Below, in pieces: positions 1 to 39,446 of a DNA stretch of 39,446 bases (within the stretch, counting starts at the first letter, position 1; each line of letters starts with the position of its first letter). The notes beneath the pieces are model-generated. The model did not search any database and was not told the origin of the DNA. It saw only the letters and a program-made list of their open reading frames with translations. Position numbers and translations under genes: made by a program. Source of the stretch: Clostridia bacterium. Lineage in GTDB: Bacteria > Bacillota > Clostridia > DUPQ01. Location: NCBI GenBank assembly GCA_016938455.1, contig JAFGUQ010000295.1, forward strand, positions 1-39,446, given 5' to 3'.

Positions 1-10
1 CATGCGATTT

Positions 11-30
11 ATTATACTTTTATTATACCA
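11..30 (-). promoter_or_regulatory. Possible promoter for a gene beyond the left edge
   Basis: On the minus strand two TATAAT boxes lie at 22-27 (with a TGG extension at 28-30, an extended -10) and 11-16. A CAT at 1-3 could be the ATG of a leftward gene, but only that codon is inside the window. No good -35 was found. Low confidence. Confidence 0.3.
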
Positions 31-40
31 TTTTACATGT

Positions 41-74
41 AAAAAGCCCACTGTTCTAAAACAGTAGACTTTTT
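41..74 (-). terminator. Rho-independent terminator of the tRNA-Glu-Asp-Tyr cluster
   Basis: Read on the minus strand, an AAAAAG...CTTTTT outer stem and an ACTGTT/AACAGT inner stem form a hairpin ending in a T run, 34 nt after the 3' end of tRNA-Tyr. Confidence 0.8.
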
Positions 75-107
75 CAGTGACCTCATTTCTAGGGCTCTTT
101 ATCAATG

Positions 108-192
108 TGGTGGAGGGAGATGGATTCGAACCATCGAAGTCGTAGACAACAGATTTACAGTCTGCCCCCTTTGGCCGCTCGGGAATCCCTCC
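108..192 (-). tRNA. tRNA-Tyr (GTA)
   Basis: An 85-nt class II tRNA with a long variable arm and anticodon GTA in the stem context CAGACTGTAAATCTG. The acceptor stem GGAGGGA/TCCCTCC is complete, the T-loop is GGTTCGAATCC, and CCA is encoded at 108-110. It is the last of three tRNAs read leftward. Confidence 0.96.
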
Positions 193-208
193 GTATTAAA
201 TTATAAAC

Positions 209-285
209 TGGCGACCTGGAAGGGGCTCGAACCCTCGACCTCCAGCGTGACAGGCTGGCATTCTAACCAACTGAACTACCAGGCC
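209..285 (-). tRNA. tRNA-Asp (GTC)
   Basis: A 77-nt tRNA with anticodon GTC in the stem context CCAGCCTGTCACGCTGG. The T-arm is GGGTTCGAGCCC and CCA is encoded at 209-211. The acceptor GGCCTGG pairs with CCAGGTC, including one G-T pair. It lies 16 nt upstream of tRNA-Tyr in the same direction. Confidence 0.96.
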
Positions 286-294
286 GCGTTATAA

Positions 295-369
295 TGGTGA
301 CCCCTAGGGGACTTGAACCCCTGTTACCGCCGTGAAAGGGCGGTGTCTTAACCGCTTGACCAAGGGGCC
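295..369 (-). tRNA. tRNA-Glu (TTC)
   Basis: A 75-nt tRNA with anticodon TTC in the context CCGCCCTTTCACGGCGG. The T-arm is GGGGTTCAAGTCCCC and CCA is encoded at 295-297. It is the first gene of the Glu-Asp-Tyr cluster. Confidence 0.96.
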
Positions 370-387
370 AAAATAACAGCAATATAA

Positions 388-416
388 ATATTAAAGAATG
401 TGGGCCGACTTGTCAA
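388..416 (-). promoter_or_regulatory. Promoter of the tRNA-Glu-Asp-Tyr cluster
   Basis: Minus strand: -35 TTGACA (411-416, perfect), a 17-bp spacer, and -10 TAATAT (388-393), about 19 nt before tRNA-Glu. A separate promoter shows this cluster need not depend on the His-Gln-Lys promoter. Confidence 0.65.
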
Positions 417-531
417 GTGTTATTTTTAAAATGACGAAGAAACTTGATTTGCAAAAATTGAGAAATTAAATTTCATCTTCCAAGTGACACTACTCCGAAT
501 CAGCTTTTCAATATAAAATTCAAAATTCTTC

Positions 532-2697
532 TTACCAGCTGTGATGTTGCTTGTCAAAAGCAATCACAATATCATTTATCCTGTTTTCAGGTGTTGTTTT
601 AATATTGATTACTTCACCGTTTTTCAGTTCACCTTCAACAACAGTATTATCATAAGCAAAAAGTTTAAATGTCACATCCCATTCTTTCGGCCACCCGGCA
701 AACAGATATATCTTTTCATCAACACATTGAATAAGCATCTTCTGAAGAGCTATGGAAGCACTTGCTCCATGATCCTGATCAGGTACCCAGTCAAAGTTCG
801 GTCCCCAGAAAGCCTGAAACTTTGCCAGATCATTCCATTTGCAGAACTTGGCTTCTACAAAGTCTCTGGCACTTTGCGGAATAGCAAGAGTTGCTGCCTG
901 TATACCATCCTGAGTCCAGCCAAAATAGTTGCGGATGCTTCTTCTTCTGAATGTTTCTCTTCCTATTCCCACATTCTCTTTTTCAAATGAAAATAGTCTG
1001 TATGGGAAAACAGCATATAATTCAGGGTTTTCAACATTACCCAGCTTATCATAGTACAGAGCAGGTTTTATCATTGCCAAATTATAAATATCCGGTCTTC
1101 CTCCAGACATGAACATCGGGATGTCAGGAACCATTTCCCTATATTCTTCAAATGATTTTCTGATTAAATCATTTTTGATCTCGAGTTTACCTAGTTCATT
1201 GAGCACATGCTGCAACCCGGCAACTGCATCTGTAGGATTTTTGGCATCCTGCCAGTTTTCAAGAGCCTGTGAAGGATATATAACGATTTTCCCGTTCTCA
1301 TCTTTCTCCTGGTACCGCTGGAAATAGAAATCAAGAACCCCTTTGGCATGTTTCAAAAGAACATCATCTTTGAATTTCTCATCTTTTGTAAAATGATAAT
1401 ACTCTATCATCATGGTAACAAGTTCCAGCATGCCTGAATGGTAGAATCGAAGATACATGTTAGTCGATTCACCTTTTGGAACACCTTCTCGTTTGAAACC
1501 GAAATCCACATTACGGTGAGTCCCCCAAGGTGTCATAGTTTCCGGATAAAGAAGGCCGTCAATTCCATAGTATTCTTTTGTTTTCGCCTTAACAATGTCA
1601 TAGGCTTTTTCATACATTTCAAAAAATGGTTTCATCTGTTCAAAATCACCGGCATTCATCATGCTCCAGTAGATGAGTCTTGTGTTCTGAAACCAGTAGC
1701 AGCCGCCCCACATCCTGTAATCAGGATCAAATACCTGTCCATGATTCGGTATTGAAAAAGTGAATATGCTGCCATTGAATTTTATAGGGAACTCACCTTT
1801 TCCTGCACAGATATTCATGTATCTCTGCAGATGATACCCCGAATTGACAAGGGATGCTTTTTCATCTCCCTTGACATGGATGAAGCTTTTATCTGTCAGC
1901 TCTTTCCATACTTTCTTATGGTCTTTCAGGCACTTTTCATAGCTTAATTCAACACATTTTTTTGTTAGCCTGTACAGGTTCTTGATAAATTTTTTCTCAT
2001 TTTTTATGATTTCAGTCAGAACACCAATGCAAATGTCATGGGTTTTCCCCTTCTTTTCTCTATTATGATTCATGATACAAGCTCCGAATGTCCTGTATAG
2101 CAGAGGATCATCATAGAGATTTTTATAAGCAAGGATTTCCTGATGCCGTAAATTATTCTCGTAATGAGAGTCTGGATTCTGATGATACCACATAATGCAG
2201 TCATCATAGTCTTCAACCTGTTTATCCGGATAGGTGATTATTTTTTCTTCTATGTTGTCCTGGCCTGCTGTTCTGCCATACTCGACTTTTCTGCTGGTCC
2301 AGTCCCCGTCAACCAGTTTTTCATGAGTTCTCCAGATTTCATTGGTCACTTTCACTTTTATTTTTTCTTTACTGCTGACATGAATTCTGATACAAGGGTG
2401 ATTCATGTCAACAAAAATGATTGCTTCAGCAATATCATATTTTATTTTGCAGATACCAGCCTCAGTGTCAAGAGAGTAATACTGGAATTTCAACGGAGCA
2501 TCAGCTACCAGCTGAATATCTGCTTTTCCGATCTTAAGAAGCTCAAGTGCTGAAGAAAAGCTGTCAGTCTTACTGATATACATTGAAATGGTATTATTTT
2601 CTTTAGCCCAAACGTTAATGCCGATATCTCCGTTTCCAAGTGGAAAGGAATCACAGTCATTTTTACCAACCTGTTTGAATTTAATTTTATCCATCAT
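532..2697 (-). CDS. DUF5703-type, glycoside-hydrolase-like protein (cytoplasmic)
   Basis: A protein of about 721 residues. Its N-terminus carries the pattern FPLGNGDIGINVW followed by YISKTDSF, the signature I associate with DUF5703, the N-terminal domain of large bacterial proteins related to GH95-like alpha/alpha-barrel glycosidases. The C-terminal half has aromatic-rich barrel-like stretches (for example MWGGCYWFQNTRLIYW). There is no signal peptide or membrane segment, so it probably acts on an imported glycan; the substrate is unknown. The frame is open from ATG 2703, but the AGG at 2704-2706 suits the second ATG (2697) better. It follows the MetH-activation-like gene by about 30 nt, so the two may be co-transcribed. 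I recognise no catalytic pair with certainty. No clear terminator was seen in 370-531. Confidence 0.7.
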   Translation of the reverse strand: MMDKIKFKQVGKNDCDSFPLGNGDIGINVWAKENNTISMYISKTDSFSSALELLKIGKADIQLVADAPLKFQYYSLDTEAGICKIKYDIAEAIIFVDMNHPCIRIHVSSKEKIKVKVTNEIWRTHEKLVDGDWTSRKVEYGRTAGQDNIEEKIITYPDKQVEDYDDCIMWYHQNPDSHYENNLRHQEILAYKNLYDDPLLYRTFGACIMNHNREKKGKTHDICIGVLTEIIKNEKKFIKNLYRLTKKCVELSYEKCLKDHKKVWKELTDKSFIHVKGDEKASLVNSGYHLQRYMNICAGKGEFPIKFNGSIFTFSIPNHGQVFDPDYRMWGGCYWFQNTRLIYWSMMNAGDFEQMKPFFEMYEKAYDIVKAKTKEYYGIDGLLYPETMTPWGTHRNVDFGFKREGVPKGESTNMYLRFYHSGMLELVTMMIEYYHFTKDEKFKDDVLLKHAKGVLDFYFQRYQEKDENGKIVIYPSQALENWQDAKNPTDAVAGLQHVLNELGKLEIKNDLIRKSFEEYREMVPDIPMFMSGGRPDIYNLAMIKPALYYDKLGNVENPELYAVFPYRLFSFEKENVGIGRETFRRRSIRNYFGWTQDGIQAATLAIPQSARDFVEAKFCKWNDLAKFQAFWGPNFDWVPDQDHGASASIALQKMLIQCVDEKIYLFAGWPKEWDVTFKLFAYDNTVVEGELKNGEVINIKTTPENRINDIVIAFDKQHHSW

Positions 2698-2734
2698 TTT
2701 CATCCTATCTTTTCATTGATAATCGTAAAGGAAC

Positions 2735-3409
2735 TTATCCCTGAAGCTGCTTTTTCACTTTTTCATCATATTCTGCTCTTCTGTTTTCACAGATTTCCCT
2801 GTCGCATAAACGACAATTGACATAATCACTGCCGGAGGGAAACAGAATACCTGATACCGATTTCTGCGGAATCATGAGGAATGTCTCAGTCAGTTCCACA
2901 CCAACCTTTTTATCTGGCTGCTCCAGCAGTGAAAACAGTGTTTGCTGCTGATTGATCGGCCAACCGCTTAAAGAGCCCGGATTCATGGATGAAATTTTTG
3001 AAACTCCATGTTTTTCTCTGATTTCATCATAAAGATCTCTGATGGCATTTCTGAGAATTGATTCCATGATATAGTCAGCCCAGTATCTTTCAAAAACATC
3101 AGTAATTGTATTCGCCCAGTTATAGATCTCTCTTCCACAAGTTGCAATAAAAGGGAATACTCTGTTGATGTCCTTGAAGTTTCTTGACATAAGGGTGCTG
3201 TCAAATGAAATATCATCAATCGTAGTGCTGGTTTCTTCTCTGTGGCTGATAAAGCACACTTTGTAAATCGCTTTTGGTTTGGCGATTTTGACAGCCTGCT
3301 CACACATTTCATTGATTTTATCTATATCTTCCTGTTCAGAAAGTCTCATCCGGCTGGCAATCGATTTACTGTTGACCACGACTTTTTTTACATTGATATA
3401 ATTCACCAT
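2735..3409 (-). CDS. Vitamin B12-dependent methionine synthase activation-domain-like protein
   Basis: A 224-residue soluble protein. Near its middle the stretch MNPGSLSGWPINQQQTLFSL is the hallmark of the stand-alone MetH activation-domain family found with corrinoid methyltransferases in anaerobes. The C-terminus has a Cys pattern NCRLCDREICENR, possibly a metal site. The frame is open to 3523, but GGAGA lies correctly spaced before ATG 3409, and the longer version would run into the tRNA-Lys terminator. In MetH the domain presents SAM for reductive methylation of cob(II)alamin; a similar accessory role here is inference. Corrinoid-linked genes (UroD family, adenosyltransferase, DUF1638) lie elsewhere in the window. 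Confidence 0.82.
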   Translation of the reverse strand: MVNYINVKKVVVNSKSIASRMRLSEQEDIDKINEMCEQAVKIAKPKAIYKVCFISHREETSTTIDDISFDSTLMSRNFKDINRVFPFIATCGREIYNWANTITDVFERYWADYIMESILRNAIRDLYDEIREKHGVSKISSMNPGSLSGWPINQQQTLFSLLEQPDKKVGVELTETFLMIPQKSVSGILFPSGSDYVNCRLCDREICENRRAEYDEKVKKQLQG

Positions 3410-3424
3410 AATTATTCTCCTCAT

Positions 3425-3453
3425 GTAATATCTTACTATGATAATGTAATCAA
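3425..3453 (-). promoter_or_regulatory. Possible promoter of the MetH-activation-like gene
   Basis: Minus strand: TTGATT (3448-3453), a 17-bp spacer, TATTAC (3425-3430), just downstream of the tRNA-Lys terminator and 15 nt before the ATG. The -10 match is moderate. The SD lies within the presumed short leader. Confidence 0.4.
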
Positions 3454-3462
3454 TACAATAAA

Positions 3463-3488
3463 AAAAAGCATCTGTCAAGATGCTTTTT
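3463..3488 (-). terminator. Terminator of the tRNA-His-Gln-Lys cluster
   Basis: An 11-bp inverted repeat aaaaagcatct / agatgcttttt with a 4-nt loop, followed on the minus strand by a long T run. It begins directly at the CCA end of tRNA-Lys. Confidence 0.85.
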
Positions 3489-3563
3489 GGTGAGCCATGA
3501 TGGAATCGAACCATCGACACCATGATTAAAAGTCATGTGCTCTACCAACTGAGCTAATGGCCC
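3488..3563 (-). tRNA. tRNA-Lys (TTT)
   Basis: A 76-nt tRNA with anticodon TTT in the context CATGACTTTTAATCATG. The T-arm is GATGGTTCGATTCCATC and CCA is encoded at 3488-3490. It is the last gene of the His-Gln-Lys cluster and runs straight into the terminator. Confidence 0.96.
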
Positions 3564-3639
3564 TGGCTGGGATGGCAGGATTCGAACCTACGGATGACGG
3601 AGTCAAAGTCCGTTGCCTTACCGACTTGGCTACATCCCA
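3564..3639 (-). tRNA. tRNA-Gln (TTG)
   Basis: A 76-nt tRNA with anticodon TTG in the context CGGACTTTGACTCCG. The acceptor TGGGATG pairs with CATCCCA and CCA is encoded at 3564-3566. It abuts tRNA-Lys with no spacer, so processing must cut exactly between them. Confidence 0.96.
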
Positions 3640-3642
3640 CTG

Positions 3643-3718
3643 TGGGGTGGATAGTGGGTCTCGAACCCACGACATCAAGATCCACAATCTTGCGCTCTAC
3701 CACTGAACTATACCCACC
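3643..3718 (-). tRNA. tRNA-His (GTG)
   Basis: Anticodon GTG in the context CAAGATTGTGGATCTTG. The acceptor extends to eight pairs because a G at -1 (3718) pairs with C73, the identity feature of tRNA-His. CCA is encoded at 3643-3645. It is the first gene of the cluster. Confidence 0.96.
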
Positions 3719-3744
3719 ACATTAGTGTCGAAAGTCACTTTCAT

Positions 3745-3773
3745 ATTTTAATTTACTATATATTGTTTGTCAA
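3745..3773 (-). promoter_or_regulatory. Promoter of the tRNA-His-Gln-Lys cluster
   Basis: Minus strand: -35 TTGACA (3768-3773, perfect), a 17-bp spacer, -10 TAAAAT (3745-3750), 26 nt before tRNA-His. The near-consensus fits a stable-RNA promoter. Confidence 0.75.
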
Positions 3774-3787
3774 GAGAAATAAGAATC

Positions 3788-3816
3788 TTGAATTAAGTTT
3801 TTTAGTGATATATAAT
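3788..3816 (+). promoter_or_regulatory. Promoter of the membrane TPR gene
   Basis: Plus strand: -35 TTGAAT (3788-3793), a 17-bp spacer, perfect -10 TATAAT (3811-3816). The predicted start near 3823 leaves a short leader carrying AAAGGAG (3827-3833). Confidence 0.75.
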
Positions 3817-3839
3817 ATCCTTTGACAAAGGAGAAATAT

Positions 3840-4676
3840 ATGAATTTTATAAAAACATTAAAAAATTTAGTAATCTATTTATTCTTCCCCTTAGGAATTA
3901 TTCTTTTCAGTTTCAGACGTGAGTATCTGCTGCTGGCAGGTATTATCATTATATATTTCACAGTATTCTTCTTATTTAAAAAAGAAGATATATATAAGAT
4001 GATGGCAGGTTATTATGATAAAAACAAGAACACAAATAAAGCCTTGAAAAGGATGTATGATGCCTATAAGGTAAAGAAATCATCTATGAACACAGCAAAT
4101 CAATTCATCTATCTTCTTCTGAAAAGCGGTAAATATGATAAATGCGGTGAAATCATCAACGAAGTGTCAAATCGTGAGATGAAGGAAAAAGACAAAGAAA
4201 TTCTGTTGACAAACAAAGCGCTTTACCTTTGGAAAAAGAATTTAATTAGTGAGTCAATCAGTCTATATGAACAAATCACTGAAAACCATAAGTCTACGGC
4301 AGTCTATACTGCTTATGGATATGTCATCACTTTGGGAGATGATATTGATAAAGCTCTGAAACTGAACCTTGAAGCTTATGAATATAATAAAGACAGCAAA
4401 GGAATCATGGACAATCTTGCCTTAAGCTATATGAAAGCCGGTGACCTTGATAAATCATATGACCTGTATATGAAACTGCTTGAGAAAAAACCTGCATTTC
4501 CAGAAGCCTACTATAATATGGCATTACTCATGCAGCTAAAAGGTGAGTTGACTGATGCCAGATATTACCTTGGAAAGGCCCTGGAACTGCCTTTTAACGG
4601 GTTGTCAACCGTTTCAAAGCAAGAAGTGGAGAAAAAACTTGATTATATAAAAAGACTCCAGGGAAATCTGTCATAG
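3840..4676 (+). CDS. Membrane-anchored tetratricopeptide (TPR) repeat protein
   Basis: A 278-residue protein. Two hydrophobic segments lie at about residues 8-24 and 29-46, followed by a helical-repeat region with TPR-like units, clearest in the C-terminal half (DNLALSYMKAGDLDKSYDLY, then AYYNMALLMQLKGELTDARY). TPRs are protein-protein docking modules; the partner is unknown. ATG 3840 was chosen over the in-frame ATG 3822 because AAAGGAG lies just upstream of it and the predicted transcript would start about 3823. The repeats probably face the cytoplasm. It is monocistronic, and its last 34 nt overlap the end of the convergent pseudouridine synthase gene. Confidence 0.85.
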   Translation: MNFIKTLKNLVIYLFFPLGIILFSFRREYLLLAGIIIIYFTVFFLFKKEDIYKMMAGYYDKNKNTNKALKRMYDAYKVKKSSMNTANQFIYLLLKSGKYDKCGEIINEVSNREMKEKDKEILLTNKALYLWKKNLISESISLYEQITENHKSTAVYTAYGYVITLGDDIDKALKLNLEAYEYNKDSKGIMDNLALSYMKAGDLDKSYDLYMKLLEKKPAFPEAYYNMALLMQLKGELTDARYYLGKALELPFNGLSTVSKQEVEKKLDYIKRLQGNLS

Positions 4677-5308
4677 TCGGGATCACAAGTAAATGTCATT
4701 TTCTCTTTTGTCACCGGATGTGATAATGTAAGCTCAAAAGCCCACAAGGCGATTTGAGCTTTTTGTTGATCGGTTCCATACTTCTGGTCTCCGTAAATCG
4801 GAAATCCCGCATTGGCAAACTGTACTCTGATCTGATGATGCCTTCCGGTAATTAGATTCACCTTTATCAGTGAATAAAGTTCACTTTCCTTCATCACTTC
4901 ATAAGTAAGCAAAGCAAGTTTACTGTTAGGAGACTGATGTTCTGTGACATACGATTTGTTTTCACTTTCATTTTTAGAAAGATAGTTTTTCAATTCTCCG
5001 TTTTTATCATTCAGTTTTCCTCTGACAACACAAAGATATGATTTCTGGAACAGATTGTTTCTGATCTGTTCAGAAAGTCTTGAAGCTGATTTTGATGTTT
5101 TTGCAAACACCATGACTCCGCCGACAGGCCGGTCAAGCCTGTGGACAAGCCCAAGAAAAACATTCCCCGGTTTACTGTATTTTTCTTTGATGTACACTTT
5201 CATCATCGACAGAAGATCATCATCCTTGGATGAATCTTCCATCACAGGAATATTGACCGGTTTCTTCACTACCAGCAGATGATTGTCCTCAAATATGATC
5301 TCAGTCAT
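4643..5308 (-). CDS. RluA-family pseudouridine synthase
   Basis: A 221-residue protein. The catalytic motif HRLDRPVGGVMVFAK is at about residues 56-70, with Asp59 the expected nucleophile for uridine isomerisation in RNA. The family motifs LITGRHHQIRVQFA and PIYGDQKYG follow. It has no N-terminal S4 domain, so it is the short single-domain form; the RNA target (rRNA or tRNA) cannot be told. Start ATG 5308 is preferred because it overlaps the stop of the upstream methyltransferase (ATGACTGA), indicating translational coupling; the open frame continues to 5377 inside that gene. It is the last gene of the long minus-strand run, and its 3' end lies inside the convergent TPR gene. Confidence 0.92.
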   Translation of the reverse strand: MTEIIFEDNHLLVVKKPVNIPVMEDSSKDDDLLSMMKVYIKEKYSKPGNVFLGLVHRLDRPVGGVMVFAKTSKSASRLSEQIRNNLFQKSYLCVVRGKLNDKNGELKNYLSKNESENKSYVTEHQSPNSKLALLTYEVMKESELYSLIKVNLITGRHHQIRVQFANAGFPIYGDQKYGTDQQKAQIALWAFELTLSHPVTKEKMTFTCDPDYDRFPWSLFI

Positions 5309-6164
5309 TTTCCCATCTTCCTGTCGTTCCGCATGGCATGATGACCGATTGATTCTTAACGGGTAAACCGACTTCATAACTGGACACTTTCCCCTTGAAC
5401 TGGTTGTTAAGTGTCATATTCAGAATATTTTCCACCAGCATAGGTGATAAAGTATTTGTATAGGAATTCACCATGAAAAAAAGCGGTTGATCACTGAGCA
5501 GTTGCATGCAGAGCGTAATCAGATCAAACAATTCATCTTCCAGCTTCCATAGTTCTCCATTCGGGCCTCGTCCATAACTTGGAGGATCCATGATAATCGC
5601 ATCATATCTGCTCTCTCTTCTGATTTCTCTTTTCACAAACTTAATCACATCATCGACAATGAACCGGACATTTTTATCTTTCAGATTCGACAGATACAAA
5701 TTCTCCTTTGCTTTATTGACCATCCCTTTTGCAGCATCCACATGACAGACTTTTGCATTGGCATAGGCACAGGCAACGGTTGCTCCGCCGGTATAGGCAA
5801 AAAGGTTGAGCACATTGATTTCTCTTTTTTCCTTTTTGATTTTATCAATCATGAAATCCCAGTTCACTGCCTGTTCAGGAAACAGTCCAGTATGCTTAAA
5901 TCCCATGGGCTCTACATTGAATTTCAATTGTCTGTAATTGACAGTCCATTTAGCTGGAATACTCTTTAGGAACTCCCAGGTTCCTCCCCCTTTATCGCTC
6001 CGATGATATTCTGCATCACATTTCGGCCAAGACTTGACAGGCCATATAGCTTGAGGTTCAGGTCTTTTAAGAAGATATTCCCCCCATCTTTCAAGCTTCT
6101 GTCCATCACCGGTCAGAATCATTTCATAATCTTTCCATTCATCAGCCACTTTTATCTCAGCCAT
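5301..6164 (-). CDS. Class I SAM-dependent methyltransferase, RlmI-like (COG1092)
   Basis: A 287-residue protein. The SAM-binding motif I is LNLFAYTGGATVACA (about 119-133) and motif IV is DPPSYGRG (193-200), the combination typical of the RlmI/RlmK-like 23S rRNA cytosine-5 methyltransferase group. The N-terminal PUA domain of true RlmI is absent and replaced by a roughly 100-residue beta-rich region (IWPVKSWPKCDAEYHR). The C-terminus LPCGTTGRW-like tail is common in this shorter subfamily. The target nucleotide is not established. Its start overlaps the adenosyltransferase stop (TAATG) and its end overlaps the pseudouridine synthase, so the two RNA-modification genes are tightly coupled. Confidence 0.85.
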   Translation of the reverse strand: MAEIKVADEWKDYEMILTGDGQKLERWGEYLLKRPEPQAIWPVKSWPKCDAEYHRSDKGGGTWEFLKSIPAKWTVNYRQLKFNVEPMGFKHTGLFPEQAVNWDFMIDKIKKEKREINVLNLFAYTGGATVACAYANAKVCHVDAAKGMVNKAKENLYLSNLKDKNVRFIVDDVIKFVKREIRRESRYDAIIMDPPSYGRGPNGELWKLEDELFDLITLCMQLLSDQPLFFMVNSYTNTLSPMLVENILNMTLNNQFKGKVSSYEVGLPVKNQSVIMPCGTTGRWEND

Positions 6165-6688
6165 TAGTATTCTACTCCTTTTCTAGCTTGTACCCCTTTT
6201 TCAAACGGATGCTTGATGCATTTGATTTCACTGACATAATCAGCAATTTCAATTAGATCTTCTGAAGCATTTCGTCCAGTCAATACCACTTCAAGATTCT
6301 CCGGTTTTTCATGCAAAAAGTCAAGAAGTTCATTCTTATTCAATGCATTTTCATTAACTGCACCTATGATTTCATCAAAGACAACTAAATCATAGTTGTT
6401 TTCACCTATTTTTCTGAGTGCATCTTGAAACCCCTGTTCATGCTGTCTGACATATTCTCTTTTTTCCTGTTCACTCATGTCCCACAGAAATTTCTTTATT
6501 TTACTGCATCTTAGCACATCAATACTGTTGTTTTTTAAAAGCACATTGATTTCACCTGACGGAATCGCTTTTTGCATCTGTATAAAAAGAATTTTCTTAT
6601 CATAGCCTAATGCTCTAATAATCAGACCGATTGAGGCTGTTGTCTTTCCCTTACCGTCACCGGTATATATATGGATTAAACCTTTCAT
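6164..6688 (-). CDS. Cob(I)alamin/corrinoid adenosyltransferase (CobO/BtuR type)
   Basis: A 174-residue protein with a P-loop GDGKGKTT at residues 10-17 near the N-terminus, the family motif LFIQMQK, and the Walker-B-like LVVFDEIIGAV. The C-terminal LVLTGRN-like stretch (here EVVLTGRNASEDLIEIADYV) is characteristic of CobO/CobA. It transfers adenosyl from ATP to cob(I)alamin or corrinoids, giving coenzyme B12. ATG 6688 is chosen because GAGGAG sits just upstream; the open frame begins at 6700. No cobalamin-synthesis genes and no B12 riboswitch accompany it. It sits directly after PBP2, an unusual place, but fits the other corrinoid-linked genes in this run. Confidence 0.92.
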   Translation of the reverse strand: MKGLIHIYTGDGKGKTTASIGLIIRALGYDKKILFIQMQKAIPSGEINVLLKNNSIDVLRCSKIKKFLWDMSEQEKREYVRQHEQGFQDALRKIGENNYDLVVFDEIIGAVNENALNKNELLDFLHEKPENLEVVLTGRNASEDLIEIADYVSEIKCIKHPFEKGVQARKGVEY

Positions 6689-6699
6689 AACTCTCCTCA

Positions 6700-9246
6700 C
6701 TAATGTTTGTAATTCAAACCAAAGTATTCATTCAAAATATCCTTTGCAACAGGAGCAGCATATGACCCCCAGACACCGTTTTCAATGACCACTGCAATGG
6801 CGATCTGCGGATTCTCAATTGGTGCATAACAAATGAAAACCGCATTTGAAGACTCATTGGCTTCTCTTCCAGTTTCTGCTGTCCCTGTTTTCCCGGCAAC
6901 AGAGATCGGATAATCATCACCGAAAACAACCTCAGCAGTCCCATCCAGTACAACGCTCGCCATCGCTGTTCTGATGGTTTCAAATGTTTCCTGCGACCAT
7001 GGTACCTGTGTGTACTTCGTTTCACTCTCATACACGGTCTCTCCGCTCTTGCTGACGGCTTTTCCGATGACAAACGGGGTAAGGACCTTACCTCCGTTAG
7101 CAAGCGCCGCAGTATAGACTGTCAGCTGCAGAGGGGTATAACTATGATACAGCTGTCCAATGGAGGACTGGGCAGTATCAGCGGTATACCACTTTTCGAA
7201 TTCCTGTGAATATTTATAGTCCGGGTTTGACCTGATTCCTTTGGATTCACCATATAAATCAATTCCTGTCTTTTCACCTAACCCAAATGCTTTAGCCCAT
7301 TTATCAATGGCATCAATCTTTGTGTCCGTTCCGAGAATATAGAAAAACATATTACAGCTTGTTTTTATCGCTTCGATGACATCAAGATATCCGTGAGTGT
7401 AGTGGTACATGACATATTCAAGGCAGTAGAAATCCCAGTCTCCGATCACCTTATGTCCGGGATCAAATATCAGTGTATCTTTAGTGATGATGTTTTCTTC
7501 AAGACCTGCAATGGCAACGATCGGCTTGAAAGTTGATCCAGGAGTATAGAGCCCTTCAGTGGCTCTGTTGAATAATGATGTCTCTTTGCTTCCTAAAAGC
7601 ACTTCCAGTCTTTTTTGTTTCGAGACTTCATCATTATGAATAAACCAGGACGGATTATATGAAGGAAAGTTAACCATAGTCAGCACTTCTCCTGTATTAA
7701 CATCCATCGCCACTACAGCACCTGCACTGGCATCTGCAAAATTTCTCTTATCTCCAGGTGTTGCTTTTTCTTTAATGATCTCAATGTTCTTTTTCAGAGA
7801 ATCCATAGCGACTTTCTGTAAACTCATATTGATTGTCAGGTAAATATCATTTCCGTCAATGGCTGCTGCCCCGCCCTCAGTGGAAATGATGTTTCCGGAA
7901 GAGTCAGTAATCACATCGGTATAACCGTTTTTCCCTTTTAGTAAATCCTCTGCATAATCTTCAACCCCTGTTTTACCAATCATGCTGTCCGCTTCATATC
8001 CCTTTTCAGTAACATCTTCAGGAGTCACCATTCCGACATACCCAAGCACATGTGCCACATCAACCACATTGCTCGTTTCTCCTGATTCAAGCGGTCCGAT
8101 GACCACGCCTTGAGTTAAAAGTTTGTACCTGTAAATGTCTGATATAGTGGAATTAGTTAAATTCTCTGAAATCAGCAGGTGGTCTCCAGCTATCCAGTTC
8201 TCGCTGTTTATTGCGATTTCATATTTGAGAATCATTATTTTATAGGCTTCCTGCTCTGTGTAGCTTTCATCTATTGAAAAATAGTCTCGCATGAATATAA
8301 AAAATTCTTCAGGATTCATCATGACCTGATTGATTCCAATATGAAATATATGTTTATCTGTCTGCCAGTTGACAATGTCTTCATCAGACAATTCAACTGA
8401 AAAACGCTTTTTCTCAAAATCAAAGTAATCTTTCAGGTGGTTGATATAGGGTTCTTCATTTTTATCCAGAATATTTACTATGGTAAGAAGTGATTGATTC
8501 AGTTCTTCCTCGCTATTATCAATTTTGTTTATGAAAAGATTGAAGTTTTCATCACCATATTGTCTTGATGTAGAAGGGCGAATAATAATTCCCTGAATAA
8601 TATGCTTTTGTTCAGAAACTTCAGCCAGGGTATCTTCAGTGATATTCTTTGAAATCAGAAGGCTTTCACCAGACAGCCAGTACCACCGATTTTTCAGGAT
8701 TTCATATCTGATGATCATTATTTTATAGGCTTCCTGATCTGTATAGCTATCACTGATTGAAAAGAATTTTCTCATGAAAGCGAAAAACTCATCAGGGTTC
8801 AGAATGACCTGGTTATTCTTCAGATTAAACAAGTCCGTATTCATCTGCCAGCTTATGATATCATCATTTGTAAGCTCATCTGAGAACTGCATGTTACCGA
8901 AATCGAAATATGACTCCAGGTGGTTGACATATGTCTCCTTATTATTATCAAGAATCGTCATCAATGCAAGCAGTGATTGATTCAACTCATCTGTCACCTT
9001 ATATGCTCTGCTCAGATACAGGTTGAAACTTTCAGTGTTATAGGCCAGCAAAACACCATTTCGATCATAAATATCTCCTCTGACTGCTTCCACTGTATAG
9101 GTATGAGGAATACTGACCACTGTTTTTGCCACATATTCATCACCATTGATAATCTGCATGATATACAGTTTGGCTACAAACCCAATGACAATGGCAAATA
9201 ATATGATGAAGATGATAAAAAATCTGCCCTTGGAATTATCTTTCAT
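6700..9246 (-). CDS. mrdA: Penicillin-binding protein 2 (class B, elongasome) with internally duplicated pedestal
   Basis: An 848-residue class B transpeptidase that cross-links peptidoglycan during elongation. One membrane anchor lies at residues 9-30, then the pedestal begin motif RGDIYDRNG (56-64). The transpeptidase active site is STFK (Ser571, Lys574), SCN (630-632) and KTGTAE (786-791), all intact. The pedestal is unusual: residues about 73-233 and 234-394 are tandem copies at a constant offset of 161 residues without a gap, roughly half identical by eye (about 76 of 157). This makes the protein about 160 residues longer than a single-copy version. It overlaps mreD by 4 nt, completing an mreBCD-PBP2 elongation operon. 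Also called pbpA in some genomes. Confidence 0.93.
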   Translation of the reverse strand: MKDNSKGRFFIIFIILFAIVIGFVAKLYIMQIINGDEYVAKTVVSIPHTYTVEAVRGDIYDRNGVLLAYNTESFNLYLSRAYKVTDELNQSLLALMTILDNNKETYVNHLESYFDFGNMQFSDELTNDDIISWQMNTDLFNLKNNQVILNPDEFFAFMRKFFSISDSYTDQEAYKIMIIRYEILKNRWYWLSGESLLISKNITEDTLAEVSEQKHIIQGIIIRPSTSRQYGDENFNLFINKIDNSEEELNQSLLTIVNILDKNEEPYINHLKDYFDFEKKRFSVELSDEDIVNWQTDKHIFHIGINQVMMNPEEFFIFMRDYFSIDESYTEQEAYKIMILKYEIAINSENWIAGDHLLISENLTNSTISDIYRYKLLTQGVVIGPLESGETSNVVDVAHVLGYVGMVTPEDVTEKGYEADSMIGKTGVEDYAEDLLKGKNGYTDVITDSSGNIISTEGGAAAIDGNDIYLTINMSLQKVAMDSLKKNIEIIKEKATPGDKRNFADASAGAVVAMDVNTGEVLTMVNFPSYNPSWFIHNDEVSKQKRLEVLLGSKETSLFNRATEGLYTPGSTFKPIVAIAGLEENIITKDTLIFDPGHKVIGDWDFYCLEYVMYHYTHGYLDVIEAIKTSCNMFFYILGTDTKIDAIDKWAKAFGLGEKTGIDLYGESKGIRSNPDYKYSQEFEKWYTADTAQSSIGQLYHSYTPLQLTVYTAALANGGKVLTPFVIGKAVSKSGETVYESETKYTQVPWSQETFETIRTAMASVVLDGTAEVVFGDDYPISVAGKTGTAETGREANESSNAVFICYAPIENPQIAIAVVIENGVWGSYAAPVAKDILNEYFGLNYKH
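8065..9030 (-). repeat. Tandem 483-bp in-frame duplication inside the PBP2 gene
   Basis: Copy A is about 8548-9030 (residues 73-233) and copy B about 8065-8547 (234-394). DNA similarity is also visible: ttttataggcttcctg occurs at 8239-8254 and again at 8722-8737. Motifs ELNQSLL, YFDF, NQV..NP, EFF.FMR and EAYKIMI recur at exactly 161-residue spacing. Confidence 0.9.
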
Positions 9247-9764
9247 CTTATAGCCCCCTTGGTATTTGTCACTTTGGAAACACTGAAAACTGAGATGATA
9301 AAGAATACTAAGCTAATCGCAAAGTAAATGATCCCGCTGATCAGGCTTTCTTTAACAGCAATCATATTGATGATATTGAAGTGAGAAATAATCTGGTGAA
9401 ACGGTATTTCAAAAAACGACTTCATTATTGAAAGTATATAGGTGATAATCACACCATAAACAGAAACATAAATGACATTCTCAATTTTAATGAATGCGCT
9501 GATCATCCAAACGGACAAAACAGCAATGCATAGCACAAGCACATACTGAAAAAACAGATGGGTATAAAGCAGATCATAAGTGAATCCCGCAGCCACTGCA
9601 ATCAATATTGTCTGACTTTTAGTTTTATTTAATGCGGCTAAAATGATGAATATAATGAGAAAATCAGGGCTGACATTTCCAAAGCTGAACCATTCAGCAA
9701 GAAATGGCTGAAAAACCAGAAGAATGATGATTAAAACATAATGGTACCATTTATAAACATACAT
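9243..9764 (-). CDS. mreD: Rod shape-determining protein MreD
   Basis: A 173-residue, very hydrophobic protein with about five membrane segments and no large soluble domain. The central sequence AVAAGFTYDLLYTHLFFQY resembles the MreD signature (AF..GLLLDLL...G). Its position between mreC and PBP2 settles the call. MreD is an inner-membrane part of the elongasome that couples MreB/MreC to PBP2 and RodA. The start overlaps the mreC stop (TGATG) and its stop overlaps the PBP2 start by 4 nt, so the three are translationally coupled. Confidence 0.92.
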   Translation of the reverse strand: MYVYKWYHYVLIIILLVFQPFLAEWFSFGNVSPDFLIIFIILAALNKTKSQTILIAVAAGFTYDLLYTHLFFQYVLVLCIAVLSVWMISAFIKIENVIYVSVYGVIITYILSIMKSFFEIPFHQIISHFNIINMIAVKESLISGIIYFAISLVFFIISVFSVSKVTNTKGAIR

Positions 9765-10603
9765 CAGTTCTTACCCTCTGTCGTCAATAGAAACACTTCA
9801 TTTAATGATTTGATCGGAGCCATCGGTTCAAGATAAGCATATCTTTTTGATAGTGACTCTTCATTGAATACTTCAACAATGGTCCCGACTATAATTCCTT
9901 TGGGATAGATACCGCCAAGTCCTGAAGTTTCCACAATATCTCCTATAGCCACCTCAACATCTTTAGGTATGTTCTCAACAATGCATAAGCCGAATTCTTT
10001 GAGTTCAAGGCTTCCCCGAACAGTAACATGACCGCCTTGTTCACCCTTCATCCATCCACTGATTCCACTGTATTCATCAGTGATTGGAGTGACTGTGGAA
10101 GTGGTAAGGTTCGCAAGATAGACTCTCCCGAACAGAGAGTTATTAGAAGCTACCACAGGATCATCAATCCTGACACCATCTTTTGTGCCTACATCAATAA
10201 GCAATTCATATTTATAATTACTTGGATTAGTGGAAAGGACATTCGCACCGATCAGATTAAACGCGGAGAATTTGTCTTTCAGTAAAAGCGCATCTTTCAG
10301 TCTTTTATTTTCAATTTCCAGATCAGCCACTTCTGCATTTTTTTCTTTCAGACTGTTGATTTCTTTGATCAGCTGTTCGTTTTCCTCAGAAACATATTTA
10401 TAGTCTCTGATTGAATTGAAGAATCTGGAGATGCCTTCATCAGCACTGTTGATTCCTTTTTGTACAAAATTGACAGGAGCAGTGACAATATTTCTGATTA
10501 TGTTGACACTGCTGAACCGATCTATGGAAATCAAAGCAATCACCAGAAACAATAATATCACTGCTGTAATCTGGAATTTTCTATTACGAAACAGATTAAT
10601 CAA
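9764..10603 (-). CDS. mreC: Rod shape-determining protein MreC
   Basis: A 279-residue protein with one membrane segment at about 11-27, a coiled coil at about 70-110 (rich in E, K and L: LIKEINSLKEKNAEVADLEI), then the beta-rich periplasm-side double-barrel domain (LLIDVGTKDGVRIDDPVV; SGLGGIYPKGIIVGTI). MreC is the extracytoplasmic scaffold that activates PBP2. The start is a TTG at 10603 (CAA on the plus strand) with AGGGGAG upstream, so initiation may be weaker than for mreB. It lies 11 nt after mreB. Confidence 0.95.
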   Translation of the reverse strand: MINLFRNRKFQITAVILLFLVIALISIDRFSSVNIIRNIVTAPVNFVQKGINSADEGISRFFNSIRDYKYVSEENEQLIKEINSLKEKNAEVADLEIENKRLKDALLLKDKFSAFNLIGANVLSTNPSNYKYELLIDVGTKDGVRIDDPVVASNNSLFGRVYLANLTTSTVTPITDEYSGISGWMKGEQGGHVTVRGSLELKEFGLCIVENIPKDVEVAIGDIVETSGLGGIYPKGIIVGTIVEVFNEESLSKRYAYLEPMAPIKSLNEVFLLTTEGKN

Positions 10604-10614
10604 AAATCTCCCCT

Positions 10615-11625
10615 TTATCCTCTATTGGCATTCTTAATCAAGTCCAAATTATCTAAAGCAATTCCAGTTCCTTTTGCCACACAATCAAGTGGTTCATCAG
10701 CAATCCTGACATTGATCTTTCCGGTTTTCTCATACAGGAATTTATCCAGCCCCTTGATTAATGCACCACCTCCGGATAGCACAATTCCATTAGTGATGAC
10801 ATCAGCAGCCAGTTCAGGAGGTGTTTTTTCAAGTGTGCTTCTGATCGCTTCATATAACTCATCAACGATATCCTGCATCGCTTCTGCCATTTCATCAGAG
10901 TTGACTGTCAAGTTCACAGGCAACCCCTGAGTCATGTTTCTTCCTCTTATTTCCATTGTCCCAGGGTAATCAGAAGGGTAAACATTTCCAATTGCGATTT
11001 TAAGTTCTTCTGCGGTCCTGTCTCCAATGAATACTCTGTATTTCTTTCTTATATATTTGGCGATAGCTTCATCAAAACTGTCACCGGCATTTCTTAATGT
11101 CGTACTGGTGACGATGCTCCCAAGTGAGATGATTGCCACTTCACTGGTTCCGCCACCGATATCTACTATCATGTTACCGGTCGGTTCCAGTACAGGCAGG
11201 CCGGCTCCAACAGCTGCCATGATTGACTCTTCAGTAATGAATACTTCCTTAGCTCCCGCTTCAAGTCCGGCTTCGATGACTGCCTTCTTTTCAACAGCAG
11301 TAACCCCGGCGGGGACGCAGATGATAATTCTCGGTTTCACTAACTGGAATTTACCTGTCGCTTTTTTTATAAAAGCTTTCAGCATTGCCAGTGTACAGTG
11401 ATAATCAGCAATAACACCTTCTTTCAAAGGTCTTACCGCCCGGATGGTTCCAGGTGTTCTGCCAATCATTTTCTTCGCATCATTACCGACTGCAATCACT
11501 TCTTTTGTTTTCTCATTAATGGCTACAACAGATGGTTCACGGAGAACAATTCCCTTTCCTCTTTCATATATCAAAGTATTTGCTGTACCTAAATCTATTC
11601 CAATGTCTTTACGAAATATTGCCAT
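10615..11625 (-). CDS. mreB: Rod shape-determining actin homologue MreB
   Basis: A 336-residue actin-fold ATPase that forms filaments guiding peptidoglycan synthesis along the cell cylinder. Phosphate-1 motif IGIDLGTANTLIY is near residue 8, phosphate-2 motif MIVDIGGGTSEVAII near 152, and adenosine motif GIVLSGGGALIKGLD near 288. The length is typical. AGGAGG precedes ATG 11625. It heads mreBCD-PBP2, and an extended -10 promoter lies just upstream over the end of radC. Its presence together with ftsZ implies a rod-shaped, walled cell. Confidence 0.97.
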   Translation of the reverse strand: MAIFRKDIGIDLGTANTLIYERGKGIVLREPSVVAINEKTKEVIAVGNDAKKMIGRTPGTIRAVRPLKEGVIADYHCTLAMLKAFIKKATGKFQLVKPRIIICVPAGVTAVEKKAVIEAGLEAGAKEVFITEESIMAAVGAGLPVLEPTGNMIVDIGGGTSEVAIISLGSIVTSTTLRNAGDSFDEAIAKYIRKKYRVFIGDRTAEELKIAIGNVYPSDYPGTMEIRGRNMTQGLPVNLTVNSDEMAEAMQDIVDELYEAIRSTLEKTPPELAADVITNGIVLSGGGALIKGLDKFLYEKTGKINVRIADEPLDCVAKGTGIALDNLDLIKNANRG

Positions 11626-11654
11626 TTATATGTCCTCCTACGTTTATATCATAT

Positions 11655-11683
11655 ATTATATCAGATTAAACCATGATTTTTAA
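11655..11683 (-). promoter_or_regulatory. Candidate promoter of mreBCD-PBP2
   Basis: Minus strand: extended -10 TGATATAAT (TATAAT at 11655-11660) with a 17-bp spacer to TTAAAA (11678-11683). It overlaps the 3' end of radC and would start transcription about 11648, before the mreB SD. Confidence 0.5.
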
Positions 11684-12347
11684 AACTATATGTCATTCCA
11701 TTTCCGATAATTATATGGTCAAGTACTTTTATGCCTATTAAATTGCCGCATTCTACCAGTCTGTCTGTTGTTTCAATATCATTTTGGCTTGGCTTAGGAT
11801 CTCCGCTCGGATGATTATGAACCAGAATGACAGATTTGGCCATGTGCCTGATAGCCTCATAAAACACTTCTCTCGGGTGTACAATTGTCTGGTCTAATGA
11901 ACCGACTGATATACTTTCTTCTTTTAGTATTTTATTCTTATTATCTAAAATAAGCAATTTAAAAATTTCCTTTTTCAGATATCTCATCCGTTCCATCAGA
12001 TATCCTGATACATCTTCAGGTGAGCTGATGAAATTACCGTTCTCTTTAAACTGCAAAGCAGCCATCCGGACACTCAATTCTCTAAGTGCTATCAGCTGAA
12101 GTGCTTTAACTCTTCCGATGCCCTTTTGCTTTTTAAGTTGCTCAAGTGTTACCTTCTTTATGTACTCAAGGCCCTCATCATGAAGAAGCTTTCTGGCCAG
12201 GTCCACGGAGGTCTCATTTCTGTAACCTGTTTTAATAATTATAGCTAACAATTCTGCATCAGACAATACTTGGCAGCCCATTTTCTCCATTTTTTCATAA
12301 GGCCTGTCCATTTCAGGCAGTTGTTTGATCGTCAGTCTTTCTTTCAT
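11661..12347 (-). CDS. radC: RadC-family JAMM-domain protein
   Basis: A 228-residue protein with an N-terminal helix-hairpin-helix-like region (LKKQKGIGRVKALQL, about 71-85) and a C-terminal JAMM/MPN metalloprotease-like domain. The metal motif is intact: His177 and His179 in VHNHPSGD and Asp190 in PSQND. Despite the name, a role in recombinational repair is not established and the biochemical activity of the family is unclear. maf-radC-mreBCD is a widespread order in Bacillota. Its SD (GGAG) is paired in a hairpin with the end of maf (see 12354-12371). ATG start. Confidence 0.95.
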   Translation of the reverse strand: MKERLTIKQLPEMDRPYEKMEKMGCQVLSDAELLAIIIKTGYRNETSVDLARKLLHDEGLEYIKKVTLEQLKKQKGIGRVKALQLIALRELSVRMAALQFKENGNFISSPEDVSGYLMERMRYLKKEIFKLLILDNKNKILKEESISVGSLDQTIVHPREVFYEAIRHMAKSVILVHNHPSGDPKPSQNDIETTDRLVECGNLIGIKVLDHIIIGNGMTYSFKNHGLI

Positions 12348-12353
12348 AAAAAC

Positions 12354-12371
12354 ATCTCCTTTTCAGGAGAT
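12354..12371 (-). promoter_or_regulatory. Hairpin that hides the radC ribosome-binding site
   Basis: Minus strand: ATCTCC TGAAAA GGAGAT is a perfect 6-bp stem. The right arm holds the radC SD (GGAG) and the loop holds the maf stop codon TGA (12363-12365). A ribosome ending maf would open the stem, which suggests translational coupling. The following GTTTTT also gives it a weak terminator look. Confidence 0.5.
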
Positions 12372-12929
12372 ATTCAATGTCATCATTCGTCTGTATATTT
12401 CATTTAAGGGAAACCCCATTACATTGTAATAGCAGCCATTGATTCGCCTGATAAATTTACCAGCTGTACCTTGAATTGCATATCCTCCGGCTTTATCATA
12501 TGGTTCATCAGTTTGTATATATGACAGAATATCATCATCTGGTATGGTGTCAAAAATCACTTCAGTAATGACATGGAAGGAATGAACTTCTCCACTTCTT
12601 TTTTCAATCATTGTGACACCGGTAATGACATTATGGCTTTTCCCTGAAAGCGACCTGATCATCTGATATGCTTCTTCCCTGTCTTTCGGTTTTCCAAGAA
12701 TTTTCCCATTAAACACAATGGTGTCTGCACTGATAACAGCACAGTCACTATGACATTTAAATACACTGTATGCCTTGTCCCTTGAGACCCTTGTCACATA
12801 ATCAAACGGATCCTCATTTTCATAGACTGATTCATCAACATCAGGAACAATCACTTCGAATGGTATGTCAAGCTTATGAAGCAGCTCAATTCTACGTTTT
12901 GATCCTGAAGCTAAAATTAGTTTTCCCAA
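12363..12929 (-). CDS. maf: Maf-family nucleoside triphosphate pyrophosphatase
   Basis: A 188-residue protein with N-terminal motif LILASGSKRRIELL and catalytic-region motif ISADTIV (Asp about 69), then LGKPKDREEAYQMI and the C-terminal GGYAIQG, all typical of Maf/YhdE house-cleaning pyrophosphatases that remove dTTP, UTP or modified nucleotides. Translation starts with TTG at 12929 (CAA on the plus strand), about 7 nt after AGGAG; no better start was seen. It precedes radC and mreB as in many Bacillota. Confidence 0.95.
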   Translation of the reverse strand: MGKLILASGSKRRIELLHKLDIPFEVIVPDVDESVYENEDPFDYVTRVSRDKAYSVFKCHSDCAVISADTIVFNGKILGKPKDREEAYQMIRSLSGKSHNVITGVTMIEKRSGEVHSFHVITEVIFDTIPDDDILSYIQTDEPYDKAGGYAIQGTAGKFIRRINGCYYNVMGFPLNEIYRRMMTLNIS

Positions 12930-12959
12930 AAAATATCTCCTTCTATATTTTATATTAAT

Positions 12960-13679
12960 TTACAATTTTTTACAATAAATAATTTCATTTTCATCATATC
13001 TCGCATCAATGACACAATTTTTCTCCACCTTTAAAAACTCATCATCCCAATGACCCAGAAGCATTTTTTCTAACAGTGACAGACTGCCATCCTCAATAAT
13101 CACTTTTTTCCCGTCTTTTTTCATTTTCTCCAGAAAACCATTAAAGATTTCATCATCATGAACTTCATTGATTCTTATGAAAAGCACATCCTCATTCTCT
13201 GTTTTCGGATGTAGTGTATCATAGATATATTGTGCGTTCTCTTCTCCATACATTTCGATTAATTCTTCCATATCCTTGGCAATACCGAGACCCATATCAT
13301 CTGTTCTCAGATAATCTTCTCCTATGCCGCTGTAACCGCATGATCCCCATGGCATGCTTTTATTTTCTGAAAAAAGCAGATTGAATCTCTCTCTTGATCC
13401 TAAGAAAATGGTACAGCAATCATGTGCTCTTGGAATAATCAAAGGAGCATGCGTGGCAGTCAACCCTCTTGCTGAGTTTCCGCAGAGCCCGAAACCAAGA
13501 AGAATATAATCATATCCTATGGAATCATTAATCAGACATTGTATTTCCTGGTTAAGTGTATCAGGATGAGTATGAGATGATTTTTGTGTATACACCACAT
13601 CAAAATCCATCTCATGTTTCTGTTTTAAAAAATCAATTTCTTTTCTTAGAACTTCACAACTGATCAGTTTAATTTTCAC
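12960..13679 (-). CDS. DUF1638 domain protein (corrinoid-methyltransferase-associated family)
   Basis: A 239-residue soluble protein. The motifs LLGFGLCGNSARGL (about 80-93) and IPRAHDCCTIFLGSRERF (about 102-119) are the conserved core of DUF1638. From general knowledge this family is often encoded near corrinoid-dependent methyltransferases and B12 activation proteins; its biochemical role is undefined. The conserved Cys and His residues could bind metal or cofactor (inference). Translation starts with GTG 13679 and overlaps the upstream membrane-protein gene by 11 nt. It separates that gene from maf. Confidence 0.85.
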   Translation of the reverse strand: MKIKLISCEVLRKEIDFLKQKHEMDFDVVYTQKSSHTHPDTLNQEIQCLINDSIGYDYILLGFGLCGNSARGLTATHAPLIIPRAHDCCTIFLGSRERFNLLFSENKSMPWGSCGYSGIGEDYLRTDDMGLGIAKDMEELIEMYGEENAQYIYDTLHPKTENEDVLFIRINEVHDDEIFNGFLEKMKKDGKKVIIEDGSLSLLEKMLLGHWDDEFLKVEKNCVIDARYDENEIIYCKKL

Positions 13680-14703
13680 TGTCTATATCTCCTAATGTTT
13701 TTCCATGGCTTATAAGTGTAAATACTCCACCTATTAAAATGGCTGAATAATAAGTAATCAACCGCCAGATCAATATAACAGATAAAATGGGAGAGTTTGG
13801 GAAAAACCCACCGAAAAAGTAAACACCTAATCCCTCAGCTCCTCCAGTGGTACCTGGGGTGGGTACTAAAGAAGTGATCATCATCAGCAGCCCGGTAGCT
13901 GCGATCACACTTAACGGGCTGAAAAACGACCCTTCAATTGCTCTGATCAGAAAGACAGGAACACTGAATATGGCGATATGCTGACACAATTGAAAAAGGT
14001 AAGCAAGTAGTAAATGACTCTTTTTCTTTGAAATGGTCAGGAACCCTTCCCGGAAGCTTTCAAGAGATCCCTTAATTCTTTCAAACTGATGAAGCACATT
14101 TCGCTGTTCCTTTTTCCTGAAGTATGATACCAGCTTCAAAAATAAAATGACTGCTTTTTCACTGACATCCCGGTTTAACAGGAAAAGAAAATAAATGATA
14201 ATCAACAGAAGGTTGCTGACACTTCCAATTATGAAAAGAACTACAAAATTCGGAATCTGGCTGATAAGCACCTGCTTTTTCAGAAAGAAAAAAACCAGCG
14301 AAACCAATAGCATTGAAGTAGAGAAAAGGACCGATTTGAGAATGACAATACTGGTTGCTTTCCCTGCATCAACACTCTTCTTACTCATGAAGTATACCTG
14401 TGCAGGTTGTCCTCCAGTGGAAAACGGAGTAATGGCTGCAAAAAACTGCCCAATCATCACTGTTTTAAATGTATGACCAATGTTATCCTTTTTCCCAAGA
14501 ATACCACTTTTCAGTGTTGCTAATGTAAACGCTCCGAAAGTCCAATAGATAAAAACAAATGAAAAAGCAACCATTAACCATAAATAATTAATGTTTTTTA
14601 TCATATTGACAAGTTGTCCGATACCATCTGTAAAAAATATCAGAACAATGATCACGACGCCCATTGCTACAACTATCAGTGAGTTGATCCAGATTTTCTT
14701 CAT
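13669..14703 (-). CDS. UPF0104 / lysylphosphatidylglycerol-synthase-type integral membrane protein
   Basis: A 344-residue protein with about eight transmembrane segments. The family motif PFSTGGQPAQVYFM (about 97-110) and the C-terminal VPTPGTTGGAEG (about 278-289) identify the AglD/YbhN/MprF-membrane-domain superfamily. It lacks the C-terminal soluble aminoacyl-transferase domain of MprF, so it is a flippase or lipid-transfer-like protein of unknown cargo, not an LPG synthase. The SD is weak; the Asp23-like gene ends just 3 nt upstream, so expression is probably coupled to it. Confidence 0.85.
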   Translation of the reverse strand: MKKIWINSLIVVAMGVVIIVLIFFTDGIGQLVNMIKNINYLWLMVAFSFVFIYWTFGAFTLATLKSGILGKKDNIGHTFKTVMIGQFFAAITPFSTGGQPAQVYFMSKKSVDAGKATSIVILKSVLFSTSMLLVSLVFFFLKKQVLISQIPNFVVLFIIGSVSNLLLIIIYFLFLLNRDVSEKAVILFLKLVSYFRKKEQRNVLHQFERIKGSLESFREGFLTISKKKSHLLLAYLFQLCQHIAIFSVPVFLIRAIEGSFFSPLSVIAATGLLMMITSLVPTPGTTGGAEGLGVYFFGGFFPNSPILSVILIWRLITYYSAILIGGVFTLISHGKTLGDIDSEN

Positions 14704-14706
14704 TTG

Positions 14707-15024
14707 TTATTTTCCCAGTAAACTATCAATATTAAGACTGTCAACTACAACATTGACTTCAGAAATTGATAACCCAGTCATTAGTTTGATGTTTTCTTTA
14801 ACAAGCGTCTGAAGCTTCCTGACCACTTCAGGAATGATAACTCCATAATTGACTTCTAAGGATAATTCTATTTTCTTACCATTTTCTGTATTAGTCACTT
14901 TAATGGATTTTTTTCGTTTACTTAAAGAAATACCTTTTATCTCAGCGACTACTTTTTCAACAAATGTAATAATCACATTTTCAGACACTTCGATATTTCC
15001 ATCGTTAATGACATCATTTGGCAT
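14707..15024 (-). CDS. Asp23/Gls24-family envelope-associated protein
   Basis: A 105-residue protein with the Asp23/Gls24 fold pattern: EVSENVIITFVEKVVAEIKG at the start, a central LSLEVNYGVIIPEVVRKLQ, and a C-terminal SISEVNVVVDSLNI. Members are small, abundant and linked to envelope stress or to membrane-anchoring partners in Bacillota. AAGGAG precedes ATG 15024. It follows asnS by 10 nt in the same operon. Confidence 0.9.
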   Translation of the reverse strand: MPNDVINDGNIEVSENVIITFVEKVVAEIKGISLSKRKKSIKVTNTENGKKIELSLEVNYGVIIPEVVRKLQTLVKENIKLMTGLSISEVNVVVDSLNIDSLLGK

Positions 15025-15034
15025 AATAATCTCC

Positions 15035-16426
15035 TTAAAATTCTGCGTGCTTCGGAACTCTGGGGAAAGGAATCACATCTCTGATATTTGTCATTCCAGT
15101 AATATACATGATTGCTCTTTCAAACCCTAATCCAAATCCTGCATGTTTATTGGTACCATATTTTCTCAAATCCAGATACCACCAGTAATCATCCGTATTC
15201 ATACCCAGTTCATTAATTCTGTTAACAAGTACATCATATCTTTCCTCACGCTGTGATCCGCCTATGATTTCACCGACACCTGGTACCAGCAGATCCATAG
15301 CAGCTACCGTTTTATTATCATCATTCACCCTCATATAGAAAGCTTTTATTTCTTTAGGATAATCAGTCACGAATACAGGCTTTTTAAAGTACTGCTCTGT
15401 CAGGAACCTTTCATGTTCAGTCTGAAGATCAATCCCCCAGCTCACTTCGTTTTCAAATTTCTGCTGACTGTTCTTGAGAATCTCCACCGCTTCAGTATAA
15501 GTGACATGCTCAAATTTGCTGGATGTCACTAACTTTAATTTGTCAAAGAGTCCTTTTTCAACAAAGTTATTGAAAAACTCCATTTCTTCAGGTGCTTTTT
15601 CTAACACATAATTAATAATGTATTTAATCATTTTTTCTGCGACTTTCATATCCTCTTTCAAATCACAGAATGCCATTTCAGGTTCAATCATCCAGAATTC
15701 TGAAGCATGCCTGGCTGTATTGGAGTTTTCAGCTCTGAAAGTAGGTCCGAAAGTATAAACATTTTTAAAAGCCATGCAGTAAGTTTCCACAGCCAGTTGA
15801 CCGCTGACTGTCAAATTGGTCTCTTTTCCAAAAAAATCCTTGGAGAAATCCACTTTTTTATGATCATCCAATGGAGGATTCAAACTGTCCAGCGTAGTGA
15901 CTCTGAACATCTCCCCGGCGCCTTCACAGTCACTTCCTGTGATGATCGGTGTATGCACATAGACAAAATTATTATCTTGGAAAAAGCTGTGAATGGCATG
16001 AGCAATCAGTGATCTCACCCTGAAAACCGCAGAGAAGGTATTGGTTCTCGGTCGTAAATGTGCAATTGTTCTCAAGTATTCAAAAGTATGTCTCTTTTTC
16101 TGGAGAGGATAGTCAAGATCGCTAAACCCTTCAATGATGATTTTATCTGCTTTAATTTCAAAAGACTGTTTGGTTCCTTCCGTCAGTTCTACTACCCCTT
16201 TGATAATAACAGATGATCCTATGGAGCATTTTAATATTTCTTCAAAATTACTGATTCTGTTTTCTTCATATACAATCTGGATATTGCTGAAAAACGTTCC
16301 GTCGTTTAACTCAATAAATCCGAAAAACTTTGAATTCCTGTTACTTCTGACCCAGCCTTTCAGTGTGACCTGCTGCCCTTTCAGCTGATTATACTGACTG
16401 TATAATTCTTTTACTGTAATTTCCAC
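15035..16426 (-). CDS. asnS: Asparaginyl-tRNA synthetase
   Basis: A 463-residue class IIb synthetase that charges tRNA-Asn. The N-terminal OB-fold anticodon-binding domain includes [19 protein letters not shown]. Catalytic motif 2 is [20 protein letters not shown] and motif 3 is [16 protein letters not shown] near the C-terminus, ending [12 protein letters not shown]. The frame is open for 43 more codons, but GTG 16426 (V of VEITVKEL) gives the normal family length and has GAGGGGG 8 nt upstream; the extra stretch runs into the GNAT gene. No T-box leader is visible, so it seems to be expressed from the ftsZ-nrdR-side operon. Confidence 0.95.
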
Positions 16427-16434
16427 AATATCAT

Positions 16435-16441
16435 CCCCCTC
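16435..16441 (-). promoter_or_regulatory. Ribosome-binding site that sets the asnS start
   Basis: GAGGGGG on the minus strand, 8 nt before GTG 16426. An out-of-frame ATG overlaps the end of this SD and should not be taken as the start. Confidence 0.65.
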
Positions 16442-16457
16442 ATTAATAATGACTGTT

Positions 16458-16961
16458 TTATAAAAAATTCGGTCTGATAATTTTCTGATAGTAGACCACA
16501 TCAAGCAATCTGTTGAACTTGACACCTGCCTTTTTAATAGTACCCACCTTTTCATAACCGCATTTCTCGAAAAGTCTTATGGAGTCATCATTTTCAGCAC
16601 ATATCAGCGCCAGTAACGATCTGATTGGAAGACCAAGCGCTTTCTTTTCAAGAAAATTCAAAGCCTGTTTACCGTATCCCTTATGAATCTGATCAGGTTT
16701 CAGATAGACCGCCACATAAACTGTCGCTTTATAAGCATCTCTTGAATTAAAAGGTGCAATGAGGCAATAACCGATAATCTCATCTCCTGAAAACATGGTA
16801 TATGAGCTGTATAATATATCATCGAAAAACACTATTTTCCTCATCTGTTTTTTATTAATGGTTTCAGTATGAAAAGTTGCCGTTGAATTGGCAATATAAT
16901 AGTTGTAAATCTGTACTATCTCTTTAATATGCTTTTTTGTGGTTGGCTCAAATCTAAGCAT
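16458..16961 (-). CDS. GNAT-family N-acetyltransferase (phosphinothricin-acetyltransferase-like)
   Basis: A 167-residue protein. The acetyl-CoA binding motif is [15 protein letters not shown] (about 93-107), preceded by a [15 protein letters not shown] strand and followed by [21 protein letters not shown], the classic GNAT motif B. The N-terminal pattern (TATFHTETI) resembles the PAT/Bar subgroup that acetylates small amines, but the substrate cannot be told. SD AAGGAG lies within the end of the preceding UroD-family gene; the genes abut (stop TAG then ATG). Confidence 0.9.
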
Positions 16962-18044
16962 CTAAAACTCCTTAACAAGCCTTGAAATCATTTTAAATTT
17001 CTCTATATCTACTCTCGGTGGGCATGAATCTGAGTTACCAAGAATAAATTTTCGCCTGTTTGTTTTCATTATAATATCTTTTACATAATCATACAAATCA
17101 TTTACAGGGTACGATTCAAGCACTACAGCATCAATACCCCCTATTAGTCCTATTCTTTCGGGAAGAACTTCTCTGGCTTCATATGTATAAACATTACCTG
17201 TAGGAGGCGGAGAAATAGATTCTATCATGTCAATGTCAGTCTTTGCCATTAATGGAAGTAAATCTTTTATAAGACCGCAGGCATGATGTACCAGCATTTG
17301 ATTATTCTGATGAAGGAGCTTTCCCCACTGGTTGATTTCAGGTGCAACAAACTCAGAAAACTGATCCGGACTTAAATTGGTGGTCGAACTGTCTTCCCAG
17401 AAAATGAAGGATTCCGCTTTTGAATCACATGCTATTTCAACGGCATCCATTGATTTCTTCTGCATAACAGCAAGTGCTTCCTGAACAAGTTCAGGAAAAT
17501 CATATAGAGCATAAGTCAAATCAACAGTTCCTACCCAATGCTCCAGCAGTGATTGAAAACTCGACTTCATTTCTGCTCCGATAATTGGAATCAGGAGTGC
17601 CTGGTCGTTGACTGCTTTCAATCCATTTTCATATTTCGAAAAGTCCTTTTCTATCTGCAGATTCTCATATAAATAAATCAGTTTCTTAAAGTCATCTTCT
17701 GTTTTTACCGGATGATCTTTCAAAAACCAGCTTCTGCTTTCAGTCGCATAGACATAACCGAAAGTCAAATTCCCTTTTTCTGTTTCATAAATCACCTGAC
17801 GCTTTAATCCATCTGTTTTGTCAGATATGGTGACGTTTTTATAATTCTTTTTAATTAATGTACAGAAACCTCTGAAAAGAGGATCAGCTCCTATTTCCTT
17901 ATAGAATTCAAGCATTCCTTTTTTTGTGACTTCTTCTGGTTGAAAATCCCAGAAATAAGCTAAAAAGGGTGACCATGCAAGATGGTCAGTTTCCATACCT
18001 TTAATCGAGTTAAGCAAGCGCTCCTTAGATGTCATCTTTTCCAC
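16962..18044 (-). CDS. Uroporphyrinogen-decarboxylase-family methyltransferase (MtaA/MtbA-like)
   Basis: A 360-residue URO-D superfamily protein. The zinc motif HHACG (His254, Cys256) and a late Cys341 (NSDSCPPRV) match the His-x-Cys...Cys zinc site of corrinoid:coenzyme M-type methyltransferases rather than true HemE, which decarboxylates uroporphyrinogen and lacks zinc. The likely role is methyl transfer from a methylated corrinoid protein to an unknown acceptor; no corrinoid protein is encoded in the window. GTG 18044 or ATG 18035 could be the start; SD support is weak for both. It sits between nrdR and the GNAT gene. Confidence 0.85.
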   Translation of the reverse strand: MEKMTSKERLLNSIKGMETDHLAWSPFLAYFWDFQPEEVTKKGMLEFYKEIGADPLFRGFCTLIKKNYKNVTISDKTDGLKRQVIYETEKGNLTFGYVYATESRSWFLKDHPVKTEDDFKKLIYLYENLQIEKDFSKYENGLKAVNDQALLIPIIGAEMKSSFQSLLEHWVGTVDLTYALYDFPELVQEALAVMQKKSMDAVEIACDSKAESFIFWEDSSTTNLSPDQFSEFVAPEINQWGKLLHQNNQMLVHHACGLIKDLLPLMAKTDIDMIESISPPPTGNVYTYEAREVLPERIGLIGGIDAVVLESYPVNDLYDYVKDIIMKTNRRKFILGNSDSCPPRVDIEKFKMISRLVKEF

Positions 18045-18053
18045 GTATTATAT

Positions 18054-18509
18054 CTACCTTTGTTTTTTCAAGTGTTTGATTTCACTTATAAAAGTATCCA
18101 CATCATCAAAATCTCTATACACTGACGCAAATCTAACATAAGCTACATCATCCACTTCTTTTAATCGAGACAAGACCATGTCTCCAATTTCTTTGGACGA
18201 AATTTCTCTGTAATGTTCTTTTAAGAAATAATTCTCGACTTCTTCAACAATCCTCTCAAGAGTAGTAATAGGAATAGGTCTTTTTGCACAGGCAATCAGA
18301 ATTCTGCTTAACAGTTTCTGAGAGTCAAAAACCTGCCTTGAATTGTCTTTCTTTATGACCATCAATGGTTTTCGTTCAATATTCTCATAAGTTGTGAATC
18401 TTTTTAGGCAATTCGTACATTCTCTTCTTCTTCTAATTGCATATCCTTCTTCAGTAGGACGTGAGTCTATTACTTTGTCTTCTTCATATCCGCAATATGG
18501 ACACTTCAT
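18054..18509 (-). CDS. nrdR: Transcriptional repressor NrdR
   Basis: A 151-residue protein. The N-terminal zinc ribbon has Cys3, Cys6, Cys31 and Cys34 (CPYC...CTNC) and DSR...RRRREC between them. An ATP-cone domain covers about residues 46-136 and senses ATP/dATP. NrdR binds NrdR boxes upstream of ribonucleotide reductase genes; none of those genes is in this window. The gene follows ftsZ by 20 nt with a good SD. Confidence 0.97.
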   Translation of the reverse strand: MKCPYCGYEEDKVIDSRPTEEGYAIRRRRECTNCLKRFTTYENIERKPLMVIKKDNSRQVFDSQKLLSRILIACAKRPIPITTLERIVEEVENYFLKEHYREISSKEIGDMVLSRLKEVDDVAYVRFASVYRDFDDVDTFISEIKHLKKQR

Positions 18510-18529
18510 AAAACTCTCCTTTTTTTCAA

Positions 18530-19690
18530 TTAGAGCTTTCTTAAAAATTTTGGAATGTTAATGCTGAACTCATCATCATCGTCATCTTTTTCATTGCTCT
18601 TTGTTTTTACTTCAACTTTTTCTTCTACTTCAACCTCGTCAAAGGAAACCTGTTCTTCTTCAGTACTTTCTTCAGCTTTGACTTCTTTTACTTCAACATG
18701 CTTGCTTTCCAATATCTTAGAGGTTTTCGGGGGTCTGATTCCATCAAACCCGGTGGCAATGACCGTAACCATTACCTCATCACCCATGTTCTCGTCAATG
18801 GCTGCGCCCCAGATGATATTAGCACTGGCATCAGCTGCTTTATATACCATGTTGGCAGCAGTATCTACTTCAAGCAGTCCTAAATCAGGGCCGCCTGTGA
18901 TATTAATGAGCACTTTCTTAGCTCCGTCAATTGAAGTTTCAAGCAATGGACTTTGAATAGCCTGTCTTGCCGCCTGTTCGCATCTGTCATCTCCAGAAGC
19001 TCTGCCGATACCCATATGGGCTAGACCGGCACCTGTCATGACTGTTTTAACATCAGCGAAGTCAAGATTGATTAAGCCTGGAATGGCAATCAAATCAGAG
19101 ATGCTTTGCACCCCTAATCGGAGAACATCATCAGCAATATTGAATGCATCTACCATAGATGCTTTTTTATCTGCAATCTGAAGTAATCTGTCATTCGGAA
19201 TGATAATCAGAGTATCAACAGTATCCTGTAACTTCTCTATTCCGATTTTAGCATTATCACTTCTTTTTTTACCTTCAAATGTAAATGGTTTTGTAACCAC
19301 ACAAACAGTGAGAATCCCCATTTCCCTGGCAATCTGAGTAATAATGGGAACTGCGCCTGTACCGGTGCCTCCTCCCATTCCTGCTGTCACAAAAACCATG
19401 TCAGCACCTTTAAGATTGGCCGCTATTTCGTCTTTATTTTCTTCAGCACTTCTTTCACCGATATCTGGAATAGAGCCAGCTCCCAGTCCCTTTGTCAGTT
19501 TTTCTCCGATTTGTATCTTAGTAGTAGCTTTTGACATCATCAGTGCCTGTTTATCTGTATTAATTGAAATGAATTCAACTCCTCGTAAACCAGACATGAT
19601 CATGCGATTGACAGCATTATTACCTCCGCCGCCAACACCAACTACTTTAATTTGCGCAAATTGCTCCATTTCCACATCAAACTGTAGCAT
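18530..19690 (-). CDS. ftsZ: Cell division GTPase FtsZ
   Basis: A 386-residue tubulin homologue that forms the Z ring. The GTP-binding glycines [16 protein letters not shown] are at about 15-30 and the signature GGGTGTGA at about 106-113; the T7-loop-type region ([11 protein letters not shown]) is present. The tail is a long acidic linker (runs of E and D, about 325-375) ending in the conserved IPKFLRKL partner-binding peptide. AAAGGGG precedes ATG 19690. The usual upstream partner ftsA is missing; ftsQ lies 119 nt upstream instead. Confidence 0.97.
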
Positions 19691-19729
19691 TTTATTTCCC
19701 CTTTCTATGTATATAGAAAATACATAACA

Positions 19730-19758
19730 ATTATATAAAATTATTATCTAATTGTACA
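19730..19758 (-). promoter_or_regulatory. Candidate promoter of ftsZ
   Basis: Minus strand: -10 TATAAT (19730-19735), a 17-bp spacer, -35-like TGTACA (19753-19758, 4 of 6). It lies in the very AT-rich 119-nt gap between ftsQ and ftsZ and would leave a leader of about 33 nt. Confidence 0.5.
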
Positions 19759-19809
19759 TAGTTTATCACAATATATCGTTGTACACCTATATTTTAGTAC
19801 TATATATTG

Positions 19810-20571
19810 CTATTTGGGGCTAAAGATACTTGAACCTTCGATTGTCATATCCAAGACCCCTTTTTCTTCTGGCCCTATCTGTTCGGACAGTATGACACAC
19901 ATGCTGGCCATTTTATATGACAGATTATCATTATAATTGATTTTCACTAAAACTCTGTCATCATACATGATGGCAATATATAAATCATTACTGAAATCTA
20001 TCCAGTCAATATATTCACGGAATGCAGTAAAATGTACACTGTCATATTGCTGAAGCTCATGATATATCATTTTCAAGTTATCCAGTTTCACTGGATCAGT
20101 CTCAATATACTGGTAAATACCATAATCGTTAACCGGTAGTCCAGATACTTTTATTCTACCTTTTTTATGCGAGTTGTCAACATCAAGCACATACCCATCC
20201 TCATCTGTCACAATTATTTTTTCATCATCCATCAATTCAAAAGTCTCTGATGATATATCATAATCAACCCGCACCTGGTCCGGGAAAACTGAATATATCC
20301 TGATGTTTTTCAACGTTTTGAATCTGTCATGTAATCTTTCAGCTGCTTTTGTGAATTCCAGAGACAGTACATTCCCGTTCTTTATAATTGACAGGAATAC
20401 ATTGTCACCAACAGTGATTCCTAAGTTGTCATAAATATCTTTGTATTTAAAATCATCAATTTCTTTAATATAGATACTCTTAATAGTAAACAACGGTGAA
20501 AGCAAGAAAGAAATACCCGCTGAAAGAATAATCAATATTAAAAAAACTGTTTTTATACCTTTTTGTTTCAT
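19810..20571 (-). CDS. ftsQ: Cell division protein FtsQ/DivIB
   Basis: A 253-residue single-pass protein: cytoplasmic KQKGIK, a membrane segment at about 7-25, then a POTRA-like domain (FTIKSIYIKEIDDFKY...LGITVGDNVFLS, about 27-60) and the beta domain containing FPDQVRVDY. It acts in the FtsQ-FtsB-FtsL divisome complex. The open frame extends 61 codons further, across the divergent promoters and into the facing gene, so that extension is rejected. ATG 20571 has no SD, but an extended -10 box ends 6 nt upstream, so a leaderless transcript is possible (see findings). No murB, murC, murG or ftsA neighbours are seen. Confidence 0.88.
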   Translation of the reverse strand: MKQKGIKTVFLILIILSAGISFLLSPLFTIKSIYIKEIDDFKYKDIYDNLGITVGDNVFLSIIKNGNVLSLEFTKAAERLHDRFKTLKNIRIYSVFPDQVRVDYDISSETFELMDDEKIIVTDEDGYVLDVDNSHKKGRIKVSGLPVNDYGIYQYIETDPVKLDNLKMIYHELQQYDSVHFTAFREYIDWIDFSNDLYIAIMYDDRVLVKINYNDNLSYKMASMCVILSEQIGPEEKGVLDMTIEGSSIFSPK

Positions 20572-20577
20572 AGAACG

Positions 20578-20586
20578 ATTATAACA
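20578..20586 (-). promoter_or_regulatory. Extended -10 promoter directly before ftsQ
   Basis: Minus strand: TGTTATAAT, with TATAAT at 20578-20583 and the TG at 20585-20586. The -35 region is poor. The expected start, about 7 nt downstream, coincides with the A of ATG 20571. Confidence 0.55.
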
Positions 20587-20592
20587 TATATT

Positions 20593-20622
20593 TTGATTTT
20601 TCATATTTAAAAATGATATAAT
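20593..20622 (+). promoter_or_regulatory. Promoter of the sortase-like gene
   Basis: Plus strand: TTGATT (20593-20598), an 18-bp spacer, perfect TATAAT (20617-20622). SD AAGGAG follows at 20638-20643, before ATG 20649. Confidence 0.65.
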
Positions 20623-20648
20623 AATCAAAGAGAAACAAGGAGAATTAA

Positions 20649-21455
20649 ATGGAGACAATATGCCCGTTAACCGGTGAGAGGTGTCCTTACCAAAAACTGT
20701 TGATTGATGGAGTTTGTGAGAATCAGTTAACTTGTCCGGTGGTTGATGTATCATTTAATCAGCTGAATAATCCAAGAAAGAAACTGTCAAGAAAACTGAT
20801 CCTAATTTTCTATTACACAATGTTAGGACTGCTTTTAGGCGGGTTCATTTACATATTCTTTTTTACCGACTATCTGAGGAATAACGATAGTGCAGAGAAA
20901 GGTGCCGGCATTTCAGAGTCAAATGACAATGACATAGTGGTTCTTATCAGTAACGACACTTCTCAGACACCGGTCGAAAGTTCTGCTGTGCTTGAGGAAA
21001 TTCCTGTGACAGATCAGGCAGCAACCGCAATCAGCCAGATTAAAATTGATTCATTATCCGCTTATGCAGAAGTCATCAGTGTTGGATTGAATCAGTATAA
21101 CCTCATAGAAACTTTTCCTTCAAGAGATATTGTATCTTGGTATGGAGAAAGTGCTCTTCCCGGTGAGAACGGAAACTGCATTTTAGTCGGAAATAAGTAC
21201 TATAATAATTTCACTGCAGTATTTCATGATCTTGATAAGATAAAAATAAACGATGACATTATTCTTATACTTGACAATGGTACTAGAATCACTCAAAAAG
21301 TATATGACATAGTTTATTACAAAGGAAATATCCTACCTGAAAAAGTGTTGAATCTTGATATAAGTTATTCTGTAACCACATTGATAAGCAGAGCCGGTGA
21401 ACTGGATCAGATCACTGGTGATTACGACAGTTTCATTGTTGTTCTGGCTCGTTAG
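20649..21455 (+). CDS. Membrane-anchored sortase-fold protein, predicted catalytically inactive
   Basis: A 268-residue protein. The cytoplasmic N-terminus has four Cys (5, 12, 23, 29) in CPLTGERCPYQK and CENQLTCP, perhaps a zinc site. One membrane segment lies at about 50-72, then a Ser/Thr/Glu/Asp-rich linker to about 128 and an extracellular sortase-like domain. The latter keeps the framework SALPGENGN and F...L..IK..D.I, but Asn182 stands where sortases have the catalytic His (GNCILVGN versus VIAGH), Arg248 replaces the Cys of TLxTC (TLISR), and the Arg region reads DYDSFIVV. A transpeptidase role is therefore unlikely; a binding or scaffold role is inferred. It diverges from ftsQ. Confidence 0.75.
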   Translation: METICPLTGERCPYQKLLIDGVCENQLTCPVVDVSFNQLNNPRKKLSRKLILIFYYTMLGLLLGGFIYIFFFTDYLRNNDSAEKGAGISESNDNDIVVLISNDTSQTPVESSAVLEEIPVTDQAATAISQIKIDSLSAYAEVISVGLNQYNLIETFPSRDIVSWYGESALPGENGNCILVGNKYYNNFTAVFHDLDKIKINDDIILILDNGTRITQKVYDIVYYKGNILPEKVLNLDISYSVTTLISRAGELDQITGDYDSFIVVLAR

Positions 21456-21838
21456 CCATGGAAAGTGATTCGGCTGTTGAACAAATACTGGAACACTCCA
21501 GTGATGATAACTGATATAATCTTTGAAAAGATTTTTCCAAAACCGAATTTATTCACCAGTACATATAATATTGAGGTACCAATGATCATCCCAAAAATGA
21601 GTATCACTGAAAAAAAGAACATCCTCCTGATGAATTTGTCCTTCTTTTTAAAATTGAAATGAGAATTCAGATAAAAACTCAGAAGAATGCCAATTGTCAA
21701 GCTGATCCAGTTAGCAAAGACAATCTCCAGTCCGGTAAACTCGCTTACCAGGTAAAAAATGCAGGTATCGACAATGGTGGCAGCAGCACCGATGATAACA
21801 TAGTATAAGAAATGCTTATTAAGATATTTTCTGACCAT
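21452..21838 (-). CDS. GtrA-family membrane protein
   Basis: A 128-residue protein with four transmembrane segments. The pattern YYVIIGAAATIVDTCIFYLV at the start, YLNSHFNFK in the middle and FQYLFNSRITF at the end are typical of GtrA, thought to help move polyprenyl-linked sugars across the membrane for glycan decoration. The start lies inside the epimerase gene (20-nt overlap), implying coupling. The last 4 nt overlap the convergent sortase-like gene. It is the last gene of the glycan locus. Confidence 0.92.
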   Translation of the reverse strand: MVRKYLNKHFLYYVIIGAAATIVDTCIFYLVSEFTGLEIVFANWISLTIGILLSFYLNSHFNFKKKDKFIRRMFFFSVILIFGMIIGTSILYVLVNKFGFGKIFSKIISVIITGVFQYLFNSRITFHG

Positions 21839-22742
21839 CGGCGTCAGCCATTTCCTTTATTCCTTCAACGACAGAATATGCCGGTTCAAATCCGATGATG
21901 TCAAAAGCTTCTTTATTACTTAAATAACTGTTGACAATGTCACCGGTTCTTGCTTCTCTGTAATTTGCCTGTTTCTGATAATCATAGGTTTGCTTCATAA
22001 TTTGAAACAGCTCATTGACTGTGATTTCTTTATTAGTGCTGATATTCACGGTAAAACTTTTGTCAGACTGAAGTGCCAGCACATTCGCCTTGGCAATATC
22101 TTTGACATAGATGAAATCGCGTGTCTGGTTTCCGTCTCCATAAATAAAGCAGTCTTTTCCCTCTGTCATCAATGAAGAAAAAATTGCGACTACGCCGCCT
22201 TCTCCTTCTGCTTTCTGTCTTGGTCCAAATACATTGGCATAACGCAGAATCCCATATGAAAAATGGTTGTTTCTGGCATATAACCTGATGTAGCTTTCTG
22301 GAATGGCTTTAGACAGACCATAAAATGACTCCGGATTCAACGGGTGTTTCTCATCAACAGGCAGATAATGAGGATTACCATAGATGGCTGCGCTTGAGGC
22401 ATAAACTATCCGTTTCACATGATGTCTGACACACATGTCAAGGACATTGATGGTTCCCATGACATTGATGCTTGCATCCATCTTTGGATGTTTCATTGAT
22501 GTCTGAACATCGATCTGCGCTGCATGATGACATACCAGATCAGGTTTTACACGTTCAAAAAAAGTGTTTAAATCAGATATCTCAAGAATATCACCAATAA
22601 AAACAGTCGCCTTTTCATTTTTATTATCAATATTACCATTTGACAGATTATCATAAATATATACTTCATGATTGTCTGAAATAAGGCTGTCAACAATATG
22701 TGACCCGATAAATCCTAATCCCCCGATAACTGCAACTTTCAT
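21819..22742 (-). CDS. NAD-dependent sugar-nucleotide epimerase/dehydratase (GalE-like)
   Basis: A 307-residue extended short-chain dehydrogenase. The Rossmann motif is VIGGLGFIGSH (about 5-15), the catalytic Ser region is YASSAAIYG and the Tyr-Lys pair is SFYGLSK. The arrangement resembles UDP-glucose 4-epimerase-type enzymes, but the substrate (UDP- or other nucleotide sugar) cannot be read. SD GGAG precedes ATG 22742, two bases after the phosphohexomutase stop. It should supply an activated sugar to the glycosyltransferases of this locus. Confidence 0.88.
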   Translation of the reverse strand: MKVAVIGGLGFIGSHIVDSLISDNHEVYIYDNLSNGNIDNKNEKATVFIGDILEISDLNTFFERVKPDLVCHHAAQIDVQTSMKHPKMDASINVMGTINVLDMCVRHHVKRIVYASSAAIYGNPHYLPVDEKHPLNPESFYGLSKAIPESYIRLYARNNHFSYGILRYANVFGPRQKAEGEGGVVAIFSSLMTEGKDCFIYGDGNQTRDFIYVKDIAKANVLALQSDKSFTVNISTNKEITVNELFQIMKQTYDYQKQANYREARTGDIVNSYLSNKEAFDIIGFEPAYSVVEGIKEMADADGQKIS

Positions 22743-22743
22743 A

Positions 22744-24150
22744 TTATATCTCCAAAAATTCTTTCATGACCTGGCAGGCTTTATCAGCCTGCTCTTGGGA
22801 AGGCATTTCAGAAAAAACTCTTAAAAGAGGTTCTGTTCCTGAAAATCTTGCGATGATCCACCCGTTATTTCTGAAATTCACTTTCACACCATCCATATAG
22901 TTTGTATAATCAATGTCAAACGGAAATAAAGGCAGCTTTTTCTGTTCATAAAGCAAATCAATTAAGCTGTCTTTCTTGTCTGCTTTAAATGTGTAAGCAT
23001 TTTCGACCATGGTCCTGTATCCGTATTTTTCATAAATAACATCCAGTATCTGAGAGATTTTCATTTTTGTCACACTGATCATCTCAACAAGCAAACTAGC
23101 TGCAAAAACACCGTCTTTACCCTTGATATGTCCTCTTATCGTCAATCCGCCGCTGGACTCTCCACCTATGACTGCATTGGTTTCTTCCATCTTTTTGCTG
23201 ATATGCTTAAACCCGACCGGTACTTCATGACAGATGAATCCGAAATCTTTCGCCATGTCATCTAAAATATTCGTTGTTGCAATATTTCTGACAACATCTC
23301 CACCCCATCCCTTATATTTTACGAGATAATAGTATAGCAGAGCCATGATCTCATTCGGATGGATGAAATTTCCCTTATCATCAATCACTCCGAGTCTGTC
23401 TGCATCTCCATCAGTACCGATTCCAAGATCATACCCTTCTTCTTTAACAAGTTGTGTCAGTCTTCCTAATGTGGATGCGTTTGGTGAAGGAAGTTTCCCT
23501 CCGAAAAGTGTATCATGTCTGTCGTTGATAATATCAAGATCACATCTTAACGTCAGAAGAATGGTCTGCAGGCAGGTTTTTGAGACCCCATACATCGGAT
23601 CCAGAAGGATTTTCAGACCGGCGGATTTAATCGCCTTGTTATCCACCATTGTCAGAATTTCATCAATATATTCATTAAAGGGATCAATCACCTTAATATA
23701 TCCATTTGCCACTCCATCTTCAAAATCAACTGCCTTGACTGTTTTGACATTGGAAATAGCTGTTTCAATCATATCAGTTGTTTCAAGCGATGCATCCCGG
23801 CCTCCTGATGTGAACAGTTTTATCCCATTGTATAAAGCAGGATTATGACTGGCAGTCACTGCCATTCCATAATAGGTATCCAGACGTTTTACTTCGAACA
23901 TCACAAGCGGAGTAGGTGCGTTTTTTGCAATGAATAACACTTTTATATGATTCCCTGCCAGTACTTCACTCACCCATTTAGCTCCTACATCTGATAGAAA
24001 CCGTCTGTCATAACCAATAATAACCGGTTTGTTTTCCATCTGGTCACGATGGATTAAATCACATAATCCCTGTGTCAGCAGTCTGATATTTTCCTTTGTG
24101 AATTCATCGCCGATGATTGCTCTCCATCCGCCAGTTCCAAACTTAATCAT
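22744..24150 (-). CDS. Phosphoglucomutase/phosphomannomutase family enzyme
   Basis: A 468-residue alpha-D-phosphohexomutase. FGTGGWRAIIGDEFT at the N-terminus, the phosphoserine loop TASHNP (Ser101), the metal loop GTDGDADR (Asp247, 249, 251), the sugar-binding GGESSGG and the phosphate-binding RFSGTEPLLRV near the C-terminus are all present. It interconverts hexose-6-P and hexose-1-P; glucose or mannose specificity is unresolved. It overlaps the nucleotidyltransferase gene by 8 nt. Confidence 0.93.
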   Translation of the reverse strand: MIKFGTGGWRAIIGDEFTKENIRLLTQGLCDLIHRDQMENKPVIIGYDRRFLSDVGAKWVSEVLAGNHIKVLFIAKNAPTPLVMFEVKRLDTYYGMAVTASHNPALYNGIKLFTSGGRDASLETTDMIETAISNVKTVKAVDFEDGVANGYIKVIDPFNEYIDEILTMVDNKAIKSAGLKILLDPMYGVSKTCLQTILLTLRCDLDIINDRHDTLFGGKLPSPNASTLGRLTQLVKEEGYDLGIGTDGDADRLGVIDDKGNFIHPNEIMALLYYYLVKYKGWGGDVVRNIATTNILDDMAKDFGFICHEVPVGFKHISKKMEETNAVIGGESSGGLTIRGHIKGKDGVFAASLLVEMISVTKMKISQILDVIYEKYGYRTMVENAYTFKADKKDSLIDLLYEQKKLPLFPFDIDYTNYMDGVKVNFRNNGWIIARFSGTEPLLRVFSEMPSQEQADKACQVMKEFLEI

Positions 24151-24889
24151 TCTTCTGTCTCTCTTTCAAAATGTTTTCTAATGAGATGATTTCTTCCGGT
24201 GTATTAGCTCCATAGATCTCATCTGAATCATAAATGGTATGAACAACAATTTTAAATCCTTTTCTCTTCATGATTTCAGGTACTTCTGTCAGATAATATT
24301 CATTCTGATTATTTTTGTTACTGACTTCCTTAAGGCATGTGAAAAGTTTTTGTGAATCACAGATCATAATACCGACATTCACTTCTCTGATTTGCTTTTC
24401 ACTCTCACTGCAGTCTTTTTCCTCTTTCACATATTCAATCTGATGATTCTGATCTCTGATAATTCTACCATAATGAGGAATAGGTACCTCTTCATTCACA
24501 ACACTTGATAATATTGTACAGTCTGACATGTTTTCCTCATGAATCCTGAGAAGTTCACGGTAGGTGGCCTCTTTGCAAAGAGGCATATCACCAAAAGCAA
24601 TTAATACAGGGCCATTATAATCATGAAGTGCAGGCCATGCACATAAGGCAGCATGTCCGGTTCCAAGTTGTTTTGTCTGTAAAACATAAGTATATTTCCT
24701 TTTGGTATGTTCAATGATGGCATCCTTTTTGTACCCTACGACAAGTATGATTTCATCACAGAATGAAATACTGTCAAGTACATAGTCAAGCATCGCTTTA
24801 TGATGAACCTGTCGTAATGCTTTTGGAAGGTCATTGTGTTCATCATTAAGTCTTTTCCCTTTTCCTCCGGCAAGTATAATTGCTTTCAT
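24143..24889 (-). CDS. Sugar-1-phosphate nucleotidyltransferase (GlmU/RmlA N-terminal-like)
   Basis: A 248-residue single-domain protein. The nucleotide-binding motif is IILAGGKGKRLN (about 4-15) followed by PKAL. LGTGHAALCAW and IAFGDMPL are typical of GlmU-like uridylyltransferases. The acetyltransferase half of GlmU is absent, so it makes an NDP-sugar only. It starts inside the GHMP kinase stop (ATGA overlap) after a GGAGGAG SD. Together with the kinase and mutase it forms a sugar-activation set. Confidence 0.9.
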   Translation of the reverse strand: MKAIILAGGKGKRLNDEHNDLPKALRQVHHKAMLDYVLDSISFCDEIILVVGYKKDAIIEHTKRKYTYVLQTKQLGTGHAALCAWPALHDYNGPVLIAFGDMPLCKEATYRELLRIHEENMSDCTILSSVVNEEVPIPHYGRIIRDQNHQIEYVKEEKDCSESEKQIREVNVGIMICDSQKLFTCLKEVSNKNNQNEYYLTEVPEIMKRKGFKIVVHTIYDSDEIYGANTPEEIISLENILKERQKND

Positions 24890-25998
24890 ATTTTCTCCTC
24901 CACTTTCACACCCTCAGCAGGGATGACCACTTTTGTCTGATACCCTGCCTGATTAATGGCACTGATTATTTCCTTGGTTTTTTCTTTCTTGCAGAACACA
25001 TAGCAGCAGCCTCCACCACCTGAACCGTTAATCTTTCCGCCTAACGCCCCATGTTCATAGGCGAGTGAAAGAATTTTTTCAATGGCTACTGTTGAAATAC
25101 CCAGTCCTTCATTTAAGTTCTGATGATGATTTTTCAGCAGTGCTCCAAACTGACTGTCATCAATCATATGATTCTCATGTCCCTCCAGAAACTGTTTTAA
25201 AATAGCATAGTTATTCATCGCAGCCATCAATGGAATTTTCAGGTTTTCTTCCAGGTGGCTTATTTTTTCATCAAATTCGCGGTTCCCATACATTTCTCTG
25301 ATTGAAGGTAAGTCTTTTAACGCTTTGATCACAGGTTCTTTTGCATTTCTGAGCACTTTAATCGTATCTTTCTGCTCATTGCTGTCTACAAGGATAAAAT
25401 CACCTTCAGGAATATCATGAAGTGTTTGAACCACAGGATGGCTGATGCTTTCAAAATCAAAATGGCAGATGCCTCCGTAAACACTGGCAATGTGGTCCAT
25501 CTTCCCGCCTGGTTCATTGAATTCCGCCACTTCAGCCTGATATGCCATTTCTACAATATCATCCCTGCTGTCTTTAATATCAGCATCAATGACTTCCAGC
25601 ACTGCCTTGATGAATGCGACAATCATTGTACTGGATGAACACATTCCTTTTCCGATTGGAATCTCCGAGTCCATGATAACATCAAATCCGCAGGAGACAT
25701 CATATCCTCTCTTTTTAATGACATTGACTGCACTTCTGAAATAATCTCTGTGATGCCTGTATGTGATTGTTTCACCTGCATTGAAGATAATTTCCTCATA
25801 TTTATGGTCTACATTTACCTGATTTAAAGTATTGATACTAGAATCCTTGATTCTGACTTTTACCAAGCCATCATTTCTTTTATCGATACAGGCATAAAAT
25901 CTTAAATTGACTGCCATGGTCACTACTTCCAGCGACAGATAATCAAGATGTTCACCGAATAAACATAATCTGCTGGGCGTTGACACTGTGATGCTCAT
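24886..25998 (-). CDS. GHMP-family sugar kinase (galactokinase/mevalonate-kinase-like)
   Basis: A 370-residue protein. CLFGEHLDYL near the N-terminus is the galactokinase-family sugar site. The ATP-binding motif is PIGKGMCSSSTM (motif 2; the usual PxGxGLSSSAA is slightly changed, with Cys replacing Leu), and motif 3 is KINGSGGGGCCYVF near the C-terminus. It probably phosphorylates a sugar at C1, feeding the neighbouring nucleotidyltransferase; the sugar is unknown. ATG 25998 with GGAGG 5 nt upstream is chosen over 26010. Confidence 0.88.
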   Translation of the reverse strand: MSITVSTPSRLCLFGEHLDYLSLEVVTMAVNLRFYACIDKRNDGLVKVRIKDSSINTLNQVNVDHKYEEIIFNAGETITYRHHRDYFRSAVNVIKKRGYDVSCGFDVIMDSEIPIGKGMCSSSTMIVAFIKAVLEVIDADIKDSRDDIVEMAYQAEVAEFNEPGGKMDHIASVYGGICHFDFESISHPVVQTLHDIPEGDFILVDSNEQKDTIKVLRNAKEPVIKALKDLPSIREMYGNREFDEKISHLEENLKIPLMAAMNNYAILKQFLEGHENHMIDDSQFGALLKNHHQNLNEGLGISTVAIEKILSLAYEHGALGGKINGSGGGGCCYVFCKKEKTKEIISAINQAGYQTKVVIPAEGVKVEEKI

Positions 25999-26025
25999 GA
26001 TTCCCTCCAAAAATTTCCTATCATT

Positions 26026-26054
26026 ATCTTATGGTAAATACCATATAAAATCAA
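26026..26054 (-). promoter_or_regulatory. Possible internal promoter before the GHMP kinase
   Basis: Minus strand: TTGATT (26049-26054), a 17-bp spacer, TAAGAT (26026-26031). Both hexamers match only in part. It lies in the largest gap of the glycan operon after the GT2 start. Confidence 0.3.
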
Positions 26055-26059
26055 TAATT

Positions 26060-26476
26060 TTATTGCTTTCTAAACAGCAATAATGCCAGCCCTGCTCCAA
26101 AAGAATCAATGATGATATCAGTGATCATGAAGCTTCTTCCGTCAACAAAAAGCTGATGTACCTCATCACTTGCCGCATAGAACATGCAGAACAGAAAAGA
26201 CCAAAGCAACCTGTTCTTTATGGAACTAAAATTGTATCTGGCAGTTTTCGATACCAGTATTCCAAGGATGAAATATTCTGTTAAATGCGCTGCTTTTCTG
26301 ATGAGTGTTATAAAAAGGTCACTTTCAAAATCAATGCTATTCCCGAAAATACTTTTCAGGAAGTCAGTGATATAATAAGTCATTCCCAAAGAGTTAGTCG
26401 CTGTCTGACTTGAGTTATAGAAAATGAAACCCATCCAGATTATCAATAAAACAATGTACAGGTACTTTCTTTTCAT
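26060..26476 (-). CDS. VanZ-family membrane protein
   Basis: A 138-residue protein with about four hydrophobic segments and VanZ hallmarks: WMGFIFYNSSQ near the start, KAAHLTEYFILG in the middle and SDEVHQLFVDGRSFMITDII near the end. VanZ-like proteins are linked to glycopeptide tolerance and envelope functions; a mechanism is not established and nothing here shows a vancomycin operon. It overlaps the NusG-like gene by 4 nt. Confidence 0.92.
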   Translation of the reverse strand: MKRKYLYIVLLIIWMGFIFYNSSQTATNSLGMTYYITDFLKSIFGNSIDFESDLFITLIRKAAHLTEYFILGILVSKTARYNFSSIKNRLLWSFLFCMFYAASDEVHQLFVDGRSFMITDIIIDSFGAGLALLLFRKQ

Positions 26477-27006
26477 GGTTTCAGATTTAGCAAGTTGACA
26501 GATAAGTCAATCAGCTTCTCATTCCCGCCTACTGAAAGCTTTACTTTTGCTCTGCCTTTCCTTTTATTGACCGATATGATAATACCTTCCATAGCCTGTA
26601 ACGGACCATTCATCACATATATAGCATCACCTTCCATATACAGATCAGAGATACCGATATAATCATCTTCACAGTTCTGTAAAAGGCGGCTAAGGACCTG
26701 CACTTCTTCCTTGAAAAGCGGAAGTGGTCCTTTTTCGCTCTTTAAAAGGTAATAAACATCAGGAATGCTTTTCATTTTATAATAATCATCATTTTCGAAT
26801 TTTCCCTGAAATAAAATATATCCGCTGAAAAGAGGTTTCAAAACAGACACCCAGTTCTTCTTATGTCTTTCCTTAATAACTCTTTTAGGTGAATAAAACT
26901 TATACTTTCCCTCAAAGCTTTTTTCCAGGTTCTTTTTAATGGTATCTTCATTATTGGTTTTGACAAATAACGCAAACCATGGATCGTCTTCTGTTACTTC
27001 ATACAT
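26473..27006 (-). CDS. NusG-paralogue processive antiterminator (LoaP-like)
   Basis: A 177-residue protein: an N-terminal NGN domain (WFALFVKTNNEDTIKKNL, VLKPLFSGYILFQG) and a C-terminal KOW domain (PLQAMEGIIISVNKRKGRAKVKL, about 135-157). Position inside a polysaccharide operon, a basic N-domain, and divergence from housekeeping NusG all point to a specialised antiterminator such as LoaP of Bacillota, which helps RNA polymerase read through terminators in long glycan operons. This is inferred from family and context. It follows the sugar transferase by 3 nt. Confidence 0.85.
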   Translation of the reverse strand: MYEVTEDDPWFALFVKTNNEDTIKKNLEKSFEGKYKFYSPKRVIKERHKKNWVSVLKPLFSGYILFQGKFENDDYYKMKSIPDVYYLLKSEKGPLPLFKEEVQVLSRLLQNCEDDYIGISDLYMEGDAIYVMNGPLQAMEGIIISVNKRKGRAKVKLSVGGNEKLIDLSVNLLNLKP

Positions 27007-27009
27007 TGT

Positions 27010-28395
27010 TTATCCCTTTATTATCTTTATATTTTCATTATTCAATTCATTGGCATATCCGGTTTTTTGGTCTGTTTTCATTGACCCCAGATCAAGTATA
27101 ACGGTTCGTAAAGTCAGAAACAGTATTTTTATGTCCATATATACTGAGTAGCTTCTGATATATATCAGGTCATATCTGAGTTTATCTTTGGCGGAAGTTG
27201 AATATTTCCCCATAATCTGTGCTAATCCGGTAACACCGGCTTTGATGCTGTGTCTTTTATTATACAAAGGAATCATCTTCTCAAACTGCTCAACAAAGAC
27301 AGGTCTTTCAGGTCTTGGTCCAATCAGGCTCATATCTCCTTTGATGACATTGAAAAGCTGCGGGATTTCATCCAGCCTTGACCGTCTGAGGAGTGAACCG
27401 AACTTGGTGACTCTTTCATCATTGCTTGAAGCAAGCACTGCACCGGTGTGTTTTTCAGCATTATCTATCATTGTTCTGAATTTGATGATCTTAAACACTT
27501 TATTATTAATAGTTACTCTGTCCTGAAGAAAAAACACCGGACCTCTGGAAGTGATTTTAATCATTAAAGCACAGATTAGCATCACAGGAGACAAAATGAT
27601 AATCAATAAGGTTGAAATCAAAATATCCATCAGTCTTTTAAAATCCTGTTCAACCGCAGATAAACCAATATTATCAAGATACAGGTAAGGAGTATCATCG
27701 ATTTGAGTCAATCTGGGACGCATGATACTGATATCATATATTTCCGGAATAACAAACACTTTTTTATGAATTTTCTGGCATATATTGATTATATCACTTC
27801 TGTTTTCCTGGATAATATCCGCTCCTAAAACAATCTTGTCACAATGAAGCATCGCTTCTTCTATCCCCCTGATACCATCATCAACAAGGAAAATCGAGCT
27901 CACTCTGATTGATGTCAGTTTATTTTCAAGAAGATTATGCGCAATCTTATAAGCATCACTTTCATTCGCAACAATCATCAGACTGTCTACTGTCAATGTT
28001 CTCCTTATAATCAGCTCAAGCAGCAATCTTTCCACTACGATTAAAGCGGTTAAAATCATCAGTATGAAAAAAAACGAAATATGAATATGCACTAAATGCC
28101 AGTTTCTGATATTGATGAAGATATAAAAAGAAAGAAAGCCAAGTACACTTGCAACCATGCTGTTAAATATGACTTCACTATATCTTTTATAGGCACTTTT
28201 ATTCATGTCAAGCAATATAAACACAATCACCACTGTCAATATAGGCGCATAGATTATTTTTCTGATATTAATGATTCTGTCAATAAACTCGTCAGGAGGA
28301 TTACTGATGAAAATAACAAGAGCAAATACCACAGCAACAGTTACTATATCAATCAGAAATATTATGTAATTTTTAAAGAAATTATCTCTTTCCAT
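27010..28395 (-). CDS. Undecaprenyl-phosphate sugar-phosphate transferase (initiating enzyme)
   Basis: A 461-residue PHPT-type protein. The N-terminal half has about five membrane segments and a flavodoxin-like cytosolic region. The bacterial sugar transferase domain starts about residue 253 (FKRLMDILIS) and carries FKIIKFRTM, RRSRLDEIPQLFNVIKGDMS and the GPRPE motif. It loads a sugar-1-phosphate on undecaprenyl phosphate, the first committed step of surface glycan assembly. GAGGG lies just upstream of ATG 28395. Confidence 0.94.
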   Translation of the reverse strand: MERDNFFKNYIIFLIDIVTVAVVFALVIFISNPPDEFIDRIINIRKIIYAPILTVVIVFILLDMNKSAYKRYSEVIFNSMVASVLGFLSFYIFINIRNWHLVHIHISFFFILMILTALIVVERLLLELIIRRTLTVDSLMIVANESDAYKIAHNLLENKLTSIRVSSIFLVDDGIRGIEEAMLHCDKIVLGADIIQENRSDIINICQKIHKKVFVIPEIYDISIMRPRLTQIDDTPYLYLDNIGLSAVEQDFKRLMDILISTLLIIILSPVMLICALMIKITSRGPVFFLQDRVTINNKVFKIIKFRTMIDNAEKHTGAVLASSNDERVTKFGSLLRRSRLDEIPQLFNVIKGDMSLIGPRPERPVFVEQFEKMIPLYNKRHSIKAGVTGLAQIMGKYSTSAKDKLRYDLIYIRSYSVYMDIKILFLTLRTVILDLGSMKTDQKTGYANELNNENIKIIKG

Positions 28396-28401
28396 CTTCC
28401 C

Positions 28402-29469
28402 TCACACAGTTTCCCTGAAAAGTTCAATGTATCGGTTAACTGTTTTATTAATATCATATTTAGACATTATTTTACTGGCTCTTTTTTTAAGATAAGCTTG
28501 ATCACACGGTGCTTTGACAATTATTAAAATAGTATCTGCAATTTCCTTATAGTCTTTTGGAGTGTTAATGATTCCGTCACATTCGATTTCTTCTAGTGAC
28601 ATGATTGAAGGAGTCAGGGTGGACAGTGTTCTGGTACCTGAAGCCATTGCTTCCAGCGGAGTCAATCCGAAACCTTCATAAATTGATGCATTGATAAAAA
28701 GATCAGCATTCTTGTAATAGCCAAACAAGGTATCCCTGTCCATATGGCCAGTGACAATAACTCTGTTTGAAATACCAAATTTCTTTATAAACTTGAAAAT
28801 CTTTCCCTTTTCATTGATTTTCCCGATAATAATCAGATCATGATCAATCATTCCAGATACTTCATAAAATGCTTTCACAATGCTCAGAAGGTTCTTGCTG
28901 TAATCATCATTACCAATGCATAACAGGTACTTTTTCTTGTAGACGATTTCAACTCCCTGTCTGATATCCGCCAGCGGATTTTCAATGACAGTAATTTTTT
29001 CAGCAGTAATCTTTCTGGATTTATGCAGCAACTCTTTTTTGACAAATTCACTGACAGCAATTATTCTGTCACAGTTCATCAGGAATTTAACAGTTTTCCT
29101 CTGTTTCGCTCTGCTTACTTCTTTTGAATTAAGTCCATGAAGCAGTGCCATGCTTTTACAGGGAAGTTTACCATTCATAAGGTTGCTGGCATGAGGGTAA
29201 AACATGAGTCCTAAACTGTTTTTTGCAATATACTTATATAGAAACTTCTTATAGAAAGCACTGCCTTTTTTTCTCGTGACCACAATTCTCAGATTTTTAT
29301 ACAGTTTTCTGAGTTGCTTTTCTACTTTAGAATCTGTAAAAAAAACAATATTGCTTTTTATGTCATTTTCGCTGATTGCCTGCACAATATTAAGTGCAAT
29401 GATTTCCTCACCGGAAATCTTGTTGATGTCCTTGATAAACGTTAAGTCGAACCCTATTTTTGATGACAT
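28402..29469 (-). CDS. Group 4 glycosyltransferase
   Basis: A 355-residue GT-B protein. The C-terminal half carries the donor-binding motif ASIYEGFGLTPLEAMASG (E-x7-E pattern) and IIIGKINEKG. The N-terminal half lacks membrane segments. It adds a sugar to the growing lipid-linked glycan; donor and acceptor are unknown. ATG 29469 (MSSKIGFD) is chosen because AAGGAG sits 7 nt upstream; an earlier ATG at 29475 is too close to the SD. It overlaps the D-serine dehydratase gene by 16 nt. Confidence 0.9.
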   Translation of the reverse strand: MSSKIGFDLTFIKDINKISGEEIIALNIVQAISENDIKSNIVFFTDSKVEKQLRKLYKNLRIVVTRKKGSAFYKKFLYKYIAKNSLGLMFYPHASNLMNGKLPCKSMALLHGLNSKEVSRAKQRKTVKFLMNCDRIIAVSEFVKKELLHKSRKITAEKITVIENPLADIRQGVEIVYKKKYLLCIGNDDYSKNLLSIVKAFYEVSGMIDHDLIIIGKINEKGKIFKFIKKFGISNRVIVTGHMDRDTLFGYYKNADLFINASIYEGFGLTPLEAMASGTRTLSTLTPSIMSLEEIECDGIINTPKDYKEIADTILIIVKAPCDQAYLKKRASKIMSKYDINKTVNRYIELFRETV

Positions 29470-30689
29470 AAACATTCTCCTTCACGATACATTCTATCAT
29501 AAATATCATCAGGTACAAACAGTCCTCCTGTAGTCCAAATAATATGGTAACCTTCTTTATCCATATTTCCTGTATGTTTGACCCCCGGGATACCTGCAGC
29601 AGCAGATGGTTCAATTTTAATATTCTCACTTTTTTTCAGGTAATAAAGGTACCGGTACATGTCATCATCTTCGACAGTATAAAAACCGTCACACAGTTTT
29701 TCCATCATAGGTGCCACAAAATTTGAGGGAGAAGCTACAGCCAGACCATCCAGTCTTGTCTTGTTGTCAATACCATAATCATTCACATTCAAAGAGCCGA
29801 ATTTTTTTGTCATCACACCCATTAGCATGCTGGGACAATTGGTCGGCTCAGCAAAATAGCATTTTACATTTTCACCGAATATATGTTTGAATCCAAAAGT
29901 GATTCCTCCCGGTGAACCACCTACTCCGCAAGGGAGATACAGATACAGTTTTTGATTATCAGTAATATGGATATCAAGTGATTCAAACTGCTCTTTTATT
30001 CGCAGCGCTGCCACAGCATAACCCAGAAACAGGTCTTTTGAATTTTCATCATCCACGAAATGCTCATGACTGTTTTTTAGCGCCTGTTCTCTTCCCATTT
30101 TTGCAGCGAAGGTAAAATCGCCATCATGTTCAATGACCTGTACTCCTTTTCTGATAAGCCTGTCTTTTTTCCACTGCTTAGCCTCTTTTGACATATGGAC
30201 AATGGCATTGAACCCAAGTGCTTTTGACATGATACCGATACTTAATCCTAAATTACCCGTGGAGGCAACAGATAGTGTATAGTCTTTCAGACAGCTTCTT
30301 ATTTCACCCAGATGGTCTTCACTGATTTTTACTGAGTGTTCATTCAAAATGCTTTCTGTCACTTTAAGTACTTCATATATACCGCCTCTTGCTTTTATGG
30401 ATCCTGCAACTGCCAGATGGCTGTCAAGCTTCAGGTATAATTTCCCCTTCATACCCACAAAATATTGTTTCTGAAGGTTAAATGCACTTACTAGTGGTGA
30501 TTCAATAATTCCATCGCTGGTTTCAGCGAATAGAGTTCTGATAATGCCGCTGAATCGGGTCATTCTTTCTTTCGCTTCAATGATATCTGAAAGATGAATC
30601 GATAGTCCTTCAAGATATTTTGCAGGATTTTCCATTGCTTCACGATTCTCATAATAGACAGGAATCTTGTTACGTAATTTTTGCATCAT
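29454..30689 (-). CDS. dsdA: D-serine ammonia-lyase (DsdA type)
   Basis: A 411-residue fold-type II PLP enzyme. The PLP lysine is in SIKARGG (Lys99), a substrate-side loop in STGNLGLSIG (about 136-145), and the phosphate-binding glycine loop in CGVGGSPGG. YFAEPTNCPSMLMG is strongly typical of DsdA. The reaction is D-serine to pyruvate plus ammonia. It is flanked by and overlaps glycosyltransferase genes on both sides (ATGA with GT2; 16 nt with GT4), so it belongs to the glycan operon, an unexpected partner. No DsdC regulator or D-serine permease is present. Confidence 0.9.
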   Translation of the reverse strand: MMQKLRNKIPVYYENREAMENPAKYLEGLSIHLSDIIEAKERMTRFSGIIRTLFAETSDGIIESPLVSAFNLQKQYFVGMKGKLYLKLDSHLAVAGSIKARGGIYEVLKVTESILNEHSVKISEDHLGEIRSCLKDYTLSVASTGNLGLSIGIMSKALGFNAIVHMSKEAKQWKKDRLIRKGVQVIEHDGDFTFAAKMGREQALKNSHEHFVDDENSKDLFLGYAVAALRIKEQFESLDIHITDNQKLYLYLPCGVGGSPGGITFGFKHIFGENVKCYFAEPTNCPSMLMGVMTKKFGSLNVNDYGIDNKTRLDGLAVASPSNFVAPMMEKLCDGFYTVEDDDMYRYLYYLKKSENIKIEPSAAAGIPGVKHTGNMDKEGYHIIWTTGGLFVPDDIYDRMYREGECLCHQK

Positions 30690-31435
30690 AATTGTCTGAA
30701 TATTCCATGTAATGCATACAGCATAAAGTAAAAAACACTTTTGAATGCATTCAATCCTTCCGTTTTTCTATATACATCATATCTCCATCTGGCAGCTATG
30801 CGTTTATTACCCGACAAAGAGAGAGGTGATACTCTGTAGCTTGCCAGAATCTCATTCAATCCGGCAGTTTTAATGTTTTTTTTAACAAGCTGAAGCCACA
30901 GCACATAATCCTCGTGTTTGACATCAGGAAATGTTAAATCACTCAAGGTTTCTTTCTTCATGACTACTGTCAGCAATCCGATGTAGTTGTCGACAAGCAG
31001 AGAGTGATAGGTGCACTCGCTTCTTATTTTTCTTGGCTTTTTCTTAATTTTTTCTGACTGTTCATCAATGTAGTCATAGAGGGAATAACAGAATTGAATA
31101 TTGTTTTTTTCCATGAATGAAATCTGCTTTTCCAGTTTTTCTTCATACCAGAGATCATCACTGTCAAGAAAGGCTATATATTGACCAGTGGCATGTTCTA
31201 GGCACTTGTTTCTCGCATGAGAGACTCCCTTTGTCTCGCAGCTTAGAATTTTTATTTTCTCATGATTGACATATTGACTGATAATCTGATACGTGTGATC
31301 GGTTGAATGATTATCACAGATGATAAGTTCAAAATTCGGGTAAGTCTGGTGTAACACAGAATCAATGGACTGCTTAATGAACTTTTCGCAATTATATGCA
31401 GGCATAATGACAGATACAAGTTTCTGTTCCAACAC
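30686..31435 (-). CDS. Family 2 glycosyltransferase
   Basis: A 249-residue GT-A protein. N-terminal VSVIMPAYNCEKFIKQSIDS, DNHSTDHT and the metal-binding AFLDSDD motif are clear. C-terminal residues include an amphipathic segment that may touch the membrane. The start is GTG 31435 or TTG 31432, both behind the SD AGGGGG; the TTG spacing is slightly better. It is the first gene after the terminator hairpin at 31489-31509. Confidence 0.92.
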   Translation of the reverse strand: MLEQKLVSVIMPAYNCEKFIKQSIDSVLHQTYPNFELIICDNHSTDHTYQIISQYVNHEKIKILSCETKGVSHARNKCLEHATGQYIAFLDSDDLWYEEKLEKQISFMEKNNIQFCYSLYDYIDEQSEKIKKKPRKIRSECTYHSLLVDNYIGLLTVVMKKETLSDLTFPDVKHEDYVLWLQLVKKNIKTAGLNEILASYRVSPLSLSGNKRIAARWRYDVYRKTEGLNAFKSVFYFMLYALHGIFRQL

Positions 31436-31488
31436 TTTCCCCCCTTTTATTCTATTATTCTACTATAAAATAAAAAGAAGATAAAGAA

Positions 31489-31509
31489 AAACTGGTCATT
31501 GACCAGTTT
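31489..31509 (-). terminator. Strong hairpin between the aminotransferase and the glycan operon
   Basis: A perfect 9-bp stem aaactggtc/gaccagttt with a 3-nt loop, followed on the minus strand by a T-rich tract. It contains the aminotransferase stop codon (31508-31510). It could be a terminator overcome by the LoaP-like protein. Confidence 0.75.
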
Positions 31510-32842
31510 AATCTTTCTTAGTATGTTTAAAGAAGTGCCATCCCCCAATTTGCGGAGGATTTCCCTGATCGTCTTTTAACAGTTCCATATAATTCAACGC
31601 TACTTTTTTGTAGGCATTGGCATATTCTTCGATGATTTCAGGATAGAATTTCTTGAACCATGGAATCGAATAAGTCATGGCACCGATTTCTTCACTTGGC
31701 GCAAGCGATTCATCAAGCAATCTCACATCTCTGTCCGCATTGGCAATCCTGGTCGGTTTACCATGTCCGTATACATCACAGGTCTGTAAAAGGCTATGGG
31801 TATGAAGAGCAAGATTTGCACCTGGAGAACAGTCTACACCTTCTGCACTGACTGCTTCGCAGAATCTGGTCACTGACAATCCACCCAGTGCTTTACTGTC
31901 ATAAATTCCTTTAGGAGCATACCACCCGCCCATGGTATTGCCATCTTTTTCATCAACTCTATGGGGAATCAATCCGGGAACACCTTCAAGTAAATCCCAG
32001 AAATAATTCATGGATTTCCTTATTTCCCTGCATCTTTCATCATAATATTTCAGCTGGACTCTCCCAACTGCAGATGACATCTGATGCATCCTGTATTTAT
32101 ATCCGCCAAGCGGTAACCCCGCATAGGCCTTTAATTCTTCAGTTTGTATATCTTCCGCTTTATATCGCGCATAATGGCCAAATGCCAGCGCTCTTTCATA
32201 TATTTCTACATTGTTGGTAGACAGTATTCCGCCTTCACCAATGGCAAAAGATTTTCCGCTCATTAAGCTCATGGCAGCCACATCACCGAAAGTTCCCACC
32301 ATTTCCCCTTTATACAGTGCTCCCTGGGCATGAGACACATCCTCTATGACTTTTACACCATGTTTCTTTGCAACTGCCATAATCGCATCCATATCACATG
32401 GATGTCCAAGATAATGAACCACAACAATCGCTTTTGTTCTCTTTGAAATTCTATGTTCAATATCAGCGGGATCTATGCACAGTGTTTTTTTATCAACATT
32501 GGCAAATACGACAGTAGCTCCAAGTGAATAAGCCTGTAAACAAGAAGCCCAATAGGTGACTGTAGGACAGATGATTTCATCTCCGACACCTACTTTACAT
32601 CCATACATGGCACCTTGAATAGCGGCTGTTCCGGTTGAAAAACCCAATGATCTGTCAAGACCGATCCATTTTGAAAACTCTTTTTCAAACTGTTTGGTAA
32701 TATCTGTTCCGCTCATAGAACCGTCACGTAATACTGCAAGTACCGCCTGCTCATCCTCTTCTGTAATAATCGGCCATTTGAAAACATCTCTTATGTCACT
32801 CTTGACCGACTTCTCGCCTCCGTATATTGCTAATTTTGACAT
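31508..32842 (-). CDS. DegT/DnrJ/EryC1/StrS-family sugar aminotransferase
   Basis: A 444-residue fold-type I PLP enzyme. GFSTGTAAIQGAMYG, the PLP-binding Asp in VIEDVSHAQGA (about 168) and the catalytic Lys in MSGKSFAIGEGG (about 197) are present. These enzymes make amino sugars on NDP-sugars, or related amino compounds; this one is longer than most (about 370-400), due to a C-terminal extension, and its substrate is unknown. ATG 32842 has AAGGAG 9 nt upstream. A clear TTGAGT-18-TATAAT promoter lies upstream. Confidence 0.93.
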   Translation of the reverse strand: MSKLAIYGGEKSVKSDIRDVFKWPIITEEDEQAVLAVLRDGSMSGTDITKQFEKEFSKWIGLDRSLGFSTGTAAIQGAMYGCKVGVGDEIICPTVTYWASCLQAYSLGATVVFANVDKKTLCIDPADIEHRISKRTKAIVVVHYLGHPCDMDAIMAVAKKHGVKVIEDVSHAQGALYKGEMVGTFGDVAAMSLMSGKSFAIGEGGILSTNNVEIYERALAFGHYARYKAEDIQTEELKAYAGLPLGGYKYRMHQMSSAVGRVQLKYYDERCREIRKSMNYFWDLLEGVPGLIPHRVDEKDGNTMGGWYAPKGIYDSKALGGLSVTRFCEAVSAEGVDCSPGANLALHTHSLLQTCDVYGHGKPTRIANADRDVRLLDESLAPSEEIGAMTYSIPWFKKFYPEIIEEYANAYKKVALNYMELLKDDQGNPPQIGGWHFFKHTKKD

Positions 32843-32867
32843 ATTCATTATCTCCTTAGTCTATTCA

Positions 32868-32897
32868 TTGATTTTATTATATAGGATGTGTCATAAT
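32868..32897 (+). promoter_or_regulatory. Promoter of the lipoprotein gene
   Basis: Plus strand: TTGATT (32868-32873), an 18-bp spacer ending in TGT, -10 CATAAT (32892-32897), an extended -10. It overlaps the divergent aminotransferase promoter. Confidence 0.55.
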
Positions 32898-32905
32898 ATA
32901 CTCAA
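32876..32905 (-). promoter_or_regulatory. Promoter of the DegT aminotransferase gene
   Basis: Minus strand: TTGAGT (32900-32905), an 18-bp spacer, perfect TATAAT (32876-32881). It shares bases with the lipoprotein promoter on the other strand. Confidence 0.65.
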
Positions 32906-32950
32906 CATTAAAAAAAACATAATGTGCATTTTTCCCAATTTGGAGGTTTT

Positions 32951-33535
32951 ATGAAAAAGCTATTTTTAATTGTCAGCTTGCTAATTGTTTTTGGTCTTTT
33001 AATGACATCATGTACGAAGAATAAATCAGTCTTCGGTAAACTTGACCAGGATAATGTCTATACCAACCAGTATTTCAACTTTTCTCTTTCTGTCCCTCAT
33101 GCATGGTACAGCTATTCAGATGATGAACGTTTGGATTTATCAATGGGATATTATGAAGCTACTTCAGACAAGAAACCAGATGACTATACTGAGTTAAATA
33201 CAATTCTTTTAATGATTGTTTACAGAGACCAGCTGGTAGAACAGTCAGCACCCGATGAACATAGCGGAGAGACGCATACGCATACCACACCTGTTCTGTC
33301 TCCGGGCATTGTCATCAATGCGGTCAGAGATAAAATGATTCCTGATAATGCAGTAAGTGTCACAGTCAATTCACTGGCAATGTTCCAGGAGGATGTTCTG
33401 ACAGAAAATGAAATGTATACTTATCTTTATTATCCGGTCAATGATTATGTGATTCTGATAAAATTAAATTATCATGATGAGTCGGAAGCCATGCTGGTGA
33501 TGGATGTATTAAATACAATAAGTATAATCAAATAG
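32951..33535 (+). CDS. Putative lipoprotein of unknown function
   Basis: A 194-residue protein with a type II signal peptide: Lys-Lys, a hydrophobic stretch, and lipobox LMTSC with Cys21 as the lipidated residue. The mature part begins like many small Bacillota lipoproteins with a YTNQYFNFSLSVPHAWY domain, reminiscent of PsbP-like or lipoprotein-stress domains. A His-rich loop (EHSGETHTHTT) could bind metal. SD GGAGG precedes ATG 32951. It is convergent with and overlaps EamA by 8 nt. Function not recognised. Confidence 0.85.
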   Translation: MKKLFLIVSLLIVFGLLMTSCTKNKSVFGKLDQDNVYTNQYFNFSLSVPHAWYSYSDDERLDLSMGYYEATSDKKPDDYTELNTILLMIVYRDQLVEQSAPDEHSGETHTHTTPVLSPGIVINAVRDKMIPDNAVSVTVNSLAMFQEDVLTENEMYTYLYYPVNDYVILIKLNYHDESEAMLVMDVLNTISIIK

Positions 33536-34382
33536 ATTGATCAAAGAACGTCAATATTATCGCTATAGAGATAATGATGACAGCGACCAGATCCTTGAGC
33601 TGGTAAGTGCTGTTTCTGAAAAGTTCAAAGTATGCGAAATAGACAAGAACTAATGAATAAGCTTTGCTGACTGTTTTACTGCTGTCTGATAATTTATAGG
33701 AATACGAAATGCAAAGTGTCAATAAATAATAAATAATGCCCATCAACCCAAAAGTAGCAAGCTCCTTAAATGATGGAAGAGTGAATGAGCTTTTTAAAAG
33801 AAGATATGCCAGTGATAGTAAAAATCCTGTAATGGCACTGAAATAAATGGTAATGAACACCTTGTTTTTATCTTTATTGACCATGAACAGGTATAAGGCA
33901 AACAGCATTGCACTTCCGATGATCAGCAGCATTCCACTGACACTGCCTATCATGATTTTCTGATACAGATATATCCCTGTTCCGCATAAGGAAAGTATCA
34001 CGGCAATTCTGTTGATGACACTCTTCTTATCTCTTGATAAAACCAGTGTCACCACTCCCAGAAGAAGAGGGAAAGATAAATAATAGTATGAAATCTGTGA
34101 CAGGCTCATATATATGAAGCTGTTAAGCAGATAATAGAAAGCATAAAACAAAAAGACTCCGCTTAAAAGAGGAATCCATATTTTCTTCAGTTTTCTGAAC
34201 TTTCTGAATAATCCTGTGACAAAATAACCAATATTCAACAGCAGAATGGCGATGAACCAAACCCAGAAATTAATCTTGAACACAGAAAACTTATTCAGTG
34301 TGGCAGGGACCACCAGTAAAAGCAGTACCCACAATACACTGAATAAGATCATCAAACCAAATGAATTAAGCTTTCTCTTCAT
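33528..34382 (-). CDS. EamA/DMT-type membrane transporter
   Basis: A 284-residue protein with about ten hydrophobic segments and no large soluble part, as in drug/metabolite transporters of the EamA type. Signature residues are weak, so assignment rests on topology. It follows the aldolase by 1 nt (TAA-T-ATG), so it may move the pathway substrate or product. Confidence 0.6.
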   Translation of the reverse strand: MKRKLNSFGLMILFSVLWVLLLLVVPATLNKFSVFKINFWVWFIAILLLNIGYFVTGLFRKFRKLKKIWIPLLSGVFLFYAFYYLLNSFIYMSLSQISYYYLSFPLLLGVVTLVLSRDKKSVINRIAVILSLCGTGIYLYQKIMIGSVSGMLLIIGSAMLFALYLFMVNKDKNKVFITIYFSAITGFLLSLAYLLLKSSFTLPSFKELATFGLMGIIYYLLTLCISYSYKLSDSSKTVSKAYSLVLVYFAYFELFRNSTYQLKDLVAVIIISIAIILTFFDQSI

Positions 34383-34383
34383 A

Positions 34384-35151
34384 TTACCTTACTTTATCGA
34401 ATGCTTTAATCATTTTCGCTAAATACTGGAGAAGACCACCGACATCAGATGACATATTCAAGAATCTGTATCCCCATGAATGAAGCATTTCAATATTATC
34501 AGGAGTAGCTACTGTCCCGGCAAATTTTCCGTATTTCTTACAGACAGCTGCCATTCTTTCCCATGGTTCAAGTACATCCTTATCGTTCATCTGACCGAAT
34601 TTTCCGATTGAATGGGAATAATCTCCAGGACCGAAAAAGAGCATATCGATTCCATCAAGCTGTGCAATTTCCTCAATCTGTTCCATAGGCTCTGGATCTT
34701 CAATCTGGCAGATGACTATCTTTTCCCTGTTGGAGGTCTCCAGATAATTAACTCCGCTGTAAGCACAGAAATTACCGTCAGCATTACCACCATCAGCAGG
34801 TCTTCTTCCAATGGGATGAAACTTGGTGTAGTAAACAATTTGCTTTGCTTCTTCAAGACTCATCAGATGAGGAATCATGATGGCAGAAGCATCCATTTCA
34901 AAAGGTCTGATATAATCAGAATAGCTTCCCTTCGGAACTCTGACCACACTGTCCATTCCGTGAGATTTCGCTGCATAAATCTGAGATTCAATATCTCTAA
35001 GGTCATTTCCGACATGCTCCATGCAGGTCCATACACTGTCAAAACCGGCATAACCGATCATGTCAACAATTCTGGGTTCCCTGAAATTTGTCTTGAAACA
35101 GGTAGCCACTTCGTCATTCTTAAGTTTTTTTAGTATTACACTTTCTCTCAC
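34384..35151 (-). CDS. HpcH/HpaI-type class II aldolase
   Basis: A 255-residue TIM-barrel aldolase of the 2-keto-3-deoxy-L-rhamnonate/2,4-dihydroxyhept-2-enedioate family. DSVWTCMEHVGNDL near the N-terminus (catalytic His), HPIGRRPADGG, QIEDPEPMEQIEEIAQLDGI (metal Glu) and FFGPGDYSHS (metal Asp) are present. It cleaves 2-keto-3-deoxy acids to pyruvate and an aldehyde; the sugar acid is unknown. GTG start 35151 with AAGGAG upstream. It follows the xylulokinase-like gene by 13 nt. Confidence 0.9.
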   Translation of the reverse strand: MRESVILKKLKNDEVATCFKTNFREPRIVDMIGYAGFDSVWTCMEHVGNDLRDIESQIYAAKSHGMDSVVRVPKGSYSDYIRPFEMDASAIMIPHLMSLEEAKQIVYYTKFHPIGRRPADGGNADGNFCAYSGVNYLETSNREKIVICQIEDPEPMEQIEEIAQLDGIDMLFFGPGDYSHSIGKFGQMNDKDVLEPWERMAAVCKKYGKFAGTVATPDNIEMLHSWGYRFLNMSSDVGGLLQYLAKMIKAFDKVR

Positions 35152-35164
35152 TGGTTTTCTCCTT

Positions 35165-36691
35165 CTAGATTAAATTGCTTATATGTCTGAAATCATCTTT
35201 TAATGATACATACAGTTTTTTATACAGCTGATAAAACTGATCATAAGAAACACTGTTTTCCTCAATGGCGGACTGCCTGCTTTTTTCTTTGATGATATGA
35301 TCACAGGTACTCACCACATCTTCATATACTCCAGAAGCCACTCCTGCCAGAATAGCCACACCCAGTGCTCCGCCTTCTTTTGAATTGATGGTAGTGATGT
35401 CTGTTTTGAACACATCCGCCTGCATCTGTCTCCAGAGCGCACTACGCCCGCCACCGCCTGATGCTCTGACTTCAGTCGCCTCAATACCCATTTCCTTGAT
35501 AATATTCATACAGTCATTCAGGCTGAATACAACCCCTTCAAGAATCGCTCTGATCAGATTGGCTTTCGTATGCGATGCACTGAGTCCAAAGAAAACACCT
35601 CTGGCATCAGGATCAAGATGAGGTGTTCTTTCTCCCATCAGATAAGGAAGGTAAATAACCCCTTTGCTTCCAATGCTGATCTCTCTTGCCATCTTATCCA
35701 TGATGATATAGGGATCAATGTTTTCCATAGCTGCCTGCTCCATCTGCTCATAGCAGAAGTTATCTCTGAACCATTTTAAAGATAATCCTGCTCCTTGTGT
35801 GACTCCCATGATATGCCATGCTCCTGGAACTGCATGGCAGAAAGTATGAACTCTGCCTTTCATGTCAATCATAACAGTATCTGAGTGTGCAAAAACAACA
35901 CCACTGGTTCCTATGGTTGAGGAAATGATTCCTTTTCGAACAATACCGTTTCCCAGTGCTCCTGCTGCCTGATCCCCTGCTCCTCCTGCTACAATTGTTC
36001 CTTCCTTAAGTCCTGTCAATGAAGCGGCACTTGATGAAATCTGCCCTGTGGCTTCACATGACTCATAAAGTTTTCCCAGCAGTGATTTATCAATATCCAG
36101 TTTTTCTAGCACTTCGTCAGACCATGTTCTGTTTTTGATATCCATCAGCTGCATACCAGATGCATCTGACACTTCTGAAGCAAATTCTCCTGTCAGTTTA
36201 TACCTGATATAGTCCTTCGGTAATAATATCTTATATGTTTTTTCATAAACCGCCGGTTCATGATTTCTGATCCATAAAATCTTTGATGCAGTGAACCCGG
36301 TCAGTGCCGGATTAGCTGTGATTGAAATCAATCGTTCTTTGCCTACTTTTTCAGTAATTTCAATGCATTCCTGTGATGTTCTCTGATCACACCAGATAAT
36401 GGCATTTCTTAATACTTTCCCGTTTCTGTCTATGAGCACTGCTCCATGCATCTGGCCTGACAGTCCAACCCCTTTTATCTCTTCTTTTTTGACACCACTT
36501 TTCGTGATTACATCATTGATAGATTCATATACCGCTTTCCACCAGTCATCCGGGTTCTGCTCAGCCCAGCCATTCTGCGGCTGAAACATCTCATACTCGT
36601 ATGTAGCGCTGGCTACTGTATTTCCCATTTCATCAAACAAAACAGTTTTAGTGCCTGATGTTCCTATATCAGTTCCGATTAAATATGACAT
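35165..36691 (-). CDS. xylB: FGGY-family carbohydrate kinase, xylulokinase type
   Basis: A 508-residue kinase. IGTDIGTSGTKTVLFDEMG at the start is the phosphate-1 motif. LSGQMHGAVLID, IIWCDQRTSQEC and SDASGMQLMDI are xylulokinase hallmarks, and ASGGGGRSALWRQMQADVF is the FGGY signature. It phosphorylates D-xylulose or a related ketose. No xylose isomerase gene is in the window, and the neighbour is a keto-acid aldolase, so a different ketose is possible. GGAGG precedes ATG 36691. Confidence 0.9.
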   Translation of the reverse strand: MSYLIGTDIGTSGTKTVLFDEMGNTVASATYEYEMFQPQNGWAEQNPDDWWKAVYESINDVITKSGVKKEEIKGVGLSGQMHGAVLIDRNGKVLRNAIIWCDQRTSQECIEITEKVGKERLISITANPALTGFTASKILWIRNHEPAVYEKTYKILLPKDYIRYKLTGEFASEVSDASGMQLMDIKNRTWSDEVLEKLDIDKSLLGKLYESCEATGQISSSAASLTGLKEGTIVAGGAGDQAAGALGNGIVRKGIISSTIGTSGVVFAHSDTVMIDMKGRVHTFCHAVPGAWHIMGVTQGAGLSLKWFRDNFCYEQMEQAAMENIDPYIIMDKMAREISIGSKGVIYLPYLMGERTPHLDPDARGVFFGLSASHTKANLIRAILEGVVFSLNDCMNIIKEMGIEATEVRASGGGGRSALWRQMQADVFKTDITTINSKEGGALGVAILAGVASGVYEDVVSTCDHIIKEKSRQSAIEENSVSYDQFYQLYKKLYVSLKDDFRHISNLI

Positions 36692-36702
36692 GGTATCCTC
36701 CT

Positions 36703-37365
36703 TCAGAGTAATGTCGTTCCGTTGATTATCAAATGAAAATCAAGTTTTAAAAAATCCGCTGCTCTTCGACATAAGGTCATTCTTGATAAAAATATTTCAA
36801 AATAGTCCATGATTGGACATATCTTAATATCAATCACCAAATCAAGAACCGCTTGTTTCTTTTCACTGTCTACTAGGATTTTTGAGCTTTCTACAGCATA
36901 ATTGACTCTGTCATGGATTTCAAAAGAGGAAATCTCCTTTTTATTATGCACCCGGCTTCTATGAACATCAGATTTGTCAGCAAGTATCACTGCCGCAGTG
37001 ATGGCACTGACTGCCATTCCAGTTTTCTCATCATGTTGTCCGATAGCAAGCATCACTTCACTGGCATCAGTGATATTCATTCCCATGCGAAGCAATAAAT
37101 CATAAGCTAAAATCGCTCCAGTATGCGCATGGTCCGTCCGGTTGACTGAATTTCCGATATCGTGTAAATAGCCTGCAATCCTGGCTAATTCAATCTCCCG
37201 TTCACTGTATCCGAGGCTTTCAAGAATACTTCCCGCTGTCTTTGAAACAAGCCCTACATGTCTGAAAGAATGCTCTGTGTAGCCGATAACGGAAAGCTGC
37301 ATTTCTGCAACTCTCATAAAATTCTTCACTTCCTCGTTTTTTTTGATATCCTGTACTTTAATCAT
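36703..37365 (-). CDS. HD-domain hydrolase
   Basis: A 220-residue protein. The HD metal-binding pattern is clear: FRHVGLVSK, the HD in YLHDIGN, DHAHTG, and IGQHDEKTG. It has no partner domain such as RelA or GGDEF. HD proteins are metal-dependent phosphohydrolases; the substrate is unknown. It lies 12 nt before the xylulokinase-like gene and overlaps the gamma-carbonic-anhydrase-like gene by 8 nt. Confidence 0.85.
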   Translation of the reverse strand: MIKVQDIKKNEEVKNFMRVAEMQLSVIGYTEHSFRHVGLVSKTAGSILESLGYSEREIELARIAGYLHDIGNSVNRTDHAHTGAILAYDLLLRMGMNITDASEVMLAIGQHDEKTGMAVSAITAAVILADKSDVHRSRVHNKKEISSFEIHDRVNYAVESSKILVDSEKKQAVLDLVIDIKICPIMDYFEIFLSRMTLCRRAADFLKLDFHLIINGTTLL

Positions 37366-37870
37366 TTTCCCTCATATATTCTTCCAGCAAGCGGACGTAT
37401 TCTGCTGTATTCTTATGTATATCATTTATTTCTTCTTCTGAAAGTTCTCTTTTAATCCTGGCAGGACTTCCCATCACCAGTGAATTATCCGGTATCACAG
37501 TATTCTGAGTCACAAGTGAATGAGCTCCTACAAGGCAGTTCTTACCAATCACAGCACCGTCTAAAATGGTAGAACCCATCCCGATCAGTGAGCCTTCTTT
37601 GATCTGGCAGCTGTGCAAGGTCACATGATGACCTACAGTCGTGTTCTTTCCTACAATCAGTTTCAGTTTTTCACTGCAGTGGAGAACACTGTTATCTTGA
37701 ATATTGCTTCCCTCTTTGATGAGGATCTCTTCAATATCTCCTCTTAAAACAGCACCATACCAGATGCTGCAGTTTTTCTCTATTTTGACATTGCCTATAA
37801 TCACAGCGTTTTCTGCAATAAAAGAGTCTTTATGAATTTTCGGTTTATGTTCTTTAAACTTTTTAATCAT
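37358..37870 (-). CDS. Gamma-carbonic-anhydrase-like left-handed beta-helix protein
   Basis: A 170-residue protein made of hexapeptide repeats (about 18-135): SIWYGAVLRGD, NIQDNSVLH, VGHHVTLHSC, IGMGSTILDGA. The three zinc His positions fit His64, His81 and His86. A C-terminal helix follows. Members (YrdA/PaaY) may be carbonic anhydrases or thioesterase-like proteins; activity is not proven. ATG 37870 has no SD, and a hairpin lies just upstream. Other starts lack an SD too. Confidence 0.9.
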   Translation of the reverse strand: MIKKFKEHKPKIHKDSFIAENAVIIGNVKIEKNCSIWYGAVLRGDIEEILIKEGSNIQDNSVLHCSEKLKLIVGKNTTVGHHVTLHSCQIKEGSLIGMGSTILDGAVIGKNCLVGAHSLVTQNTVIPDNSLVMGSPARIKRELSEEEINDIHKNTAEYVRLLEEYMREND

Positions 37871-37880
37871 ATATATAAAT

Positions 37881-37901
37881 AAACGGTGTTAACCACCGTT
37901 T
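37881..37901 (-). terminator. Hairpin between SCIFF and the gamma-CA-like gene
   Basis: An 8-bp stem aaacggtg/caccgttt with a 5-nt loop starts 6 nt after the SCIFF stop. The following T tract is short and interrupted, so it may be an attenuator, a terminator, or an mRNA-stabilising 3' end for SCIFF. Confidence 0.5.
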
Positions 37902-37906
37902 AATCC

Positions 37907-38044
37907 TTATTTCTTGCAATCTTGATTGGCTACTGTGCATGATGTCTTACACGCTGACTGGCATGAATTCTGACATTCTCCACAACCTTTGTTTTCCAGA
38001 TTTGAATTAAGTTCAGGTTTATTAATTGTTTTAATATGTTTCAT
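37907..38044 (-). CDS. scfA: SCIFF peptide precursor (six Cys in forty-five residues)
   Basis: A 45-residue peptide, too short for standard ORF lists. It has exactly six Cys, at 21, 24, 28, 32, 36 and 43, in the pattern CGECQNSCQSACKTSC and a leader MKHIKTINKPEL; this matches the SCIFF ranthipeptide family known across Clostridia. SCIFF is modified by a radical SAM maturase (ScfB), which forms Cys thioether links; no such gene is next to it here. SD GGAGGGG (38049-38055) and a consensus promoter precede it. Its biological role is unknown. Confidence 0.93.
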   Translation of the reverse strand: MKHIKTINKPELNSNLENKGCGECQNSCQSACKTSCTVANQDCKK

Positions 38045-38071
38045 TTTTCCCCTCCGGTTTTTAATAAAAGT

Positions 38072-38101
38072 ATTATATCATATTAAATAAAATTTTTACA
38101 A
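38072..38101 (-). promoter_or_regulatory. Promoter of the SCIFF gene
   Basis: Minus strand: TTGTAA (38096-38101), an 18-bp spacer ending TGA, perfect TATAAT (38072-38077), so an extended -10. The leader would be about 20 nt and contain the SD. Confidence 0.7.
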
Positions 38102-38123
38102 TTTTTTTTATCTAATGTATACT
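38095..38123 (+). promoter_or_regulatory. Promoter directly before the NlpC/P60 gene
   Basis: Plus strand: TTTACA (38095-38100), a 17-bp spacer, TATACT (38118-38123). The expected start, about 7 nt downstream, falls on the A of ATG 38130. The -35 shares five bases with the SCIFF -35. Confidence 0.6.
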
Positions 38124-38129
38124 ACTTTT

Positions 38130-39374
38130 ATGAAGAAATTTTTGTTGGTTTTAATCATTATTGTTCTATTGGCAGGTATGCATGTTCCTGTCATGGCCGC
38201 TGGGGAATATGACACCTTTTTCAAGAGTGTCTCTTTTGACAGACAGCTTATTTTGTCAGGTCAGGAGATTGAGCAGTATAACCTTTCTGTCATGGATACG
38301 GTGGATGCAGTGGATGATATCCTCTTTGATAATTTATTGATCAGTCATGATGATCTGATTCAGGCAGTCACTCAAATATCTGTCATCCCAGATGTTCTCA
38401 GATACTCGCATTCAGGTCAGAAACTGACCGGTGAGTATTATGACAGCATAATTGAAAACATGAATTTACAGGCTGCTGAAGATCTCAACCCCATCCATTA
38501 TGGTATTGTGGTCACAAGAACCAAAATGAAGACATTCCCTACTGATGACAGTATTTATTCATCACCTTCATCTAAGTATGACCGTTTTCTTGAAACCACA
38601 CTATATGCAGGTGAACCGGTGGCTGTTCTTTATGAGAGTCTTGATCTAAACTGGTTTTTCGTGAAAATGTATAATTACAGCGGGTGGGTAAAAAAAAGTG
38701 ATATTGCTTCATGTTCTTCTGAATTACTAAGCATGTATATGGATTGTCCTAATTTCCTGACAATTACCAGTGCAAATACACTGACCACCAGCAGTCATAT
38801 TCAACTTGATCTTGGAAGCAGGTTTCCTCTTTTAGCTGTTGATATGAACTATAACCTGATTGGGCTGATACCTGCAAGAAACGAAAGCGGTCAACTGTAC
38901 TTCATTAAAGATTCCATTGAAAGAATCGACTGCACCAAAGGATTTCTCGAATATTCTACTAGTAATGTCATGAAGATTGCTTTTAAAGTTCTTGATGAAC
39001 CTTATGGCTGGGGAGGAGATCTTAACGCACGGGACTGTTCGTCTTATGTGATGGATGTATTCAGGGTTTTCGGAATCAGATTGCCGCGAAACACCAGCCA
39101 GCAGGAAAATATCCCCGGTGAAGTTGTTTCTATAAACAGCTCTGATGATTACAATGCTCTTATTCCTGGTTCCCTTCTCTTCATGAATGGTCATGTCATG
39201 ATCTATCTTGGAGAATATGGTGGAAAGCGGTTCATCATTCACGATACACCGGGTTACTACAGTAACGGTAAATTCATCAATGCCAATGGTGTGGTGATTA
39301 CCACCTTATCTATCTATTCATCCATCGGCCTTCCCTATGAGCAGCTGATCTATCGATCCGTAACAATAAAATAA
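38130..39374 (+). CDS. Secreted SH3-domain NlpC/P60 endopeptidase
   Basis: A 414-residue protein. A Sec signal peptide (KK, hydrophobic core, cleavage likely after AMA/MAA about residue 24) leads to an N-terminal domain, an SH3-like module at about 125-195 (WFFVKMYNYSGWVKK), a second SH3-like part to about 260, and the NlpC/P60 domain with Cys303 (NARDCSSY), His355 (NGHVMIYLG) and His371 as the catalytic triad. It should cut peptidoglycan stem peptides outside the cell. ATG 38130 (MKKFLL) has no SD and the -10 box ends 6 nt before it; the in-frame ATG 38115 is upstream of the predicted transcript start, so it is rejected. Confidence 0.9.
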   Translation: MKKFLLVLIIIVLLAGMHVPVMAAGEYDTFFKSVSFDRQLILSGQEIEQYNLSVMDTVDAVDDILFDNLLISHDDLIQAVTQISVIPDVLRYSHSGQKLTGEYYDSIIENMNLQAAEDLNPIHYGIVVTRTKMKTFPTDDSIYSSPSSKYDRFLETTLYAGEPVAVLYESLDLNWFFVKMYNYSGWVKKSDIASCSSELLSMYMDCPNFLTITSANTLTTSSHIQLDLGSRFPLLAVDMNYNLIGLIPARNESGQLYFIKDSIERIDCTKGFLEYSTSNVMKIAFKVLDEPYGWGGDLNARDCSSYVMDVFRVFGIRLPRNTSQQENIPGEVVSINSSDDYNALIPGSLLFMNGHVMIYLGEYGGKRFIIHDTPGYYSNGKFINANGVVITTLSIYSSIGLPYEQLIYRSVTIK

Positions 39375-39393
39375 GCTGCATAAGCAGCTTATT
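39370..39393. terminator. Bidirectional terminator hairpin
   Basis: A 10-bp stem aataagctgc/gcagcttatt with a 4-nt loop overlaps the NlpC/P60 stop codon and lies 20 nt from the end of the converging partial gene. A-rich sequence at the left and T-rich sequence at the right let it serve both strands, though T runs are short. Confidence 0.65.
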
Positions 39394-39413
39394 CAATGTT
39401 CCTAGTTTATCAA

Positions 39414-39446
39414 CTATTCAGCTTTTTCTTCAACAGCGACAGTTTC
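39414..39446 (-). CDS. 3' end of an unidentified gene (partial)
   Basis: The right edge holds the last ten codons of a minus-strand gene ending ETVAVEEKAE then TAG (39414-39416). The acidic Ala/Val/Glu-rich tail resembles the ends of some ribosomal or chaperone proteins, but this is not enough to name it. The start is outside the window. It converges on the NlpC/P60 gene over the shared hairpin. Confidence 0.5.
   Translation of the reverse strand, partial: ETVAVEEKAE

Follow-up and report, generated by a model that had tools for sequence, protein, structure and literature searches.

The PBP2 gene (mrdA) on the minus strand at positions 6700 to 9246 of the window, by which we mean the whole 39,446-nucleotide stretch of clostridial DNA analysed here, encodes an 848-residue protein with a doubled head. 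Two 161-residue units lie head to tail, copy A at residues 73-233 (8548 to 9030, minus strand) and copy B at residues 234-394 (8065 to 8547, minus strand), and direct comparison of the protein with itself confirms that the duplication is real. The unit is the head of the PBP2 pedestal, comprising the whole helical head and its two bordering strands. Apart from this doubled head, the sequence is that of an ordinary Rod-system transpeptidase, PBP2 (MrdA), predicted to be active with RodA and MreC. The enzyme itself is known; what appears to be new is the duplication of a full head, and the role of copy B is hypothetical.

The duplicated unit and its gene

Self-comparison at all offsets bore out the original prediction of a gapless duplication at offset 161, with the coordinates of both copies right. 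The best ungapped segment pairs residues 69-227 with 230-388 at a score of 444, against 39 for the runner-up over all offsets, and the offset-161 self-match stands at z = 20 against shuffles. Aligned without gaps, the copies share 76 identities and 119 positive BLOSUM62 pairs over 161 positions; an earlier count of 76 in 157 thus had the identities right and a denominator that is in practice 161. Similarity in the DNA, which had also been claimed, is still visible at 304 of 483 nucleotides (63%), with identities of 65, 78 and 46% at codon positions 1, 2 and 3. The copies are equal in length, with no indel and no stop in an open frame. A profile HMM of the unit finds two full-length matches (206 and 173 bits), and Pfam PBP_dimer (PF03717) matches two stretches within one frame. 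Neither Tandem Repeats Finder nor an ungapped repeat finder reported the repeat in the window, so it is detectable only in the protein or by direct alignment. It spans the full 161-residue unit and is not a repeat of ~64 residues inside one head.

Assignment of the protein draws on a score of 480.7 bits against the PBP2/MrdA equivalog TIGR03423 (curated cut-off 455), on Pfam Transpeptidase and PBP_dimer matches, and on mreBCD-mrdA synteny. The transpeptidase domain (residues 509-838; 6733 to 7722, minus strand) has intact catalytic motifs SxxK (PGS571TFK), SxN (S630-C631-N632) and KTG (K786-T-G), and AlphaFold2 predicts an N-terminal membrane helix at residues 5-33. Motif 1 (RGxIxDRNG, here RGDIYDRNG; residues 56-64; 9055 to 9081, minus strand) is present in one copy, as is the AHVLGYVG segment (residues 398-405; 8032 to 8055, minus strand), which adjoins the end of copy B. 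Upstream on the same strand lie mreD (9243 to 9764), mreC (9764 to 10603, with a TTG start) and mreB (10615 to 11625). The order Maf-RadC-MreB-MreC-MreD-MrdA-CobO-like-RlmK-like, with names assigned by reading the window's proteins, is common to the window and its congeners, and since it is kept there we regard the window gene as the orthologue of theirs, not a paralogue. Amino acid identity between window and congeners is 89-90% for MreB, 72% for RadC, 60-63% for MreC and 42-43% for MreD; within PBP2 it is 71% in the C-terminal part and 48-52% in head copy A. Neither the length nor the divergence of the window's MreC is unusual.

Three further observations concern the gene's surroundings and its catalytic domain. 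No RodA above the curated cut-off was found in the window's genome, in which two partial SEDS matches at contig ends (G000:C156:3-746 and G000:C5:6-194) may represent fragments of a single gene or of two. The window also carries tRNA clusters at 108-369 (Tyr-Asp-Glu) and 3488-3717 (Lys-Gln-His). In the transpeptidase, D595, C608, H618 and C631 (residues 595-631; window 7354-7464) align with the zinc ligands D515, D528, H538 and C551 of Clostridioides difficile PBP2, and alignment A3 shows no variation at C608, H618 or C631 across its 12 sequences; from this alignment and invariance, a zinc site in which Cys replaces the second Asp is likely.

Distribution and age of the duplication

The two-head form is known from one genome only, a fragmented draft from an uncultured member of the Clostridia. 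A single pedestal head between motif 1 and AHxxGY is usual in PBP2/MrdA without defining it, and the window protein departs from this pattern with its two units. All three congeners have one unit each, the gene of one of them being divided over two contigs. In that congener (G003; L036/L037) a contig break cuts PBP2 within the head, between contigs C163 and C71. We considered whether the break conceals a repeat and rejected the idea: the contig ends share exactly 127 bases, a pattern resembling an assembly (graph-branch) break. A family search of 11 genomes in three genera found a unit match in 10 and two full units in one frame only in the window's genome; the order-level search covered the same 11 genomes. 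Across the class, 317 of 391 genomes had a unit match, and 25 besides the window's had two. Each of these 25 was inspected and no second full unit was found in any of them, the double matches being separate genes (G088, G134, G186, G389, G233) or partial repeats within one head. One of these genomes has two PBP2-like genes in tandem, with frames of 833 and 790 residues (L091; G389:C14:81000-86700). A sample of 398 genomes from the phylum gave no further case with this clostridial profile, whose reach outside the class is limited. Among GTDB contigs, an alignment-based scan yielded 80 loci, of which not one carried a full second head, and a scan with a single protein query yielded no matches.

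A single unit in relatives, as originally proposed, therefore held at the levels of genus, family and class, and the survey of relatives, extending to ~390 class genomes and the phylum sample, indicates that PBP2s of this family do not as a rule have the long form. We conclude that the duplication is lineage-specific and that a PBP2 with two full heads is apparently rare, no surveyed relative having a second full unit. In literature outside subscription journals we found no published description of a duplicated pedestal or class B PBP domain.

In a tree of the units, copies A and B join (support 89/84) inside the genus clade (98/96); the end branch of A measures 0.054 and that of B 0.87. Trees that instead place one or the other copy with the congeners survived an AU test (p = 0.28 and 0.17), which leaves room for a duplication before the genus split followed by loss. 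Synonymous divergence is lower between the copies (pS 0.72) than between copy A and the congeners (0.91-0.98), where it is saturated; among congeners it is 0.29-0.52. Four-fold sites are identical at 13 of 21 positions between A and B and at 45 of 145 between the C-terminal parts of the window PBP2 and a congener's (Fisher p = 0.012), a comparison that lends weak support because codon usage shared within one genome inflates the A-B figure (same-codon rate 0.56 observed, 0.45 expected). From these sequence comparisons, the duplication probably took place after the window's lineage had parted from the other congeners sampled, yet it is not recent.

Divergence, predicted structure and role of copy B

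The two copies have diverged unequally. Copy A keeps motif 2, with its Arg/Tyr pair (SRQY, residues 227-230; 8557 to 8568, minus strand), at its end, and the end of copy B carries a degenerate version (LESGETSNV, residues 386-394; 8065 to 8091, minus strand) within a linker predicted to be flexible. R228 and Y230 are invariant in alignment A2 and are the sole invariant columns of a 46-row alignment, lost in B only. Alignment A3 has 18 positions that do not vary among its 11 other sequences; copy A keeps 17 of them and copy B 11. With the conservation threshold set at 70% or more of sequences, the figures are 43/52 and 29/52 (Fisher p = 0.005). Solo changes relative to the congeners number 39 in B and 6 in A, a contrast with p ~ 1e-6 provided that the two copies are sisters. 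Among the residues lost from B are R180 (now K), E212 (R), H215 (L) and both members of the motif 2 pair, R228 (G) and Y230 (T). The hydrophobic first strand (NFNLFI) and the predicted head fold are kept in B, and dN/dS is about 0.16 (interval 0 to 0.30), a rough figure since dS is near saturation.

AlphaFold2 modelled the full-length protein with a mean pLDDT of 84 and a pTM of 0.70. Copy B, with almost no aligned homologues, ranged from about 45 to 88 in this model; its first and last elements are predicted strands, and its exit linker (residues 384-391) falls below 50 and is predicted to be flexible. As the MAFFT full-length alignment had left relatives' heads off copy B, we modelled B alone with 22 unit sequences, which gave a pLDDT of 92.3 and a pTM of 0.87. 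The significant PDB matches of this model are headed by C. difficile PBP2 (E 4e-5), with weaker ones to other class B PBPs, and together with the PF03717 matches this sustains the earlier identification of the unit as PBP2 pedestal. Copy B is thus predicted to fold independently with an intact core. The N-terminal region of Helicobacter pylori PBP2 consists of a helical head, a three-strand anchor and a linker domain (PMC5626683). By analogy to that structure, predicted strands at residues 46-52 (9091 to 9111, minus strand) and at residues 441-447 and 453-460 (7867 to 7926, minus strand) would form the anchor. All three lie outside the repeat, so the window PBP2 would have two heads and one anchor.

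On balance, we think it probable that copy A does the normal job and that copy B is an accessory lobe arising from a tandem duplication of the whole head within the window's lineage. Copy A, which has motif 2 and nearly all the family-invariant residues, would pack on the single anchor and make the normal contacts with MreC and RodA. Copy B would be an extra, independently folding head set between the motif 2 Arg/Tyr and the AHVLGYVG segment, adding surface to the Rod complex that could tune it sterically or provide one more weak contact. It would modulate rather than replace head function, held by purifying selection and serving as neither a second catalytic nor a second clamp unit.

Several other readings have to be weighed against an accessory lobe. 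Copy B could be a near-neutral structural passenger, folded and tolerated but functionless, as its far greater divergence and its presence in one species only might suggest; its exact length, the absence of stops, a dN/dS well below 1 and the predicted intact core make this rather unlikely, although the constraint on B may reflect only the need to fold within an essential protein. A rather doubtful variant is that the second head has acquired a partner surface of its own, either for some other Rod protein or for an additional MreC wing, which would make the enzyme a two-site regulated elongation synthase. It is also possible that B makes a partial contact with MreC. The original prediction raised a second MreC contact, and as a complete clamp this is not encoded: only the head is doubled, and with a single predicted anchor to form the face of the MreC groove opposite the head, a second full clamp is unlikely. 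In its wider form, with two MreC wings per PBP2 or a tighter grip on an MreC filament or oligomer, such a contact would accord with the head fold and NFNLFI strand retained by B and with the use of the PBP2 head by MreC in the H. pylori complex (PMC5626683); we consider it unlikely given the loss from B of R, Y, E and H residues that A keeps and an MreC of unremarkable length and divergence.

The longer pedestal of the original prediction could be an in-line extension: 161 additional residues follow motif 1 ahead of the linker domain and would raise the transpeptidase higher above the membrane, as a thicker or otherwise different wall might require, and the N-terminal region of C. difficile PBP2 is likewise enlarged, by a central helical cluster (PMC9334274). 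An autonomous insert whose two ends are predicted strands and whose exit linker is predicted to be flexible fits a side lobe equally well, however, and the motif 2 kept in A suggests that native packing of A on the anchor was retained; a taller pedestal seems quite improbable. Finally, an assembly or binning artefact fusing two alleles, conceivable in a draft of 301 contigs, is scarcely credible for copies that match at only 63% of their nucleotides, are equal in length, lie in exact register in an open frame, group together in the tree and have syntenic neighbours.

Comparison with known PBP2 proteins

The single-head PBP2/MrdA proteins of the congeners and other Clostridia (L034, L035, L036, L038-L043) resemble the window protein in gene order, motifs and transpeptidase. 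They differ in having one head of ~161 residues, equivalent to copy A, and no copy B, in frames of ~690-740 codons. The H. pylori PBP2:MreC complex (5lp5) has a head and three-strand anchor like those predicted here, with one head only, and MreC slots in between them (PMC5626683). In the current view, activation of RodA-PBP2 comes about when MreC opens this head/anchor groove (PMC5626683, PMC10257715), and a protein with two heads and one anchor would offer a natural test of which head surface counts and of whether an unclamped head is tolerated.

Other enlarged heads are found within the Clostridia. PBP2s from other families of the class (L079, L080, L083, L086) also contain an internal tandem duplication in the same head, the first and second copies matching with an hhalign probability of 97.9 (E 4e-13). 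Unlike the window protein, they repeat only ~64 residues of inner helices inside one head, and the bordering strands remain single. In view of these partial repeats, the full-unit duplication can be seen as a fuller form of a known clostridial habit, and it adds to the evidence that clostridial PBP2 heads grow through internal duplication. C. difficile PBP2 (PDB 7rcw), the top structural match of copy B, has an enlarged head but not a full second one, and its transpeptidase domain contains an insertion that the window PBP2 lacks. Its central helical cluster has been described as an insertion without known homology (PMC9334274). Our unit profile matches 7rcw twice, at chain residues 54-125 and 175-266, covering the overlapping model positions 10-92 and 69-160, which suggests that part of this cluster perhaps derives from head sequence. 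The C. difficile cluster may thus be, in part, a duplicated head segment, and head growth by duplication may explain that part of it.
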